Shown here in pieces: positions 1 to 64,000 of a stretch of DNA of 64,000 nt. The notes below the pieces were generated by a model. The model worked only from the letters and a program-made list of their open reading frames with translations. It was not told where the DNA came from and did not search any database. Numbering within the stretch: position 1 is the stretch's first letter; every line of letters begins with the position of its first letter. Where the stretch lies: assembly GCF_000012985.1 (NCBI RefSeq), contig NC_007645.1, positions 4,672,581 to 4,736,580 of the forward strand. Direction: 5' to 3'. The position numbers and the translations under genes were made by a program. This stretch comes from Hahella chejuensis KCTC 2396 (GTDB taxonomy: Bacteria > Pseudomonadota > Gammaproteobacteria > Pseudomonadales > Oleiphilaceae).

Positions 1-149
1 TCGAATTGCTCGGCGTAGGCGTCTAAGGACTCGTAAGCCATCCACTCGGCCAGCTCGGCGGAGTCGATCTCCTGCAGGAGGGTTCTTACGGTCTTGCCTA
101 ATTTGGCGGCGAGGTAGAAGTAAAACCGGCGCTCGGGCCGGCTCAGGAG
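1..149 (-). CDS. Tail assembly chaperone T-type extension reached by -1 frameshift (partial)
   Basis: Reading in the -1 frame from the slippery site at 149-155 gives an open frame that continues past the left edge. Its peptide includes LLSRPERRFYFYLAAKLGKT and, further on, SAELAEWMAYESLDAYAEQF. A helical segment with an E-W-x-A-Y core is typical of the T domain that siphophages fuse to the G chaperone by frameshifting. No start codon or ribosome binding site is apparent, as expected if it is made only as a G-T fusion. The fusion would act with the tape measure protein in tail assembly. The 3' end is not visible. Confidence 0.75.
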
Positions 150-508
150 TTTTTTGCGGCGTTCTCCACTTCGCCTTGAGTTAAGCGATTGAGTCGGGCG
201 GCGACGTGGTAGACGCGATCCAATGCGGCGCAGGATTTGGCGCCCAGGGCTTTAACGTCGCTCTCGCTGAATAAGCGCTCGCCTTTGTCGTCCACCAGAC
301 AGACCGCCACCAGCTTGGCGCGGATATTGGTCAGGTCCCGATGCGCGGTTCCATCTGGGGCCAGTCGAATCAGTGAGCCCTCGTAATCATCGCGGGCGGC
401 GCCGCTCATCAGGGCGACCCGCACGGTCCCGCCCCACTCCGGCACGTCTACGTCGACGGATTCAATGTCCTGGGCGGATAGAATTTGTTGCTTGTTTAAG
501 TAGCTCAT
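143..508 (-). CDS. Phage tail assembly chaperone (G-like)
   Basis: This 121-residue acidic protein follows the tail tube gene and ends in the frameshift site, the position and layout of lambda gpG and HK97-type tail chaperones. The N-terminal part (VDVDVPEWGGTVRVALMSG) resembles chaperones that contact the tail tube. The middle is helical and rich in charged residues. It should coat the tape measure protein before tail tube polymerisation and is not expected in the finished virion. The start at 508 is 13 bases after the tail tube stop. Function is assigned from position, size and the frameshift architecture rather than from strong sequence motifs. Confidence 0.8.
   Translation of the reverse strand: MSYLNKQQILSAQDIESVDVDVPEWGGTVRVALMSGAARDDYEGSLIRLAPDGTAHRDLTNIRAKLVAVCLVDDKGERLFSESDVKALGAKSCAALDRVYHVAARLNRLTQGEVENAAKNS
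149..155 (-). promoter_or_regulatory. Programmed -1 ribosomal frameshift site A AAA AAC
   Basis: The heptamer lies three codons before the TGA stop of the tail chaperone gene (codons GCA AAA AAC TCC TGA). It is in the exact X XXY YYZ phase for a -1 slip. A AAA AAC is one of the efficient bacterial slippery heptamers. After slipping, the new frame is open to the window edge and encodes a T-like domain. Both the phasing and the downstream coding content support function. I did not identify a clear downstream stimulatory structure. Confidence 0.8.
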
Positions 509-521
509 AAATGGGCCTCGT

Positions 522-938
522 TTACTGTTTTGCGAAAGTGGGTTTACCGGTGATGCGCAGCGCGGCGGAGCCTTCCAGCATCCCGCTGATCCCGCCGGAA
601 AGGCTGGTCGCGTTTTTGACGTACGCCTTAAAGGTCGCCGTGGTCAGGTCGGGAAACGTGATCTTGACGGTCTTCAACGCTCCAGACAGCTCGGCGGCGC
701 GGATCTCGTTTTGGCCGGGATCGCTGTAGTTGATAAACCAGTCCAGAGAGAAAGAGCCCCAGTCGCGCTTGCCGAGAAAGAACTCGGACGCCTCGCTGCT
801 TAAATCCGTGTTGTCGATTTCCGGGCGTTCGCCATCGAAGCCAGAGAAGGATTTAACCCCGGTCACCTCCGTGTCGGGCGTGCCTGGGGTTACTGTATCA
901 ACCTCTATTTTCGTACCGTCGGCGGGCATTTTCGCCAT
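522..938 (-). CDS. Phage major tail tube protein
   Basis: This 138-residue protein has the pattern of a siphophage tail tube subunit: an N-terminal segment with GTKIEVDTVTPGTP, a central FSLDWFINYSDPGQNEIRAA stretch with strand-turn character, and a C-terminal AALRITGKPTF strand. Subunits stack as hexamers around the tape measure to form the tube through which DNA passes. It sits between the tail terminator gene and the tail chaperone, which is the normal HK97-like order. Length is near the usual 130-200 residues. No immunoglobulin-like C-terminal domain is present. Confidence 0.8.
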   Translation of the reverse strand: MAKMPADGTKIEVDTVTPGTPDTEVTGVKSFSGFDGERPEIDNTDLSSEASEFFLGKRDWGSFSLDWFINYSDPGQNEIRAAELSGALKTVKITFPDLTTATFKAYVKNATSLSGGISGMLEGSAALRITGKPTFAKQ

Positions 939-940
939 GG

Positions 941-1315
941 TCAGTCCTCGTAATATATGAATGAATAATCCAGCCTCAGCCGGTGCAGCTGGGCCGCGTC
1001 GTCGTACTCGTAGGTTTTGCCGTTGCGCACAGCGGTGAAGTCTTGGCCGCGTGAAGCCAATGCAGCCATCGCAGCCTTTGCTAACTGGTCCGCCTGCTTG
1101 AGCGTCGGCGCCCAGGCGTCTATCTGCGCCCGCTCGCGGCGGCTGTTATCCTCTCCGCCCAGGTCGTTGACGGGATCGTCGCCGACATACAGCAGAGACA
1201 GCGCCGGCGTTGCCGCGTGCGGCGGCAGGAAGCGTCCGTGGATCGCGGACGGCGCAACCAACGCCTTAACCTGATCCGACTTGCGCAGTCGCTTCAGCAG
1301 TCGCGGGATAATCAT
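941..1315 (-). CDS. Tail terminator / DUF3168-like tail completion protein
   Basis: The 124-residue product starts MIIPRLLKRLRKSDQVKALV and contains YVGDDPVNDLGGEDNSRRER and a C-terminal LRLDYSFIYYED. This resembles the DUF3168/gp17 family of phage tail completion proteins, which cap the tail tube and form the tail side of the neck. I chose the ATG at 1315 because it overlaps the upstream stop as ATGA, as do the neighbouring genes. A start 11 codons further upstream is possible. It follows the HK97 gp10-like gene and precedes the tail tube gene. Confidence 0.7.
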   Translation of the reverse strand: MIIPRLLKRLRKSDQVKALVAPSAIHGRFLPPHAATPALSLLYVGDDPVNDLGGEDNSRRERAQIDAWAPTLKQADQLAKAAMAALASRGQDFTAVRNGKTYEYDDAAQLHRLRLDYSFIYYED

Positions 1316-1812
1316 CGGCGCGCCCTCGCTTGAATGATCGAATGCCACATGCGTTTGCCGGCGGCTTTGATCGCCGCATCCTTGGCGCGCAGAAACGCCG
1401 GGCGCAGGAAAGGACGTGGCGCAATGCCGGGATGGTTAACGCCGGCGACCACCTGCGAGCCGATGCGCAGGCGCTTTTTGTTTTTGCGCTTGTTTCTCCC
1501 TCGTCCGGTGGTCGGGTTGGGAATAGCGTGCGGCGCCGCGCCAAACTCGATAAAACGGGCGTAGTAAGCCTTGGGATGCACGCCTACGCGACCGGTGAAG
1601 CCGCGCCCGCTGCGATCCCTGCGCAACTTGTAGCGGATGTGTTTACGCAGGTGACCGCTTTTCACGGGCGCGCCTTGGCGGATCTCTTTCCTAAACGTTT
1701 TCGCCGCCTCGGTCAGTCCGTCCCGCGCCGCCTTGTTGGCCGCCTGCTTGCCGAGTTGTTGTAAGGCTTGGTGCAGCTCGCGCAAGCCGCTTATCTTGAC
1801 GCCGCTGCTCAT
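1312..1812 (-). CDS. HK97 gp10-like head-tail joining protein
   Basis: This basic protein of 166 residues begins MSSGVKISGLRELHQALQQL and contains APVKSGHLRKHIRYKLRR and AYYARFIEFG. These are hallmarks of the HK97 gp10 family: an N-terminal helix, a basic strand after SGxLR, and a FIEFG turn. Members connect the head completion proteins to the tail. The ATG at 1812 overlaps the stop of the preceding gene as ATGA, so I prefer it over a start 12 codons upstream. A lysine/arginine-rich insert (around GRGRNKRKNKKRLR) is longer than in many relatives. Confidence 0.85.
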   Translation of the reverse strand: MSSGVKISGLRELHQALQQLGKQAANKAARDGLTEAAKTFRKEIRQGAPVKSGHLRKHIRYKLRRDRSGRGFTGRVGVHPKAYYARFIEFGAAPHAIPNPTTGRGRNKRKNKKRLRIGSQVVAGVNHPGIAPRPFLRPAFLRAKDAAIKAAGKRMWHSIIQARARR

Positions 1813-2147
1813 ACCGCCGCCCCTGTATCCGCGCACATCAGCACCCATTCTTTGTTTTCCTCGCGGGTGTTAATGGCGGAATGGATGTCATAGACGCGCC
1901 CCTGATAGATCGCCCGGTGATCCTGGGACGCGAGCCCGGCCAGGGTCGGCTCCCAGCGCAGCACGATGCGGGCGGTCAGCTCGGCGCGGGGGCCGCTGGC
2001 GGCCAGGAACTCCCGACCGGACAGCGGCTCTACGCCCGCCCAGCGCGTGGCGAGATCTCGCCAGCCTTGCACGGTTTCGCCGTACTCGTCCTGGGTGGCG
2101 ACGTTGGCTTGAATCGTCACCCGCCGCCGCAGTCGTCCCGCTCTCAT
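1809..2147 (-). CDS. Phage head closure / head-tail adaptor protein
   Basis: The 112-residue product starts MRAGRLRRRVTIQANVATQD, a typical beginning for the SPP1 gp16/HK97 head closure family. It continues with GWRDLATRWAGVEPLSGREF and a C-terminal EWVLMCADTG. The protein forms a ring below the connector and seals the packaged head. The ATG at 2147 overlaps the upstream stop as ATGA. The gene lies in the canonical connector - head closure - gp10 - tail terminator order. Confidence 0.85.
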   Translation of the reverse strand: MRAGRLRRRVTIQANVATQDEYGETVQGWRDLATRWAGVEPLSGREFLAASGPRAELTARIVLRWEPTLAGLASQDHRAIYQGRVYDIHSAINTREENKEWVLMCADTGAAV

Positions 2148-2431
2148 AGCCTGCGAATCCGTAGCAGGTCGAGCAGCGCTTTGGAGCACAGCGGGACTTG
2201 CGAAACCGTCGCCGCCGTCTGGTCCTCCCGTTGCTCGTACAGGGTGGCGATGATCATTTTTATGGCGTGCTTGGCCAGTTCGGGAATACTCTCGCCCTCC
2301 GCCAGGGAAAGCCCGGAATACTCCTGCGCCAGATTGCGCGCCACCGCGATCAGGGTTTCGATGTAGGCGTCTTCCTCGTCGTGCTCCACGCGTAGATGCT
2401 GCTTGGCTTCTTCTAAGGTGATGGGGGCCAT
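2144..2431 (-). CDS. Phage head-tail connector protein (gp6-like)
   Basis: This 95-residue helical protein begins MAPITLEEAKQHLRVEHDEE, the characteristic start of the gp6-like/YqbG connector family. It has a following helix EDAYIETLIAVARNLAQEY. It forms a ring on the portal that is bound by the head closure protein. Its ATG overlaps the last base of the capsid gene stop and its own stop overlaps the next start, so the connector genes are likely translationally coupled. Confidence 0.85.
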   Translation of the reverse strand: MAPITLEEAKQHLRVEHDEEDAYIETLIAVARNLAQEYSGLSLAEGESIPELAKHAIKMIIATLYEQREDQTAATVSQVPLCSKALLDLLRIRRL

Positions 2432-3624
2432 TACGCCCCCTTACTTAAGGTCAGCACCTTAATGGCGTTGGAGTCTACTAGCATGCCGCCCACCCGCTTG
2501 GTGGTGTAGAAGTGAACGAAGGGTTTATGGGTGTAGGGATCGCGCAGCATGCGCGCGCCGATGCGGTCCACAATGCTGTAACCTCGCATGAAGTCGCCGA
2601 ACAAGATGGCGTTAGCGTCCGCCGCCACTTCCGGCATGTCTTCGTTCTCCTCGATGCCGTAGCCCAACAGCAACGAAGGCTGGCCCGCCTCGATGCCGGG
2701 ACGCCACATGTAGTTGCCGTCCGCGTCCTTGAACTTGCGCACCTTCTCCACCGTGGTTCCGGTCATCATCCAGTTGGCGTTGCGGCGAAACGCCTTCTTG
2801 AGACGGTAGATCACGCTTAGCAGGTTATCCGCGTTGAAATCGCCCGCCTTGCCGCTGATCACTCGTTGCAGCTTGCCGAACTCGCGGGAGGCGTCCGGGG
2901 CGGTGTCCATGGCGTAAGCCAGGATGCCTTTCGGTTTGCCTACGCCATCGCCATTTAGAAAAGCGTCGGCTTCGCGGTCGACGAACTCTTGCGCCACCTC
3001 GTCGGCGATCCATTGCTCAACGTTGAAATACACGTCGTCCAGCGCCTTTTGAGTCGTGGCGGGGTTCGCGTAGATTTCACCCATGAAGGCTTCGATCTGC
3101 GCCAGCTTGGGTGTGTTGGTTTCCGGGCGGGCGTCGGTCTCGCCGACCCAGCCGGAACCGGCGCCGCCCAGGTTAACGAGACGCTTGTAGCCATCTGTGG
3201 ACACCTGGATATTTCGGCACAGCGCCCGCATGGGAGACAGTTCGCGCTCCAGCTCCAGGATCTGGCGGTCCAGCTCCTCCGGCACGCCAAAGCCGCCGTC
3301 CTGATTCGCGCCCAGGTTGACGGCCTTGGCTTCAATGTCGGCGGCGTTGTTCTTTCGCATCCACTGGTCGATAAAGTGTTTGCGGTATTCCGCATCGCCC
3401 TCCACCGTTCCGGGGCGGTTCTGCTTTTTATAAAGGCCGTCCAACTCCTTTTTCAGGGCCTCCAGTTCGCTCAGCTGGGCGTTCAGCTTGTCGGTTTTTT
3501 CGGTGAGTCTGATTACCTCTGCGCGGGTGGCCTCCATAGAGGAGTCATTGGCTGATTTAAATTCCGTAAAGCGGCTGGTCAGTTCTTCCGCTACGTCTTG
3601 AATGTCTTTTAATTCAACTGGCAT
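2431..3624 (-). CDS. HK97-family major capsid protein
   Basis: The 397-residue protein has an N-terminal coiled-coil region (about residues 1-105) corresponding to the delta/scaffolding domain that the prohead protease removes. The HK97 fold follows, with the family pattern GEIYANPATTQKALDD and the acidic helix VAQEFVDREADAFLNGDG. Mature protein probably begins near the GANQDGGFGVPEE region. It assembles as pentamers and hexamers into the icosahedral head. The gene lies just after the protease and before the connector, with 1-base overlap at its 3' end. Length is normal. Confidence 0.95.
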   Translation of the reverse strand: MPVELKDIQDVAEELTSRFTEFKSANDSSMEATRAEVIRLTEKTDKLNAQLSELEALKKELDGLYKKQNRPGTVEGDAEYRKHFIDQWMRKNNAADIEAKAVNLGANQDGGFGVPEELDRQILELERELSPMRALCRNIQVSTDGYKRLVNLGGAGSGWVGETDARPETNTPKLAQIEAFMGEIYANPATTQKALDDVYFNVEQWIADEVAQEFVDREADAFLNGDGVGKPKGILAYAMDTAPDASREFGKLQRVISGKAGDFNADNLLSVIYRLKKAFRRNANWMMTGTTVEKVRKFKDADGNYMWRPGIEAGQPSLLLGYGIEENEDMPEVAADANAILFGDFMRGYSIVDRIGARMLRDPYTHKPFVHFYTTKRVGGMLVDSNAIKVLTLSKGA

Positions 3625-3629
3625 CAGGG

Positions 3630-4196
3630 TTAGTTCCTTGTGGTGAATAAATTTTTTAAGGATGAAATAGCGGCCAGAGCTTGTGCGTGCTCGGCGTTTC
3701 GCTGGCGGTGTTTGACTTGCGCAATGCGCGCTTCGTCATTGGCGGGGAAAGTCACCAGGGACACTTCCCACAGGTCAATTTCTTTAATCAAAAAAGCTTC
3801 TTTGGCGCTGTCGTATTCCATGCCGTTGGACGGGACGGAATAACCAATAGAGAGGCCGGAAATAGAGCCGGCTTTAAGGTGCCCGTATGCGCGCTTGGCT
3901 AACGGGTCATCGTCGATCAGCAGACGCCCGGACAGCTTCAGACCGTGCTCGTCTTCCTCCATGGCGGTGTAAACGCCGATAGGCTCGTCCATGCGATGCT
4001 GCCATAACAGCGCCGGCAGGCGGCCTTGTTGTTTCCAGCGCGCCAGGGAGGCGTTAAACGCGCCTTTGACGACAATGTCGCTGTAGGAGTCTTTAACCCC
4101 GAATACGGAGCCGTACCCCTCAAACTCACCGGTGTCGGACAGGGACTTGATCTTTAATGGAAAATCTAACTTTTGCTTACTCAGCACTTTCGGCAC
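3630..4196 (-). CDS. HK97-family prohead protease
   Basis: This 188-residue protein shows the U35/HK97 prohead protease pattern. An N-terminal FEGYGSVFGVKDSYSDIVVKG strand region is followed by ALLWQHRMDEPIG, carrying the catalytic His, and GSISGLSIGYSVP, carrying the catalytic Ser. A late EVSLVTFPAN motif completes the signature. It cleaves the capsid delta domain and itself during head maturation. The start overlaps the portal 3' end by 20 bases and the capsid gene follows after 5 bases, the standard arrangement. Confidence 0.95.
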   Translation of the reverse strand: MPKVLSKQKLDFPLKIKSLSDTGEFEGYGSVFGVKDSYSDIVVKGAFNASLARWKQQGRLPALLWQHRMDEPIGVYTAMEEDEHGLKLSGRLLIDDDPLAKRAYGHLKAGSISGLSIGYSVPSNGMEYDSAKEAFLIKEIDLWEVSLVTFPANDEARIAQVKHRQRNAEHAQALAAISSLKNLFTTRN

Positions 4197-5385
4197 CTCC
4201 CGTGGGTTGTCCGTTAACGGCCATGTTCAATGGCGTCAGGTAGGTATCACCGCCTTCTCTGGGGTTCATATCCTCCAGGATGCGGACCTCGTTGGGCGAC
4301 ATGACGCCGTGTTGGATCATGGCGGTGTAGTACTCGCTGCGGGTCTTCATGTCGCCGCGCATCAGGGCGTTGATGTTGAACTTAACGAAATAGGCGACGC
4401 GCTCTTTGTCGGACAGCAGCGATTTGTTAACGCGCTTCTCGATGCGCGTGCAGTATGGGATTAATGAATGCCGCGCAAAGGCGAGGTCTTGGTGTTCAAT
4501 GTTGCTGAAGGTGGCCCGCTCCAAGTCGCCGATCATGTGCGGCGGCACCCGGAAAAAGCCGGCGATCTCCGAGCGCTGAAACTTTCTCGTTTCTAAAAAC
4601 TGGCTGTCTTCCGCCGTCATCGATACCTGCAGCCACTTCAGCCCGCCGTCGAGGATCATCTCGCGGCTCTGGTTGGCGACGCCGCGGTGCAGCTCCATCT
4701 CCTGTTTCAGGCGCTCGTATTGTTTGTCTGTCAGCGCGTGATCGGTGGCGAGCACGCCCGAGGGTTTGGCGCCATGGGCGAACAGTGTGGAGCCATGCTT
4801 TTCCGTCGCCTTGGCCAGCCCCAGGCAGTGGCGGTTGTATTGAATCGGGTTCAGCCCCGTCAGGCCGTCCAGGCTCCATAAGCGAATATGCAGCACCTCC
4901 TCCGCCGGCAGCGTGCGCACAGGCCCCGCTTTAAACTGCACGTCATAGGTCAGTTCGTAATCGTTGGATAGCTTTGGCGTCACTGCGTCCGGGGCCATGG
5001 GCAGCAGCTCCAGCACCCGACCCGCCGCCGTGCGGTTGATGTAGCTGTAATGGTTGCCGCGCAAACACAGGTGCGCGACGATCAGTTCCTTGTATTCCTG
5101 ATCGGTCAGGTAGTCGTTCGGTCCATGCTTCAACAACGTCTGCAGCGGGTGGTTAGCCGCCTTTTCCGATCCGCCGCCGGGCAGCTCTTTGAAGAGGTTC
5201 AGCGGTAGCATGCCGATGGATTCCGTCAGCACTTTGATGCACGAAAACACGGCGCTGATCTCCGGGGCGTTGCCGGGAGTGATCTGTACGCCGGCGTCGG
5301 CGTCATACCATGCGCCCAGCAACTCCGCGAGCTTGGCCGAGCTGTCAATCACCGGCGCGCTTTTACGTCTGAATAAATTAAACAT
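4177..5385 (-). CDS. HK97-family portal protein
   Basis: The 402-residue product starts [10 protein letters not shown], has GNAPEISAVFSCIKVLTESI near the N-terminus, and the diagnostic FRVPPHMIGDLERATFSN and HSLIPYCTRIEKRVNKSLL segments in the second half. These are family-defining for HK97-type portals. Twelve copies form the ring at one capsid vertex through which the terminase pumps DNA and to which the connector attaches. Its ATG overlaps the terminase stop by one base. The C-terminus ends with a short flexible tail. Confidence 0.95.
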   Translation of the reverse strand: MFNLFRRKSAPVIDSSAKLAELLGAWYDADAGVQITPGNAPEISAVFSCIKVLTESIGMLPLNLFKELPGGGSEKAANHPLQTLLKHGPNDYLTDQEYKELIVAHLCLRGNHYSYINRTAAGRVLELLPMAPDAVTPKLSNDYELTYDVQFKAGPVRTLPAEEVLHIRLWSLDGLTGLNPIQYNRHCLGLAKATEKHGSTLFAHGAKPSGVLATDHALTDKQYERLKQEMELHRGVANQSREMILDGGLKWLQVSMTAEDSQFLETRKFQRSEIAGFFRVPPHMIGDLERATFSNIEHQDLAFARHSLIPYCTRIEKRVNKSLLSDKERVAYFVKFNINALMRGDMKTRSEYYTAMIQHGVMSPNEVRILEDMNPREGGDTYLTPLNMAVNGQPTGGAESAE

Positions 5386-7103
5386 CAGGCAAACCTTATG
5401 CTGGGACCAGTGGTTTCCGCCGCCAGCATGGCGCGGCCCACGGCCATGATGAGCGCGACCGCGCCGTCGATTTTCTTATCTCGGTGTTCTTTGGTGGGGC
5501 GGACGATGTCGTCATCGGCGCCGCCCATGTAGCGCCCCACCACGTTGCCCATACACCAGGTTAAAATGGGGTGGCCGTCGTGATGAAAACGCCCGGCGGC
5601 GATGGCCGCTTCAAGCTCCTTCATGCCGGCGGACATGCCGGAATAGTTCTGCGTAATCTGCACCGGGTTCAGGTTCTCGTCGTCCAGGCGGTGCGATAGG
5701 TTCAGCGCGCCGTGCGGATCGATGCCGATCTCCGCAATGGGGTGGCGTTGGTTGGTGTCGGTGACTTCCGCCAGCACTTCCAGATAGTCCACCTCGGCGC
5801 CGTCGGTAGCGGTGAGCGCCCCCAGGTTGACCCACTTCTGATAACGACTGGATAGCTTGCGGTTATCCGGGTTGTTGACCGTATCCTCGGGCGCCCAGAA
5901 CACCGGCGAGAGGCAGTAGTAATGCCGGCGGGTTCTTCCGTCCTCGTCCATCAGGTCGCGGTAGAACAGTTTGACGAAAGCGTTTAAATCCAGCTTGCCG
6001 GCCAAGTCGAGGCCGCCGATGCACTCCTGACCTTCGAAGTCGTCCGCGTTCAGGCCGGGGTCATAACATTTAGCCCACTGCTCCATATTGAAGAACGCCG
6101 AGCGCGCCGTAACCCAGATGTTTAAATGCTTGATCTTGAATATGTTCTGGAAGCGGGCGGAGCGAATCGCCTTCTGTTGTTGGCTTTCCAGGTATTTTTT
6201 ATACACGCTAACGCCCAGATTCGGGTTAGCCATGGCCAATACGTCCGGGTCCGCCCAGCGCTCCGGATCGTCTACCCCATACATCAGCGCAAACAGCTCG
6301 TCATTGGGCGCGACGCCGTCCAGCATCTCTTGCGCTTCGGTCTGCTTGCCGTAGCAGGGACCTTCGATGTTGTTGCCGGCGGTGGTGATAATAAACGTCA
6401 GCGGCTGCCGGCGTGCGCCCTGCCCCGTCACCATGGTCTCGTATAAGTCGGGGGCGTCGTGTTCGTGGTATTCATCGATCAGCGCGCAGGAGAGGCTTGC
6501 GCCATCGCCGGGCTTGCCGATAACCGGCTCAAAGCGCGCCTCATCCGCCGGGCGGTTCAGGTTCTTGGCGTTAACGGCAATGCCCTTGGCCTTTTGCAAT
6601 AACGGCGTGCGCGAGACCATCAGCTTGGCGGGACGGAACACCTCCCAGGCTTGGCGTTCGTTGGTGGCGCCGCTGTAGACCTCGGCGCCAAACTCGTTGT
6701 CGCAGGCGAACATATACAGCCCCACACCGGCGGCGATAATGCTTTTACCGTTCTTCCTTGGCACGCACCAATACACCTCGCGGAAGCGTCGCAGATCATC
6801 GGCCTTACTCTTCCATCCGAAGATGTTGACGAAGCCGAACACCTGCCAGGGCTCCAGCTTGATAAGCTGACGCTTGAACGCCCACTCGCCCTTGGTGTGC
6901 GGCAGCAGTTCGACGAACTCGCAGACGCGCTCGGCCTCGGCCTTGTCGAAGTAATACGGATAGTCCGGGTCGCTTTCTTGGGCGAGATCGTCCAGGTAAC
7001 GCTGGCATGCGAGGCGCGTGTACCGGTACGCCGGGATAGATCCGTCCAGCACGGCGCGGGCGTACCGCGTCGCCGCCTCGACGTGAGGATATTTAGCCGC
7101 CAT
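5385..7103 (-). CDS. Phage terminase large subunit
   Basis: This 572-residue protein carries an N-terminal packaging ATPase with a Walker A-like VPRKNGKS (about 114-121) and Walker [10 protein letters not shown] (about 207-215). A C-terminal RNase H-fold nuclease follows, with [12 protein letters not shown] and EIGIDPHG, which supply acidic metal ligands. It belongs to the terminase_1 / HK97 gp2-like group. It cuts concatemeric DNA at the packaging site and drives it into the head. It follows the P27-type small subunit by 14 bases. Length and motifs are intact, so this gene appears functional. Confidence 0.95.
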
Positions 7104-7117
7104 GGAGTAACCGAAAA

Positions 7118-7594
7118 TCAGAATTTATCGAAGGGGTTTGATGCGTCTTGATTGCCGCCGCCGGTCAGTCGTTGGCGACTGGATGGGTCCAGGCCCAGGA
7201 GCGCCCCGAAGGTCGCCAGTTGTTTTAAGGATTCGTTGGCGACGGTGGCCGCCGGGTTCTTCTTCAGGCCGCCGTTTGCGTCCGTGATCGTAATGCCGTA
7301 CTGCGCCAATTCGCGCTCCGCCTGACGCCAGCGACCATAGGCGGCGCAGAAGGCTTCCAGGTTATGCGCGTCGGTAATGGCGATGATCTTTTGCGCGCAA
7401 AGCTCCGGGGCGATCAGCGCCCACATACGGCGCGCGTCGTCGCCCAGCCAGTCCGGGCAATCGATGTTAGTGATCTGTGAAAACTGGGGTTCGTGGGTGT
7501 TGAGTTGACGCTTTCCGGGGTTGCCGGCCAGGAGCTTTTGCGCGACAGGCTTGGGCTTCCGCCCCCGTCCAGCTCTGGTTGCGGTTCCACTCAT
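7118..7594 (-). CDS. P27-family phage terminase small subunit
   Basis: The 158-residue product begins with a basic, glycine-rich segment ([25 protein letters not shown]) and then [19 protein letters not shown], both typical of P27-type small terminases. A helical core and the conserved [28 protein letters not shown] close follow. It recognises the packaging site and loads the large subunit. The gene lies directly upstream of the large subunit. The packaging signal is expected just upstream. Confidence 0.9.
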
Positions 7595-7740
7595 AGCGTT
7601 TATCTGAAATTTTTAATTTCGCGGGTATAAAAAAAGACTTAAGGGTGCGGTGTTGGGCGCTCAGGTGTCAGAAATTTGACCCGCCCCGCCCCTTCCTGTT
7701 TTCGTTATTTGATCATTATTTAACCAGCCCACCTCGCCCC
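7595..7740. other. Non-coding stretch upstream of terminase, possible cos region
   Basis: These 146 bases separate the moron locus from the terminase small gene. In HK97-like phages the cohesive end site lies between the HNH gene and the small terminase, so the cos site could be here. The stretch has a GC-rich core around 7678-7695 flanked by AT-rich DNA. I cannot identify cohesive ends from one sequence. Confidence 0.3.
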
Positions 7741-8028
7741 CTAGTGGCTGGGCCCTTCTGTCTCAAGCAGGCCGTCCAGCTTTTCCAGTTCGACATCTGC
7801 GAGACTGAATAAGTAATCAAAGCTTGCTTTCCCTACATGCAGCCTTAGATTGTTTAAGACACATTGGCAGGTTTGTATCTGAAGCATAATGTCCGGCATA
7901 TCTTCAGCAGCAACAGCTAGCTCTGAGAGCTGCACAAGCTTATTAATAATAGAGTTGAGAACACTCTCTTCAGGCGTATCAATGCTTCCCGCAATAGCCC
8001 ACTCAAAGTCGACATATGGCTTCGTCAT
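7741..8028 (-). CDS. Hypothetical moron protein, helical
   Basis: This 95-residue acidic protein (MTKPYVDFEWAIAGSIDTPE) is not one I recognise. It is predicted to be mostly helical with two cysteines near the middle (QTCQC) and no signal peptide or membrane span. Base composition is lower in GC than the flanking structural genes. It lies between the putative cos region and a decayed HNH fragment, where phage morons accumulate. A role in lysogeny or defence is possible but nothing in the sequence shows it. Confidence 0.6.
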   Translation of the reverse strand: MTKPYVDFEWAIAGSIDTPEESVLNSIINKLVQLSELAVAAEDMPDIMLQIQTCQCVLNNLRLHVGKASFDYLFSLADVELEKLDGLLETEGPSH

Positions 8029-8087
8029 TATTTACCCCCTATTTACTCTATTATAGCTAACCAACTCCAACTATCGAGCCATCCAAC

Positions 8088-8165
8088 AAGGTCTTGTCTC
8101 AATGGCATGCCTGACATATCCCGCGTAAGTTCGCCTATCGAACATCACCGCCTTGCGTCTTGGGA
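8088..8165 (-). pseudogene. Decayed 3' fragment of an HNH endonuclease gene (copy 3)
   Basis: On the minus strand this stretch aligns with the last ~75 bases of the intact HNH gene at 10150-10506. The shared parts include CCCAAGxCGCAAGGCGGTGA and a translated ANLRGICQACH segment, matching NLQAICRLCH of the intact protein. It has in-frame stops and no start, so it is a relic. It lies right beside the stop of the 8169-8831 gene. The similarity is lower than for the copy at 9447-9590 and needs a small gap. Confidence 0.6.
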
Positions 8166-8168
8166 AGG

Positions 8169-8831
8169 TCAGTTGAACTCCATAGCTACCAGCACTCTAT
8201 CCGTAGCCTTACAATACAGGAAGTGAAGGTCAGCATTCAGATGGTATGTATACGCTCCTGAGTACGCATGGCCGATATACTGATATGCATTACCTTTACT
8301 ATCAAAGCATGATCCATATTGGTTTCCATACTCGTCGCACTCATCCAGCAACTCCCAATGAATAGCGTCACGTATCCCTGTAAACCAATTAGAGAACCTA
8401 TGGATTTTGTTTCTTGGCGTAAAGAGAATATGAGCATTGTCAGGGTATGGAAGTTCAACGCAGTTTGGGTTCGGGACGTATCCAAACTCCTTAAATTGCA
8501 ACTTTTGCTTCAAGTATTCTTCCTGCGTTTCCTCTTTCATCTCAACGTATAAGCAAAGGTCTTCAGGGGAACAGTCGAGCTTCCATTTGCCATCCACCCT
8601 TGAATAGGAGTACCACTCCCCTCCGATGAACTCGTTAAGGTCACCCCTACCAACAAGCCCCTCACTATCAGCAAAAAGCGTTGCCAGTAGTATCTCCTCG
8701 TTAAACCCTTCCGGCCTATACTTAGCCAAAGGCAGCATTACCGACTTTTCGACATCGCTTGCAAAGACATCATCCGGCTCAGGAAATGCCGTAAAGTTAT
8801 CGCTGTTTGTGTAAATGCTCTCGGCTGTCAT
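8169..8831 (-). CDS. Hypothetical moron protein
   Basis: This 220-residue acidic protein is not one I recognise. Visible features are an N-terminal DVFASDVEKSVMLPLAKYRP segment, aromatic-rich strands (GGEWYSYSRVDGKWKL), and a C-terminal region with repeated tyrosines (QYIGHAYSGAYTYHLNADLH). There is no signal peptide or membrane segment. It lies 15 bases downstream of the ParE-like toxin gene on the same strand and so may be co-transcribed with the toxin-antitoxin pair. GC is lower than in the phage structural genes, which suggests separate acquisition. Confidence 0.65.
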   Translation of the reverse strand: MTAESIYTNSDNFTAFPEPDDVFASDVEKSVMLPLAKYRPEGFNEEILLATLFADSEGLVGRGDLNEFIGGEWYSYSRVDGKWKLDCSPEDLCLYVEMKEETQEEYLKQKLQFKEFGYVPNPNCVELPYPDNAHILFTPRNKIHRFSNWFTGIRDAIHWELLDECDEYGNQYGSCFDSKGNAYQYIGHAYSGAYTYHLNADLHFLYCKATDRVLVAMEFN

Positions 8832-8846
8832 GACTGATCCCGTAGT

Positions 8847-9143
8847 TTATAAGTGCCGCACATAATCCATCGACTGATGCAAAACCCGAATAACGGCGAC
8901 ACCATAAACAGTTGGTTTGTAGAAGACTACATGAGAGCCTACGTAATAAGCTCGCAAAGAAGGGCGTACGTAGCTGCGATCACTGCCAAGAGTCTTGTTG
9001 TTAACGAGCGTTAGGAAAGCTTCGTTAATCTCCCTGATATAGGCTTCCGCCTTGTCTGCTCCCCACTCCCTTAACGAGAACTGATAGATTGAGACTAGAT
9101 CAGCCTCCGCTTTAGGACGAAGCTTGAATGTGTTATCCGTCAT
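8847..9143 (-). CDS. parE: ParE/RelE-superfamily toxin
   Basis: The 98-residue product has the ParE pattern: KLRPKAEADLVSIYQFSLRE at the N-terminus, WGADKAEAYIREINEAF, then LRAYYVGSHVVFYKP and VIRVLHQSMDYVRHL at the end. ParE toxins inhibit DNA gyrase. RelE-type relatives cut mRNA, so the exact target is inferred. It overlaps the antitoxin gene by 11 bases, antitoxin first, the usual order. A toxin-antitoxin pair in a moron locus would stabilise the prophage. Confidence 0.9.
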   Translation of the reverse strand: MTDNTFKLRPKAEADLVSIYQFSLREWGADKAEAYIREINEAFLTLVNNKTLGSDRSYVRPSLRAYYVGSHVVFYKPTVYGVAVIRVLHQSMDYVRHL

Positions 9144-9387
9144 TCGAGGTCTTTTTCATCCTTGCAAGAAACTCATTCACATCCCAGTTTTTAAGCTCTC
9201 CGCTGGCTTCTCCCTCATCAATCAGGCTACGAAGCTCTTGCAGTTTAGAAGCCGCCATCTGCTCTTGTAGCAACCTCAACCCTGCTCGGATAACTTCGCT
9301 CTGATTGTTATAGCTGCCGGTCTCGATCATCGAAGAAATGAAGCTTTCCAGCTCAGCGCTAGGCTGAAAGGTGATTGTTCTAGGCAT
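9133..9387 (-). CDS. parD: ParD-type antitoxin (ribbon-helix-helix)
   Basis: This 84-residue protein begins MPRTITFQPSAELESFISSM and carries NNQSEVIRAGLRLLQEQ, the ribbon-helix-helix dimer and DNA-binding pattern of ParD/CopG antitoxins. The acidic C-terminal tail (EFLARMKKTSNDG region) would bind and neutralise the toxin. Upstream sequence around 9388-9425 contains inverted TAAGAA/TTCTTA steps that may be part of an operator for autoregulation. It is followed by the toxin with an 11-base overlap. Confidence 0.9.
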   Translation of the reverse strand: MPRTITFQPSAELESFISSMIETGSYNNQSEVIRAGLRLLQEQMAASKLQELRSLIDEGEASGELKNWDVNEFLARMKKTSNDG

Positions 9388-9446
9388 GGTTCGCCCTCCA
9401 CTTTGTAAGAACTATTCTTACAGTATCACAAACTGGTGAAGCCTGC

Positions 9447-9590
9447 TCAACTCTGCGACGTCTTACGCCTATGACAAAGCCTACAAATTCCCTGCAGGTT
9501 CTTCTCCTGATCGTCACCGCCTTTCGCTTTGGGCTGTATGTGATCCACCTCCGTCGCCGGACTAGTTCACCCTGCCTTGCCCAAACAGGT
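9447..9590 (-). pseudogene. Decayed 3' fragment of an HNH endonuclease gene (copy 2)
   Basis: The minus strand reads VDHIQPKAKGGDDQ, then NLQGICRLCHRRKTSQS and a stop at 9447, matching VDHIQPKAQGGDDQ and NLQAICRLCHSHKTAKE of the intact HNH protein at 10150-10506. Nucleotide similarity runs about 120 bases with no gap that I can see. Upstream, the arginine codon of GRTS has become TGA, and similarity stops near 9590, so only the C-terminal third remains. This relic and the intact gene flank the GNAT gene. Confidence 0.85.
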
Positions 9591-9633
9591 ATTATTGCTT
9601 GCTATTTCAACCTCTTATACACAAGGAATTATA

Positions 9634-10134
9634 GTGAGCTGCACTATCAGAAAGGCAAAGAAAGAAGACTTCCCCGTATTACGCATGCTGTGGCAGTTTT
9701 ACGAATACCATAACTCCTATTACACACATGAGGATATCGATCACAACGGCCTATTCGATATCGACGATGACTATATTTTGGCCACTCTTGAAGAAAAAGA
9801 AGAATGCGAGGTCTACTTAATTATCTCAGACCAGTCTGTCGCCGGGTTCCTTACCATTGAGCCCGTGGAGATTAGAGGGAAAGAGCTTCTAGAGCTTGCA
9901 GACTTATTCATTCTTCCTAAGTACCGATCTCGTGGAATAGCCAGTTACGCTATTAAAAACATGATCTTCAAAGAAGATAAGGCGTGGCACATTTCCATTT
10001 ATCAAGGCGATACACTGGCGCTAGCATTTTGGAAGCGCATATTCCATAAGTTACCATTTAGGTCTGTCGGTGAGATATCGCCACCAGAAGTAGCAGGGTT
10101 TTATGAGTTTGTGGTTGAGGCAATAGCGCTTTAG
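9634..10134 (+). CDS. GNAT-family N-acetyltransferase
   Basis: The protein, read from GTG at 9634, begins (M)SCTIRKAKKEDFPVLRMLWQ, the usual first strand and helix of GNAT enzymes. It has ADLFILPKYRSRGIASYAIK, the acetyl-CoA binding motif A with a R-x-x-G-I-A variant, and later AFWKRIFHKLPFR. The substrate cannot be told. I chose the GTG at 9634 because AAGGA lies 6 bases upstream and the earlier ATG at 9577 falls in the HNH relic. The gene is plus-strand, opposite to the surrounding late genes, as expected of a moron with its own promoter. Confidence 0.8.
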   Translation: MSCTIRKAKKEDFPVLRMLWQFYEYHNSYYTHEDIDHNGLFDIDDDYILATLEEKEECEVYLIISDQSVAGFLTIEPVEIRGKELLELADLFILPKYRSRGIASYAIKNMIFKEDKAWHISIYQGDTLALAFWKRIFHKLPFRSVGEISPPEVAGFYEFVVEAIAL

Positions 10135-10149
10135 TAACTTGGCCCCGAC

Positions 10150-10506
10150 CTATTCCTTTGCGGTTTTATGACTGTGGCAAAGCCTGCAAATTGCCTGCAG
10201 GTTTCCTACTTGATCGTCACCGCCTTGCGCCTTGGGTTGGATATGATCCACCTGAGTCGCCGCACTGGTTCGCCCCTGCTTTAAGCACACCTGACACAGG
10301 TAGTTATCTCGTCTCAGTATCCGTGCTCTAAGCTTACGCCATTGCCAACCATAACCGCGTTGGGTGTCGCTGCCTTTCTGTTGTTGCCAGACTCCCCAGC
10401 GTGTCGCCTCTCGCTTGTCTGCGTGGCTTTCACAGTACCGTGACTTGTGCCGGGTCGTATTAGGGCAGCCTTTATCTTTGCAGGGCCTTAGCGATGCCTT
10501 GGGCAT
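10150..10506 (-). CDS. Phage HNH endonuclease
   Basis: This 118-residue protein has an N-terminal zinc-binding segment (CKDKGCP and YCESH), then RDNYLCQVC, VDHIQPKAQGGDD and NLQAICRLCHSHKT, which make up the HNH fold with two CxxC-type pairs. HNH proteins encoded next to the terminase in HK97-like phages are needed for specific DNA cleavage during packaging. Here the gene is separated from the small terminase by 2.5 kb of inserted genes. It overlaps the preceding membrane protein gene by one base. Two decayed copies of its 3' end lie at 8088-8165 and 9447-9590. Confidence 0.9.
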   Translation of the reverse strand: MPKASLRPCKDKGCPNTTRHKSRYCESHADKREATRWGVWQQQKGSDTQRGYGWQWRKLRARILRRDNYLCQVCLKQGRTSAATQVDHIQPKAQGGDDQVGNLQAICRLCHSHKTAKE

Positions 10507-10784
10507 TAGCGTTCACTCTGCCGCTCGATCAGGCGGTCTAACTTGTCGTTGATGGCCCGCAGATCCGTTTTAATCTCATTACGGACGGCGTCGATACGCT
10601 GACGCTGTTGCACCTGCTCTTCATTCAGGTACTTCACCGCTAAGGCGTTTTGCTCCACACGGCGATCTATGGAGCCCGCCCAGGTGATCACGGAAATGGC
10701 GATTACCAGCGTGCTGATCAGATGGCCTACACTTATGGTCTTGTCCAAGTGCCAGTGCCTCCGGGTGGTTTGGTTCTCTTCCAT
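10506..10784 (-). CDS. Small phage membrane protein with coiled coil (possible spanin or holin accessory)
   Basis: The 92-residue product has a basic N-terminus, one hydrophobic segment at about residues 19-36 (VGHLISTLVIAISVITWAG) and a C-terminal coiled coil (LNEEQVQQRQRIDAVRNEI). This topology fits a small lysis-cassette membrane protein. It sits between holin and HNH genes with single-base overlaps at both ends. A role as inner spanin or as antiholin is possible. No outer spanin lipoprotein is visible beside it. Confidence 0.65.
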   Translation of the reverse strand: MEENQTTRRHWHLDKTISVGHLISTLVIAISVITWAGSIDRRVEQNALAVKYLNEEQVQQRQRIDAVRNEIKTDLRAINDKLDRLIERQSER

Positions 10785-11188
10785 TATTTCTTACTCATCA
10801 CGTCGGTTACCTTGGGGGCGATCTTCTCCAGCGATCTGCCGGCGACGTATCCGCCTAAGCCTATTTGCAGCAGGTCCCAGGCTTCCACACTCAACCTGAA
10901 CGTCAGCAGGCCGAAGGAGTCGCACACCACCAACGCCAGGAAACACAGCATGGTTAACGGGCGCCAGTTGCGCTGTAGGATGCTTTGCCCTTGCGCCTCC
11001 GCCTGAATCGTTCTGGCCTTCGCCTCCAGCAGCTTGGTTTCGTACTCCATCACTCGCTGGGTTAACTCGGCCTGGATCTGGAATAGCTGCGCCTGTACCT
11101 GCAGGCGCTCTTCGTCGCTGGTGTGGACGTTGTCGATCAAATCAGCGACCGGTTTAAACAGGTTCAGAATTGAAGTCCAGGCGCTCAC
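10784..11188 (-). CDS. Putative holin (3TM/GTA holin family)
   Basis: Read from the GTG at 11188 this is a 134-residue protein. It has an N-terminal amphipathic part (SILNLFKPVADLIDNVH), a central coiled coil (AQLFQIQAELTQRVMEYETK), then NWRPLTMLCFLALVVCDSFG and LLQIGLGGYVAGRSLEKIAP, two hydrophobic segments. This matches the holin family that includes gene transfer agent holins. It would form the membrane lesion that releases the endolysin. The GTG overlaps the endolysin stop as GTGA, which decides the start; a longer frame opens at 11254. Confidence 0.75.
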   Translation of the reverse strand: MSAWTSILNLFKPVADLIDNVHTSDEERLQVQAQLFQIQAELTQRVMEYETKLLEAKARTIQAEAQGQSILQRNWRPLTMLCFLALVVCDSFGLLTFRLSVEAWDLLQIGLGGYVAGRSLEKIAPKVTDVMSKK

Positions 11189-11568
11189 GGGTATTCTTTC
11201 CAAGGCAGTTGGTAATGAGGTCCATCGAAAAAGCCGTTGAAGTCGCCGCCCCACTCTATGGGTATGCCCAGCTCTTCGGCGGCTTGCTTCACAGCGTCGG
11301 CGAGTATCTGGTAATAGCGAGTCTCCCAGGTGATCGCCCCATTAATCAAAGCACCCAAGTCCACCGCATGACCGGTTAAGTGGCGGCTGCGCATCGTTTT
11401 CGATTTGCGGGCCTTATACAGTTCCTTTTGGCGTTCGATGCTGCGCAGCCCTTCCAGCACAGTGAAGTCTATCGGTGTGATCTGAATCGCTCTCTCGATC
11501 ACTTTCACAAGGTCAGGATGTAAGCCAACCAAGCGCGACTTGGAGCGCTTGCCTAAGTAGAAGCTCAT
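11185..11568 (-). CDS. M15-family peptidoglycan peptidase, phage endolysin
   Basis: This protein of about 127 residues has the VanY/M15 zinc peptidase signature: FTVLEGLRSIERQKELYKA, SRHLTGHAVDLG (zinc His and Asp) and GGDFNGFFDGPHYQL (catalytic/zinc His). It should hydrolyse a peptide bond in peptidoglycan, as L-alanyl-D-glutamate endolysins of this family do. There is no signal peptide, so it depends on the holin for export. ATGs at 11577 and 11568 are both possible. The group II intron ends only 17 bases upstream of the second, and I see no strong ribosome binding site in that gap. Confidence 0.85.
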   Translation of the reverse strand: MSFYLGKRSKSRLVGLHPDLVKVIERAIQITPIDFTVLEGLRSIERQKELYKARKSKTMRSRHLTGHAVDLGALINGAITWETRYYQILADAVKQAAEELGIPIEWGGDFNGFFDGPHYQLPWKEYP

Positions 11569-11584
11569 GATTTGCATAACCCAG

Positions 11585-13509
11585 ATCGAGTAGGAGGGGG
11601 AGTTACCTCCCCCGTCCTCTCACACCACCGGGCATACGGTTCCGTACCACGGCGGTTCATGATTGGCGCTGAAGCCGGTTCATCGTATCCAGCAAGCTTA
11701 CCAGAGACAGGCGGTCGAACATCCTCTTGGGAAGCGCCGCGTTCATATGGGACGCGCCACTATTCCACCAAGGTCCCCGACCATTGCTTGCGCTACTCCA
11801 AGCCCTCTGCTCGGACAGTCCTAGTCGCATTAGATTACGGGCTCGGGTGTAAGTCCGTTTCCACTGTCGCCAGAGCAACAGGCGCAACCGCCGTCGCACC
11901 CAGCCATCGAGTCCTTCCACTGGGCGCTTCGAGGTCGTCAGGCGATAGTAGTTCGCCCAGCCCCGGAGTGCCGGATTCAGTCGCGCAATGGTGGTCTGCA
12001 GCGGTCGCCCTCGTGATTGTCTGAGCAACTGACGCAGTTTGGCCTGGTAGCGCTTCAGGCTCTTCGGCGCGATCCTCAGCCGTACCTGCTTGCGCCAGCT
12101 CACGCTGTAACCCAGATAGCTCCGGCGCCATGGTCGATCCACAGCACTTTTCTCCGCGTTCACTTTCAGGCGAAGGTGCATTTTCAGGTAATGGGTAATG
12201 CTAGTCATGACCCGGTGACCGGCCCGCTCGCTTCGGACGTAGATATTGCAGTCGTCCGCGTAGCGGCAGAACCGGTGGCCCCGGCGCTCCAGCTCCCGGT
12301 CCAGTTCGGTCAGGAGCACATTAGAGAGCAGAGGTGACAGGGGGCCGCCTTGCGGCGCGCCTTCCCGCCTTGGGCTGACCAGCCCACCGTCCAGCATACC
12401 GGCTTGCAGGTATCGGCGGATCAGGGTGAGCATCCGTCGGTCGGCGATGCGGCGGGCCAGCAGGCCCATCAGCACATCGTGGTTGACCCGGTCAAAGAAC
12501 TGCTCCAGATCCAGATCGACCACCCAGCGGTGACCGTCGTTGATGTGCCGTTGCATCGCCCTAACCGCCTGATGGGCGCTTCGCCCGGGGCGGAACCCGT
12601 AACTGTGGTCCGAGAAGATCGGCTCCAGCATCGGGCTCAGCACTTGGTGCAGGGCTTGTTGGATCAGGCGATCCTGTACCGTTGGGATGCCCAGTATCCG
12701 TTCTCCGCCTTGCGGTTTGGGGATACTGACCCGGCGTACTGGTTGAGGATGGTAGTCTCCGGCCAACAGCCGCTCTCGCAGCGTTGGCCAATGCTGTTGC
12801 AGGTGGCCTTTCAGGGCCGCCACCGGCATCTGATCGACACCGGCGGCGCCCTTGTTGGACATCACCCGCTGATACGCATGCATCAGGTTCGGGCGCTCAA
12901 GCACCTGTTCCATCAGCGTATTCGGCTCCGCGTTCGTCCACGAGTGAGCCCCCGTGTCTGCCTCAACACGGGCTTCAGTCTCTGCCGGATACCGTCCGAC
13001 GTCTCCCTGAATACCCTGACCCATCCGGATCGCTTCTGTCTTCATAAGCACATCACGAGAACTCACCGCCTACTGGCGGTCAACCATGTTCAGTCCTTCA
13101 GTACGCGGTAACGCACCTACTATGACCTCGGCTGAGTTCTGGCGCTCCATCCCCACCCCTCACGAGGTGAGTAGCACAACGGCAGAGAACCAGACTTCCC
13201 AGGGTAAGACGCGTGACCTTCACACTTATGCCCGCCGCATCTACGTCCACACCTTCCGTGCAAGTACGGGCTTTGACGGTATTTGCCGCCTTACCCAGTG
13301 TGGCCGCCTCGTATGCGATTCCTGTTCGTCAGGCCAGTGCTTTGCCTACGGCTTCCTTCAGATTCCACCTCACGATGGACACCCTTGCCGTTCGGCTAGT
13401 GGTTCCCCTTGCCGGGCCCACAGGGGACTTGCACCCCCAAGTCATCCGGCCAGCACCACCTGAACCGGAACAGCGCCCGTCAAGGCACTACGCGCCATGC
13501 CTGGCGCAC
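11585..13509 (-). mobile_element. Group IIC intron with maturase
   Basis: The intron begins GTGCGCC at 13509 on the minus strand and ends CCTACTCGAT at 11585, giving 1,925 bases. The 3' end carries a domain V hairpin (about 11625-11660) with a CGC-type catalytic triad and a domain VI with a CCTCCTACTC end, as in IIC introns. The maturase ORF lies in domain IV. The element sits 3' of a terminator hairpin and its T-run, the preferred target of IIC introns. Boundaries come from conserved ends and could be off by a base or two. Confidence 0.85.
11657..13066 (-). CDS. ltrA: Group II intron reverse transcriptase/maturase
   Basis: The 469-residue protein has a complete reverse transcriptase domain: [50 protein letters not shown] and the catalytic FCRYADD (YADD at about 269-272). 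The maturase domain X follows ([10 protein letters not shown] and [18 protein letters not shown]), then the IIC-typical [16 protein letters not shown] tail. It aids intron splicing and target-primed reverse transcription and lacks an endonuclease domain, as IIC proteins do. No frameshift is visible, so it may be active. The likely start is the ATG at 13066 or one a few codons later. Confidence 0.95.
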
Positions 13510-13514
13510 AAAGC

Positions 13515-13579
13515 AAAAAACCCGGCTCCTTTCGGATACCGGGTCTCTATATGAAAACGCCCTGAGAGTTGTCAGGGCG
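13515..13579 (-). terminator. Tandem terminator hairpins at intron insertion site
   Basis: On the minus strand the first hairpin pairs GCCCTGA (13578-13572) with TCAGGGC and is followed by four T. The second pairs CCCGG (13543-13539) with CCGGG (13525-13521) and is followed by six T at 13520-13515. The intron starts six bases after this T-run. They would end leftward transcription from the lipoprotein gene at 13688. Confidence 0.75.
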
Positions 13580-13687
13580 CAGTAGTGCAGAATATGGGGA
13601 TTAGCTTACACAATTGTTTCAAAAATAGCGACAATAACTAATAAAAATACAACATTTTTCCATAAAACAAAACAATAAGCCTTCCGG

Positions 13688-14158
13688 TTACTTCCCAGTA
13701 ATGCAAAGCCAGCCGATCTTGACGTTAGCAATAACCTTATCTGACTTTATATAAACCTTTGAAACACTTGAGCCACGAGGAAGCTTCTCGCCATCAGTTC
13801 CAAATGCTATAAACCCAGCTAGCGCCGTTTCACTCATGTAATAGGTTGTTCCATCTTGAGTAAGAACCTTTATATCTATTTGTACGGGGTTTCCATCCTT
13901 ATCCAGCAAACCATCAGATTCAAAACCGTCCATTTTGAAATCCCAGGTTATTACATCTTCAAACTCCAAGGTAATCCACTGAGTCTGATTTATAATTTCC
14001 AAGGCAGGATCGGGCGAAAACTCTTTCCAATCGGCGCCTAGTTCAACTTTATCGGCTATTTCCACCTGATACGGATTACGAAACAGCTCATTATATAGGT
14101 CACTATCACAACCAGATAAAGTGAACACCAAAAAAAGAGAGATAAGCATTTTATTCAT
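13688..14158 (-). CDS. Orphan lipoprotein, paralogue of 16547-17017
   Basis: Read from the ATG at 14158, the protein begins MNKMLISLFLVFTLSGC, a lipoprotein signal with the lipobox Cys at residue 17, then DSDLYNELFRNPY. It is 156 residues long. About half of its residues match the second lipoprotein at 16547-17017, including the C-terminal IGWLCITGK. Upstream bases next to the two starts are also similar, so the pair arose by duplication. I do not recognise the family. It is probably anchored in the envelope and could be an immunity or surface protein, which is a guess. Confidence 0.75.
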   Translation of the reverse strand: MNKMLISLFLVFTLSGCDSDLYNELFRNPYQVEIADKVELGADWKEFSPDPALEIINQTQWITLEFEDVITWDFKMDGFESDGLLDKDGNPVQIDIKVLTQDGTTYYMSETALAGFIAFGTDGEKLPRGSSVSKVYIKSDKVIANVKIGWLCITGK

Positions 14159-14344
14159 AGCAGTTACAGTCGAAAGCCCATCCATTTACTAATAATTGAC
14201 GCGTAACGGCTTCCTGATGCACATATAAGGAGGGCCACGCATTTCATAGAAATACAGTTCATAGAGACTTCTACTGGAGCATTCATATGAGGTAGGTAAT
14301 CCCTAAACTACATTTTCCTATAATTGGAGGTTGCTATGGCACCA

Positions 14345-14671
14345 TTACCTTATCGCAAGGTAAATAGGGCCATTACACAATATTCTGTCTTGGCGAATGA
14401 CAAACCAGAATAAAGGCAACGCCAATGACGATACAAAAGTTAACAAAAAAGTAACTTGCGGTCCATCTAGCATGATACCTATGCCAATTGGACGAAATTT
14501 AATCAAGACTTAGCGCACCCTCGCGCCATCTCCCAGGCATGCATAGCCATTTCCACGCGCTATGCATTGAGATATGATGCCAAAGTATCCAACGGACACT
14601 GGGCCTTTACTAATGAAAGCTATCCCCAAAGCCACAATCAGTCCGATGTGATAGATGTACTTAGTGGGCAA
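14345..14671 (-). pseudogene. Interrupted small membrane protein reading frame
   Basis: Beginning four bases after the stop at 14675, one frame reads IYHIGLIVALGIAFISKGPV and continues to GDGARVR, hits a single TAA at 14510-14512, then continues in the same frame as IKFRPIGIGIMLDGPQ and FVSSLALPLFWFVIRQD until a stop at 14345. The two halves look like one protein of about 108 residues with two hydrophobic segments and one nonsense codon. A TTG at 14671 is the only plausible start. It could instead be two short ORFs or the end of a larger decayed gene. Confidence 0.45.
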
Positions 14672-14674
14672 TAT

Positions 14675-15301
14675 CTATCTATTAGATTTTAGACCACGTG
14701 CATTAACGGCTATAAACAACAGCGCACCAATTACAGCGACAAACCAAGCTGTACGTGGATGAGTGAATGCCTGTAGATATATAGGTGTTGGTATCGAAGC
14801 ACTTACTAAATCAACACTATCCTTGGGATAAGGACCAGTATACTTTTGTGAAGATAACAAATTTCCATCTAGATCGTAGTGGTACTTCATTCTACTTCGC
14901 GCGGTAAATATATAAAAAGTAGAGTCCTCAGCTGGGAACAACTTGAATGGGCCGCCGGAGGCCTTTACTTGCCAGCCTCGTATAAACTGAAGAGAGTGAT
15001 TATACAATTGGACTCTGCCAGATGGCTCATGAGGTACGACTAGGTAGCCGTCAGGATATTCTAGGGCTTTATCGGTATTACCTATTGGCCATTCAAAGGA
15101 CTGCGAAGCACCTAGGCCAGAAATTGACGAAAGTGCAGGACCAAAAAAGCCTACAGCCCCAACAATAACGCAGGCACTAGCCAAGAAGTTTAAAATAGTT
15201 TTCCATGTGAACCCTTTTTGAGAAAAAACGATACTAATAGCTTGAGCGATCACCGCAGTCAGCAATACTAAGATAATAATCGAGGAAAAGTTTAGTTCCA
15301 T
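14675..15301 (-). CDS. Orphan membrane protein with extracytoplasmic domain
   Basis: This 208-residue protein has membrane segments at about 5-25, 33-58 and 187-204. Between the second and third lies a soluble domain with short strand-like repeats (GRVQLYNHSLQFIRGW and MKYHYDLDGNLLSSQKYTG) that resemble beta-propeller blades, though too few for a full propeller. I do not recognise the family. It is AT-rich and co-oriented with the other orphan genes in this block, and a possible decayed membrane gene follows directly. Confidence 0.65.
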   Translation of the reverse strand: MELNFSSIIILVLLTAVIAQAISIVFSQKGFTWKTILNFLASACVIVGAVGFFGPALSSISGLGASQSFEWPIGNTDKALEYPDGYLVVPHEPSGRVQLYNHSLQFIRGWQVKASGGPFKLFPAEDSTFYIFTARSRMKYHYDLDGNLLSSQKYTGPYPKDSVDLVSASIPTPIYLQAFTHPRTAWFVAVIGALLFIAVNARGLKSNR

Positions 15302-15594
15302 AATTTGACGAATCTAACATTTGTATATCGCATATTCGCGCTTATCAATTTCATGACCTTGCAGATCCTTCAGGGGGGATTCAGCATGTTACATCCTATC
15401 CCGTATCTAACGCCAAAAAACGTCGCATCGTGGCTTGTCATCCACACAACCGGCGCCATTTACCGAGGTCACAACCATACTGTATTTTTATGCAGTATAT
15501 TTTATCACTTTGGAGTTCACAATGCGCGTATCGCTACTTGGTCGCAGCGGTGCAAGGATGCGCAGTCGTTTACTCACAATGCCACTTAACTTTG
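15302..15594. other. Intergenic stretch without a supported gene
   Basis: Short open frames here lack start signals and protein-like composition. On the minus strand two GTTAGAT heptamers occur (15312-15318 and 15405-15411). They match the GTTRRRY core of integron recombination sites, but I found no convincing paired inverse core, so I do not call attC sites. Confidence 0.4.
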
Positions 15595-16011
15595 TTATGC
15601 AACTCCGTCCACATCCTTTGACAAATCAAACCAAGCAATCACTTTAGCATCGTAAGGACCAATATACTTTTCGCCCTGCTTCGAGTCATAGTATTGCTTT
15701 GCACTTTCAGGTGTCGCGGATGATTCGGGCAATGCATTTCCGTTCTCGTCATAAGACCAGTGTGTACCAACCATCCTCTCAAACTTCTCTTTCATTTTCA
15801 GTTGAAATTCCATCTCTTCCGGATTCAACTCCAATACAACAAAAACTTTCTGATCAGGCACATCTTCAGGAAAACAGCAAAACCGATGAATTTCTCCCCG
15901 AAAGTATACCAATCCCTCTATTGGAGCATCGTAATAATTGGAGATAAAGCACCACCCAATTTCCTTTGGGTCAACCTTTAAGGTTGGTACTAGCAAATCA
16001 TCTCTATCCAT
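15595..16011 (-). CDS. Hypothetical acidic protein
   Basis: The 138-residue product begins MDRDDLLVPTLKVDPKEIGW and contains GLVYFRGEIHRFCCFPEDVP, KEKFERMVGTHWSYDENGNA and a closing VIAWFDLSKD. It has no signal peptide or membrane span. I do not recognise a family. Size, acidity and the neighbourhood of unrelated small proteins are compatible with an immunity-type protein, but there is no toxin gene nearby. It lies in the AT-rich orphan block. Confidence 0.6.
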   Translation of the reverse strand: MDRDDLLVPTLKVDPKEIGWCFISNYYDAPIEGLVYFRGEIHRFCCFPEDVPDQKVFVVLELNPEEMEFQLKMKEKFERMVGTHWSYDENGNALPESSATPESAKQYYDSKQGEKYIGPYDAKVIAWFDLSKDVDGVA

Positions 16012-16075
16012 ACTTCCACCTAATAATCACGGTCGCTGCATATTCATTCGTTTGCATTCGAAGGACGAGCTGCCG

Positions 16076-16453
16076 CTACTTGTTATATTTTCTTGCCAAA
16101 CCTTCAAGATGGACTCTCCTGGCCTCCTCTTTCCTACGTTTTTCTTTGTAACGACACGACCGGCATCGTACAGCTTTCGATGCGATACTTCCTCTGGCAA
16201 TCTCATACCACCACTTCTGTTGCTTTGCCGTCCATATCTCGTGACTTTCACAGTCCTTACATATGAAATGACGGTCTATATAAAAGTTTGGCAAACGCTC
16301 CAAAGGATTTATCTCCCTCAGAATTTCCGTATTTGCAGGCAACGCACCTTTAGGGACGACTTCTGAGTAAACATCCACCTCCGATCGCTTGACCCTCTCC
16401 AAGCGTGCGGCCTTTATTTCTTTTCTTCTCTGTAACCCACTTTTTCTAAACAT
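16076..16453 (-). CDS. Zinc-ribbon domain protein
   Basis: Read from the ATG at 16453 (MFRKSGLQRRKEIKAARLER) the protein has 125 residues. It has a basic N-terminal helix and a central zinc-ribbon of the kind DRHFICKDC...WTAKQQKWWYEIARG...VRCRSCRYKEKRRKEE. The two CxxC pairs and the QQKWWYE motif match the probable zinc-ribbon family found in small bacterial proteins of unknown role. An upstream ATG at 16492 is possible but less like relatives. Nucleic-acid binding is plausible from the charge. Confidence 0.7.
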   Translation of the reverse strand: MFRKSGLQRRKEIKAARLERVKRSEVDVYSEVVPKGALPANTEILREINPLERLPNFYIDRHFICKDCESHEIWTAKQQKWWYEIARGSIASKAVRCRSCRYKEKRRKEEARRVHLEGLARKYNK

Positions 16454-16546
16454 AACGCCTTTGATCCTGTCGACAAAGATTAGACACGTCACTATGCTAT
16501 TTTCGATGCATCATAACTCTCTGGGCAGAGATAGCCATAACCGCTC

Positions 16547-17017
16547 TTACTTACCAGTAGTGCAAAGCCACCCAATATTAGCGTCAGCAATAGCTCTGCT
16601 CGACCTAATATATATTGTTGAAACCTCTGTATCCTTTGGCAACTTAGTACTATAAATCCCGAATGCTATAAAGGAAGATATTGAACTTTCAGCGAGACGA
16701 AACTCTCGCCCATCTAGAGTAATTATCTTTACGTCTATTTTTATAGGATTATCATCTTGATCTACGAGCCCTATCGACTCCATGCCATCCTTTATAAAAT
16801 CCCATTTCTCAGCCCCTTCAAACCCAATCGTAACCCACTGTCTTTGGTTAATAATTTCCAAGGGAGACTTAGGAGAAAACTTCTTCCATTCCTGGTCTAG
16901 CTTCACTCCTTCGGCCACGTCAACCATATATGGGTTACGAAAAAGTTCGTTGTACAGGTCGTTATCACAAGCCGACAATGTGAAAGCAAGCAAAAGAGTG
17001 ATTAGAAATTTATTCAT
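16547..17017 (-). CDS. Orphan lipoprotein, paralogue of 13688-14158
   Basis: This 156-residue protein starts MNKFLITLLLAFTLSAC with the lipobox Cys at residue 17, then DNDLYNELFRNPY. It aligns end to end with the lipoprotein 2.4 kb away: PLEIINQRQWVTIGFE matches ALEIINQTQWITLEFE, and both end IGWLC-TTGK-like. Paralogous lipoproteins separated by unrelated orphans suggest a duplicated segment. Function is unknown. The gene is AT-rich relative to the chromosome. Confidence 0.75.
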   Translation of the reverse strand: MNKFLITLLLAFTLSACDNDLYNELFRNPYMVDVAEGVKLDQEWKKFSPKSPLEIINQRQWVTIGFEGAEKWDFIKDGMESIGLVDQDDNPIKIDVKIITLDGREFRLAESSISSFIAFGIYSTKLPKDTEVSTIYIRSSRAIADANIGWLCTTGK

Positions 17018-17437
17018 AGCAATTACGTTTCTATAAGCCTTAGAACGACATTTTCATCATAGCTACTAACGACCTTTCTAGCATGTATTCTATGTCGACC
17101 GGACGATATCAGTCAGCACCTTAAATGCTGGAACTCCAACGCATCAGCCGGAAAGCTGCCTTTTCCTTCTGACGATACCCGCGATTTTATAGAGCTTGCC
17201 AGGGTGTTACTGGAGAAGATCTGGCCAGAAAGCGAACGCTATTTGATTTGTGAAAAACACCAATACGTAGATACCTCCTTCGTTGCGGGAACAGGTTTCG
17301 CAACACCCTCCAAACAGCCCCCAAACCAGCCCTAATTTATTGATTAGTATTGGAATTCACGGATACTCCTTTTAAAAAACAACCTACGCTGCGCGCTCTT
17401 TAAAACCCAATTGCGAGAAAGCTTTAGGAGGAACCTC
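17018..17437. other. Region with gene debris, no intact gene
   Basis: On the plus strand a frame without any ATG stays open to the stop at 17334-17336. It reads LPFPSDDTRDFIELARVLLE and then KIWPESERYLICEKHQYVDT, which looks like real protein but matches nothing I recognise. It is probably the 3' end of a truncated gene. No start with a ribosome binding site is visible upstream of it. Confidence 0.4.
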
Positions 17438-17475
17438 GTGAGAATTACCACATGGAACATGCAAGGAAACTCTAG
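17438..17475 (+). pseudogene. 5' remnant of an endonuclease/exonuclease/phosphatase-like gene, cut by IS
   Basis: A GTG start at 17438 has a strong AGGAGG at 17426-17431, six bases away. It encodes (M)RITTWNMQGNS before the IS5-family element begins. TWNMQG is the first strand of the EEP/CdtB-type nuclease fold, where the Asn is a metal-site residue. Only 12 codons remain, so the family call is tentative. The sequence right of the IS belongs to a phage integrase, not to this gene. Confidence 0.5.
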
Positions 17476-18421
17476 AGGCTGTTATTAACCCGAACAATTT
17501 CTGAACATTCGAATATTTTTCGATCGTCTTGCCACGCAGTGGCTATCAGGAGCGGTTGATTCGGTTATCATTTGTGGGTGCAGACGATCACTCGAAAACC
17601 TTATCCAACCGATGTCAGCGATGAAGAATGGGCTTTTGTAGCGCCCTATCTGGCGCTGATGCCCGAATCTTCCGCGCAGCGTGCATGACTTGCGCGAGGT
17701 CTTTAACGCCCTGCGCTATATTGCCCGGGGCGGTTTGCTTTGGCGCCAGATGCCGCACGACCTGCCGCCCTGGCAGGTCGTGTATCAGCAAACCCGCCGC
17801 TGGATTGACGCGGGCGTGTTTGAAGCCTTGTTGCATGATTTGCGCGAGTTGATCCGGATTGCTGACAAGCGCAACGCCCAGCCCAGCGCCATGATCCTCG
17901 ACAGCCGGACTTTGCAGTCGACACCGGAAAGCGGGGCGCGCGCCGGTTACGATGGAGCCAAGCGCCTCAAGGGTTCAAAAGTGCATCTGGCGGTCGATAC
18001 GCTGGGGCAGTTGCTGGCGTTGCGGATCACACCTGCTAACGAGCAGGACCGGGATCAGGTGGCGGCTCTGGCTGAGCAGGTGCAGAAAGTGACGGGCGAG
18101 TCGGTGGAAGTGGCCTTCGTCGATCAAGGCTATACCGGCGAATCGGCGGCCCGGCAAGCCGAACAGCATGGCATTCGGTTAGAGGTGGTTAAGCACACTG
18201 AGGCGAAGAAGGGCTTTATTTTGCTGCCGCGGCGTTGGGTGGTGGAACGCAGCTTTGGCTGGATGGCGCGCTTTCGGCGGTTGAGCCGGGATTATGAGCG
18301 TCTGTCGACCGTACTGGCGGGCTTTCACTTCATTGCATTCGTGTGCCTGATGCTACCGACGGCGATGAAGGCATTGGCGGCATCAGGGGTGTCTATGAAT
18401 TGAGCGGGTTAATAACAGCCT
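17476..18421 (+). mobile_element. IS5-family insertion sequence, 946 bp
   Basis: Perfect 17-bp terminal inverted repeats (AGGCTGTTATTAACCCG at 17476-17492, its complement at 18405-18421) bound the element. CTAG flanks it on both sides (17472-17475 and 18422-18425), matching the YTAR target duplication of IS5-family elements. It carries one transposase frame interrupted by a frameshift. The element separates fragments of two unrelated genes. Confidence 0.93.
17578..18403 (+). pseudogene. IS5-family DDE transposase, frameshifted
   Basis: The first part, from a GTG near 17578, reads PYPTDVSDEEWAFVAPYLAL and ends at a TGA at 17686. The rest continues one base out of phase from 17681 as [17 protein letters not shown]. 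The catalytic residues are present in the second part: Asp in LDSRTLQST, Asp in VDQGYTG and Glu in VVERSFGW. Relatives I know encode this in one frame, so a 2-base loss near 17680 is likely. Programmed frameshifting, known in some IS5 subgroups, is the alternative. Confidence 0.8.
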
Positions 18422-18943
18422 CTAGAAGAATATAAACGCATTAGATTTCATGCTCCAGCATGGATGAAAAATGCGATGGATTTAGCTTTGCTGACCCTTC
18501 AGCGACGAGAAGATATATCGAAGATGAAATTCGAAGATATTAAGGACGGATACCTGTATGTAATCCAAGAGAAAACAAAAAAACACGACACGGGATATTT
18601 GAGAATAGAAATAGGAGAGCAACTTCAAGAGGTCCTAAAAAGATGCCGCACAGACATCCCCAGCCCCTTCATAATAAACAGGAGGCCGCAAAGAAAATTC
18701 AAACGGATAAAGTCCAAACACTGGACCCAAGTGCTACCCGATATGATCTCAAGAGAGTTCAAGTCAATCAGGGATTCTCAAGTTGGACTGTACGAAAATT
18801 ATCAAGAAGGTGAGAAGCCCACCTTTCATGAGATACGTGCTCTGGGTGAAAAATTGTACAAAGACCAAGGAAAAGACCCCAAGCAACTGGGCGGATGGGC
18901 TTCAGAAAAGATGGTGAAGAACTACGATTCCGGACACAGCTAA
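18422..18943 (+). pseudogene. int: Phage tyrosine integrase, C-terminal part only
   Basis: From the IS edge the frame reads LEEYKRIRFHAPAWMKNAMD, then LALLTLQRREDISKMKFEDI with the catalytic Arg, HEIRALGEKLY with the His-x-x-Arg box, and LGGWASEKMVKNYDSGH with the nucleophile Tyr. This is the catalytic domain of a lambda/P2-like integrase. The N-terminal arm-binding and core-binding domains are missing. Sequence left of the IS does not supply them. The gene therefore cannot excise the prophage on its own. It lies 145 bases from tRNA-Pro, as expected of an integrated element. Confidence 0.9.
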
Positions 18944-18998
18944 ATTAGGTGGGTAAATGCCGTCGCAGACCTAAAAATAGCTGAAATTTAACGGGAGG

Positions 18999-19029
18999 TT
19001 TTGCAAAACATTTGCAAATCTTTTGCAAG
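18999..19029. repeat. Three phased TTTGCAA repeats between integrase and tRNA-Pro
   Basis: TTTTGCAAAA (18999-19008), ATTTGCAAAT (19010-19019) and TTTTGCAAG (19021-19029) repeat with GCAA spaced 11 and 10 bases, about one helical turn. Their place next to an integrase gene and the tRNA target suggests arm-type integrase or excisionase sites. Confidence 0.5.
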
Positions 19030-19087
19030 ATTAAAATTTAACCACAAGTAAATAGTGGTGTAACTTATTGATACTATAAAGAAAAAT

Positions 19088-19165
<78 letters not shown>

Positions 19166-19267
19166 CTCGAAGAGGTGCGTATAATAGATAAAATCACCTC
19201 ACCCTTCAACCCCTAAAAAACCAAATAATTCAGTTTTTTACTTTGGGGCGACAGTCCTCGAAACCCA

Positions 19268-19624
19268 TTAGGCTTCGAGGACCAACAACACTTCTTCTAA
19301 CTCAATAATCATCTGACGTATGAGCTGCTTGGCCTGTGTCGCGTCTTCCTTGGTTTCGGAGCCCGCCAATTTCTGCTTGGCGCCGCCGATGGTGTAACCC
19401 TGATTATATAGCAGGTCTCGAATCTGACGAATCATCAACACATCCTGGCGTTGATAATAGCGACGGTTTCCACGCCGCTTTACGGGGGCGAGTTGAGGAA
19501 ACTCCTGCTCCCAATATCGCAGCACGTGAGCCTTTACACTACATAAATCGCTAACTTCACCAATGGTGAAGTAGCGTTTTCCTGGAATGGGTGGGAGCTC
19601 GTCGTTATGACTGGGTTCCAGCAT
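19268..19624 (-). CDS. MerR-family transcriptional regulator
   Basis: The 118-residue protein has an N-terminal MerR winged helix: [25 protein letters not shown], then [26 protein letters not shown]-terminal helix for dimerisation follows. There are no effector-binding cysteines. It is the small regulator commonly found directly after ihfA in gammaproteobacteria. The start overlaps ihfA by 20 bases, so it is co-transcribed. A GTCCTCGAA inverted repeat at its 3' end (about 19256-19284) may act in termination or RNA stability. Confidence 0.88.
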
Positions 19625-19907
19625 AAGCTTCTACTTTAGCCTTTAGTTTTTGACCTGGTCTAAAAGTAACAACCCGCCTGGCGGTAATAGGAATCTCCTC
19701 ACCAGTCTTCGGGTTACGGCCAGGACGCTGTTTTTTGTCCCTCAGGTCAAAATTGCCGAATCCTGACAGCTTTACTTGCTCGTTATGGCTTAATGCATCC
19801 CTGACCTCGTCAAAGAAGGCCTCTACCATTTCCTTAGCTTCACGCTTATTGAGACCCACTTCCTGATAAAGCCGCTCAGCCATATCTGCTTTCGTTAAAG
19901 CTCCCAT
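19605..19907 (-). CDS. ihfA: Integration host factor subunit alpha
   Basis: This 100-residue HU-family protein starts [20 protein letters not shown] and has [26 protein letters not shown], the beta-arm that inserts into the DNA minor groove with Pro at its tip. It bends DNA as a heterodimer with IhfB in recombination, replication and transcription. It follows pheT by two bases, the classical pheST-himA arrangement. Confidence 0.97.
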
Positions 19908-19909
19908 GA

Positions 19910-22282
19910 CTAACTCCTCAAAGACGCACCGAAACGATTACCAAGTTCTTTCACCACGTTGTCAAATGCCTCCGTGATTTCTTCGTCGCGTAATGTTCTT
20001 TCAGGATGGCGCCACACGATACTGATGGCCAGGCTCTTCTTATCAGCACCGACCGATTCCCCATGATATACATCGAACAGCTCGTGGTGAACACGCCACT
20101 CCCCTGCGCTCTGAGCAATAGCCAGGGCGACATCCGCGTAAGGTGTTTGTTCATCTATTACAATAGCAAGGTCTCTTCGGATCTCCGGGAAGCGGGAAAC
20201 TCCTTTAAAAGAAGGCACTTGCCCGTCTGCTATTGAATTTAAGCATAGCTCAAATAAATAAAGTGGGCCATTTAAATTCAAAGTTTTAGCAATTCTGGGA
20301 TGCAGTGCGCCTAACACACCAATAGGTTGACCGTCTTTCAGCACTTCAGCCGTCTGTCCAGGGTGCAAGGCAGGATGCTGAGCACTACGGAAACTCAAGT
20401 TGCAGCCAGGAATTTCTAAAAGCGATTCCAGATCTCCCTTCACATCGTAGAAGTCTACCGTGCGCTTTTTACTTTCCCAGCCTTCCGGCATGCTGGCTCC
20501 CATTATCAGCCCCGCCAACATCGGGTCCTGTTGAATTTGGCCGCCCCTCTTAAGGAAGCGTAGACCAGATTCAAAAAGGCGAATGCGATTTTGTTGGCGA
20601 TTTTGATTATACAAAGCGGTTTGCAAAAGCCCTGCCCAGAGAGTCGTACGCATTGCAGCCATATCGCTGGCGATAGGATTCGCCAATGTAATGGTATCTT
20701 CCTCAGGGGTCAGCAGACTTAACACTTTCTGATCCACGAAAGTATAAGTAATCGCTTCCTGATACCCTCTTGACACCAAATGTAGCTTCAAGCGACGCAG
20801 CGACACCTTGCTTTCCGGCAACGGCTTGATTCCCAATGGAGCCATAGGTTCGGTAACAGGAAGCTTGTTGTAGCCGTACAGCCTCGCCACTTCCTCTATC
20901 AGATCTACCTCAATACTGATGTCAAAGCGATGGGTCGGAGCACTGAAAGTCCAGCCGTCCTTAGCTACCTTATGTACGCCAAGTCCCAGTCTCGCCAGCA
21001 TTTCCTCCACTCTGGTGCGGTCAAGATGAACCCCCAACAACTCATCAACACGCGCATGGCGTAGATTCACCAACGCTTTGGCGGGCAAATGCTCTTTGCT
21101 GCAGATTTCAGTAACAGGACCAGGCTGGCCGCCCACTATCTCCAGCAACAGCTCAGTGGCTCTCTCTATAGCGCGCGCCTGATGAGCGTAATCAACGCCT
21201 CGTTCAAAGCGGTGAGATGAGTCCGTATGCAGACCATATGAGCGCGCCTTGCCTGCTAAGTGCAAAGGAGCAAAGAACGCGCTTTCCAGGAATATATCTT
21301 TGGTTTTTTCAGAAACACCGCTGTGTTCGCCCCCCATAACGCCAGCCAAGGCAAGAGGCTTTTCATTATCCGCAATGACCAGCGTATCAGGATTAATAGT
21401 TATTTCCTGACCGTCAAGCAGCACTAACTTCTCGCCCGGGGTAGGCATACGAACAACGATACCGTCCGCTAGTTCGTTGAGGTCAAAGGCATGCATGGGC
21501 TGCCCCAACTCAATCATTACGAAATTAGTGACGTCCACCACAGCGTCAATGCTGCGAATACCACTACGGCGCAGCTTTTCAACCATCCATTGAGGTGTTG
21601 GCGCAGACAAATCCACGCCTTTGATAACGCGTCCGACATATCTTGGACAAGCTTCCGGGGCCTCAACGCGGACGGGGAACACGTCGTCGATAACGGCTGC
21701 TGTTTTCTTCACCTCAGGCGCTTCAAAAGGAATCTTGTTGAGAGCGGCCACTTCCCGCGCCATGCCCAAAATGCTGAGGCAATCGCTACGGTTAGGAGTC
21801 AGATCAACATCAATAATATTATCATCCAGCTTTAAGTAGCTGCGAACGTCAACGCCAACCGGCGCATCCGCAGCTAGCGGCATCAAGCCATCAGACTTTT
21901 CAGCCAGCGTCAGCTCCTCTTCCGAGCACAACATGCCCTGAGATTCTACGCCCCGCAACTTGGCCTTCTTAATTTTGAAGTCGCCAGACAACACCGCGCC
22001 AATTTTGGCGAAGGGAACCTTCATTCCCGCAGCGACATTAGGAGCGCCACAAACTACCTGGAACTCCTCCTGACCATCAGATACCTTACAAACGCGAAGT
22101 TTATCTGCATCGGGATGAGGCTCGACTGACAACACCTCACCCACCACGATTCCACTAAAAGGCTTGGCTACGCGCTCAGCAGCGTCCACTTCCAGGCCCG
22201 CCATGGTGATTTGCTGAACCAACGCTTCAGAGCTCAGCTGCGGATCAACCCACTCTCGTAACCAATATTCACTGAATTTCAT
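19910..22282 (-). CDS. pheT: Phenylalanine--tRNA ligase subunit beta
   Basis: The 790-residue protein begins [20 protein letters not shown]. It has the N-terminal EMAP-like tRNA-binding domain ([20 protein letters not shown]), the B3/B4 editing domain ([20 protein letters not shown]), B5 and the C-terminal ferredoxin-fold anticodon domain ([14 protein letters not shown]). With PheS it charges tRNA-Phe and edits misacylated Tyr. Length is normal for proteobacteria. It follows pheS by 56 bases. Confidence 0.98.
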
Positions 22283-22338
22283 ATCACAAAGCCTATTATT
22301 AATCCTTACCGTGTTTTATGGGGTATTCACGCCTGAGG

Positions 22339-23394
<1,056 letters not shown>

Positions 23395-23427
23395 TCAACA
23401 AAATCAAGGATTTGCTGAGAAGTTAGA

Positions 23428-23784
23428 TTACGCCAGGGCCTCTTTAGCTTTCTGAACTACAGCAGCAAACGCTGCTTTTTCGTTCATAGCCAGATCCGCC
23501 AGGACCTTACGGTCGATTTCGACGTTGGCGCGCTTCAGACCAGCGATCAAACGGCTATAGGACAGACCGTTGTCACGCGCGCCGGCGTTGATACGGGCAA
23601 TCCACAGTGCGCGGAATTGACGCTTACGCTGACGACGGTCACGGTAAGCATATTGTCCGGCTTTGATAACCGCTTGTTTGGCTACACGGAATACACGACT
23701 ACGCGCTCCGTAGTAACCCTTGGCTTGATTCAGAACTTTCTTATGGCGACGGCGAGCCGTTACACCACGTTTAACTCGAGGCAT
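23428..23784 (-). CDS. rplT: 50S ribosomal protein L20
   Basis: This basic 118-residue protein begins [20 protein letters not shown] and contains [20 protein letters not shown], the L20 signature, and ends in KAKEALA. L20 binds 23S rRNA early in large subunit assembly and in many bacteria represses its own operon. It follows rpmI by 21 bases. Confidence 0.98.
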
Positions 23785-23805
23785 ATTTCAATCCTTCCGT
23801 ATTAA

Positions 23806-23997
23806 TTACTGGCAGAGCATACGCTTGATCAATGGAACATCCGAAGGGTTCACTTGCTTCTTAGGACGCAGGTGACGCTTACGCTTAGTGCTCTTCTTGG
23901 TCAAAATATGACTGGTGAAGGATTGGCGGTGTTTAAAGCCGTTAGCGGTTTTTTTGAACCGCTTCGCCGCCGAGCTTTTGCTTTTCATCTTAGGCAT
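23806..23997 (-). CDS. rpmI: 50S ribosomal protein L35
   Basis: Read from ATG at 23997 the protein is [20 protein letters not shown] and continues with [20 protein letters not shown], the L35 pattern, ending IKRMLCQ. Length is 63 residues. An ATG five codons upstream is in frame but not used in relatives. Confidence 0.97.
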
Positions 23998-24054
23998 ATG
24001 AATACTCCGCATTCATTTAGATATAAATGAGCAGCCCCTATATTGCTGAGAAGG

Positions 24055-24591
24055 CTACTTTTTCTTTTTCGGGGCTACCACCATCATAGCCTGACGCCCT
24101 TCCATCTTGGGCCTTTGCTCGACGACGCCGAACTCCTCCAGGTCTTTCTCGACCCTTTGCAGTAACTGCAGTCCGAGCTCTTGGTGGGCCATTTCCCGTC
24201 CGCGAAAGCGAATGGATACTTTGGCCTTGTCCCCGTGCTCTAGGAAACGTATCAGGTTGCGCAGCTTTACCTGATAATCCCCTTCTTCCGTCCCTGGTCG
24301 AAATTTCATTTCTTTTACTTGCGTCTGCTTCTGCTTCTTCTTGGCAGCAGCTTTCTGCTTCTTCTCTTCAAAAATCTTTTTCCCGTAGTCCATTATGCGG
24401 CAGACTACCGGGTCAGAATCCGCGATCTGCACTAAATCCAAGCCTTCCTGCTCTGCTTTTTCCAAGGCTTCTTTTATAGGAACTATACCGACCTGCTTCC
24501 CGTCGGATGCTATCAGCCGAACTTCTGGAGCAGTTATGTTCTCATTTATTTTCGGACGATCGGATTTGCCTTGTGGCGTATTGCGCTTAAT
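24055..24591 (-). CDS. infC: Translation initiation factor IF-3, AUU start
   Basis: The protein reads (M)IKRNTPQ... from an ATT at 24591-24589, then [20 protein letters not shown], the IF-3 N-domain, and [16 protein letters not shown] at the C-terminus. A GGAG at 24600-24603 lies 8 bases upstream. No ATG or GTG fits, and the later ATG at 24465 would remove the N-domain. AUU is the known IF-3 start codon, used so that IF-3 represses its own translation by rejecting non-AUG starts. IF-3 binds the 30S subunit and checks initiation. The full length is 178 residues. Confidence 0.97.
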
Positions 24592-24620
24592 CGTGTTTTC
24601 TCCGTGTTAATTAATCATTT

Positions 24621-26534
24621 CTAGCTACGGCTGCGTTTGGCTTCTTCATTTTGAAGCAATTCTTCAAACGCAGAAATGGACATCACGCCGAGGTCTTCGC
24701 CTTGACGAGTCCGGATAGCTAAACATTGAGTTTCGACTTCTTTGTCCCCGACCACTGCCAAAAAGGGGACTCTGTTCAAAGTATGCTCGCGAATTTTATA
24801 GTTGATTTTTTCGTTTCTCAAGTCCAGACGCACCCTAAACCCTTTATCATTCAGGATTTCGCCTATTTTTTTACAATAATCCGCTTGTTTATCGGTAATA
24901 TTGAGGATCGCGACCTGAGTTGGCGCCAGCCAGGAAGGGAACGCGCCTTCGTAATGCTCAATAAGAATTCCAATAAATCTCTCAAACGAGCCCAAAATCG
25001 CCCGGTGCAACATAACTGGCGTTTTTCTGACCTGCTCATCGGACACGTATTGCGCACCCAAACGGCCTGGCATGGAGAAGTCCACCTGAACAGTACCGCA
25101 CTGCCACAAACGCCCCAGACAATCTTTCAGTGAAAACTCAACCTTCGGACCATAAAACGCCCCTTCACCGGGCAGCTCTTCCCAAGGCAAGCCTTTGGCG
25201 TCCAGCGCATCAGCCAGAGCTTTTTCCGACTTATCCCAGATTTCGTCTGAGCCAACGCGCTTCTCTGGACGAGTAGACAGCTTATAGATGATCTCAGAGA
25301 AGCCGAAATCCGCATAAACCTCATGCAGGAAGTCGATAAACTTGCCGACTTCTTCCTGGATCTGCTCTTCGGTACAGAAAATATGCGCGTCATCCTGCGT
25401 GAAACCACGCACTCGCATCAGACCGTGGAGCGCACCAGAAGCTTCATTACGGTGACAAGAGCCGAATTCGGCCAGTCGCAGTGGTAGATCACGGTAACTG
25501 CGAAGACCTTGGTTGAACACCTGAACATGACAGGGACAGTTCATCGGCTTGATAGCGAAGTCGCGATCTTCAGACTGAGTGGTGAACATATCGTCGCGGA
25601 ACTTTTCCCAATGCCCGGACTTCTCCCACAAAGTGCGTTCGACTACCTGAGGCGTTTTGATCTCTTTGTAGTCGTGCTTGCGCAGCTGCTTGCGCATGTA
25701 TTGCTCGATGACCTGATACAGGGTCCAGCCGTCAGAGTGCCAGAACACCATGCCTGGCGCTTCTTCCTGCATGTGGAACAGGCCCAGCTTTTTACCGATT
25801 TTACGGTGATCGCGCTTTTCAGCTTCTTCGATTCTGTGCAAATAGGCCTTGAGGTCTTTCTTGTTACCCCAGGCAGTGCCATAAATTCGCTGCAGCATGG
25901 CGTTATTGGAATCGCCGCGCCAGTATGCGCCCGCCACTTTGGTCAGTTTGAACGCTTTGATTTTGCCTGTGCTGGGCACGTGTGGGCCGCGACACAGATC
26001 AATAAAATCGCCCTGAGAATAGAAAGACAGGTTTTCTTCAGTGGGAATACTCGCGATGATTTCGACTTTGTATTCTTCACCCATCTTCTTGAACAGCTCT
26101 ACCGCCTCGGAACGAGACATCAACGAGCGAGTGACCGGCAAGTCAGCGTCGGACAGCTCCTGCATCTTTTCTTCGATCTTAACCAGATCGTCTGGCGTGA
26201 AAGGACGCTCAAAAGCAAAGTCGTAATAAAAGCCGTCTTCGATAACCGGGCCGATAGTTACCTGTGCACTGGGAAAAATACTTTGCACCGCCATCGCCAG
26301 CAAGTGAGCGCTGGAGTGTCTGATCACCTCCACGCCTTCAGCGTCCCGCTCCGTTACAATCGCCAGCTCGGCGTCTTTATCAATAACGTGAGAGCAGTCG
26401 ACCAGTGTTCCATCCACTTTACCCGCCACGGCGGCTTTGGCCAATCCGGGACCGATGTCGGCAGCGACATCCAGTACGGTTACAGGGTTGGAAAATTCTC
26501 TCTTACTGCCGTCAGGCAATGTAATTACGGGCAT
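24621..26534 (-). CDS. thrS: Threonine--tRNA ligase
   Basis: The 637-residue protein has an N-terminal TGS domain ([20 protein letters not shown]), an editing domain with [12 protein letters not shown] and [11 protein letters not shown]-like [15 protein letters not shown], the class II core with [15 protein letters not shown] and [15 protein letters not shown], and a C-terminal anticodon domain ([19 protein letters not shown]). It charges tRNA-Thr and edits Ser. It is the first gene of the operon. A tRNA-like hairpin upstream suggests autoregulation. Confidence 0.98.
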
Positions 26535-26540
26535 AAAAAA

Positions 26541-26577
26541 CTATCCTTCACCAGTGGTGGTCCATACCAAAGACCAC
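26541..26577 (-). promoter_or_regulatory. thrS translational operator, tRNA-Thr anticodon mimic
   Basis: In the leader of thrS, GTGGTC (26577-26572) pairs with GACCAC (26562-26557). If the U-G at 26571/26563 also pairs, a 7-base loop UUGGUAU remains. It has U33, anticodon-like GGU and A37 in the places of a tRNA-Thr(GGU) anticodon loop. The ribosome binding site (AAGGA, about 26542-26546) follows directly. In E. coli ThrRS binds such a mimic and blocks its own translation. The analogy is inferred from structure and position. Confidence 0.7.
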
Positions 26578-26827
26578 TTGCACACAAATTTCAGGGGCAG
26601 AGATTCTAGCAACTATGCCGCCGCGTTACCACGCTAAAAGCGCCCTGGCGTGCGATTGTTTCTTGATTTTACAGTTAAAGCCTATATAACTCTGACAGAG
26701 TAACCGAATAACAAAACCCTGTCGGCAAAGCCTGACTGTCCATATTCACCGGCGCTCCATGGAAGTATTACGTCAACGCCGGTCACCAAAGGCCCCAGCC
26801 GACCATAACAAGGCGCCATCAGACTTC

Positions 26828-27574
26828 ATGAAAACCATAGCGGTATACAACCTCAAAGGCGGGGTGGGAAAAACCGCCACTGCCGTCAATATTGCTTATC
26901 TCAGCGCTTGTAGCGGACAGCCCACACTGTTATGGGACTTTGACGCTCAGGCGGCGGCGAGTTGGTACTTCCAGGTAGAGAACAGCAAGCGCAAGAAGGC
27001 GAGCAAGCTGATCAAGGACAAACTTGCGCTGGGCGAGCTGATTCAGGGAACCGGTTATGACCGTCTGGATATCATTCCGTCTGACATGAGCAACCGTAAT
27101 ATCGACGTCAATCTCACCGGCGTCAGCGGAGGCAAACTCGATTCCTGGCTGTCTATGCTGAGCGAAACCTATGGCGTGTTGGTGCTGGACTGCCCCCCTA
27201 CTTTATCGGAGCTGGCGCTGCGCATACTCAAAGCCGCCGACGCGGTGCTGATTACAATGATCCCAACCCATCTATCGTTTGAAACATACCGTCATGTGAC
27301 GGAGATGATGGAGCAGAAGAAAATCGATTTGGCCAAGCTCTATCCTGTACTGACCATGATTGATCGCCGCAAGAGCATTCATCAGGAGTTCACCGCCAGT
27401 TGCAAAAAAACGCTCGGCAAGACGCCTATCGGCTTTGTTCCTTATTGCAGCGACGTGGAGAAGATGGGGGAGTTTCGCGAGCCATTGCCGGTATTTGCGC
27501 CGAGGTCGCCAGCCACCCTCGCCTATCAATTGTTATGGGACAACATCCGCAAGAAAGCACTGCGCCGACGCTAA
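26828..27574 (+). CDS. ParA/MinD-family ATPase, orphan
   Basis: Read from ATG at 26828 (MKTIAVYNLKGGVGKTATAV) the protein has 248 codons. It has a deviant Walker A KGGVGKT, a switch I-like WDFDAQAAASWYF and Walker B VLVLDCPPT, the ParA family signature. No ParB gene or obvious parS cluster lies nearby, so it is unlikely to be the chromosomal partition system. Orphan ParAs often position other cargos. An in-frame ATG at 26759 exists but lacks conservation-like sequence. The gene is divergent from thrS. Confidence 0.85.
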   Translation: MKTIAVYNLKGGVGKTATAVNIAYLSACSGQPTLLWDFDAQAAASWYFQVENSKRKKASKLIKDKLALGELIQGTGYDRLDIIPSDMSNRNIDVNLTGVSGGKLDSWLSMLSETYGVLVLDCPPTLSELALRILKAADAVLITMIPTHLSFETYRHVTEMMEQKKIDLAKLYPVLTMIDRRKSIHQEFTASCKKTLGKTPIGFVPYCSDVEKMGEFREPLPVFAPRSPATLAYQLLWDNIRKKALRRR

Positions 27575-27600
27575 GATCGGCCTTGCGATGACGGACTCGA

Positions 27601-28584
27601 TCAGTTACCGATCATGCCCATTTCCCGATAGTATTTTTCAGCGCCGGCATGCAGCGGCGCCGTCAGACTATCGAAGATCATCTGCTCTTTCTTCAGATTA
27701 GCCAGCGCGGGATGCAGGCGTCGAAACAGGTCGAAATTCTCGAAGACCGCCTTCACCACACTGTAAACCACCTCATCCGAAACCGCCGCAGTCGTCACAA
27801 AGGTGGCTCCGACGCCGAAGGTGTTCACATCGCGTTCGTTGCCCCGATACATCCCGCCGGGAACAACTGCGCGGCGATAGTAGGTATTGGCGCGGATAAG
27901 TTTATCGATCTCCGCCCCCTCTACCGACACCAGTACGCTGTCACATAAAGTGGTCGCCTCTTTCACCGCACCGCTTGGATGACCGACGATGTACAACATC
28001 ACATCAATCTGCCCCGCGCAGAGCGCCCGCGGTTGTTCGATGGCCTTGATTTCGGAGGCGGACTTGAAGTCATTGAGAGACCAGCCATAGGCGTTCATCA
28101 AAACTTCCATCGTCCCCCGTTGCCCGGAGCCTTCATTGCCTACATTGACCCGCTTGCCTTTCAAGTCCTTGAAACTTTTCACATTGGCGTCTTTGCGCGC
28201 AACGATAGTAAAAGCTTCAGGGTGGATCGCGAATACCGAGCGCAACTCTTTATGAGGCCCGGCCTCTTTGAAAATACTGCTGCCATGATAGGCATGAAAC
28301 TGCCAGTCGGACTGCACAACTGCAAAGTCCACTTCTCCAGCGCGTAGCGCGCGGAGGTTGTAGGGTGATCCGTCTGTGCTTTCAACGAAACAGCGAAAGC
28401 CGTATTCCTTGCTGGACTTATTCACCAACCGGCAAATGGCGCCGCCGGTAGGAAAGTACACTCCGGTTTCATTGCCGGTAGCGATACTGATATGAGAGGG
28501 CGTGTCTGCGGAGTACGTCAATGTGGCGCAAAGAGCTGCAATGCTCAGAACCAAGAAGCGCAGCATAGCGTTAATCAATGGCAT
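27601..28584 (-). CDS. TAXI-family TRAP transporter solute-binding protein
   Basis: The protein has an N-terminal signal peptide (MLRFLVLSIAALCATLTYSA) and the TAXI pattern: ISIATGNETGVYFPTGGAIC, DFAVVQSDWQFHAYHG, GKRVNVGNEGSGQRGTMEVL and YIVGHPSGAVKEA. It binds a small organic acid or amino acid in the periplasm. The partner TRAP membrane subunits are not next to it. ATGs at 28584 and 28566 are both usable; TTG at 28608 opens the frame. It lies downstream of the MMPL gene on the same strand. Confidence 0.85.
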   Translation of the reverse strand: MPLINAMLRFLVLSIAALCATLTYSADTPSHISIATGNETGVYFPTGGAICRLVNKSSKEYGFRCFVESTDGSPYNLRALRAGEVDFAVVQSDWQFHAYHGSSIFKEAGPHKELRSVFAIHPEAFTIVARKDANVKSFKDLKGKRVNVGNEGSGQRGTMEVLMNAYGWSLNDFKSASEIKAIEQPRALCAGQIDVMLYIVGHPSGAVKEATTLCDSVLVSVEGAEIDKLIRANTYYRRAVVPGGMYRGNERDVNTFGVGATFVTTAAVSDEVVYSVVKAVFENFDLFRRLHPALANLKKEQMIFDSLTAPLHAGAEKYYREMGMIGN

Positions 28585-28771
28585 TGGGAGATGAGTACCT
28601 GCTTTCAAGACTGCTTTACGTATACTGGGTGATGTACAGGCCTGCGAGCCGCATTACCACCCAATTTACTATTCAATTCCAGACGCTTACCAATTAATTA
28701 TAGTCAAAGAAGGACCCTTGACCGGGCCCTGTACATTACAGAGATGTAGGACGGCGACAGCGCCTGACGTC

Positions 28772-31165
28772 TCAGACGCCCCTTTCCGCAGCTCTCGCTT
28801 TGGCGACCATCTTCTCCGGATTAAGCAGAAAACGGGCCAAAGCCGGCAATAGCCACAATGCGCCCACCATGTTCCAGAGGAACATGAAGAACAGCAGCAG
28901 CCCCATATTCGCCTGCAGTTTGATGGGCGAGAATATCCAGGTGCATACGCCAATCGCCAGTGTAATGCCGGTGAACATGACTGCTTTACCTGTGGAGCGC
29001 AACGTTTCGAAGTACGCATCCTGCAGGCTTTTTCCTTCAAGAATATAGTGCTCAAACTTGGTGTAGATATAGATGCCGTAATCCACGCCAATGCCCACTC
29101 CCAGTGCAATCACCGGCAAGGTCTCGACTTTGATGCCGATCCCCATCTGCGTCATCAGCGCCTCGCACAGAATCGAGGTCAACCCCAGAGGCACGACGAT
29201 GCACAACACCGCCCTGATAGAACGGAACGTGACAAAGCACAATACGCTCACCACCGAGTAAACAAAGACCAGCATCAGGTCTTTGGCTTTAGAGATAACC
29301 TGATTCGTGGCGGCATCGACGCCGGCGTTACCCGCCGCCAGCAGCAATTGGTAGTCTTCACTGGCGTTATCTCGAGAGAAAGCTTCTACTGTGTCCACTA
29401 CCCGCTGCAAGGTTTCCGCTTTATGGTCTTCAAGGAAAGCCAACAACGGCGTCATGCTGCAGTCAGAGTTCACCAGCCCGGATGGCGCACGCTGGATGGA
29501 AGAGTTGATAATCTGCTGATTGCGGGACAGTTCGTACCACTTGAAGTTGCCTTCATTTAGCGCTTTGGTGACGATTTTGGAGACCGTCGCCAGCGAGGCC
29601 GTCGACTCTACGCCCGGCGTGTTCTCCAACACCCACTGCAGCTCATCCATGGCTTTCATGACAGGATAACTGGAGCATTTCTCCTTATCTGTCCTCACCA
29701 TCACCACCATTACATCCGAGCTGGTGCTGTAGTTGTTGATAATGAAGTCATTGTCGCGGTTGTATCTGCTGTCGGGGCGCAGCTCGGGAGCGCCTTTATC
29801 CAGATCGCCGATCTTCAGTCCCTGCTTGTAGTAAATACCCAGACCGGCGCCGACCAATGCGATCAACAAAGATACTCGCGCCACCGAGGGATGAGCGAAA
29901 TAGGACATGCGCAGCCATTTGCGGTCGCGCCCCTCGCCCCGGTCCTTCTGGTGTTTGACCCCGGACTTGGTGATGCCAACATAGGAAAGAATAATGGGAT
30001 GCAGCACCAGGTTGGTGACAATGATCACCGCTACGCCAATACTGGCGGTGACGGCGAGATCCTTGATGACGTCGATCTTAATGAACAGAAGCGTCAGGAA
30101 CCCCATCGCATCGCTGACCAAAGCCAGCATGCCCGGAATATACAGCGCCCTGAACGCCAGGCGCGCAGATGTGGTGGCGTCAAAACCGCGGGCTGACTCA
30201 ATGGTCATCGCATTGACGATTTGCACGCCATGACTGATGCCGATAGCGAACACCAGGAACGGCACCAGAATGGAGTATGGGTCTATCCCATATCCCAGCA
30301 GCCGCAAAATGCCCACCTGCCAGATAACCGCCACAATGGAAGCAAAAACTGGCGTCAATGTGCCGGACCAACAGCGCGAATACCAGTACAACAGTACGAT
30401 AGTGAGAACGATGGCGACCAGGAAGAACAACACGACGGAGCGCATTCCTTCGATCAAATCTCCCAGCTTCTTCGCGAAACCAATCGCGTAGATTCGAACA
30501 TTGGGATTCTGCGCCTGAAATTTCTCCCTGATATTGGTTTCCAGATCACGGGAAAACTGCTCGTAATTCAATGATTGCCCGGTATCCGGGTCGATTTCCA
30601 ATAGAGGCGCATAGATAATAGCGGAGCGGAAATTGTCCGCCACCAGCCTGCCCACCTCACCGGAGCGCAGAATATTCTGGCGCAGCTTGTCCAGACTTTC
30701 CTGGCCGCCATTGTAACCATCAGGAATGACTGTGCCGCCTTGAAACCCTTCTTCAGTGACCTCCACCCAACGCACATTAGGGGTCCACACAGAACGCACG
30801 CCGGAGCGATCCACGCCGCGCAAATAAAACACCTCGTCTGTGATTTGCTTCAGGGTCTCCATGTAGGAGTCGGTGAAGATATCTCCCTCCTCGACCGCTA
30901 CAGCAATGCGGATGGAATTGCCCAGATTTTCCAGATCGTCCCGATTCTCAAGCATATTCTGGATGTAAGGGTGCTCCAGCGGTATCAGCCTTTCAAAGCT
31001 GGAGTCCGGCTTGATTTTGGCGGCGCTATAGGCCATGAAAACAGTAATCGCCAGGAAAGCGATAAGAATGACCAGGCGATTGTTAAACACCAGCCGTTCC
31101 AGCCACGGCTCGGCTTTGGGCGTTAAGATGAAGTGATCGCCTTGATCGTGCAACTTGTTCGACAT
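28772..31165 (-). CDS. MMPL/RND-superfamily transporter
   Basis: This 797-residue membrane protein has the two-halved RND layout. A first membrane segment (LVILIAFLAITVFMAYSAAK) is followed by a large periplasmic loop, then five segments including FLVAIVLTIVLLYWYSRCW and YSILVPFLVFAIGISHGVQI. The second half repeats this with GVGIGVDYGIYIYTKFEHY. MMPL proteins move hydrophobic substrates across the inner membrane, driven by protons. It is preceded by YCF48-like and DUF1329 genes on the same strand, a set that occurs with hydrocarbon or lipid-related gene clusters. The substrate is unknown. Confidence 0.88.
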   Translation of the reverse strand: MSNKLHDQGDHFILTPKAEPWLERLVFNNRLVILIAFLAITVFMAYSAAKIKPDSSFERLIPLEHPYIQNMLENRDDLENLGNSIRIAVAVEEGDIFTDSYMETLKQITDEVFYLRGVDRSGVRSVWTPNVRWVEVTEEGFQGGTVIPDGYNGGQESLDKLRQNILRSGEVGRLVADNFRSAIIYAPLLEIDPDTGQSLNYEQFSRDLETNIREKFQAQNPNVRIYAIGFAKKLGDLIEGMRSVVLFFLVAIVLTIVLLYWYSRCWSGTLTPVFASIVAVIWQVGILRLLGYGIDPYSILVPFLVFAIGISHGVQIVNAMTIESARGFDATTSARLAFRALYIPGMLALVSDAMGFLTLLFIKIDVIKDLAVTASIGVAVIIVTNLVLHPIILSYVGITKSGVKHQKDRGEGRDRKWLRMSYFAHPSVARVSLLIALVGAGLGIYYKQGLKIGDLDKGAPELRPDSRYNRDNDFIINNYSTSSDVMVVMVRTDKEKCSSYPVMKAMDELQWVLENTPGVESTASLATVSKIVTKALNEGNFKWYELSRNQQIINSSIQRAPSGLVNSDCSMTPLLAFLEDHKAETLQRVVDTVEAFSRDNASEDYQLLLAAGNAGVDAATNQVISKAKDLMLVFVYSVVSVLCFVTFRSIRAVLCIVVPLGLTSILCEALMTQMGIGIKVETLPVIALGVGIGVDYGIYIYTKFEHYILEGKSLQDAYFETLRSTGKAVMFTGITLAIGVCTWIFSPIKLQANMGLLLFFMFLWNMVGALWLLPALARFLLNPEKMVAKARAAERGV

Positions 31166-31216
31166 TCAAGTTTCCCCTGTCTGATTGTTCTACTGTGGGT
31201 TGCTATCGAACTATGG

Positions 31217-32356
31217 CTAGTTCAGCTTGCTTATGCTTTTGAGGACGTTCACGCCACCCTCGCCGACTAGCAATAATTGGTCGGAAGACAAGAAGGCCGC
31301 CCCCAACAGACCTTGGCGGTCCGGCTGCGGGTGAACCTTAAAGTCCTCGCCGAAATTCTGACTCAACAACATAACGCCGGAGTTGCCCACCACCGTCATC
31401 CGCCCGTTCTCACCCACTGCCGCCCCTATCAGCGACTCTTCCACATCGACGCCAACCCGCTCCCAGGTCGAGCCGGAGTCCTGGGAATAGAACAAATGCC
31501 CACGCAGACCAAATACAAACACTTCATTGACATTGCCATTGCCGCTCACCCCGAACAGCGAGCCGTCATAGGGCGACTCCAGTGTTTCCCAAGTCGCGCC
31601 AAAGTCCGTTGAGCGGAAAACGTATCCCGCCTCACCGACAATAAACATGGCTCCGCCGGTGATCTGCGCAATCGCGTTCAAGTGAAAGCGTTCGGTGTTT
31701 TCCAGCCTGGGCGCCCAGTTGGTCCAACTGACCCCGCCGTCTTCCGTATGAAAGAAGAAACCATAGGCGCCAACAACGAAACCTTCTTGCGCGTTTTTAA
31801 ACCAAACGTCGAGCAAGGGTTTACCCGGCCCGACTTCCGCATCCGCCATGGCGTCCTCAAGAGCGAAGTTAGCGTCTTCCAGTTGATATTCCAGATCCGA
31901 CGCCTCTTCTTCCGGCGCCGTCTCCAGCTGCTCCTTCAAATTCGCCACGCGCTTTTGCGCCTGAGCGATAACCATCTCATTCGCGGCGAAACCGTCAAAC
32001 TGCTTACTCCAATTGACGCCGCCGTCTTCGGTATGCAGCACCACTGCGCCATGGCCCACCGCCCAACCTTGCTTGGCGTCAACAAAATACAGAGAGGTCA
32101 ATAATGTCGATACAGGGGAGTTGGACTGAGTCCAGCTTCCGCCCTGATCATCTGAATAAATGATATGCCCCCGCTGCCCAACCGCCACCAGGCGGTCGCC
32201 GGCCTTCGCCACATCCACCAGCAACGTGGACGGAGCCAGCTCAGTTTTCATTGCCGGGGTGCTAAGCACATCCCCCGCCAGCGCCCAAGGAGAGTTCAGC
32301 GACGCACATAACGCGCACGCGAACGTCATTTTCCGCAGAACCGTCGTTAACTTCAT
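31217..32356 (-). CDS. YCF48/BNR-repeat exported protein
   Basis: The 379-residue protein has a signal peptide (KMTFACALCASLNSPWALAG) and repeated BNR-type blades with S/E-D-G-G-x-S/T-W: YSDDQGGSWTQSN, HTEDGGVNWSKQF, HTEDGGVSWTNWA, STDFGATWETL and SQDSGSTWERVG. A helical insert (about residues 125-175) splits the propeller. YCF48-like proteins in bacteria often accompany MMPL transporters and DUF1329/DUF1302 proteins, as here. It probably acts as a periplasmic or surface assembly factor for that system. Confidence 0.85.
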   Translation of the reverse strand: MKLTTVLRKMTFACALCASLNSPWALAGDVLSTPAMKTELAPSTLLVDVAKAGDRLVAVGQRGHIIYSDDQGGSWTQSNSPVSTLLTSLYFVDAKQGWAVGHGAVVLHTEDGGVNWSKQFDGFAANEMVIAQAQKRVANLKEQLETAPEEEASDLEYQLEDANFALEDAMADAEVGPGKPLLDVWFKNAQEGFVVGAYGFFFHTEDGGVSWTNWAPRLENTERFHLNAIAQITGGAMFIVGEAGYVFRSTDFGATWETLESPYDGSLFGVSGNGNVNEVFVFGLRGHLFYSQDSGSTWERVGVDVEESLIGAAVGENGRMTVVGNSGVMLLSQNFGEDFKVHPQPDRQGLLGAAFLSSDQLLLVGEGGVNVLKSISKLN

Positions 32357-32470
32357 TTATTCCTGCCTTTTTCTGAGCCCATCACTGTCTACGCCCACTT
32401 CTTCCTTTTACACATTGCGCCTCACGACGCCCCTTAAAAATTAGCCGCTATCGCGCCAACTGCAAGCGCA

Positions 32471-33856
32471 CTAGCGTATGCCGCGCCGCCGCAGCGATTG
32501 CGGACTGAAGTAACGGCGGTCTGGAACCTCATTGGTGAACACCCGCGTGGAGCGCTCCTCGCTGTCGAGGCCCTGTACGTGATATCGGCGCGCCTGCAAA
32601 TCGTAAAACACGTCCAGCGCCGTCCATGTGGAAGGCAATTCGTAGAAATTTTTCAGAAACGCCATACTGACTCGCCATAGTTCTCCACGACCATCGTATT
32701 GGTCCACCAAGGCGATATTCCAGCTGTCCTCATCGATATAAAATACGCGCCGGGAATAAATATGCCGCTCGCCCGCCTTGAGTTTAGCCTCAACCACATG
32801 CACGCGGTGCTTTTCAAAGCGGGTGTAGTCAGGATTGATATGGGAAACGCCCAGCACATCCGCATACTTCAAACCAGCCTGTGATATTTGATAGCTGTTG
32901 TAGGGGATATACATTTCCTTCAACCCCAGATAATTCCAGTCGTATCGATCCGGGGCGCCGTTGTACATATCCGTGTCGTCCGCCGTACGCAGATTATCCG
33001 AGGCGGCGATGGGCGAGTCATAGGCCAGATTCGGAGCCCTTCTGACGCGCCTTTGTCCAGCGTTATAGCCCCATGCCTGTCGGGGCTCTTTCACCTGATC
33101 GAGGGTTTCATGGACCAGCACCGCGCCACCGGCAAGACGCGCAGGGGAAATGGTGAAGGATAGATAATAAAAAAGGATATTCTTCAGATCCTTCTCGCTG
33201 CCTTCCGGATTATAAAAATTCCAGAATACCTCCTGCTGAGAGTTGACCAGACTGAACTCGCCGTTGCGCTGCACCGCGGTTTCCGATGCGCGACGGGTGA
33301 CGAAAACGCCGCGCCAGCGGGTAAGGTGGTTCCAGACAGCCTGCAGCGCCTTACGTTCGTTCGAACCGTGCAGGACAGGGAACGGTATGCCGCCATAAGC
33401 GCCAGTCACGCCATTTCCATCTTTAGTCAACTCTGCGTTAACGGCGTTCTCGTAGGTATTCTGATTCACCCAATCCGGCGCAGAGTGTGAACGTCGGGTG
33501 ACATACAGCGGAATCTTGAATGTGGTGGGATAGGTCTTGAATAGCGCCTTCAGCCCTTCGCTCAAGTATTTTTCGTACTGGGTGAAGTTCTGCGCGGTAA
33601 TCGTCTCTTTAGGCTTATCTTCTTTGAAGGGGTCAGGATGGTGCTGCCCCTCGCGTTGATATTCTTTCGGCGGCTGGGCGATCCCCCCTTCCCAGCGGGG
33701 GATATCCGCGCCGTTACCTTCGCGGATTGCGCCAAAAGGAGTGAGCTCTCCCGTTAGTTTTTTGGCTTCAGTGGGACTTACAGCCGCCCCTGCGCAGGCG
33801 GCGTAAAAGGAAAACAGCAACAAGCTTCCAAGCAGTATTTTTTTATTCTGCATCAT
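32471..33856 (-). CDS. DUF1329 outer-membrane-associated protein
   Basis: The 461-residue protein starts with a signal peptide (KKILLGSLLLFSFYAACAGA) and has the DUF1329 pattern: LTGELTPFGAIREGN near the start, GTPFPVLHGSN-like GGIPFPVLHGSNERKALQAV, and VEAKLKAGERHIYSRRVFYI with a late SWNIALVDQYDGRGELWRV. DUF1329 proteins resemble LolA/LolB-like lipid-binding folds and are usually encoded with a DUF1302 outer membrane protein. No DUF1302 gene is adjacent. Together with the YCF48 and MMPL genes it probably forms a hydrophobic-compound transport module. Confidence 0.85.
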   Translation of the reverse strand: MMQNKKILLGSLLLFSFYAACAGAAVSPTEAKKLTGELTPFGAIREGNGADIPRWEGGIAQPPKEYQREGQHHPDPFKEDKPKETITAQNFTQYEKYLSEGLKALFKTYPTTFKIPLYVTRRSHSAPDWVNQNTYENAVNAELTKDGNGVTGAYGGIPFPVLHGSNERKALQAVWNHLTRWRGVFVTRRASETAVQRNGEFSLVNSQQEVFWNFYNPEGSEKDLKNILFYYLSFTISPARLAGGAVLVHETLDQVKEPRQAWGYNAGQRRVRRAPNLAYDSPIAASDNLRTADDTDMYNGAPDRYDWNYLGLKEMYIPYNSYQISQAGLKYADVLGVSHINPDYTRFEKHRVHVVEAKLKAGERHIYSRRVFYIDEDSWNIALVDQYDGRGELWRVSMAFLKNFYELPSTWTALDVFYDLQARRYHVQGLDSEERSTRVFTNEVPDRRYFSPQSLRRRGIR

Positions 33857-34090
33857 AGATACTCTTATTCCTAATCGAAGACAGCTGGATTATTGAACGA
33901 CTCTTTCGGCGGACGCAGCGCTCAGCTGAGTGATTGAGCGCCGGACTTAGAGGTCCCCTCCTGCTTTATTCTTATTTTGCTCTGCTTCAACAGGGCTTTA
34001 TTGTATGTAAAAGCTTAGTTTAGCAACAAATTTTGTCTATTCCTCCGGCACTTAGCCAACTTTTATCGACATTTTCTCTACAAATTACGC

Positions 34091-36751
34091 CTATTTCAGA
34101 CTTTTTGACACCACTTCGTACGCATCTCTGGACAGGCCGGGGTGCGCCATGATTTCCTGCAACTCTTTTTGCATGAGCGCAGAACGCTGCGGCTCTAATT
34201 TGCGCCAGCGAGTCAGAGGGGTTAGCAGACGCGAAGCGATTTGCGGGTTCAAGCCGTCCATCTTAATGATCCATTCGCGCAGGAAACGATAGCCGGAGCC
34301 ATCCGCTGCATGAAAATGCCTCCAGTTCTGACCGCCGAAAGTTCCGATAACTGAGCGAACCTTGTTTGGATTACGCTCAGAGAACAACTCATGCGCCGTC
34401 AAAGCCTGGATGCTGTCCAATGCGCCATGGCGCTCACTGGCCGCCTGCACGCTGAACCACTGTTCCATGACCAGCTGATCTTTCTTCCACTTACACAGGA
34501 AGTCGGCCAAAGCAGACTGCGCCGCTTCAATATCAGGACCGTTCACCAAAGCAGCTAAAGCGCCGAACTCGTCCGTCATAGTTTGCGCCTGCTGCATCTG
34601 CAACTTCGCCAAGGCGACGGACTCTTGCGCGCCACCTTGCGCGAGCAGCATCAAACAGGCGTTCTTATAGGCGCGCAAGCCCATGGAAACGCTATCTAAC
34701 GCATTGCCGGATTGCGCATGCAGTTGGCGATATTTACTCAACAACAGCTCCGACAAAGAAGCGCCGATTCGCTCATGCACGCGTTGACGGGCATTGAGAA
34801 TGGCGTCGACATGAACCACCTCAGCCTGCTCCGCCAGTAAAGATACGCCAGGAACCTGCACCATCTTCGCCAGCATGGCGTGATCGCCCTTGTCATCCAG
34901 CAATACTTGACGCATTGCGTCAATGTAGCGCTCGTCGATGTCGACCTGCTCGCCTTTCAGTTCAGCGTTTATCAATTCATTGAAGACAGAAACAGCCAGC
35001 TTCTGCCCCGCGTCCCAACGGTTGAAGCCGTCGCTGTCGAAAGACATGAGGAAGGTGAGCTGATTTCTGTCGTAGGGATAGTTCAAGCGCACTGGCGCAG
35101 AGAAACTGCGCAACAGCGAAGGCGTTGGTTTTTCCGTCACCCCGGTGAATACAAAGCTCTGCTCAGACTCCCGCACCAGTATATTGCGCGTGAGGTCGCC
35201 ATCCGCGCCGGATGCGTCGCCCTGCCCTGCTTTCAGCGTCAGTGGCATGTCTTTGCCAGAGCCGTCCAGCAAGCCAACCGCCAGTGGAATCTGGAACGGC
35301 TGTTTTTCCTGCTGCCCCGGCGTGGGAGGGCAGCTTTGCTTGACGTCGAGTCGATACTCGCTTGTCTCAGCGTCATAATGATCCGTCACCGTCAATACCG
35401 GAGTACCGGACTGGCTGTACCAACGCTTGAACTGAGTAAAGTCCTGGCCGCTGACTTCCTCCATACAGGCGACGAAGTCGTCAGTAGTCACCGCCTGACC
35501 ATCAAAGCGGGAGAAGTACAAGTCAGAGCCTTCGCGAAACTTCTCCGGCTCCAGCAGCGTGTGCAACATGCGCACGACTTCACTGCCCTTCTCATACACG
35601 GTCAGCGTATAAAAGTTGGAGATCTCCATGTAGGAGTCCGGACGCACCGGATGCGACATAGGGCCTGCGTCCTCGGCGAATTGCATAGTACGCAGCAGGG
35701 CGACATCTTCAATTCGTTTCACAGCGCGCGAGTGCATATCCGCAGAAAACTCCGCGTCACGGAATACAGTGAAACCTTCCTTCAGGCTCAACTGAAACCA
35801 GTCACGACAGGTCACCCGGTTGCCGGACCAGTTATGGAAGTACTCATGCGCGACAATCGCTTCTATACGCTGGAATGCGCTGTCTGTGGAGGTCTCTGGG
35901 TTCGCCAGCACGCAGGAAGAGTTGAAGATGTTCAACCCTTTGTTTTCCATCGCGCCCATATTGAAGTCGCTGACGGCGACAATATTGAAAATATCCAGGT
36001 CGTACTCGCGACCATACACCTCTTCGTCCCAAGTCATGGAGCGCTTGAGAGAGTCCATGGCGTGGCTGCACTTATTCAGGTCCTGCGGCTCAACATAGAT
36101 ACGCAGCTGCACTTCGCGACCGCTCATGGTTGTGAAGCTGTCTTCCACCCACTCCAAGTCGCCAGCGACCAACGCGAACAGATAGCAGGGTTTCTTGAAA
36201 GGGTCTTCCCATTTCACCCAATGGCGATCTCCGCTCTCGCCAGAGGCGACAGGGTTGCCGTTGGACAGCAGCACAGGATAACGGCTCTTCTCCGCTTCGA
36301 TGGTGGTAGTAAAAGAGGACATCACATCCGGGCGATCCAGATAATAGGTAATGCGACGAAAGCCTTCCGCCTCGCACTGAGTGCAGAACATGGAGCTGGA
36401 GCGATACAGTCCTTCCAGACAAGTGTTTTCCTGCGGCTTGATCCAGGTTACCACGGTCAGCACAAACTGCTTGGGCAAACGCTCCAGTCTGAGCGTCTCA
36501 TCGTCCAGCTGATACTCATCCGGGTTCAGCGTGCGCCCATCCAGCAGCAAGCGCTCCAGCTGCAACTCAACGCCATCCAACTCCAGAACATCACGAAACG
36601 CATCGGCGTCAGGGTTACGTCTGATATGCAGCTGCGAGGTGACTCGGGCCCCGTCTTCATAAAGCTGGAAGTTCAGGTCCGTGGCGTCGATCAAAAAGTC
36701 CGGTTTGCGATAATCTTTCAGGTAAATAGTGCGAGGTTGACTTTCTTTCAT
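34091..36751 (-). CDS. pepN: Aminopeptidase N
   Basis: Read from the ATG at 36751 (MKESQPRTIYLKDYRKPDFL) the protein has 886 residues, normal for PepN. It has the exopeptidase motif GAMEN (266-270), the zinc motif HEYFH (302-306) with the third ligand Glu at about 325, and the all-helical M1 C-terminal domain. It removes N-terminal residues from peptides in the cytoplasm. An upstream in-frame ATG at 36799 would overlap the end of the DUF2797 gene. Confidence 0.97.
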   Translation of the reverse strand: MKESQPRTIYLKDYRKPDFLIDATDLNFQLYEDGARVTSQLHIRRNPDADAFRDVLELDGVELQLERLLLDGRTLNPDEYQLDDETLRLERLPKQFVLTVVTWIKPQENTCLEGLYRSSSMFCTQCEAEGFRRITYYLDRPDVMSSFTTTIEAEKSRYPVLLSNGNPVASGESGDRHWVKWEDPFKKPCYLFALVAGDLEWVEDSFTTMSGREVQLRIYVEPQDLNKCSHAMDSLKRSMTWDEEVYGREYDLDIFNIVAVSDFNMGAMENKGLNIFNSSCVLANPETSTDSAFQRIEAIVAHEYFHNWSGNRVTCRDWFQLSLKEGFTVFRDAEFSADMHSRAVKRIEDVALLRTMQFAEDAGPMSHPVRPDSYMEISNFYTLTVYEKGSEVVRMLHTLLEPEKFREGSDLYFSRFDGQAVTTDDFVACMEEVSGQDFTQFKRWYSQSGTPVLTVTDHYDAETSEYRLDVKQSCPPTPGQQEKQPFQIPLAVGLLDGSGKDMPLTLKAGQGDASGADGDLTRNILVRESEQSFVFTGVTEKPTPSLLRSFSAPVRLNYPYDRNQLTFLMSFDSDGFNRWDAGQKLAVSVFNELINAELKGEQVDIDERYIDAMRQVLLDDKGDHAMLAKMVQVPGVSLLAEQAEVVHVDAILNARQRVHERIGASLSELLLSKYRQLHAQSGNALDSVSMGLRAYKNACLMLLAQGGAQESVALAKLQMQQAQTMTDEFGALAALVNGPDIEAAQSALADFLCKWKKDQLVMEQWFSVQAASERHGALDSIQALTAHELFSERNPNKVRSVIGTFGGQNWRHFHAADGSGYRFLREWIIKMDGLNPQIASRLLTPLTRWRKLEPQRSALMQKELQEIMAHPGLSRDAYEVVSKSLK

Positions 36752-36795
36752 AGTAATTATGCTCAAGTGTTCCGTAGGCGAGCTTCCATATGCGC

Positions 36796-37656
36796 TCAAG
36801 CGGCGACTGAAACTTCGTATGATGTAAATTTGCGAACGTTAATGCAGCCAGTATCCAAAATCAGATACTGTCCTTTGATACCAAGTAATGTACCACTAAC
36901 TTCCGGCTCTTTTTCCGGGTTTAGACTAACCACCTTCTGCGGATACTGCATCACCGGGAAAGCGATGTCGACCACATCCGCAGAGGTTAAAATTTCCATA
37001 CTATCCGCGCCTTCTGCACGTCGTAAGCCTTCAAGCGAACTTTCCAGCTCCGCCAGTAAACGATCTCTTTCCGCAATCATATCCAATGGCTCAGGATCGC
37101 CCTTGAGCATCGCGCGCCAGTTAGTTCTATCCGTCACCGACTGGCGAAACACCTCCTCCACCAAGCCTGACATTCGTCGCGTGGTGACTTCCATGATGGG
37201 GAGAGCCTGTGTTGCGCCCTGATCAATCCAGCGCGTAGGTATTTGAGTTTTACGAGTGATGCCGACTTTCACTCCTGATGAGTTGGCCAGATACACCACA
37301 TGGGGAACCATACAGTGGGTTTCCCCCCACTCAGGCTCCCGACAGGTGCCGGCGAAAAAGTGGCATTTTTCCGGACTCATAATGCAGCTGTCGCAACGCG
37401 CCAGTTTTTTGAAGCAGGGAAAACAGAACCCCTGACTGAAGCTCTTTTTCGTCGAGCGGCCGCAATGATTGCAGACAATCTTACCGCTGAATTTAATCTG
37501 AAGTGATTTGCCGAGCAGAGGATTCAACTCCACCCGTTCATCGCCAACCACCAGACTGTAGTTGACGGGGTTATCGAGCTGGCTGAACATTTTCTCCAGA
37601 CAGCCTTGAGCTACTTCCCTCAAGTGAGTCCCCTTGGTTCTAAATTCATCTCTCAA
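36796..37656 (-). CDS. DUF2797 domain protein
   Basis: The 286-residue protein has a cysteine-rich part (CNHCGRSTKKSFSQGFCFPC, then CDSC and CHFFAGTCREPEWGE) that would bind zinc, followed by HVVYLANSSGVKVGITRKTQ and PTRWIDQGATQALPI. The second part resembles a GIY-YIG nuclease-like core in the DUF2797 family. Function is unknown. It is upstream of pepN and downstream of the YeaC-like gene, all on the minus strand, the order seen in related gammaproteobacteria. Confidence 0.88.
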   Translation of the reverse strand: MRDEFRTKGTHLREVAQGCLEKMFSQLDNPVNYSLVVGDERVELNPLLGKSLQIKFSGKIVCNHCGRSTKKSFSQGFCFPCFKKLARCDSCIMSPEKCHFFAGTCREPEWGETHCMVPHVVYLANSSGVKVGITRKTQIPTRWIDQGATQALPIMEVTTRRMSGLVEEVFRQSVTDRTNWRAMLKGDPEPLDMIAERDRLLAELESSLEGLRRAEGADSMEILTSADVVDIAFPVMQYPQKVVSLNPEKEPEVSGTLLGIKGQYLILDTGCINVRKFTSYEVSVAA

Positions 37657-37709
37657 TTATTGTTATTGTCGAAACGCGCGCTCCCGTCACGACGGAGGCG
37701 AAGCTTCAA

Positions 37710-37994
37710 TCAATGCTTGACGACGCCGCTTTCCGGCGCCCATACGCCAGAAGAAGATTCAGCCGCGGCCGCTTTCAAGGCGCAAGGCGTCGGCCGGTCT
37801 CTTTCTATATACCCCACCCGTTGCTCTTCAGGCACATTATGGGAAATTTCGTAGGTGATGAGCGCCTCCATGCAGAGCTCTTTCTGTTCCATTGATAACT
37901 TTTTGCCGTCCGGCCACTTGCCCAACTCCAAGGCTGTCTTCATCGCCTCATAGATCTCCGGAGTCAGGTTTTTTACTGCATTTTCAAAGGACAT
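37710..37994 (-). CDS. YeaC-like DUF1315 protein
   Basis: From the ATG at 37994 the protein is MSFENAVKNLTPEIYEAMKT, then ALELGKWPDGKKLSMEQKEL and HNVPEEQRVGYIERDRP, the DUF1315/YeaC pattern, for 94 residues. A longer frame begins six codons upstream. Function is unknown. A Fur-box promoter lies about 90 bases upstream but points the other way. Confidence 0.9.
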   Translation of the reverse strand: MSFENAVKNLTPEIYEAMKTALELGKWPDGKKLSMEQKELCMEALITYEISHNVPEEQRVGYIERDRPTPCALKAAAAESSSGVWAPESGVVKH

Positions 37995-38072
37995 AAGGGG
38001 TCTCCAGCACAATGTTGCGGACTATAACATAAGGGCGATCCGACATTTCAATAAAATTCTGGTGAAAAAGTG

Positions 38073-38102
38073 TTGACTTACAAATGATAATCATTATCAT
38101 TT
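38073..38102 (+). promoter_or_regulatory. Fur-box promoter
   Basis: A 21-base palindrome AAATGATAAT-C-ATTATCATTT (38082-38102) closely matches the Fur consensus GATAATGATAATCATTATC. On the plus strand TTGACT (38073-38078) and TATCAT (38095-38100) with a 16-base spacer make a sigma-70 promoter that the palindrome covers. Fur with iron would block it. No coding gene starts downstream on the plus strand. Confidence 0.8.
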
Positions 38103-38106
38103 GCAT

Positions 38107-38244
38107 TGTGTGTTTGATCCCACACAGCTCTCATCAGAGTATTCACAGCTACTTGGGGGATGCGCATCAACGGAGGCTGGCTAAACCAGCTCTGCAACTT
38201 GGTTTAACCGTTATACTCCGTTGATGCCTTCCCCATCTTTTTTT
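38107..38244 (+). ncRNA. Candidate Fur-regulated small RNA
   Basis: A transcript from the Fur-box promoter would start near 38107 and end after the terminator T-run at 38238-38244, about 138 bases. No ORF with a start and ribosome binding site lies in it. Inside are a GCTGG/CCAGC stem (38176-38190) and a long closing stem. This layout is that of iron-stress sRNAs such as RyhB and PrrF, which repress iron-using proteins. I could not match its sequence to those. Its last ~34 bases are antisense to the 3' end of the rhomboid gene. Confidence 0.65.
38156..38244 (+). terminator. Rho-independent terminator of candidate sRNA
   Basis: GCATCAACGGAG (38164-38175) pairs perfectly with CTCCGTTGATGC (38216-38227). 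A further GGGGA/TTCCCC step extends the stem and TTTTTTT follows at 38238-38244. The loop contains a smaller hairpin. The T-run is only on the plus strand, so the terminator serves rightward transcription, although the stem also follows the rhomboid stop on the other strand. Confidence 0.75.
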
Positions 38245-39101
38245 CCACTTGTTTTTAGCCACAACGCCATTGACGTCAAGCCAAACCAAAAGCCGACGAA
38301 GTGCGCGGTATTGGCGAACGAAACGCCAAATTGATCAGAGACGCCCAGCATACCCGCCAACATCCACACAATACTGAAAATCACCATCGCGGAAGGCGCC
38401 CACATCCGCATACTCGGCGCTAACGCCCACCCCGCCGCGTGCGCGCCAACCAAGGCATAGGCGACGCCGGAAAAGCCGCCAAACGCCGGCCCCGCCACCA
38501 AATACTGAGCGAAGTTGCTCACTACAGCCGCCCCCAGAATAAACGAAACGAATCCGCCACGACTGAACAAGACCTCCAAGGTCCGGCCAAATATCCACAA
38601 CGCAAGGGAGTTAAACAGCCAGTGCGCCAGCCCCAAGTGCAACCATGCGGGAGACAGCAAACGCCACCACTCTCCTTTTTGCAACGTAAACAGCAAGGAC
38701 TGAACGCGAGAAGACAGGTCCCCGGAAGGCAGCTGAACACGATCAATGATGAAGAAATAACGACTGCTCTGGAAATCGCCAAAGCCAGTGTACAAGGCCG
38801 CCACCAGTATCGTCAGCAACAACCAGGCGATGCAGGGAAAAGGCTTTAACTGCATCGCCAGACTGGAACCCTTGGGGCGTGGTTGCGCGCTTACAACCTC
38901 TCCCAACCGCTCACGAACGCCAGGGTCTTCTTTGAAACGTTGATAGCAATCCAACACAACAGGCTTGGCGGCGGGATCTTTAACCCATATTTCCTGCCGC
39001 CCTTCATTCTCGGTGACCCATATCGCAACGCCCCTGCTGCGCAGATAGCGATACAGCGACTCAATATCTTCTTCGATTGGGATATCGCAAACTTTTTCCA
39101 T
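38211..39101 (-). CDS. Rhomboid-family intramembrane serine protease (GlpG-like)
   Basis: Read from ATG at 39101 (MEKVCDIPIEEDIESLYRYL) the protein has 296 residues. An N-terminal cytoplasmic domain is followed by six hydrophobic segments. The WLHLGLAHWLFNSLALWIFG region, the catalytic Ser in GFSGVAYALVG and the His in NTAHFVGFWFG make a GlpG-type active site. It cleaves membrane proteins within the bilayer. The gene follows the phosphatase gene after four bases, likely in the same transcript as nadK. Confidence 0.92.
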   Translation of the reverse strand: MEKVCDIPIEEDIESLYRYLRSRGVAIWVTENEGRQEIWVKDPAAKPVVLDCYQRFKEDPGVRERLGEVVSAQPRPKGSSLAMQLKPFPCIAWLLLTILVAALYTGFGDFQSSRYFFIIDRVQLPSGDLSSRVQSLLFTLQKGEWWRLLSPAWLHLGLAHWLFNSLALWIFGRTLEVLFSRGGFVSFILGAAVVSNFAQYLVAGPAFGGFSGVAYALVGAHAAGWALAPSMRMWAPSAMVIFSIVWMLAGMLGVSDQFGVSFANTAHFVGFWFGLTSMALWLKTSGKKDGEGINGV

Positions 39102-39105
39102 GCAC

Positions 39106-40095
39106 TTAGCGCCCGGCGGCGCCCCCTGCTTCACGCATGACATCGACCCAGACAAAGTTGTCCGCAGTCAGCTTGCGATCTCCCGCTTCGAGTCGATAGG
39201 CCACCAACTTGCCATACTTCACTGCGCTGTAATCCAGACAGGCGATATTGGGACGAATGGGACGCGGCGCGCCTTGCAGCCAGTAATGTCCAACGAACAA
39301 CGGCGGCTCTTCCAGGCCATAAAACAGCAGCATGCGCCGCTCCCGCTCCGACAGACGTCTTTCCGCCACTTCGTCAGGCAGAGCGTCCGGCTGAAACACT
39401 ACGTCGCCGTAGGTTTCAGGCTCCGCCTTCCAGAATTTGGTGCGGAATGCGGTGCGCACGAAGCCGTCGCTGCTGCGAATAGACATACCATCCGGGAGTT
39501 TCATATCCGTGCCGCGCAACAACCGGTCCATCACATGGCCGGCAAAACTGTCGCGCACGGTGGAGGCATGTAGAAAGTCTTCCGTAATAAGGCCATCGGG
39601 GTGATGCTCCAGAAACTGGGAAATCAATTCATGATCCCAGCAGGCGTGCACAACGCGGAAACTCTGGTCGTCAATCAGCAACGGCAGCGTCATGAACCAC
39701 TCAAGAAACTCGTTCCATTCATGGCCATAATTGGCGAACTGATCCAGCGTTTCCCGAATCAAACGCTCATGACGGGGCGTATGCTCACGCAAATAGGTAT
39801 GAGCGCTGCCCGGACGCGCCCGGGTGCAATAGCCCAGGGCGTTGTACTCATGATTCCCCATGACAATGCGCGCGCCGCCATGCTCCACCATATCCCGCAC
39901 AATATGTAGCGCTTCGCGGATGCGTGGACCTCGGTCGACAATATCGCCCACGTAAATCGCCTGACGATGCTTATGCGTGTATACGCCGTTAATCTTCCGG
40001 TAGTCGAGCTTCTCCAGCAATGCCTCCAGCGTTTTGGCGCATCCATGGACGTCGCCGATGAAGTCAAAGCCTCGGTACTTCTGGCTCTCGGACAT
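39106..40095 (-). CDS. Calcineurin-like metallophosphatase
   Basis: The 329-residue protein has the metallophosphatase motifs GDVHGCAKTLEALL, YVGDIVDRGPRIREAL, VMGNHEYNALGY and a later VVHACWDHE with metal-binding His. It resembles bacterial PrpE/ApaH-like serine/threonine phosphatases. The substrate is unknown. It starts 4 bases after the nadK stop and ends 4 bases before the rhomboid start, so the three genes form a tight operon. Confidence 0.9.
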   Translation of the reverse strand: MSESQKYRGFDFIGDVHGCAKTLEALLEKLDYRKINGVYTHKHRQAIYVGDIVDRGPRIREALHIVRDMVEHGGARIVMGNHEYNALGYCTRARPGSAHTYLREHTPRHERLIRETLDQFANYGHEWNEFLEWFMTLPLLIDDQSFRVVHACWDHELISQFLEHHPDGLITEDFLHASTVRDSFAGHVMDRLLRGTDMKLPDGMSIRSSDGFVRTAFRTKFWKAEPETYGDVVFQPDALPDEVAERRLSERERRMLLFYGLEEPPLFVGHYWLQGAPRPIRPNIACLDYSAVKYGKLVAYRLEAGDRKLTADNFVWVDVMREAGGAAGR

Positions 40096-40099
40096 TAGA

Positions 40100-40990
40100 C
40101 TACTGCCCTCCCTGATCTCTACTGCTTGACCAGCCCAGTTTATCCCGGCAGATCTGATAGAAATTATGGTTCATGGGATGAATCAGACGCAGCTTCTGCG
40201 GCTTCTTGCAAATCGTGACCGTATCGCCCGGCGCGCAGGTGACATGCGTCTGTCCATCACAACTGACATGAGGATAGGTTTGGTTGTAATCGCCGATGAT
40301 AATCTTAATTTCGCTGTTGCCGTCCACCACAATCGGGCGGCTGCTCAGGGTATGGGGAAACATGGGTACCAGCACGATAGCGTCCAGACGCGGGTGCATG
40401 ATCGGCCCGCCTGCAGACAGCGCATACGCTGTAGACCCGGTTGGCGTGGAAACGATCAAGCCGTCGGAACGCTGGCTGTTGACGAACTGCCCTTCGATAT
40501 AAAGGTCGAAGCCGATCATCCGGGTGGATTTACCAGGATGCAGCACAATGTCATTCAGTCCGCAGCCGTAGCCGACAGGTTCGCCATTGCGCTTAACGTA
40601 GGCGTCTAACAGAAAGCGGGATTCTTCGACATACTTCCCGGACAGCACTTCCGCCAGCTGGGGCTCCATTTCCGTCGGCGTAATATCAGTGAGAAAGCCC
40701 AACCTGCCGCGATTGACGCCGAGCACCGGCACATTACAGCCCGCCAGCGCACGCGCAGCGCCCAGCAAACTGCCGTCGCCGCCGACCACAATCACCAGGT
40801 CGCAGATTTCTCCCAGCATTTTCTTGCTGGACACCTGCACGTTATGCCCTGGCAACACCGCTGCGGTAGCTTCTTCCAGGATCACCGCGTAACCTTCGCC
40901 GACCAGATAGTTTTTGAGCCGCTTCAGCGTCTCCACCACCTGTACGCTGCCCATCCGGCCCAGCAAACCGATATTACGAAACTGTTCCAT
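40100..40990 (-). CDS. nadK: NAD kinase
   Basis: The 296-residue protein has the NAD kinase signature VVGGDGSLLGAARAL and GVNRGRLGFLTDI, then GYGCGLNDIVLHPG and STPTGSTAYALSAGGPIMHP. It phosphorylates NAD to NADP in the cytoplasm. Length is normal. It is first in the nadK-phosphatase-rhomboid operon. Confidence 0.97.
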   Translation of the reverse strand: MEQFRNIGLLGRMGSVQVVETLKRLKNYLVGEGYAVILEEATAAVLPGHNVQVSSKKMLGEICDLVIVVGGDGSLLGAARALAGCNVPVLGVNRGRLGFLTDITPTEMEPQLAEVLSGKYVEESRFLLDAYVKRNGEPVGYGCGLNDIVLHPGKSTRMIGFDLYIEGQFVNSQRSDGLIVSTPTGSTAYALSAGGPIMHPRLDAIVLVPMFPHTLSSRPIVVDGNSEIKIIIGDYNQTYPHVSCDGQTHVTCAPGDTVTICKKPQKLRLIHPMNHNFYQICRDKLGWSSSRDQGGQ

Positions 40991-41160
40991 ACATGCCCTT
41001 AATCAAGCGTTTTTGTTATGTTACCCAAACTGCCTCGGCTTGTATGCGCCCCGGGGGCGGTTTTTGTCTTTTTCCCGACCCTCGCGCTCCGCTGCAGTCC
41101 AGTCAATGACTGCGCTCGACGACCAAAGCGCCGGCCGGGGCACTAACGGAAGTTTAATTT

Positions 41161-42081
41161 GTGAAGCGAACGCAACAACAACTGCTCAAAGATTTACAGT
41201 GGACTTGTAATAGCCCGGTGCTGGCCGCCATTCCTGACATGGCGCCAACACAGTTTGACCGCCAGGCGCCCATAGCGCTGAACGACGCCGACCGGACGCT
41301 GACCATGGACCTGCTAAACATGGAGAAAGTCTTAAAAAGCCGCTTTCTGGGCCCTTACTTTGAATCGCTTTGGCGCTTCGGCATCGACCGGCTTAGCGCC
41401 TGGCGCGTGATTGCCCATGGCTTGCAAGTGAAAGACCGCAAAAAGACTTACGGCGAGTTTGATTTTATCCTGCAGGACCCCGAAGGCAATTACGTCCATC
41501 AGGAAGTCGCCATCAAATATTACCTCGGCTTGTCTACGCCGTCGGCGAAAGGTGGAGACGCCCACTGGTTCGGCCCCAATTACTTGGATCGACTGGACCT
41601 TAAGCTGGACAAGCTGCTCAACAGCCAGATTTTACTCTCGGAAACACCCGAAGCCCGGCAAGCGCTGGCGCATCTGGGTATTAACGAAGTCGTCCGTCAG
41701 ATCGTTATGAAAGGCTATCTGTTCTATCCTCTAATTGACCCAGACAGCGTGGAGCCATCCTTCCTCGCCGCACCCGATCACTTACGCGGCGGCTGGCTGC
41801 CTGTCAGCGCCCTGCCCCAATTGAAGGAAATAGCCACAAACTGGATACTCACTCCCAAATCACACTGGCTATCGCCCCTTTCAATACACCCCGATGATCA
41901 GGCCCCAATCATGAGCTGGGAAAAGTTATACAGGGAATTGAACTCTACAGAAGGGGACGGTCGTCCACAGATGTTGATCGCATTGGCGGAATCGCCAGCA
42001 GGTGGATGGCTGGAAACAGCCCGATATTTTGTCGTTAGCGACGACTGGGCGGAATCCGCCAGAGCCTCATTGAATCAATAG
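41161..42081 (+). CDS. DUF1853 family protein
   Basis: This 306-residue protein starts at GTG (41161) and reads KRTQQQLLKDLQWTCNSPVL. It has SRFLGPYFESLWRFGID and GEFDFILQDPEGNYVHQEVA, followed by IKYYLGL, which are typical of DUF1853. The E-x-D...E-x-A-I-K pattern is like a PD-(D/E)XK nuclease core, suggesting a nuclease-related fold; activity is not shown. It is plus strand and convergent with the PLP enzyme gene 10 bases on. Confidence 0.85.
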   Translation: MKRTQQQLLKDLQWTCNSPVLAAIPDMAPTQFDRQAPIALNDADRTLTMDLLNMEKVLKSRFLGPYFESLWRFGIDRLSAWRVIAHGLQVKDRKKTYGEFDFILQDPEGNYVHQEVAIKYYLGLSTPSAKGGDAHWFGPNYLDRLDLKLDKLLNSQILLSETPEARQALAHLGINEVVRQIVMKGYLFYPLIDPDSVEPSFLAAPDHLRGGWLPVSALPQLKEIATNWILTPKSHWLSPLSIHPDDQAPIMSWEKLYRELNSTEGDGRPQMLIALAESPAGGWLETARYFVVSDDWAESARASLNQ

Positions 42082-42090
42082 CCGGAAGAG

Positions 42091-43032
42091 TTAACGCTTA
42101 CCAAGAAAACCTCGCGCGCCCTGCATACCACCAGTATGCACAAGCACAACGTCTGAGCCTTTAGGAGCCTCGCCTCGACGCAACCACTCCAGCGCTGCAT
42201 ACGCCATCTTTCCCGTGTAGACAGGCTCCAAACCAATGCCCGTGTGACCGGAAAATGCTTGAGTGAAGGCCATCAGCTCGGGGCTGGTCTTGGCGTAACC
42301 GCCAAACTCATAACCTTGCATAAAGCGAAAACAGGTTTCTGGTTGCTGGTTATTCAAAGCCAGCAACTCATCGATCTTAGCTGCAATAGAGTCGCCGGCG
42401 CGCAACACAGGCACACCGACCACCTCATGATGTGAGTGAGCGGCGACAAACCCCGCCATCGTACCGCCGGTGCCGCAAGGCAAGAATATGGATGCGGGAG
42501 TCGAGGGAAAGTAGGAATAGATTTGCTGCGCCCACTCAGATACACCCTTCACCGCCAGCGTATTGCTACCGCCCTCGGGGATGATCATCAGCTTTTGCGT
42601 ATCGATCAGCTCTGACAGCCCCCAGTCCGCAATGCTTCCTTCCACCCAGGCAGGATCATCTTTGCAGCGATACGCCTCATTGCTGACGAACAGCAAACGC
42701 ATCCCCCACTTCTCGGCATCCTGCAGAGTTGGCGTCAGCTCACGTCGCCAGGCGCCGCGCACCACGCCAAAGGTGGGGATATTCAGCATACGGCCCGCTG
42801 CGGCGAGCGCATGCAAGTGGTTGGAATAGGCGCCGCCGAAGCTCAACAATCCCGACGCTTGATTTCGCTCCGCCTCCAGCAGGCTGTATTTGAGCTTGAA
42901 CCACTTGTTGCCGGATACAGACTCATGAACCAAATCACCCCGCGCCATCCACAGGCGCACGCCAGCGCGCTCAGCCACAGGGTGACTGAGCGGTTGAATG
43001 ACGCAATCGGGTTGATACAGCAGAGAGGACAC
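42091..43032 (-). CDS. PLP-dependent ACC deaminase/D-cysteine desulfhydrase family protein
   Basis: The 313-residue protein starts at GTG (43032). It has SGNKWFKLKYSLLEAE, with the probable PLP lysine, then LLSFGGAYSNHLHALAAAGR and FLPCGTGGTMAGFVAA, the family pattern. D-cysteine desulfhydrase or ACC deaminase activity cannot be told apart by eye; proteins with this shorter sequence are often desulfhydrases. The start lies three bases after the stop of the upstream coiled-coil gene. Confidence 0.85.
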   Translation of the reverse strand: MSSLLYQPDCVIQPLSHPVAERAGVRLWMARGDLVHESVSGNKWFKLKYSLLEAERNQASGLLSFGGAYSNHLHALAAAGRMLNIPTFGVVRGAWRRELTPTLQDAEKWGMRLLFVSNEAYRCKDDPAWVEGSIADWGLSELIDTQKLMIIPEGGSNTLAVKGVSEWAQQIYSYFPSTPASIFLPCGTGGTMAGFVAAHSHHEVVGVPVLRAGDSIAAKIDELLALNNQQPETCFRFMQGYEFGGYAKTSPELMAFTQAFSGHTGIGLEPVYTGKMAYAALEWLRRGEAPKGSDVVLVHTGGMQGARGFLGKR

Positions 43033-43035
43033 GAA

Positions 43036-44352
43036 CTATTCTTGATGCTTCTCGCAACGGTTGCTTTCGCCTGCAACGAACTCAGCGGGCACGGTCACAC
43101 GAGGGACGCTCTCGCCACACAGTCCCTTACCGGGAATTTCGTGTTCGCATACTGCGTTTTCGTAATGGTCCAGCCATTCTTTGTAGTGCCGCTCCGTTAC
43201 AAAACAACGCTCCGCCGCATAGGCAATGGGATTTTGCACATAGCGCAAAACATCTTTCGCCGGGATCGTGATATGACCCGCACCGGGGTGATACACCACA
43301 AAGACCACATCCAGCTCAGACAGCTTATTGAGAATATCTCCGCCGCCATCCTCAGATTCATCCTTCAGGGTTTGAATCTCCTGGCGCAGCTGCTCCTCAC
43401 GCTCATCGCGATACACCAACTCCGCCTCGCGACGCTGTAATTGCTCTTTCACAATCGTCAGTTCGCTTTCCAGACGCTGGCGCAGGCGCTCCGCTTCTTC
43501 GCCACCATCTCCCTTGCTGAGTTCTTTCTCCAGCATGGATTGACGCTTCTTGAACTGCACCATTTCCTCTTGCAGAGACAGGTATTGATCGCTGCGCTTC
43601 TGCAGTTTGATTTTAGTCTGATCGTAAAGCACCTTGGTGTGCTGGAGGCTTTGCTCCATATCCTGCACTTTGGTCTTCAGCGCCTGCATCTCCAACCGGT
43701 GCTGCCGGTTGAGCTCTTCAATTTCCGCTTCGTGCTGACTGTTCAACGTCTTGATGCGCAAGCGCTGCGCCTTCAGCAAGCGCGCCAGTTTCGTACGATG
43801 AATACGCTCCTGCTCTTCCAGCGCAGACGCTGATGCGGCAGGTTGCGGCGCGGCCTGAGTGGGAGTCAGGACAGGAATATCCTCTTCCTCCTCAATCACC
43901 TCGCCGACCACTTCGAAGCCCAGGCGATTCTCTTGCAGAGACTTTTTAATCACCTGAAAGTCATTGCCGCCCGGCTTCATGTCCGGATCCCACAAATCCC
44001 GCTGATGCCAGGAGATAGCGCATTGACTGCGGCACGCAAGCCGTATCGGACCTGCACCGAGATCCGGGCCGGAACCGGAAATTTTCGCCAACCGTTTCAG
44101 CGGCACGTTCCACTCCGAGTCCGCAATGCCTTCCTCGTCGAAATAGACCGTAAAAAATACCAGCGCACGCGGCACCAACTGCTTGTTCAGCTCTGCATAA
44201 ACCGCCGTTATTTCCGTATCAGCCAGATCATTCAGAGCAACTACGCCGTCCAATATGGCCTCAAATTCCGAATAGCGCATTTGCCGCGCTACATACTGAT
44301 CCTCCAGAAAGAGAACCGCTTCGTAAATATCATCTTTTTGAGGTTTGGGCAT
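43036..44352 (-). CDS. Coiled-coil protein of unknown function
   Basis: This 438-residue protein has an N-terminal globular part (about 1-150) with EDQYVARQMRYSEFEAILDG and a CRSQCAISWHQRDLWDP patch, a long coiled coil (about 185-355), and a C-terminal domain with LDVVFVVYHPGAGHITIPAK and several cysteines (CEHEIPGKGLCGE). Relatives in Pseudomonas and Marinobacter are often labelled chromosome partitioning proteins, but no ParA or ParB motif is present. I would leave it as unknown. It is upstream of the PLP enzyme gene. Confidence 0.8.
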   Translation of the reverse strand: MPKPQKDDIYEAVLFLEDQYVARQMRYSEFEAILDGVVALNDLADTEITAVYAELNKQLVPRALVFFTVYFDEEGIADSEWNVPLKRLAKISGSGPDLGAGPIRLACRSQCAISWHQRDLWDPDMKPGGNDFQVIKKSLQENRLGFEVVGEVIEEEEDIPVLTPTQAAPQPAASASALEEQERIHRTKLARLLKAQRLRIKTLNSQHEAEIEELNRQHRLEMQALKTKVQDMEQSLQHTKVLYDQTKIKLQKRSDQYLSLQEEMVQFKKRQSMLEKELSKGDGGEEAERLRQRLESELTIVKEQLQRREAELVYRDEREEQLRQEIQTLKDESEDGGGDILNKLSELDVVFVVYHPGAGHITIPAKDVLRYVQNPIAYAAERCFVTERHYKEWLDHYENAVCEHEIPGKGLCGESVPRVTVPAEFVAGESNRCEKHQE

Positions 44353-44720
44353 GCCAATGTCCTAGATAATAAGCCCTTCTTTCTTTGCTTGTTGTTTAAG
44401 CTGCGTTGACCAGAAGCCCATTGTCGATGTTGTTATTTTTTGTAAGCGCAACAAAATAACAGAAAATTGTTTCGTTAGCGCTTACCAAGCGTTTAAACAC
44501 CGATATTTTTTACCTCCGGGCCACTTATAACGGCTCCGGCGCACTCGTTGATTATTAATGAAGCTGATGAAAACTTAGCACGCAACCTTGAAAATGTCAG
44601 TTGGACAGGTCGCGCCTAATTAGGGAAAGGGGGCGCAAACCAAGCCAATTGACTCGGTTTGTGCAAAAAATGAAAGGCTGAAGAGGGCTCAAGGCGCTAC
44701 CCGAGCCCAAAGGGGTGAAA
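44353..44720. other. Intergenic region between coiled-coil gene and fadH
   Basis: No gene is supported in these 368 bases. On the minus strand, downstream of fadH, GGGCTC pairs with GAGCCC (44685-44708) and a T-rich stretch follows some 13 bases later. A second hairpin pairs GCACAAACC with GGTTTGCGC (about 44635-44663). One of these probably ends fadH transcription. The left part, AT-rich, should hold the promoter of the coiled-coil gene. Confidence 0.4.
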
Positions 44721-46814
<2,094 letters not shown>

Positions 46815-46905
46815 TTAACGGCTCTCGCCTCGAGTTATGCGCAGCGACCAAGGCTACGGGATTTGTCGTATAAATTAGCCCCGTCACGCAAGACAGCCAA
46901 TACCC

Positions 46906-46933
46906 TTGGATAACATTTTTTTATCTATAAAAT
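46906..46933 (+). promoter_or_regulatory. Possible promoter of the AraC-family gene
   Basis: TTGGAT (46906-46911) and TAAAAT (46928-46933) are 16 bases apart and lie about 42 bases upstream of the ATG. The intergenic space is shared with fadH in the other direction. Confidence 0.4.
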
Positions 46934-46974
46934 ACACCCATCCGCCACTTTAAACCCCGCCAAAGGAGAACCCT

Positions 46975-48030
46975 ATGCAGCTCGGCGACATATCGGTCAA
47001 CTTCGTAGAATTAGTGCGCGAAGCTTGTCACAAGCTTAACGTCGACCCGATGCCGGTTCTCAACGAATATGGCGTGACGCCAGAAACTCTAGCCTCCCCC
47101 AAGGCGCGAATCAGCATATCCCGCTTCATGCGAATCGGGCAGGCGCTGATCAGCACCGCCAATCAACCGGCTCTGGGGCTATTCATGGGGCAGGCGCTAC
47201 GCATCTCTCACATGGGCCTATCCGGCTATGCCGCCATGACCAGCCCCAATCTTGAGCGGGCGATCCGGCTATGGATTCACTATGAAAGCCTGAGCAGCGT
47301 CAACAAACGAGGCAGTAGCCGGTTTTACCTGACGGAAGAGAGCGGCGTCGCCCAGTTTTATTCCATCAGCCCCTATAATGAGTTCAACTATTTCGTGGTG
47401 GACTGCCTGCTGAGCGGATGGAGCGCGCTGGCGCACTGGATCACCGGACAGGAACGACTACTGAAAGAGGTGGAAATCGAATTTGAAGCGCCGCCTTACG
47501 CTCAACATTATCAACAGGCATTCAATTGCCCCGTTAAGTTTGGACGCTCTCGTAACGCACTGATTTTTCGCAAAGAAGCGCTATTACTCCCTTCCATCTA
47601 CGCCAACCCTGCCACACACAGCGAAATTGTCAGCATTTGCAATCGGGAGCTCACCACCCTGGTTGGGGCCACCAGCCTGACAGAAAGAGTCAAACAGATT
47701 ATCACCCCCATGCTGCAAGGACGTGAAGTGGGCCTCACAGAAACAGCTAAACAATTGGGCCTCTCGGAATGGACGTTACAAAGGCGATTAAAAAAGGAAG
47801 GGGTACAGTTTCAACAGGTTCTGGACGAGACCCGTAAGCAGATCGCAGAGACTTACCTCAAAGCCACAGACTTAACAATCGGCGAGATAGCTTATCTTCT
47901 GGGCTTTTCTTCACCCGCCGCTTTTCATCGGGCATTCAAGAGGTGGTTTGGCGTTAATCCGAAGCCGTTCAAAGACCAGCATGCTTCTGGCCGAACGGAC
48001 GAAAATACAGCGACAGGCGAAAACACCTGA
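46975..48030 (+). CDS. AraC-family transcriptional regulator
   Basis: The 351-residue protein has an N-terminal arabinose-binding-like ligand domain of the OruR/ArgR type (ALGLFMGQALRISHMGLSGY) and a C-terminal pair of helix-turn-helix motifs (VGLTETAKQLGLSEWTLQRRLKKEG and LTIGEIAYLLGFSSPAAFHRAFKRWFG). An AGGAG lies just upstream of the ATG. Its divergent position suggests control of fadH or fatty acid use, which is inferred. Confidence 0.92.
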   Translation: MQLGDISVNFVELVREACHKLNVDPMPVLNEYGVTPETLASPKARISISRFMRIGQALISTANQPALGLFMGQALRISHMGLSGYAAMTSPNLERAIRLWIHYESLSSVNKRGSSRFYLTEESGVAQFYSISPYNEFNYFVVDCLLSGWSALAHWITGQERLLKEVEIEFEAPPYAQHYQQAFNCPVKFGRSRNALIFRKEALLLPSIYANPATHSEIVSICNRELTTLVGATSLTERVKQIITPMLQGREVGLTETAKQLGLSEWTLQRRLKKEGVQFQQVLDETRKQIAETYLKATDLTIGEIAYLLGFSSPAAFHRAFKRWFGVNPKPFKDQHASGRTDENTATGENT

Positions 48031-48049
48031 GAGACAAGAAGAGACTGGG

Positions 48050-48136
48050 CTAAAGCTCTACAGCGTCGTCAACGAACTCGTCGTCGTCAAACTCTTCATA
48101 GTCAACATCAATCAGGTCATCAATATACTCTTGCAC
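48050..48136 (-). CDS. 28-codon acidic microprotein
   Basis: A GTG at 48136 has a full AAGGAG at 48145-48150, eight bases upstream. The frame encodes (M)QEYIDDLIDVDYEEFDDDE plus FVDDAVEL and stops at 48050: 28 residues, more than half Asp or Glu, none Lys or Arg. The perfect ribosome binding site and biased composition argue that it is real. It is convergent with the AraC gene. I recognise no family; acidic proteins of this kind may mimic nucleic acid or sequester basic partners. Confidence 0.6.
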   Translation of the reverse strand: MQEYIDDLIDVDYEEFDDDEFVDDAVEL

Positions 48137-48296
48137 GTCTACGACTCCTTGTTCAGATTGTAACCCAGATTACCAAGCTGCTATGTCAGCAAGATGACAA
48201 AGAAAGACGACAGGATAATTCAGAAAGAAAAATAAATTAGTGATTAAAATCAGAAAATTATGATGTGAGATAAGAGGAAATAATGAGGAAGAGAGT

Positions 48297-48373
48297 TGGC
48301 GGAGCGGACGGGACTCGAACCCGCGACCCCCGGCGTGACAGGCCGGTATTCTAACCGACTGAACTACCGCTCC
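48297..48373 (-). tRNA. tRNA-Asp (anticodon GTC), copy 1
   Basis: The minus strand folds as a 77-base tRNA-Asp. GGAGCGG pairs with CCGCTCC, the anticodon arm is CCGGC-CTGTCAC-GCCGG giving GTC, the T arm has TTCGAGT, and CCA is encoded. It is identical to the copy at 48510-48586. Confidence 0.97.
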
Positions 48374-48397
48374 GCGAAAATCCATCTTTGGGGAAGA

Positions 48398-48473
48398 TGG
48401 TGGGTGGTGCAGGGATCGAACCTGCGACCCTCGCCTTGTAAGGGCGATGCTCTCCCAGCTGAGCTAACCACCC
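48398..48473 (-). tRNA. tRNA-Val (anticodon TAC), copy 1
   Basis: The 76-base tRNA begins GGGTGGTTAGCTCAGC, has anticodon arm CGCCC-TTACAAG-GGCG-like giving TAC, a T arm with GGTTCGATCC, and encoded CCA. It is identical to the copy at 48607-48682 and is transcribed just before tRNA-Asp copy 1. Confidence 0.97.
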
Positions 48474-48509
48474 AGTTCCAGATGAACTGGCTCTTGATTT
48501 AGTAGAAAT

Positions 48510-48586
48510 TGGCGGAGCGGACGGGACTCGAACCCGCGACCCCCGGCGTGACAGGCCGGTATTCTAACCGACTGAACTACCGCTCC
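48510..48586 (-). tRNA. tRNA-Asp (anticodon GTC), copy 2
   Basis: This is an identical second tRNA-Asp, 77 bases with encoded CCA, separated from tRNA-Val copy 1 by 36 bases. Confidence 0.97.
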
Positions 48587-48606
48587 GCGATCTCTATTTC
48601 AGAATT

Positions 48607-48682
48607 TGGTGGGTGGTGCAGGGATCGAACCTGCGACCCTCGCCTTGTAAGGGCGATGCTCTCCCAGCTGAGCTAACCACCC
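48607..48682 (-). tRNA. tRNA-Val (anticodon TAC), copy 2
   Basis: This is an identical second tRNA-Val, 76 bases with encoded CCA. It is the first tRNA of the leftward Val-Asp-Val-Asp array. Confidence 0.97.
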
Positions 48683-48904
48683 CCCACGTCACTCTGAATC
48701 AAGAGGCGCTTCCGAACCAACCCCGCGAACTGCTTGGCTGCCCCGTGAAGACGATGCGCATAGTACTGATCGCCCCAAGGAGTGTCAAGCGCAATGTTTA
48801 AAAAAGTTTTTCTAATTTCTATTTCGCTGCAAAGTCGATCAAAAGCGCCACATTACGGCGCTTATTCGATAGAGAAATAAAGGCCAATCTAGCCAGAAGA
48901 AAAG

Positions 48905-49285
48905 TTAGCGTTGGATCAGCTCGATCATATAGCCGTCAGGATCTTTGACAAACGCAATGACTGTAGTTCCGTGCTTCATTGGGCCCGCTTCCCGAACTAC
49001 CTGCCCGCCTTTTTCACGAATAGCGTCACAGGCTTGATAGGCGTCTTCCACTTCAATAGCGAGGTGACCAAACCCGGAACCCAATTCATACTCAGCAGTG
49101 TCCCAATTATGAGTCAGCTCAATGACGGCGTTTTCTGATTCATCACCATAACCGACAAACGCCAAGGTGAAACGGCCTTCCGGGTAGTCTTTGCGCCGCA
49201 ACAGACGCATACCCAGCACTTCAGTATAAAAACCGATGGAGCGATCCAGGTGGCCGACCCGGATCATCGTATGCAATAGCCTCAT
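48905..49285 (-). CDS. gloA: Lactoylglutathione lyase (glyoxalase I)
   Basis: The 126-residue protein starts [20 protein letters not shown] and has [39 protein letters not shown] and [11 protein letters not shown]. Metal ligands of the GloA family (His in the first motif, Glu in the middle, His in GHLAIE and Glu in MIELI) are present. It converts the methylglyoxal-glutathione adduct to lactoylglutathione. Length is typical of the short nickel-type enzymes. Confidence 0.96.
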
Positions 49286-49364
49286 GATTTTTCCCCTAAC
49301 AACAGTATGAAAAACGCGGCTACCTTAACATATCCAAACGCTCGATTACTTCGGAGACTCGATC

Positions 49365-49700
49365 TTAAATGTCCCGGCGCGAAGCGCCAGCGTCATTCAC
49401 CCCATGTCGCGCTGCATAAGACTTCTCCTCCAGGCGAGCCGACTCGACATTAGAACGACGACACTCAGGAATGGCTTTATCCGCCAGCGACTGGTTGATG
49501 CTGTCGAAGATATGATGGGCCGAGTCGATACTATGTCGCACCTTAGGCTCCAGCGCCGCACCGATGCGCGTCGCTCCAGCCAGGCCGCCTTTTCCAGTCT
49601 GCAAAGCCTTGTCATAGGCCCTGCTGTATACATCCTTCACACGGTCAACAAAGCCTCTGGTTTTTTGCACTTGATCTTGAAACATGGTCGTTACGCTCAT
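49365..49700 (-). CDS. Hypothetical helical protein, phasin-like in part
   Basis: This 111-residue protein begins MSVTTMFQDQVQKTRGFVDR and continues DVYSRAYDKALQTGKGGLAG, amphipathic helices of the kind seen in phasins and similar surface-coating proteins. The C-terminal third is polar. I cannot assign a family with confidence. It stands alone between gloA and a lipoprotein gene. Confidence 0.6.
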   Translation of the reverse strand: MSVTTMFQDQVQKTRGFVDRVKDVYSRAYDKALQTGKGGLAGATRIGAALEPKVRHSIDSAHHIFDSINQSLADKAIPECRRSNVESARLEEKSYAARHGVNDAGASRRDI

Positions 49701-49929
49701 AGTTCAGTAAGTCCTTTTTCTGTTTCCTGTCCGCCGTTGATTCGCCGCCGCTTACATCCGAAATTAACCGGCTGAAAACCATACCCATATTTCAGAAGCG
49801 CGGCGTCGCCGCTGCTCCTGCTTCAATTGAAGCCCTTACAGTAAATGATAGATGTTAAACCCAGATGTCACCCGATAGAACTGGGTGACAATGCAGATTT
49901 GAAAATTTAATGTGGCTATCGCCCTTTCT

Positions 49930-50787
49930 TCAAAAGGGCCACCACCATGAAGAGCTTTCACTTTCCGCCAGCTGCGCCTCATAGACTTCCTTGCGCTTAT
50001 CCAGCTCATGTTGCATGCGATCCGTCTTCAGCCGCTTGGTCGGCCCGCCGCCGCACATATACATACACCACCACTTATCGGGGCGGTAATAGCCCTGCTC
50101 TTTCAACCGTTCAATTTCTTCTTCACGGGCGACCTCAATTTCTTCCTGCTCCCGCTCAAATGAGTATTCGATATTCTCTTTCACAATAGAGGTGGCGGCA
50201 TGATTCGGCGCGAGGAGATCACTATTCAGAAAGCGGGTCTCCACTATTTCGTTATAGGCGAACTCAGCCGCCACTAATTGCAAATCCCCCTCCGCCCAGG
50301 GAGAGTCAGTTTCGATCTCCGGGTTTGGATCTGGTTTGCTGACTTCAGAGTAGCGCAGGTAATAAATCTTACCCGCATCGACGCTGAGTATCTGATCCGT
50401 CATGTCGCTGAGAGTAAATCCGCCGATGCCTTCAAAGCCCAGCAAGGGCCTGCGCATGGTAATGCGTCGCTCGCCTGGAGCCACCTGCAGCCAAGTGTAA
50501 CTGTTATCACGAAAGTTGAAGTATTGACTGTCATCGACATATACGCTGGGCGACTCGATTTCTTCTGACGCCCAGTCGCTATGCGGCCGATAAAAATATA
50601 TGAGCGCGGAGGACGCACTATCCCACTCCGAGTCTGGAATATGCACGAATTTGGGACCGCTGACCGGGTGCACAAAGGCTCCGACGCTCTTCCCCATGGA
50701 CTGATAAATCTTACATCCACTCATCCCCACCGTCGTCAACAACAGTAGGACAAACGTTTTAAAGCACGAATATCGCTGCATACTCAC
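49930..50787 (-). CDS. DUF2846-like lipoprotein
   Basis: The 285-residue protein has a lipoprotein signal (FVLLLLTTVGMSGC, lipobox Cys about residue 25) and the DUF2846 pattern ALIYFYRPHSDWASEEIESP, then VYVDDSQYFNFRDNSYTWLQ and VAPGERRITMRRP. The C-terminal third is a charged coiled coil with a Cys/Gly patch (WWCMYMCGGGP) and ends in SSSWWWPF. The C-terminal extension is longer than usual. It is probably an envelope protein of unknown role. Confidence 0.75.
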   Translation of the reverse strand: MSMQRYSCFKTFVLLLLTTVGMSGCKIYQSMGKSVGAFVHPVSGPKFVHIPDSEWDSASSALIYFYRPHSDWASEEIESPSVYVDDSQYFNFRDNSYTWLQVAPGERRITMRRPLLGFEGIGGFTLSDMTDQILSVDAGKIYYLRYSEVSKPDPNPEIETDSPWAEGDLQLVAAEFAYNEIVETRFLNSDLLAPNHAATSIVKENIEYSFEREQEEIEVAREEEIERLKEQGYYRPDKWWCMYMCGGGPTKRLKTDRMQHELDKRKEVYEAQLAESESSSWWWPF

Positions 50788-51164
50788 TCCCCCGTTTATA
50801 AGGGCGTCGCTTTCATGACCATTTCACAAATCATGGCTCTTGTTTATTGAGACGGAAGGTTGCGCGTGACTATATCCCTCACTCCCCTCCAGGCTGACAA
50901 CGATTCTAGCAACCGAATGCTCCGCCAGCTGAGAATTGGAGCAAGAATTCGCTACAACGAGTTACTTTGCACTACATTTCTTTACAGTCGGCTATCCAGC
51001 ACCGCCTGCAGCGTCCAACAAGCTGGTTAGATCTTCAGCTGCGCGCAATAAAATAGTACATGACAAAAATTAAGCCGTATTTTGAAACGGCTCCACATTC
51101 CCGTTCCGTTGAGTTGCTACAATCAGTCACAATCAATTATAAAAATGCGCAAGGGTCACTACTC
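50788..51164. other. Divergent intergenic region
   Basis: These 377 bases separate two divergent genes. Near the right end TTGCTA (51114-51119) and TATAAA (51138-51143), 18 bases apart, make a likely promoter for the 51165 gene. I see no RNA gene or other structure in the rest. Confidence 0.45.
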
Positions 51165-51719
51165 ATGAACAACTCGGATGTCCTCTCCACCGCGCCTGAT
51201 CCGCGAGCGGATCGCCTGTTCACTCCGACTTTGGTAGCGCTACTGCTCGGCGCAACTCTGAGCATTTCAGCGGAAGAGCTTCCCTTCGAGGTGGAATGGA
51301 AAGCCCTGGATGAACCTTCCACTGAAGCCAGCGTGCATATCGAACTTGATGATGGGCAAGCGCTCGATATCACCTTCTCCGAGGCGCAAATTAACTACAT
51401 CCCCATCGCGGATACAGTAGAGCGCTCCACGCTGGACTCCATTTCTCTCGCTCTACTCCAAAATCCGCAACTATCGGATATTTTCGTGCCCGGACTATTC
51501 TCTCCGCCAGCGGCGGGCGGCCCCGTTTATGAGGAAGCGCAACGCGCGAGGAATGATGAAAAGGAAGCCGCCCTATACGATCCGAACAAGTTGGCGACGC
51601 TGGAAACTTCCGTGGCGGCGGCGCTACTTTTTCGCCAATATGTGGAAGTAAGAATTGAACCGCAATTTCAAGCGGTGGATTTTGATGCGACCACGATCGT
51701 CAACACACCGCGGCCGTAA
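51165..51719 (+). CDS. Hypothetical exported or membrane-anchored protein
   Basis: From ATG at 51165 the protein starts MNNSDVLSTAPDPRADRLFT and has one hydrophobic segment (PTLVALLLGATLSISA) that may be a signal or anchor, then an acidic domain with ASVHIELDDGQALDITFSEA. It is 184 residues long. I chose this start because a promoter-like pair lies just upstream and the earlier ATG at 51060 precedes it. I recognise no family. Confidence 0.6.
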   Translation: MNNSDVLSTAPDPRADRLFTPTLVALLLGATLSISAEELPFEVEWKALDEPSTEASVHIELDDGQALDITFSEAQINYIPIADTVERSTLDSISLALLQNPQLSDIFVPGLFSPPAAGGPVYEEAQRARNDEKEAALYDPNKLATLETSVAAALLFRQYVEVRIEPQFQAVDFDATTIVNTPRP

Positions 51720-51751
51720 GAGAATAGAAGAGATGTTCTTGAGTTTCAGAA

Positions 51752-51774
51752 GCGCCTAAGCCTCACTTAGGCGC
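51752..51774. terminator. Hairpin between convergent genes
   Basis: GCGCCTAAG (51752-51760) and CTTAGGCGC (51766-51774) pair perfectly around CCTCA, between two convergent stops. There is no strong T-run on either strand, so termination efficiency is uncertain. Confidence 0.55.
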
Positions 51775-51786
51775 AAAATCGCAGAG

Positions 51787-52683
51787 TTATTTCTGCATGG
51801 CCTTCAATTGCAGCCCAATCTCGTTCATACGACGGTCCAGCTCAACATAGCGTTGCACCAGTTGATTGCGCGTAGCGTCGATAGCGCTGACTTTCTTCTC
51901 AAGCTCCTTAAGATTGCCGTCCAGATTCTGTTCATTCATTTTACCGACCATACGCTCAAGCTTGGCGACAGCTACTGTTTGCTCAGATATAGATTTCTCC
52001 AGCTTGTCGGAACTTTGCTTCAGAAGTTGCGCCAACTCCGTCTGTTTCCTCTCCAGCGCATCATCGGTGCGCCCCATATCATCCGTCAGCGCGGAAATCT
52101 GCAACGCCTGCGCTTCCTGGGACTTGCCAAGATTCTCGCCGATAACCGTCAGGCCATTTATCTCACCGCTTAACGCCTTAATCCGTTCTTGCGCCTGTTT
52201 GAAGTCGCCCTGAAGAGCGGTCAACGCCTTCTGGTTGTCTTCAATCAACTGCTTATTGCGCTTGTTGGACACATCCCACAGCTTGCGAATTTCAGAGTCC
52301 AGCGTCTTCAGCTCCCTGGCCATTTCATTGCCGCTTTGCGCCATTGTGGCGTCGGTCTGATTGATCTGCCCTTCGAGACGAGCGGTCACCAGCTTACTTT
52401 GGGATATGTACTGAGTCGCCTGCTCCAGTTGGTTCTGCAGCGACAGAATGGTTTGTTGCTGATTTTTGACCTGCCAATATCCGATAAGCGCAAAAGTCAG
52501 CACCAGAATGAATACAAAGACGATCGCCCATTGCGCAGGGCGGGACAGTCTGACATAAGCCTCCACCGGGGCCTCCGCAACCGGCGCAGCCTTCTTGGGC
52601 TCAGCAGGTCTCGTCGCAGGCGCTTTATGGCGCTGTGATTGAAATCGATCAACCTCGTCTTTCTCGGGCTTAATTGTCTCCAT
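51787..52683 (-). CDS. Membrane-anchored coiled-coil protein
   Basis: The 298-residue protein has a charged, proline- and alanine-rich cytoplasmic N-terminus, one membrane segment at about 50-70 (AQWAIVFVFILVLTFALIGY) and a long coiled coil through the C-terminus. Similar genes lie beside purEK in other gammaproteobacteria and are sometimes called ATPases, though no nucleotide-binding motif is present. A structural envelope role is plausible. It is divergent from purE. Confidence 0.78.
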   Translation of the reverse strand: METIKPEKDEVDRFQSQRHKAPATRPAEPKKAAPVAEAPVEAYVRLSRPAQWAIVFVFILVLTFALIGYWQVKNQQQTILSLQNQLEQATQYISQSKLVTARLEGQINQTDATMAQSGNEMARELKTLDSEIRKLWDVSNKRNKQLIEDNQKALTALQGDFKQAQERIKALSGEINGLTVIGENLGKSQEAQALQISALTDDMGRTDDALERKQTELAQLLKQSSDKLEKSISEQTVAVAKLERMVGKMNEQNLDGNLKELEKKVSAIDATRNQLVQRYVELDRRMNEIGLQLKAMQK

Positions 52684-53069
52684 GTATCCTCGCTAGTGGA
52701 CTGTATTTATATAGTGTATCGGCAAACGCCCGATTCTGCGCGGTTGCGCCATGGCATTTTAGACAATGCCGAAGTTTCCGTACACGCGCCCTTATCCAGC
52801 TTTACATCCAACTCAACAATATTTGCGGCAGAACAGGCATGAAGCAACCCGCTATTATTCCGTTTTTCCCGAGCCAGATAAAGGCTCCTCGCGCGCCTGA
52901 ACGCCAAGGCCCTGCAACGAGAGCCGGCAAGGGCCGCTTTCGTTTGCATCCCATTAACCGACTCACTAAACTATGCGCCTCTTTTTTAAACAGTATGCCT
53001 CGACCACCCGCAAATTCGCGCCCCATAGGCGAATTTAACCAATAATGACAGGGTTACTAAGGAGAAATC
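52684..53069. other. Divergent intergenic region upstream of purE
   Basis: No gene is supported in these 386 bases. A short inverted repeat GGCATT/AATGCC (about 52752-52769) lies in the middle and an AAGGAG ribosome binding site precedes purE. No purine riboswitch core or clear PurR-type palindrome was recognised. Confidence 0.4.
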
Positions 53070-53561
53070 ATGCAGCCTTTAGTTGGCATTATTATGGGCT
53101 CCAAATCCGACTGGCCTACCATGGAGCACGCCGCCGAAATTCTCGACAAACTGGGCGTTCCCTATGAAGTGCAAGTCGTTTCCGCTCACCGCACGCCGGA
53201 CCTGCTGTTTGACTACGCCAAGTCCGCCGAAGGCAGAGGCATCAAGATAATTATCGCCGGAGCTGGAGGCGCCGCCCACTTGCCCGGTATGGCCGCGTCA
53301 CAGACCCCTATCCCCGTACTGGGCGTTCCCGTGCAATCCAAGACGCTGAATGGTCTAGACTCTTTATTGTCCATCGTACAAATGCCCGGAGGCGTCCCTG
53401 TCGGCGCACTGGCGATCGGCAAAGCCGGGGCCACCAACGCAGGACTTATGGCGGCTCAGATCCTGGGCTTGCAGGACAGCAAAATCATGGACGCCGTCAA
53501 AGCGTTCCGCAAGCAGCAGACAGACACTGTTCTCAGCAACGCTGATCCAAGGCAATCATGA
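53070..53561 (+). CDS. purE: 5-(Carboxyamino)imidazole ribonucleotide mutase
   Basis: The 163-residue protein has [35 protein letters not shown] and [19 protein letters not shown], the PurE class I signature with the catalytic His. It moves the carboxylate from N5-CAIR to C4 in purine synthesis. It is followed by purK with an ATGA overlap. Confidence 0.97.
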
Positions 53562-54685
53562 AAAGAATCGGCATTCTCGGAGCCGGCCAACTTGGCCGCA
53601 TGATGGCGCTGGCGGGTATGCCGCTGGGCTTTGAATTTGCGCTCTACGATACCTCCGGGGCCCCGTCTGCGGGCCTTGGAACGATTTTCAGCGACCCTGA
53701 CAACACTCAGTCAGAACTGGATCGCTTCCTCGACTTCGTCGATGTAGTGACTTACGAGTTTGAGCATCTGCCCCTCGATTTGGCGCAAAATATCGCCGCT
53801 CGCAAGCCGCTCTACCCGGAAGTGGAGGCGCTGCGCGTGTGTCAGAACAGAGAGCACGAAAAGGCGCTGTTTACTCAATTGGGCATCCCTACTCCCAAGT
53901 ATCGTCTGGTGAACAGCCCGAAAGAGTTGGCTGAAGCCGCCCGCGAACTGGGAACCCCGGTCGTGGCGAAGTCCATTACTGAGGGCTACGACGGCAAAGG
54001 CCAGGCCGTCCTCAAGTCCGCCGCAGAGGCGGAGGCAGCCTGGAACAACATCGGACACCCCCGGTTGATCGTCGAATCCTTCGTCAATTTCTCCCGGGAA
54101 ATATCCATCATCGCCGCCCGGAGCAGCACTGGCGAAACCGTCACCTACCCTTTGGCGGAAAATATTCACCATGGCGGCATTCTGCGCTACACCATCGCCC
54201 CCGCGCCGCGCATTAGCGCCGAGCTGGCGCAGAAAGCAGCCGAATACATCGAAACATTGATGGCGCACCTGTCCTATGTGGGCGTCCTGGCGCTGGAGCT
54301 CTTTGAAACGCCCGACGGCCTCTTGGCCAATGAAATGGCGCCACGGGTCCATAACTCCGGTCACTGGTCCATGAATGGGGCGCATACAGGACAGTTTGAA
54401 AATCATCTGCGCGCCGTCGCCGGCTTGCCTTTGGGCGACACTCAGCCTGTCGGAGTCAGTTGTATGATCAACCTGATTGGTCGTCACGCAGACCGCGACA
54501 GCGTATTGACGCTCAGCGACACGCATCTGCACCTGTATGGAAAAGAAGAGCGCGCCGGCCGCAAACTCGGGCATATCAACATTGTCGCGGAAGACTACAA
54601 AGCGTTGATCGCCAAAGTGGAAAAGTGTCTTCCCTTCGTGCCGGAGCATACGCCTTTCACTTCGTCGCTGGCTCACTTTGACTAA
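53558..54685 (+). CDS. purK: 5-(Carboxyamino)imidazole ribonucleotide synthase
   Basis: The 375-residue ATP-grasp enzyme starts [20 protein letters not shown] and has [20 protein letters not shown] and [20 protein letters not shown]. It carboxylates AIR with ATP and bicarbonate. The start overlaps the purE stop by four bases, so translation is coupled. A GGCCCAT/ATGGGCC hairpin (54695-54712) follows the stop. Confidence 0.97.
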
Positions 54686-55043
54686 CGTTTTACCGGCCCA
54701 TTTCCATGGGCCGACGCCCCAACAAGCCGCCTGTATTTCTTATAATCAACTGCCCCCGCCACTCGCCTAGCTTATTAATTTTATTAATAAGTCTGATAAA
54801 TAATCTTGAAAAACCCTTGATAGCACTCCATATATGCGGGTGATATCATTCTGCGCGATCAAACAAAAGAATTCTGTCGGTCGTCATCTGGCTGGCATCA
54901 ATACCCAGGGTGATACTGTGATGACCCTGAGCCTGCAGGCTGAATTTCCGGAGATTCGGATCTATCTCTTCTTACTCAGTCTGTATACTCTAGAATCAGA
55001 GACTTACACGGGATTACACACTTAAAAAGACGGAGAAAATCTC
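54686..55043. other. Intergenic region between purK and sodB
   Basis: These 358 bases hold the purK hairpin, a perfect inverted repeat CTTATTAAT-TTT-ATTAATAAG (54771-54791) of unknown use, and the sodB promoter area with TATACT near 54983-54988. The repeat could be an operator. I recognise no Fur box here. Confidence 0.45.
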
Positions 55044-55628
55044 ATGGCATTTGAACTTCCTGCTCTCCCTTACGAAAAGAATGCGCTTGCGCCGCACATT
55101 TCCGAAGAAACTATTGAATACCACTACGGTAAACACCACAAAACTTACGTCGATAAGTTGAACGGTCTGGTTCCCGGAACTGAATACGAAGGGAAGTCTC
55201 TGGAAGAGATTATCGTGGCTTCCAAGAGCGGCCCCGTTTTCAATAACGCCGCCCAGATCTGGAACCACACTTTCTACTGGCACTGCCTGAGCCCGAATGG
55301 CGGCGGCGAACCTACTGGCGAGCTGGCTGACGCCATCAACAAAACTTTCGGCTCCTTCGAAAGCTTCAAAACTCAATTCACTGACAAAGCCGTTAACAAC
55401 TTTGGCTCGGCTTGGACCTGGCTGGTTAAAAACGCCGACGGTTCACTGGAAATCTTCAACACCAGCAACGCAGGCACGCCAATGACTGACGGCAAAACCG
55501 CACTGCTGACCGTTGACGTTTGGGAGCACGCTTACTACATCGACTACAGAAACGTTCGTCCTAACTACATGAACGCATTCTGGAATCTGGTGAACTGGGA
55601 TTTCGTCGCCAAAAACCTGGCCGCTTAA
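55044..55628 (+). CDS. sodB: Superoxide dismutase [Fe]
   Basis: The 194-residue protein starts MAFELPALPYEKNALAPHIS. The metal ligands are His27 (EYHYGKHH), His in IWNHTFYWHC, and Asp and His in VDVWEHAYYIDYRN. AAQIWNHTFYWHC with Gln before the second ligand region marks the Fe type. It removes superoxide in the cytoplasm. In many bacteria sodB mRNA is a target of iron-stress sRNAs, which makes the candidate sRNA at 38107 relevant. Confidence 0.96.
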   Translation: MAFELPALPYEKNALAPHISEETIEYHYGKHHKTYVDKLNGLVPGTEYEGKSLEEIIVASKSGPVFNNAAQIWNHTFYWHCLSPNGGGEPTGELADAINKTFGSFESFKTQFTDKAVNNFGSAWTWLVKNADGSLEIFNTSNAGTPMTDGKTALLTVDVWEHAYYIDYRNVRPNYMNAFWNLVNWDFVAKNLAA

Positions 55629-55802
55629 TCCGTTCCAACGTCGGGGCCCCCGCGCCCCGGCGTGACTTCTCCCCCGCCACTATCCCGCGCCTTATTCCGC
55701 CTGCAACCAAGTCTGTTTCTCTACGCCCCTCTCGACCCAAACGCCTATGCTGTTACTTTGTCCCGTATATAACTACACTTTCTATAGCAGGGGATAATAA
55801 GA

Positions 55803-57905
55803 TTGACACAAACACCACCGCCGGCGTCGAAGCACTCAATCAGCATGGTTCAAGAAAAGCAAAACGCTCCAGTAAAATGGCGACATAGCCTGTCCGCCAA
55901 ATTAATGAACTGGGTGTTGTTTACCGCGCTGGCGGTAGGCGTTTTACTCAGCATTGGTCAGATTATTTTCGAATCCATGCGCGCAGTAGAAGAAATGGAC
56001 AACGAGGCCAGACAGACCCTGGCCATTGTGCGCGACCCGGCCACTCAGGCGGTTTACAGTATCGATCCGGACTTGGCGCAGCAGGTTCTGGAAGGCCTGT
56101 TCGAAAAGCCATCCATCCGCTATGCGGCTATCTCTCACCCCAATCAGACCACTCTGGCCGAGCTATCCAAACCCCTGCTGGAAACTCAAAGTCGCTGGAT
56201 GACCGACGCCATTTTCGGCAAGGAGCGCGAGTACGCCATCTCTTTGTTTCGCCCAACTCCACAGCCAACCTACTATGGCGAGCTGAAAATCGTCGTAGAC
56301 ACCGCCCCTAAGTCAGCGCTGTTTTTCGAGCGCTCCATACTGATTTTCATGACCGGCCTCCTGCGCGCCCTGCTCTTGGCGTTTGTCCTGCATCTGGTCT
56401 ACCACTTCCTGTTGACCGCGCCGCTTAAAGCTATCATCAATTCATTGCTGCGCATCAACCCTGCTGAGCCTGGATTACAGTCACTCCCGGTGCCCCGCCA
56501 ACATGAAAAAGACGAATTGGGCAGTTGGGTGCGAGCCGCCAACAGCCTTTTGCAGTCCATAGAGGAGCACCAACAAAAGCGCCAGGCGGCGGAAGCGCGA
56601 ATCATTAAGCTATCCCAGTACGATTCCCTCACCGGCTTGCCGACGCGATCTCTGTTCACTAACTACATTGCCGCAGCGGTGGATGACTCCGAAGCGTTAA
56701 ACCAGAAATTCGCGGTTTTTTGCGTCGGCATTGACGACTTCAAGTCGATCAACGAGCAACTGGGCTACAGCCAGGGAGACAAGCTGTTACAGGCCTTCGC
56801 CGAGAGACTGCTGTCGCAGCGGGACGGCGTGCATACGGTCTGCCGACTTGGCGGCGATCAATTCGCCCTGATCCTGTTTAATGTCAGCAGCAGTTACCGG
56901 GTGGCGGCTTTTGCCGAGTCACTGCTACGGGAAATCAGCCGTCCGTTTGAGATAGAGGAGCAACTAACCCCCGTATCCTGCACCATCGGCATCGCTATTT
57001 ACCCTGACGACGCCCGCGATGCGGAGAAGATTCTACAAAAGGCCGAGCAAACCATGATGTTGGCCAAGTCTGTCGCCAACAATCACTTTCAGTTCTACGT
57101 CGCCAGCCTCGACAGCGAAATCCGTGAACGTAAAAAACTGGAGAAAGATCTCTCCAAGGCCATACAAAACGACGAACTGTTCCTGGTGTATCAGCCGCAA
57201 ATAGACCTGAACTCGAAGCAGGTTGTGGGCTGCGAAGCGCTGCTACGCTGGCGCCACCCCGAACGCGGCCTGGTGCCTCCTGATGTATTCATTCCCATTG
57301 CAGAGGCCAATGAAACTATCCTTGAAATCGGCGACTGGGTGCTGCACGAGGCCTGCGCTCAGGTTAATCAGTGGCGCAACCAGGGTTTCAACATCAAAGT
57401 GGCTATAAACCTGTCCGCTAACCAGCTCAGGCAGAAAGAGTTTGCGCCTCATGTCCTGAAAATCATTGAAAGCCGCCAAATTCCCACCTCGCTGATTGAG
57501 CTTGAAGTGACGGAAACCAGCTTCATGGAGAACCTGAATCAGGCCATCACTTCCCTGCGCCACCTGAGCGAATTCGGCATTCAGTGCGCCGTGGATGATT
57601 TCGGCACCGGCTATTCATCGCTCAGTTACCTGAAGCAACTGCCTATCCGCAAGATCAAAATCGACAAACAGTTTGTCCGCGACCTGATGAAAGACGAAGA
57701 CGACACCCAAATCGTGCACGCCATCATCCAGCTGGGTAAAAGTCTGCGTCTGGATGTCATCGCCGAAGGCGTGGAGACGCCTCGACAAGAACGCTTCCTG
57801 AAACATGACGGCTGCACGCTGGCGCAGGGCTACTATTACAGCAAGCCGGTGCCGCCGGACGAGCTCATCGAGTTCATGAAAGTCAGTCACGCGCCGCAAA
57901 CCTGA
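55803..57905 (+). CDS. GGDEF/EAL-domain protein, probable c-di-GMP phosphodiesterase
   Basis: The 700-residue membrane protein has two hydrophobic segments (about 35-58 and 180-205) around a periplasmic sensor domain, a HAMP-like linker, a GGDEF domain with GGDQF (about 350-354) and an EAL domain with CEALLRWRHP (about 476). The Glu to Gln change in GGDEF should abolish cyclase activity. EAL motifs NLSANQ, ELEVTETSFM, DDFGTGYSSL and VIAEGVET are intact, so it probably degrades c-di-GMP. A TTG start at 55803 has AGGGGA upstream; an ATG at 55845 is possible. Confidence 0.9.
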   Translation: MTQTPPPASKHSISMVQEKQNAPVKWRHSLSAKLMNWVLFTALAVGVLLSIGQIIFESMRAVEEMDNEARQTLAIVRDPATQAVYSIDPDLAQQVLEGLFEKPSIRYAAISHPNQTTLAELSKPLLETQSRWMTDAIFGKEREYAISLFRPTPQPTYYGELKIVVDTAPKSALFFERSILIFMTGLLRALLLAFVLHLVYHFLLTAPLKAIINSLLRINPAEPGLQSLPVPRQHEKDELGSWVRAANSLLQSIEEHQQKRQAAEARIIKLSQYDSLTGLPTRSLFTNYIAAAVDDSEALNQKFAVFCVGIDDFKSINEQLGYSQGDKLLQAFAERLLSQRDGVHTVCRLGGDQFALILFNVSSSYRVAAFAESLLREISRPFEIEEQLTPVSCTIGIAIYPDDARDAEKILQKAEQTMMLAKSVANNHFQFYVASLDSEIRERKKLEKDLSKAIQNDELFLVYQPQIDLNSKQVVGCEALLRWRHPERGLVPPDVFIPIAEANETILEIGDWVLHEACAQVNQWRNQGFNIKVAINLSANQLRQKEFAPHVLKIIESRQIPTSLIELEVTETSFMENLNQAITSLRHLSEFGIQCAVDDFGTGYSSLSYLKQLPIRKIKIDKQFVRDLMKDEDDTQIVHAIIQLGKSLRLDVIAEGVETPRQERFLKHDGCTLAQGYYYSKPVPPDELIEFMKVSHAPQT

Positions 57906-57988
57906 CCGCCGAGGACGCACGCCAGGGTGGAACTTGCGTAACGCCCTCATTTAACATGCGGAAAACAATTTTCCATGGGAGCCTATCA

Positions 57989-58582
57989 ATGAGCATTTCC
58001 GCGATTATCGGTATTGTCGTCATTATCGCCGTCGCTTTTTATCTGATATCCATCTACAACAAACTCGTGTCCCTGAAGAATCGCTTCAAGAACGCTTTCG
58101 CCCAAATAGACGTACAGTTACAGCGCCGCCATGATCTGATTCCCAATCTGGTGGAAACCGCCAAGGCGTTCATGAAGCATGAGCAGGACACATTGGAGAA
58201 AGTCATGCAGGCGCGCAGTCAGGCCATCAATGCGCAACAGGCGGCGGCGCAACGACCGGAGGAAGGAGAGCGCATCAAACAGTTGTCTCAGGCCGAAGGC
58301 ATGCTAAGCCGCGCTCTGGCGAACTTCTACGCCGTGTCTGAAAACTACCCGGACATCAAGGCGAATCAAACGATGCAACAATTGATGGAAGAACTCACCA
58401 GCACGGAAAACAAAGTTGGCTTCGCCCGTCAGGCTTACAACGACGCCGTCATGACCTATCACACCTATCGGGAGCAATTCCCCAGCAATCTTATCGCCGG
58501 CTTTTTCGGCTTCAAAGAAACGGAGATGTTTGAAATCGAGTCCGCCGAGGCTCGTCAGGCTGTCAAAGTCAGCTTTAACTAA
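57989..58582 (+). CDS. LemA family protein
   Basis: From ATG at 57989, with GGGAG upstream, the protein is about 197 residues. It has an N-terminal membrane segment (MSISAIIGIVVIIAVAFYLI), then YNKLVSLKNRFKNAFAQIDV and QLQRRHDLIPNLVETAKAFM, the LemA signature, and FYAVSENYPDIKANQTMQQL. LemA proteins are helical and membrane-bound and are often encoded next to M48 peptidases, as here. Exact function is unknown. Confidence 0.93.
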   Translation: MSISAIIGIVVIIAVAFYLISIYNKLVSLKNRFKNAFAQIDVQLQRRHDLIPNLVETAKAFMKHEQDTLEKVMQARSQAINAQQAAAQRPEEGERIKQLSQAEGMLSRALANFYAVSENYPDIKANQTMQQLMEELTSTENKVGFARQAYNDAVMTYHTYREQFPSNLIAGFFGFKETEMFEIESAEARQAVKVSFN

Positions 58583-58595
58583 TTCCTGACAAGTC

Positions 58596-60551
58596 ATGGA
58601 TTTTTTCGCCAAACAAGAGCGCGCGCGCAAGCTTTCCGGTCTGCTTCTGCTCCATTTCGCCGCCGCCCTGGTCGGCATCGCACTCGCCATTAATATCGCA
58701 GGATTCGTCGCTTACCACTATTTTGTGGACGCGCGCATGACGCCAGGCGTCTGGCTGGCTGGTCCAGCCTGGTGGGTCGCGCTGGCGGTCATCGCCATTG
58801 TCGCCGTGGGAGCAGGCAAACGCTTTTTACAGTTACGACACGGCGGACGCTCCGTTGCGCAGATGGTCGGCGCGCGCCAGATTAATGCATCATCCAGGAA
58901 CCCAAATGAACGCTGCCTGGTCAATGTCGTGGAGGAAATGAGCATCGCTTCCGGCGTGCCCATCCCCAGCATCTACATCATGGACCATGAAGAAGCCGTC
59001 AACGCCTTCGTGGCGGGTTACACGCTTGAGGACATGTCTCTGGTGGTCACCGCAGGTACGCTTAACTCGTTAACCCGGGATGAGCTGCAAGGCGTCATTG
59101 GCCATGAGTTCAGCCATATTCTGAACGCTGATACCCGTTTGAATGTGCAGATCATCGCCGTTCTTGCAGGCATTCTGTTAATTGGCTCCACCGGCGCATT
59201 CTTACTACGCGCTTCAAGCAGGAGCGGCGGCGGGCGTTCTCGAGACGCCAGAGGCGCGATAGTCGTGCTGGCGGCGGGAGTGACCCTGTTTATACTGGGT
59301 TACATCGGCCTGTTCTTCGGGCGTCTGATTCAAGCTGCGCTCTCCCGCCAACGGGAATATCTGGCGGACGCGTCCTCAGTGCAGTTTACCCGAAACCCTG
59401 AAGGCATCGCCGGCGCACTCTTCAAAATACGGGAAAGCCAGACCCACTCGTATCTTGGCCACACGTCCAGCGCCCAAGAGGTTAATCATATGTGCTTTGG
59501 AGAAAGCCTGAAGCTCAACGCCTGGTTCGCATCACATCCGCCGCTGGATGAGCGTATTCGCGCCATAGACCCTCTTTTTCTCACCAAACAAAGAGCGCGT
59601 CGCAATCAAGATCAGATACAGGGAGCGCCACCAGCGAAAGACAGTGAAGGCGAGAGCCTCACCGCCGCTACATCCGGCTTCGCTTCAGGCGCAGCAGCAG
59701 CCAATGAGAAAATCCGGAGCGCAGGCATCGCCAAACAGGTGGGACGTCATACACAGGCGACGCAACACTGGAGCCAGCGAACACTGCAACGGCTGCAGGC
59801 GACGTTTGGGGACGCCCTGCACACGCCAAGCCAGGCGGAAAGCATGATTTACGCCCTATTGCTGCTGGAGTCGCCGGTCAGGCTGCCTATTGGCGACGCC
59901 ATCCTGCACTCCTCCGGCTCCCCTGTTAAAAGCACGCCAGAATTCGAAAGTCTTGAACGCAAGATTACGACTTTGCCAGCCGATCACCGCTTGCCGCTTT
60001 TGGAGGTCTGCCTGGGCGCATTGAAAGGAGGGGCTGCCGCCACTCGCTCCCACGTCGTCGCCGTGGCGCAACAAATCGTCGCCCTGGACGAACGCACTAC
60101 ACTCTCGGAATTCGCCATCCTGGCGCTATTGCGCACGCAATTGGACGAGGACTTTGTTCCCCAACGAGGCGCCTTGACCCGCTACGAGCAGGCTGGAGAT
60201 GAAATTGCACTCATGATCTCCGCTTTTGCGCGCTTGGGCGTCACCGCTTCAGGCGCAAGCCCGGAGGGCAATCCCAGCCAATTCTTCAAGCAAGTGATGT
60301 CGCAGAACTTCCCCCACCTACAGGCGACCTTTCACTCCAGACTCGCTTCCGATCAACTCACGGATGCGCTCAACAGATTATCGCAGTTGTCGGCGCTACT
60401 GAAACCCGCCGTGGTCGAGGCCTTCGCACAATGCGTCAGTTACGACGGATACGTCAGCTTGAAGGAGTATGAGTTGCTGCGCGCTGCGACAGCAGTGATG
60501 GGATGCCCGATGCCGCCTCTGGAGCCCAGCGGCGAGATTAATAGCGAATAA
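58596..60551 (+). CDS. M48-family zinc metallopeptidase with C-terminal extension
   Basis: The 651-residue protein has two N-terminal membrane segments, the zinc motif HEFSH (GVIGHEFSHILNAD), further membrane segments (IIAVLAGILLIGSTGAFLL and LFILGYIGLFFGRLI) and the third ligand Glu in QREYLADASSVQFT, as in HtpX. A C-terminal region of about 300 residues, mostly helical, is extra and unlike HtpX. It follows the LemA gene by 13 bases. It may process membrane proteins with LemA's help. Confidence 0.9.
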   Translation: MDFFAKQERARKLSGLLLLHFAAALVGIALAINIAGFVAYHYFVDARMTPGVWLAGPAWWVALAVIAIVAVGAGKRFLQLRHGGRSVAQMVGARQINASSRNPNERCLVNVVEEMSIASGVPIPSIYIMDHEEAVNAFVAGYTLEDMSLVVTAGTLNSLTRDELQGVIGHEFSHILNADTRLNVQIIAVLAGILLIGSTGAFLLRASSRSGGGRSRDARGAIVVLAAGVTLFILGYIGLFFGRLIQAALSRQREYLADASSVQFTRNPEGIAGALFKIRESQTHSYLGHTSSAQEVNHMCFGESLKLNAWFASHPPLDERIRAIDPLFLTKQRARRNQDQIQGAPPAKDSEGESLTAATSGFASGAAAANEKIRSAGIAKQVGRHTQATQHWSQRTLQRLQATFGDALHTPSQAESMIYALLLLESPVRLPIGDAILHSSGSPVKSTPEFESLERKITTLPADHRLPLLEVCLGALKGGAAATRSHVVAVAQQIVALDERTTLSEFAILALLRTQLDEDFVPQRGALTRYEQAGDEIALMISAFARLGVTASGASPEGNPSQFFKQVMSQNFPHLQATFHSRLASDQLTDALNRLSQLSALLKPAVVEAFAQCVSYDGYVSLKEYELLRAATAVMGCPMPPLEPSGEINSE

Positions 60552-60579
60552 AGATAGATAAGGATGAAATCAGGCGTGA

Positions 60580-60600
60580 GGCGGCGGAATGTCCGCCGCC
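60580..60600. terminator. Hairpin between convergent M48 and gspD genes
   Basis: GGCGGCGGA (60580-60588) and TCCGCCGCC (60592-60600) pair perfectly around ATG, between two convergent stop codons. T-runs are weak on both sides. Confidence 0.6.
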
Positions 60601-60618
60601 CTCCTTTGAGAAAAGGCA

Positions 60619-62562
60619 TTACTGCTCGAACGCGTTCTCTTTGTATACGCTGTCCATAGAAGGCTTGATCATGTTGTCCGCATGCTTATCGCCTTTGTGG
60701 TTACGCTTGATATTGAGATTAAGCTCCCACAACTGGTCATACTTGTCCTGACTCGCCTTCTTGGCTTCTTCCTTGTTGCGCAGAATAGTCGGACGCAGAA
60801 ACACGAGAAGGTTCTGCTTGTCTTTTTCGCGCTTGGTGCTGCGGAACAGCGCGCCCAGTAAAGGAATGTCGCCTAACAGCGGCACTTTGGCCTCCGATAG
60901 CTTGTAGTTTTCGCTCATCAGACCACCCAGTACGATGGTTTCAGCATTGTCCGCCAGAACGGAAGTTTTGATCTGACGCTTATTGGTGATGATGTCAGAG
61001 GCGCTTTCGTTGGATGGCGCAATAGAGGACGACTCCTGCTCAATTTCCAATCTGACCAAATCGCCATCACTGATGCTCGGCGTGACACGCAGCGTCAAAC
61101 CAACATCCTGACGCTCGATAGTCGTGAACGGATTGCTGGTGCCGTCTGTGCCAGTGCCAGTCTGCCCTGTGCGGAATGGTACGTTCTGACCAACGATAAT
61201 TTCGGACTGCAGATTGTCCATAGTGATAATGCTGGGGGTGGACAGCAGATTCGCCTGTCCGCTGGTGCCCAGCGCTTGAATTAATGCGCCCCAACCTTTG
61301 CGGCCTTCGGCTTCGCCAATCGCTACGGCTGCGATATCGCCGCCAATGCTTGGCGTAGAGTTGCTGGCGATCGCCGCTAATATAGCGGAGGCGGAAATAC
61401 CCACGTTAGTGAAGTTAGTGACGGTCGCAGGACCAGACTTGCCAGTCAGATCTCCCGCCGCCATCTGCACGCCAAGCTGACGACTCAAGCCATCGCTGAT
61501 CTCGACAATCGCCGCCTCAATCAATACTTGCGCACGACGCACGTCCAGCTGCTGAACGATAGCCTCTATTTCTTTCATCATGGAAGGTTCTGCGCGCACT
61601 ACCAGCGCGTTCAATCCCTCATCAGGATAGATGCTGACTTTGCCGCCGCCAGGAGCCGCTGCCGCCCCTTCGCCTTTCGCAGGCGCAATCTCGCCCATCA
61701 GTCCTTTCAACAGCTCAGCCAGCGCTTCAGCGTCAGCGTGACGCAAATTGATAACTTTGGTCGTGCCGCTCACCGCCGCCGGCTGGTCCAGCTTGGCGAT
61801 AAGAAGGCGCATTTTGTCGCGGAAGTTCTCGTCGCCTTTCAGGATCAGACGGTTGCTACGCTCGTCGGCGACAACGCTGAACTTGTTGGCGGGTCCTTTT
61901 GGCGCTCCCTTACCCAGCTCGGAAGGAGCCAGCTCTTCCAGCAGTTTCACCATGTCGCCTACCCAGGCGTCTTTCAGCTGAATGACTTCGAGTTGGTAGT
62001 TGGAAGGGCTGTCGAGCTCACTCACGATGCGCTCAATACGGGCGATGTTATTGACGTGGTCACTGATAATCAGACCATTGGCGGCGGCGACCCCGGCAAG
62101 GTGTCCATACTTGGCCACCATCGGACGTAGAATCGGCACCAGCTCAAGGGCGTTGGCGTTCTTGACCTGTATGACCCGGGTCACCAACTGCTCCTGCGGC
62201 ACCGTCTTAAAAATCGAGGTGTTCTCCGCGGTCTGCTTGGCCTCGTTCTGCTGCACAATTTTGATGATTCCCTCGGAAGGAATCGCCGCGAAACCATGTA
62301 CATTCAACACGGAAAGAAACATTTCGTAGACTTCATCACGCCCCATGGCGGCGTTCGACACCACTGTAACTTTGCCTTTCACCCTGGGGTCGACGACAAA
62401 GCTGTAGCCGGTGATGTCGGCGATTTGAGTAATGAAGGCGCGAATATCGGCGTCTTTAAGGTTGACCTTCCATGTCTGATCTTCGGCCCCCGCCACGCCG
62501 GAGAAAAAACCCGCAATCAACAACCAGGCAAATGTAAAGGCTCTAAAATGTTTCATGTCCAT
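60619..62562 (-). CDS. gspD: Type II secretion system secretin GspD
   Basis: The 647-residue protein has a signal peptide, an N0 domain (VNLKDADIRAFITQIADITG), three N1-N3 repeats (for example VIQVKNANALELVPILRPMV and VINLRHADAEALAELLKGLM) and a C-terminal secretin domain (RAQVLIEAAIVEISDGLSRQ, LSTPSIITMDNLQSEIIVG and VPLLGDIPLLGALF). It forms the outer membrane channel of type II secretion. Upstream gspC and gspN are on the same strand. Confidence 0.97.
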   Translation of the reverse strand: MDMKHFRAFTFAWLLIAGFFSGVAGAEDQTWKVNLKDADIRAFITQIADITGYSFVVDPRVKGKVTVVSNAAMGRDEVYEMFLSVLNVHGFAAIPSEGIIKIVQQNEAKQTAENTSIFKTVPQEQLVTRVIQVKNANALELVPILRPMVAKYGHLAGVAAANGLIISDHVNNIARIERIVSELDSPSNYQLEVIQLKDAWVGDMVKLLEELAPSELGKGAPKGPANKFSVVADERSNRLILKGDENFRDKMRLLIAKLDQPAAVSGTTKVINLRHADAEALAELLKGLMGEIAPAKGEGAAAAPGGGKVSIYPDEGLNALVVRAEPSMMKEIEAIVQQLDVRRAQVLIEAAIVEISDGLSRQLGVQMAAGDLTGKSGPATVTNFTNVGISASAILAAIASNSTPSIGGDIAAVAIGEAEGRKGWGALIQALGTSGQANLLSTPSIITMDNLQSEIIVGQNVPFRTGQTGTGTDGTSNPFTTIERQDVGLTLRVTPSISDGDLVRLEIEQESSSIAPSNESASDIITNKRQIKTSVLADNAETIVLGGLMSENYKLSEAKVPLLGDIPLLGALFRSTKREKDKQNLLVFLRPTILRNKEEAKKASQDKYDQLWELNLNIKRNHKGDKHADNMIKPSMDSVYKENAFEQ

Positions 62563-62625
62563 TCAACAATCTTTTTTTGATTTTCATTACTTTGAGGAAG
62601 TCGCTTAGCGCAGCGGGTAACTGGC

Positions 62626-63462
62626 TCAGCGTAATGGGTAACTGATAGTGAAAGTCGCCCCATCCCGTTCTATTTCCACCTCCAGCATGCCGCTTTCATA
62701 CAGCTGCTGAATCATCTGTTTATCCTGCTCGATGTTGCCGAGGGTATGACCATTCACAGAGCGAATCACATCCCCTTTCTGCAGGTTCATGGCGCCCAAC
62801 ATAGGGTTATTGCCATCATACTGGTAGCCGGACGCTCCATCGCCGCTACTCACTGGCGCCAGACCCACCGAAGCCAGGGCTCCTCGCGGATCTTCCTCCA
62901 GTCTTTTCTGAGCGACGCTGACGAACTCTTCGGGAGAGTCAATTCCGCCGCTGTTTTTGGGTCTCGCCACCTGTTCGATAGCGCTGCCCGCAACGGTGAC
63001 GGATTCGTCAAACGCCAACTTCTCCAAGGCGCCATTTCGGCTGATCAGCACATGATCAGGAAACACTGCCGACAATTTGGCTCCGCCGGGCAGCATTTCA
63101 TTAATACGATAATATTCGGCCGATTTTCCCTTTTCCGCAATGATAGCGCCGGACCCACCCTCTTCACCGCCGACTACGACCCCATACAGATCCAGCCTTA
63201 ACGCAGTGATTGGCGCGTCCACTTGGCTCAACGCCTTTTTGGCGGACGCATCTTCCGCCTTGCCGAATAAATTCCACGCAGGATAGTTAGCCTGCGTCGC
63301 CTGATTCTTGTTTGCATTCGCCACGCCGCCGACCGGCATGACGATAATGTCCGGGGTTCCCACCCAAACGCCCCAGGTCACCCTTGCGGCTTGCCACGCC
63401 AGCGTCACGACTATGGCGAGCAAGAGCACCCAGGTTATCTTAGTAATATGGCCTGTCAACAT
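62626..63462 (-). CDS. gspC: Type II secretion system protein GspC
   Basis: The 278-residue protein has an N-terminal membrane anchor (TKITWVLLLAIVVTLAWQAA), an HR domain with LRLDLYGVVVGGEEGGSGAI, and a C-terminal PDZ-like domain (MNLQKGDVIRSVNGHTLG). GspC links the inner membrane platform to the GspD secretin. Its gene precedes gspD. Confidence 0.95.
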   Translation of the reverse strand: MLTGHITKITWVLLLAIVVTLAWQAARVTWGVWVGTPDIIVMPVGGVANANKNQATQANYPAWNLFGKAEDASAKKALSQVDAPITALRLDLYGVVVGGEEGGSGAIIAEKGKSAEYYRINEMLPGGAKLSAVFPDHVLISRNGALEKLAFDESVTVAGSAIEQVARPKNSGGIDSPEEFVSVAQKRLEEDPRGALASVGLAPVSSGDGASGYQYDGNNPMLGAMNLQKGDVIRSVNGHTLGNIEQDKQMIQQLYESGMLEVEIERDGATFTISYPLR

Positions 63463-63468
63463 GGGTCG

Positions 63469-64000
63469 TTAAAGTATCCGTTGCTGTACCCGGAAAACAA
63501 TGTCGTCAGGATTCGCCTGTTTACTCCAGGGCGCGCCCGCCAGGTCCAACAACCGTTTGCGAATTTGTATCTTCGCCGTGCCGTCCCGCGTTACCTGAGC
63601 GCTCATAACGGGTTTGTTTTCCGTGCTATCCAGTACTTCCAGGTGAATTTCCTCACCCTCCTGTTTAATCAGCCCCTGCAACGGAGGCATCGTGGCGGTC
63701 TTATTTTCCCGGCCCATCGGATAGGTAACCGGCCCGCCCGCCCACTGCGCTCGCCCTGAAGCTCGCACAGGAAGACCCGTATTGGTGTCCAGCGTCACAT
63801 CCAAGCCACTGATCTTCAGCTCTCCGCTCAGATTCAGACGATGGCGGCGCAACGCCGGCGCCAGCGCCGCCAGATCCAGAGAACCGTCAGCAAGCACCCG
63901 GACCTGATCGAATCCATCCAGAGCGGCTTTGGCGTCTATATCGATTTTGTTAGCGCGAAAGTTCAGCGCCAGAGCATCGCCCATCAGCAGAAGGCCGGAT
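63469..64000 (-). CDS. gspN: Type II secretion system protein GspN (partial)
   Basis: The visible part (at least 177 residues) reads SGLLLMGDALALNFRANKID and continues LSGELKISGLDVTLDTNTGL, RASGRAQWAGGPVTYPMG and ends in DIVFRVQQRIL, the pattern of GspN. The N-terminal membrane anchor lies beyond the window. It starts upstream of gspC and ends 6 bases before it. Some type II systems lack this subunit. Confidence 0.85.
   Translation of the reverse strand, partial: SGLLLMGDALALNFRANKIDIDAKAALDGFDQVRVLADGSLDLAALAPALRRHRLNLSGELKISGLDVTLDTNTGLPVRASGRAQWAGGPVTYPMGRENKTATMPPLQGLIKQEGEEIHLEVLDSTENKPVMSAQVTRDGTAKIQIRKRLLDLAGAPWSKQANPDDIVFRVQQRIL

Follow-up and report, generated by a model that had tools for sequence, protein, structure and literature searches.

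In the genome of Hahella chejuensis KCTC 2396, a yeaC-like gene and a rhomboid gene are separated by an intergenic region for which a preliminary description proposed an iron-regulated small RNA (sRNA), possibly of a new family, with sodB as a candidate target. The locus raises two questions: whether the region specifies a Fur-controlled sRNA, and whether such an RNA would be new or related to one already known. All coordinates given here are positions in the window, the whole 64-kb stretch of H. chejuensis DNA that was analyzed, which spans 4,672,581–4,736,580 of its contig; the features discussed are listed in Table 1.

The Fur box described over the promoter TTGACT-16-TATCAT was confirmed, and it proved to be a perfect palindrome of the 9-3-9 form proposed in PMC6922518. 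When it is read as a 19-bp site, its 3′ end (38101) lies 1 nt downstream of the end of the −10 hexamer (38100). PMC2527527 reports this same geometry, a 19-bp box ending 1 nt past the −10, at 73 of the 74 loci of Fur-regulated sRNAs. When the window was searched with an independent 19-bp Fur consensus (up to three mismatches), one site was found, namely this operator, with three mismatches on each strand, and the same search found no site in any of 100 shuffles. Scoring against the arms of the box itself, which ranks it first by construction, revealed two other positions reaching 15/18 among 463,580 in the window and 400 kb of genome sequence. On their own, the promoter hexamers are weak evidence, because the two occurrences found at 37500–38800 are near the chance expectation of 0.8. 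This near-expectation would fit a locus whose features are accidental or decayed and have no function, but the core and the Fur box are kept together over 10 genera (see below), and we find that explanation scarcely credible.

Downstream of the promoter, the non-coding unit of approximately 138 nt ends with a long stem followed by seven T, in agreement with the strong terminator that had been placed about 140 bases on. A simple terminator scanner (loop limit, 3–8) does not report this structure. The predicted RNA fold had a z-score of −5.8, and none of 200 shuffles was equally stable. A small peptide encoded within the sRNA was considered and rejected, as no reading frame was kept across 16 translated loci (by eye), in agreement with the description of the region between promoter and terminator as non-coding. 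The long stem also gave microRNA matches in Rfam, which were rejected as below cut-off and implausible for a bacterium.

Table 1. Predicted features of the yeaC–rhomboid junction, and sodB, in the 64-kb window
Feature	Position	Strand	Basis
yeaC-like gene (DUF1315), left neighbor of the sRNA	37710..37994	-	family match
σ70-type promoter TTGACT-16-TATCAT (−35, 38073–38078; −10, 38095–38100)	38073..38100	+	sequence
Fur box AAATGATAA-TCA-TTATCATTT, perfect 9-3-9 palindrome (21 bp) across the promoter	38082..38102	+	sequence, conservation
Predicted sRNA transcript	38107..38245	+	start inferred from −10, end at T run; fold, conservation
5′ stem-loop UGUGUG-UUUGAUCC-CACACA	38107..38126	+	predicted fold
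Pairing core part A, CUCUCAUCAG	38128..38137	+	alignment, pairing predictions
19-nt PrrF-like core	38130..38148	+	ungapped comparison
Pairing core part B, UAUUCACAGCU, perfect 11-nt complement of AGCUGUGAAUA at sdhC	38140..38150	+	pairing prediction
Long intrinsic terminator, stem ~38154–38235, then U7 (T38238–38244)	38154..38244	+	sequence, fold
Rhomboid gene, right neighbor, convergent with the sRNA	38211..39155	-	family match
sodB, Fe-SOD equivalog	55044..55628	+	family match

The 3′ end of the rhomboid ORF (38211) falls inside the right arm of the terminator stem (overlap, 38211–38245), and therefore the sRNA and the rhomboid mRNA would overlap in antisense. The other neighbor, yeaC, is divergent and starts approximately 87 bp from the Fur box, a distance at which the box could serve yeaC and the plus-strand unit could be a leader or an antisense tail to the rhomboid gene. 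Several observations argue against this arrangement. The box lay over a plus-strand promoter in 21 of 21 operators (by eye), the conserved part of the region is the transcript core, and yeaC possibly has its own minus-strand promoter between the Fur box and the gene start (by eye). Moreover, yeaC occurs with no Fur box within 400 nt in 12 of 19 genomes of the Hahella family and in 10 of 10 genomes outside it in the third of the locus sets described below. We regard an operator for yeaC as very improbable. Elsewhere in the H. chejuensis genome, Fur boxes resembling the sRNA operator were found upstream of other genes at two loci (L002 and L003) that carry no sRNA core. The window also contains group II intron domains (Rfam; 11657–13379) beside a reverse transcriptase-like ORF (by eye) and adjoining phage-like genes, as well as four tRNA genes (48300–48682) whose Rfam scores recur in pairs, suggesting a duplicated tRNA pair.

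Conservation in relatives was analyzed using labels for genera (g), families (f), genomes (G) and loci (L); f1 is the family of H. chejuensis, which comprises Hahella and Marinobacter-like bacteria. When 58 genomes, including that of H. chejuensis, were searched at the DNA level, 15 had matches at E≤0.001, some of which covered only a Fur box. The complete unit, consisting of the Fur-box promoter, the CUCUCAUC core and the terminator, was found at the yeaC–rhomboid junction of 32 f1 genomes, counting that of H. chejuensis, and these represent 10 of the 16 f1 genera seen; the contig of one of these (L011) stops before rhomboid. The tally combines three locus sets, with 13 genomes (own included), 12 genomes, and 7 of 29 genomes with a yeaC locus; the ratio 32/44 is not a prevalence, because the genomes of the first two sets had been chosen as matches. 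The f1 genomes in which yeaC had no Fur box nearby belonged to genera g3, g5, g8, g9, g10 and g13, with one each from g4 and g7. In a draw from the whole order, a short-form pattern was present in 16 of 18 f1 genomes, and the remaining two carried the unit with a variant box. Outside f1, the pattern occurred at 41 places in 35 of 372 genomes. The Fur box was scored at 28 of these places, among which G157 has a PrrF-type unit with a box of 18/18; G208 was rejected as such a unit, having a box score of 16 but no UCAC and no terminator, and the remaining scored places gave 9–12. The other 13 places were judged by the matched string alone. A pattern of Fur half-box plus core was also matched in Hahella sp. 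CCB-MM4, H. ganghwensis, Hahella sp. HN01 and an uncultured Oleiphilaceae (pattern match only).

Within the unit, CUCUCAUCAG was invariant in 11 aligned sequences, although the terminators and several 5′ stems differ; G059 has CUCUCAUCUA in its place. Of 21 operators (own included, by eye), 20 have a −35 element like TTGAC- or TTTACA ahead of the Fur box; the exception is g6, with TTGCGC. All nine f1 representatives that were folded were predicted to form both the 5′ hairpin and the terminator, with hairpin stems that vary from GUGUG/CACAC in Hahella to GCGUG/CACGC in g6, UUGAG/CUCAA in g7 and CCAAAU/AUUUGG in the Marinobacter-like bacteria. The fold signal was uneven, with 3, 7 and 1 of 200 shuffles folding equally well for g14, g7 and g2, respectively, and 0 of 200 for the other six. 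The retention of promoter, stems and terminator among relatives, which had been named as a check on the proposal, supports the layout of a Fur-controlled sRNA of the RyhB/PrrF type. We conclude with good confidence, from sequence comparison, that 38107–38245 specifies a Fur-repressed, trans-acting, base-pairing sRNA of PrrF type at the yeaC–rhomboid junction.

Next to be considered is whether this RNA belongs to a known family. An Rfam search at its own thresholds gave no match at the sRNA site. In a lax search (E≤10), PrrF (RF00444) was the sole sRNA-type match and extended end to end from the promoter to the U-tail, but its score of 27.2 bits is below the gathering cut-off of 90 bits, which was exceeded in none of 61 f1 genomes. 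When the Fur box was left out (38104–38250), no PrrF match remained at E≤10; without its Fur box, the Marinobacter-like L027 scored 25.6 bits for PrrF, with several other families scoring about equally. Weak PrrF matches are in themselves not evidence, because the PrrF family search at E≤1 also produced hits in three of 14 control genomes. At E≤1, RF00444 matched once in the H. chejuensis genome, at the yeaC–rhomboid junction, whereas PrrF is present in two copies in nearly all sequenced Pseudomonas species according to PMC4211561.

These scores, and the fact that the 5′ hairpin and terminator sequences differ from those of PrrF, would be expected if a Fur-regulated sRNA of separate origin at the junction had come to resemble PrrF in its core by convergence, which would make it a new family. 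In two f20 genomes, one f34 genome and one f38 genome, moreover, yeaC has no adjacent Fur box, and the PrrF genes of these genomes are not located near six neighbor genes of the junction. (We read f20 as the Pseudomonadaceae because of its PrrF scores.) However, the core CUCAUCAGAGUAUUCACAG is identical to that of f20 PrrF at 15 of 19 positions and to that of f34 at 16 of 19, without gaps, and the elements follow in the same order. As in PrrF1 and PrrF2 of Pseudomonas, a Fur box overlies the promoter and a CUCAUCAG-N5-UCAC core stands directly ahead of the terminator. The lengths are also similar (~110–140 nt; PMC2851614 gives 114–116 nt for PrrF), while the distance from the Fur box to the core is 24–43 nt in 21 f1 operators versus ~67 nt in f20 PrrF (by eye). 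PrrF scores, furthermore, descend stepwise over the lineages, from 140–159 bits in f20 to 54–68 in f34 and f38, 44.7 in the Marinobacter-like L027 and 27.2 in Hahella. Together with a predicted sdhC start site in common with f20 PrrF (see below), these observations make convergence unlikely in our view.

A model built from 11 f1 sequences only, R1, was used in the reverse direction. In a search of the order at E≤0.01, it matched 13 of 293 genomes, H. chejuensis among them. The other genomes gave 15 matches, each of which has CUCAUCAG or CUCAUCAA; the three f20 loci that were tested among these are PrrF above the Rfam cut-off. On the PrrF genes of f20, f34 and f38, the main R1 matches scored 38.0–48.2 bits and further copies in the same loci 27–36 bits, while two f1 units scored 25.9 and 33.8 bits. 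Seven control loci with a Fur box but without the core reached at most 32.9 bits, so that R1 alone fails to separate the classes, some PrrF-type units (~26–36 bits) overlapping coreless loci. As a whole, this information indicates that the Hahella sRNA most probably shares its descent with PrrF, in diverged form, rather than being the wholly new family that had been suggested, and that it is probably PrrF-like in its working and likely descent, yet outside the Rfam definition of PrrF. Tandem arrangements were seen among the PrrF-like loci: L040 (G093) and L051 (G151) have two units each, and L047 (G309, f38) has an unusually long array of five units at 373–1663, each scoring 57–66 bits with the PrrF model.

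Potential targets were examined by predicting duplexes between a 26-nt core of the sRNA and 390 gene starts (background mean, −12.3 kcal/mol; sd, 3.5). The starts, those of sdhC and sodB among them, were called with a simple procedure of our own in the window and in 20 stretches of 20 kb each at even spacing. The 26-nt query replaced an earlier duplex scan that included terminator bases and gave long, loose duplexes. Although sodB does lie in the window as stated, it is not favored as a target: its leader pairs at −9.8 kcal/mol, and 300 of the 390 starts pair as strongly. A better fit was obtained for the succinate dehydrogenase gene sdhC, which has the longest perfect Watson–Crick complement among the 390 starts, the 11 nt of AGCUGUGAAUA around a probable GTG start; with G-U pairs allowed, one other start exceeds it, with 12 nt. 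The duplex energy, −16.4 kcal/mol, was reached by 51 of 390 starts, and by 3 of 390 (sdhC itself included) when the cost of opening was added. The GTG, picked by resemblance to other SdhC proteins, is presumably the true start; should sdhC begin instead 24 nt upstream, where there is an in-frame ATG, the pairing near that start would be ordinary (250/390).

The sdhC site is kept in six of seven Hahella genomes; it is partly fixed by coding. In the seventh, G002, the core is changed and the sdhC leader is predicted to pair elsewhere at −21.9 kcal/mol, or at −18.2 kcal/mol in a shorter window (18/390 as strong). For the PrrF RNAs of three f20 genomes, pairing is likewise predicted at this start of sdhC, with energies of −23.6, −23.6 and −18.8 kcal/mol. 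At position −1 of sdhC (by eye), the pair is C-G in f20 and U-A in Hahella, and it is broken in f34. Among 13 representatives, each sRNA paired more strongly with its own sdhC than with swapped ones (permutation p, 0.019), while own pairing was ordinary in the representatives of g7, g4 (118 and 117 of 390) and g2 (84). PMC8534726 names sdhC as an experimentally validated target of PrrF, and PMC2851614 lists sdhCDAB, acnA and acnB as affected by it. In Pseudomonas, PrrF complementarity overlaps the Shine–Dalgarno (SD) sequence and start of brnD (PMC13104616), the same mode of pairing as proposed here for the Hahella sRNA. These predictions point, with moderate support, to sdhC as the best-supported target.

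Further candidates came from a scan for exact complements of CTGATGAGA, which found 47 sites (one being the sRNA itself) versus 22 for the reversed pattern. Approximately four lie at plausible starts, those of genes for a cytochrome c, PhoX, a WYL-like regulator and a phage-like protein (the last two by eye); cytochrome c and PhoX are post hoc choices, because they were selected from the 47 scan sites. The cytochrome c leader (PF00034) pairs over 10 nt across the ATG plus GAAUA at −21.6 kcal/mol (2/390 starts as strong). Across the seven Hahella genomes the energies range from −16.8 to −21.6 kcal/mol (2–43/390), and in G001 the opening cost cancels the advantage (103/390). PhoX (PF05787), a protein that contains iron, and bacterioferritin (TIGR00754) each pair at −24.2 kcal/mol (1/390); for bacterioferritin the strong pairing occurs in four of seven Hahella genomes and is absent in three. 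These three mRNAs, picked afterwards, all encode iron proteins and are possible additional targets through CUCUCAUCAG. Starts of other ferritins and of Dps were also considered and set aside, as their pairing in the H. chejuensis genome was not notable. In a different genome (L193, G006), the leader AAACTCTGAGGAG of rubrerythrin (PF02915), an iron protein, complements the sRNA core at −18.8 kcal/mol.

Based on these predictions, the sRNA would operate as follows. When iron is present, Fe-Fur on the promoter would block its synthesis, and when iron is short the sRNA would be made. The 5′ hairpin would protect it, and the U-tailed terminator would end it and probably recruit Hfq. The core CUCUCAUCAG-AG-UAUUCACAG would then pair with translation start regions of iron-protein mRNAs and block them, with UAUUCACAGCU covering the probable GTG start of sdhC in the sdhCDAB operon. 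RyhB (RF00057) of enterobacteria and vibrios, which is Fur-repressed, spares iron and has sdh among its targets, shares this logic, and had no Rfam match in 38050–38270 at E≤10. The proposal is also paralleled by NrrF of Neisseria, which is controlled by Fur and represses sdhCDAB (PMC5586341); the lax Rfam search of 38050–38270, to which this comparison is limited, gave no NrrF match. ArrF of Azotobacter is a further related case, being an iron-repressed PrrF homologue by its published description (PMC2851614). Among the matches listed in a literature search, none dealt with this RNA in Hahella or Marinobacter. A further 26 Fur-type sRNA loci were predicted in PMC2527527, and the Hahella sRNA may already be among them.

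Iron is a growth-limiting nutrient in large parts of the ocean. If our reading is correct, the locus would provide a likely iron-sparing sRNA for the Hahella/Marinobacter-like family, in which none of the 61 genomes reaches the PrrF cut-off, and PrrF would extend, in diverged form, well past the pseudomonads. The case would also offer a natural experiment on what is essential to an sRNA, namely a short core and a single target site. A broader view, which we put forward tentatively and which may well prove wrong, is that PrrF is one instance of an order-wide iron-sparing RNA that keeps a two-part core of ~19 nt and the sdhC start site, with compensatory changes in RNA and mRNA, while the 5′ domain and terminator have been replaced, as have the location and the copy number, which ranges from one to five in tandem; in Hahella, the regulon would include PhoX and cytochrome c, linking phosphate scavenging to iron supply.

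Follow-up and report, generated by a model that had tools for sequence, protein, structure and literature searches.

A divergent PrrF-type small RNA (sRNA) that is Fur-repressed, trans-acting and iron-sparing is very probably encoded at positions 38107–38244 of the window, the 64,000-nucleotide stretch of the Hahella chejuensis KCTC 2396 genome (a single contig of 7,215,267 bases) that was analysed here. Sequence comparison identifies the locus as a real, conserved PrrF-like sRNA gene, and its proposed mechanism is derived from homology and complementarity, from which we infer transcription, the start site, Fur binding, Hfq dependence and target repression. The RyhB/PrrF-type layout suggested by a first-pass annotation is supported by the conservation of promoter, Fur box, core and terminator across the Marinobacter/Hahella family.

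A Fur-box promoter and a long terminator delimit the sRNA

The near-consensus Fur box over a TTGACT-16-TATCAT promoter, described in the first-pass annotation, was confirmed. The −35 hexamer TTGACT (38073–38078, plus strand) and the −10 hexamer TATCAT (38095–38100, plus strand) are separated by a spacer of 16 bases and gave 10/12 matches in a promoter scan, and a TTGAC/TTTAC-like −35 hexamer is retained in relatives. The Fur-box palindrome AAATGATAATCATTATCATTT (38082–38102, plus strand) spans the promoter spacer and the −10, which lies within it. Relative to the 19-base Fur consensus GATAATGATAATCATTATC, this box shows three mismatches per strand on both strands; at that tolerance it was the single site in 64 kb, and none of 100 shuffles contained one.

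Folding placed a 5′ hairpin, UGUGUG-UUUGAUCC-CACACA, directly downstream (38107–38126, plus strand), and the 5′ end of the sRNA probably lies near 38107. It is followed by the core CUCUCAUCAG (38128–38137, plus strand), which is invariant in 22/22 aligned members and is predicted to pair with acnB, and by a second motif, UAUUCACAGCU (38140–38150, plus strand), all 11 bases of which are complementary to the start region of sdhC, its predicted pairing partner. The strong terminator with seven T reported initially was likewise recovered, as a long hairpin at about 38154–38235 (plus strand, from folding) and a run of seven T at 38238–38244 (plus strand, read from the sequence). A simple scan allowing loops of 3–8 had missed this hairpin because of its length. 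The resulting predicted transcript comprises ~138 bases (38107–38244). We also asked whether the long 3′ arm could be a repeat or part of a mobile element and rejected this, as a search of its own genome gave the locus itself as the sole strong match; the weaker matches were its own inverted repeat (E 0.012) and four of 14–17 bases (E 1.9–6.5).

The earlier statement that nothing is encoded between promoter and terminator was nearly right, with the exception that the 3′ end of the rhomboid protease ORF on the opposite strand is antisense to the last 34 bases of the sRNA (38211–38244), within the terminator. On the plus strand, a 46 aa ORF (38084–38224) and short AUG frames are present, which could point to a small-protein gene or a leader/attenuator instead of an sRNA. 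However, the 46 aa ORF starts inside the Fur box, the conserved parts are the core and the helices rather than protein frames, and no plus-strand gene follows that a leader could serve, both neighbours being antisense. We regard such a leader or coding gene as scarcely credible.

The sRNA is conserved at a fixed genomic address

In three genomes of the same genus (G001, G004 and G005), the whole stretch is 97% identical at the DNA level, and three further ones (G002, G003 and G006) retain the promoter, the 5′ hairpin and the core with a different 3′ hairpin. In an alignment of 22 family members, CTCTCATCAG is invariant and the Fur box largely so, its columns being mostly invariant or nearly so. 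Conservation in relatives was one of the checks proposed in the first-pass annotation, and both promoter and terminator are indeed retained.

A model built from the 22 aligned members and including the promoter (R1) matched 146/163 family genomes with E ≤ 0.01, with a single copy in 145 of the 146, and gave no match at E 0.01 in the other 17/163. When the 22 training genomes were left out, 124/141 family genomes were matched. The sole doubled copy among the 146 was seen at G176:C4:50752-51110, where two R1 matches lie ~110 bases apart.

A model-free pattern search (Fur box plus core), which is stricter than R1, was run on a collection of 84,980 species and yielded 56 stretches; records close to the source genome may be absent from this collection. 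By title, 51 of them belong to Marinobacter and one each to Hahella, Oleiphilus, Oleiphilaceae, a Gammaproteobacteria bin and a Halomonas bin. A pattern search directed at family genomes with core-less sequences, covering 18 genomes, returned the source site and four others (one in G043, one in G040 and two in G034), which were judged by eye, the reversed control likewise giving two in G034. Separately, locus L053 in G015 carries a Fur box, a terminator and a TATCACAGC motif without the CTCATCAG core and scores 27 bits to PrrF; it may be a still more divergent relative.

The genomic surroundings are equally constant. The sRNA lies between a yeaC-like gene (DUF1315; 37710–37994, minus strand) on its left and the rhomboid protease gene (ORF 38211–39155, minus strand) on its right, with genes for DUF2797, an M1 aminopeptidase, a phosphoesterase and an NAD kinase further on the minus strand. 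For synteny we kept 68/69 loci, 60 of them unique. Within the surrounding 3 kb, yeaC was found at 60/60 and the rhomboid gene at 59/60 unique loci, all antisense to the sRNA; the one locus lacking the latter (L009) is located at a contig end. Among the 56 pattern-selected loci, 54 had yeaC, 55 the rhomboid gene and 53 both in the correct place, and in the remaining three the sRNA lies within ~110 bases of an end of the available stretch. In 42/55 of these loci the rhomboid stop codon falls within the sRNA, ahead of the end of the T run.

With yeaC as its constant neighbour, the Fur box might instead belong to this minus-strand gene, the plus-strand RNA being incidental. In one locus (L007 in G019), the Fur box is immediately followed by the start of yeaC, and a plausible promoter of yeaC itself can be read by eye at about 38022–38054. 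The Fur box, however, overlaps the plus-strand −35/−10 and is situated upstream of that apparent yeaC promoter, and the core, 5′ hairpin and terminator are conserved on the plus strand, for which a mere yeaC operator would have no need. We therefore consider an operator for yeaC alone very unlikely; it is possible that the Fur box serves yeaC and the sRNA alike.

The sRNA is a sub-threshold relative of PrrF

The first-pass annotation did not recognise the sequence and suggested that it may form a new family. This has to be revised, as its kinship with PrrF is recognisable, albeit below threshold: the Rfam PrrF model (RF00444) matched it over the full model length with 27.2 bits (E 0.01; cut-off 90). 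By the gathering cut-off the locus is outside RF00444 and is PrrF-like only. RyhB was not among the six Rfam matches listed up to E = 10 for 37950–38320, and PrrF was the one plausible family in that list; we dismissed the mir-623 match (20.3 bits, cut-off 70) and the remaining matches up to E = 10 as chance. Weak PrrF matches at E near 1 and above were likewise discarded as noise, since 6/14 control genomes match at that level; none of the 14 exceeded the PrrF cut-off.

PrrF scores rise in relatives. Ten Marinobacter-like and related family members scored 35–44 bits, and intermediates reached 62 bits (G042), 68 and 84 bits (two copies in G037) and 127.5 bits (G055). Across the order, R1 matched 47/391 genomes. 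Of these, 26 lie outside the family, including 11 from a single other family (f20), in several of which two matches are spaced ~215 bases apart. All four f20 loci given to Rfam were PrrF at 158–162 bits, over the cut-off, and five loci from families f34, f38 and f8 scored under it.

Because R1 contains the promoter, we derived a second model (R2) solely from the transcribed part. A search of 437,828 bases with R2 returned 14 matches at E ≤ 10, every one inside 11/12 PrrF-type loci, among them loci that score 158–162 bits as PrrF, and none in 400 kb of background. As 10/12 loci had been found via core-containing models or PrrF, this result is a ranking against background and not a blind discovery. 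R2 missed L035 (62 bits as PrrF) and detected L033 (127.5 bits) at E 0.023 only; L110 and L111 accounted for two additional matches at E 0.12.

The same data bear on the idea of a convergent RyhB-like analogue that does not descend from PrrF and resembles it in Fur box, terminator and a short seed complementary to ribosome sites. The low score (27.2 bits, cut-off 90), a 5′ half unlike PrrF and a core that resembles a ribosome-site complement and could thus arise repeatedly are all compatible with it, and BrrF of Burkholderia is described as such an analogue, free of sequence likeness (PMC7377471). Against this stand the continuous intermediates at 35–44, 62, 68 and 84 bits, promoter-free detection that works in both directions and the core CUCAUCAG followed by TA.TCAC.G, a segment in which 15/19 bases are identical to four Pseudomonas-type PrrF sequences over the cut-off. 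On balance, convergence appears unlikely and descent from PrrF is the reading we prefer.

Helices are consistently paired with weak covariation

The stretch 38107–38246 folds at −52.9 kcal/mol, compared with −32.0 kcal/mol (sd 3.4) for 200 dinucleotide shuffles (z −6.1). Single folds showed a 5′ hairpin upstream of the core in 60/60 members, with a 5′ part at or below −3 kcal/mol; six short transcripts in this set were ended at an earlier T run, leaving out their terminators. The core had a median unpaired fraction of 0.83 over all members and is mostly unpaired in the Marinobacter type. In the predicted Hahella fold it is only about 0.45 unpaired, which counts against the sRNA reading.

In 15 members, the counted helices had standard pairs in 90% of cells versus 36–52% when slid. 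Double changes in these helices were few, and one slid control equalled or exceeded the real helices. Consensus folding was near-empty, with five pairs (−0.13 kcal/mol) for the whole set, no pairs for the promoter-free set and three pairs in another consensus fold, because the helices vary in sequence and position and were left unaligned by MAFFT. Pairing in the helices is thus consistent and their covariation weak.

acnB and sdhC are the best target candidates

Ahead of any pairing analysis, we chose sodB, sdhC and acnB as the usual PrrF targets. For acnB, AGCUCUCAUCA pairs with UGAUGAGGGUU at the ribosome site, which was equalled or bettered by 2/347 background leaders; for sdhC, all 11 bases of UAUUCACAGCU are complementary to AGCUGUGAAUA, located at the GUG start (1/347 leaders equal or better). 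With RNAduplex, 9/347 background leaders were as low as sdhC and 3/347 as low as acnB. In both comparisons, the background starts were set by a simple rule that may be wrong for some genes. The best background leader, that of a response regulator, reached −17.8 kcal/mol, and such pairing energies therefore also arise by chance.

The first-pass annotation had named sodB, located in the same window, as a target type. Pairing analysis did not bear this out for H. chejuensis, leaving acnB and sdhC as the better candidates: no helix of at least 6 pairs was found in the seed region, the wider stretch 38107–38160 offered only a 7-pair helix that 117/347 background leaders matched or beat, and by RNAduplex 343/347 were as low or lower.

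We extended the pairing analysis to genomes having both the sRNA and the target locus (500 shuffles each). At p < 0.05, uncorrected, pairing was positive for acnB in 13/13, sdhC in 10/14, sodB in 4/14 and the yeaC control in 0/8 genomes; the four nearest Hahella genomes share the seed region and these counts are not independent. Each of the six Hahella genomes that carry the UAUUCACAGC motif is among the sdhC positives. Since much of the sdhC start-region sequence also occurs in genomes without the sRNA, this match is no evidence of co-evolution. Pairing with sodB was confined to G007, G016, G017 and G021 (4/7 non-Hahella versus 0/7 Hahella genomes), and in G017 and G021 the sodB leader and the sRNA change together (GAGAGAAACCA with UGGUUUCUCUC and GAGAGAGAUCA with UGGUCUCUCUC).

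The acnB anti-core TGATGAG was present in 15/15 genomes with a PrrF-type match versus 3/10 without (Fisher p 0.00025, uncorrected for kinship); one of the three exceptions is G015, which carries the Fur-box locus scoring 27 bits to PrrF. In 3/15 further loci the acnB start was not located.

Within its own genome, the exact anti-core was not enriched (13 sites, one being the sRNA's own complement, versus 9 for the reversed control). One of these sites (L120, G000:C1:653086-653095) places the start codon of a cytochrome c gene inside a perfect core complement beside the ribosome site (−16.7 kcal/mol); having been picked from the anti-core scan, it is a post hoc lead only. Another site (L124, G000:C1:4668870) is found shortly before the left end of the window; here the exact anti-core contains the initiation codon of a long ORF of unknown family, with no clear ribosome site.

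Proposed mechanism and relation to known iron-responsive sRNAs

The genome encodes both Fur (best of four family matches, 2.5e-45) and Hfq (5.7e-29). In the presence of iron, Fur-Fe2+ would bind the box at 38082–38102 and keep the promoter shut. Once iron is lacking, the promoter would open and the ~138-base RNA be made, ending at the terminator. Its core CUCUCAUCAG is predicted to cover the acnB ribosome-binding site by pairing and its second motif UAUUCACAGCU to pair across the GUG start of sdhC. Translation of the paired mRNAs would halt and the mRNAs decay, presumably with Hfq, and the repression of acnB and sdhC would spare iron.

Like PrrF1/PrrF2 of Pseudomonas, the Hahella-type sRNA combines a Fur box over the promoter, a 5′ hairpin and a terminator with an exposed CUCAUCAG core and the TA.TCAC.G motif behind it, and its predicted targets acnB and sdh are shared as well. 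It differs from PrrF in its 5′ half, its fixed address between yeaC and the rhomboid gene and, in Hahella, its long 3′ arm and the lack of predicted sodB pairing. A tandem prrF1-prrF2 arrangement is typical of P. aeruginosa and does not define the PrrF family; H. chejuensis, in contrast, has one R1 match. Targets of P. aeruginosa PrrF include acnB, acnA and sdhCDAB, as given in PMC2851614, which also presents ArrF of Azotobacter and NrrF of Neisseria as iron-repressed PrrF homologues; we liken these two to the Hahella-type sRNA by description. RyhB of Enterobacteria (RF00057) is alike in function, being Fur-repressed and iron-sparing (according to PMC2851614 and PMC7377471). BrrF of Burkholderia, also compared by description, is iron-sparing too, with sdhC among its predicted targets; unlike the Hahella-type gene, brrF has no Fur box directly upstream and is co-expressed with hemP (PMC7377471).

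Iron is often a limiting nutrient for Marinobacter and related bacteria, which are widespread in the sea. Rfam's curated cut-off leaves the locus unnamed, yet it is present in most family genomes. Full-text searches of the literature gave no report of the Hahella-type sRNA and nothing joining PrrF and Hahella; a kingdom-wide sRNA prediction from 2008 (PMC2527527) may include the locus among its candidates. Between PrrF and the divergent form at a constant address, the loci make up a natural series, in which the gain and loss of targets in an sRNA regulon can therefore be tested. Predicted pairing with acnB extends throughout the tested set, that with sodB is limited to some Marinobacter-like genomes, and sdhC is reached via a different motif in Hahella.

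A more far-reaching, and in our view doubtful, interpretation sees a separate iron-sparing sRNA branch with a rewired regulon, in which sodB was dropped in Hahella, two seeds are used, the terminator has grown into the rhomboid gene and an antisense sponge has arisen. If so, the core would read acnB and perhaps cytochrome c, UAUUCACAGCU would read the sdhC start and the terminator would reach into the rhomboid gene, which is convergent, at its 3′ end. Read-through of that gene would act as the antisense sponge for the sRNA and thereby link membrane proteolysis with the response to iron.

Other features of the window

Group II intron RNA domains were detected at 13093–13379 (minus strand), together with a long ORF at 11657–13066 (minus strand). 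The leader and N-terminus of an RT-like ORF in this region are found in identical form at another place in the genome (L224), which makes a multi-copy intron probable. Among four tRNA genes at 48300–48682 (minus strand), two share one Rfam score and two another (70.5 and 69.9 bits), so that they are perhaps a tandem duplication.
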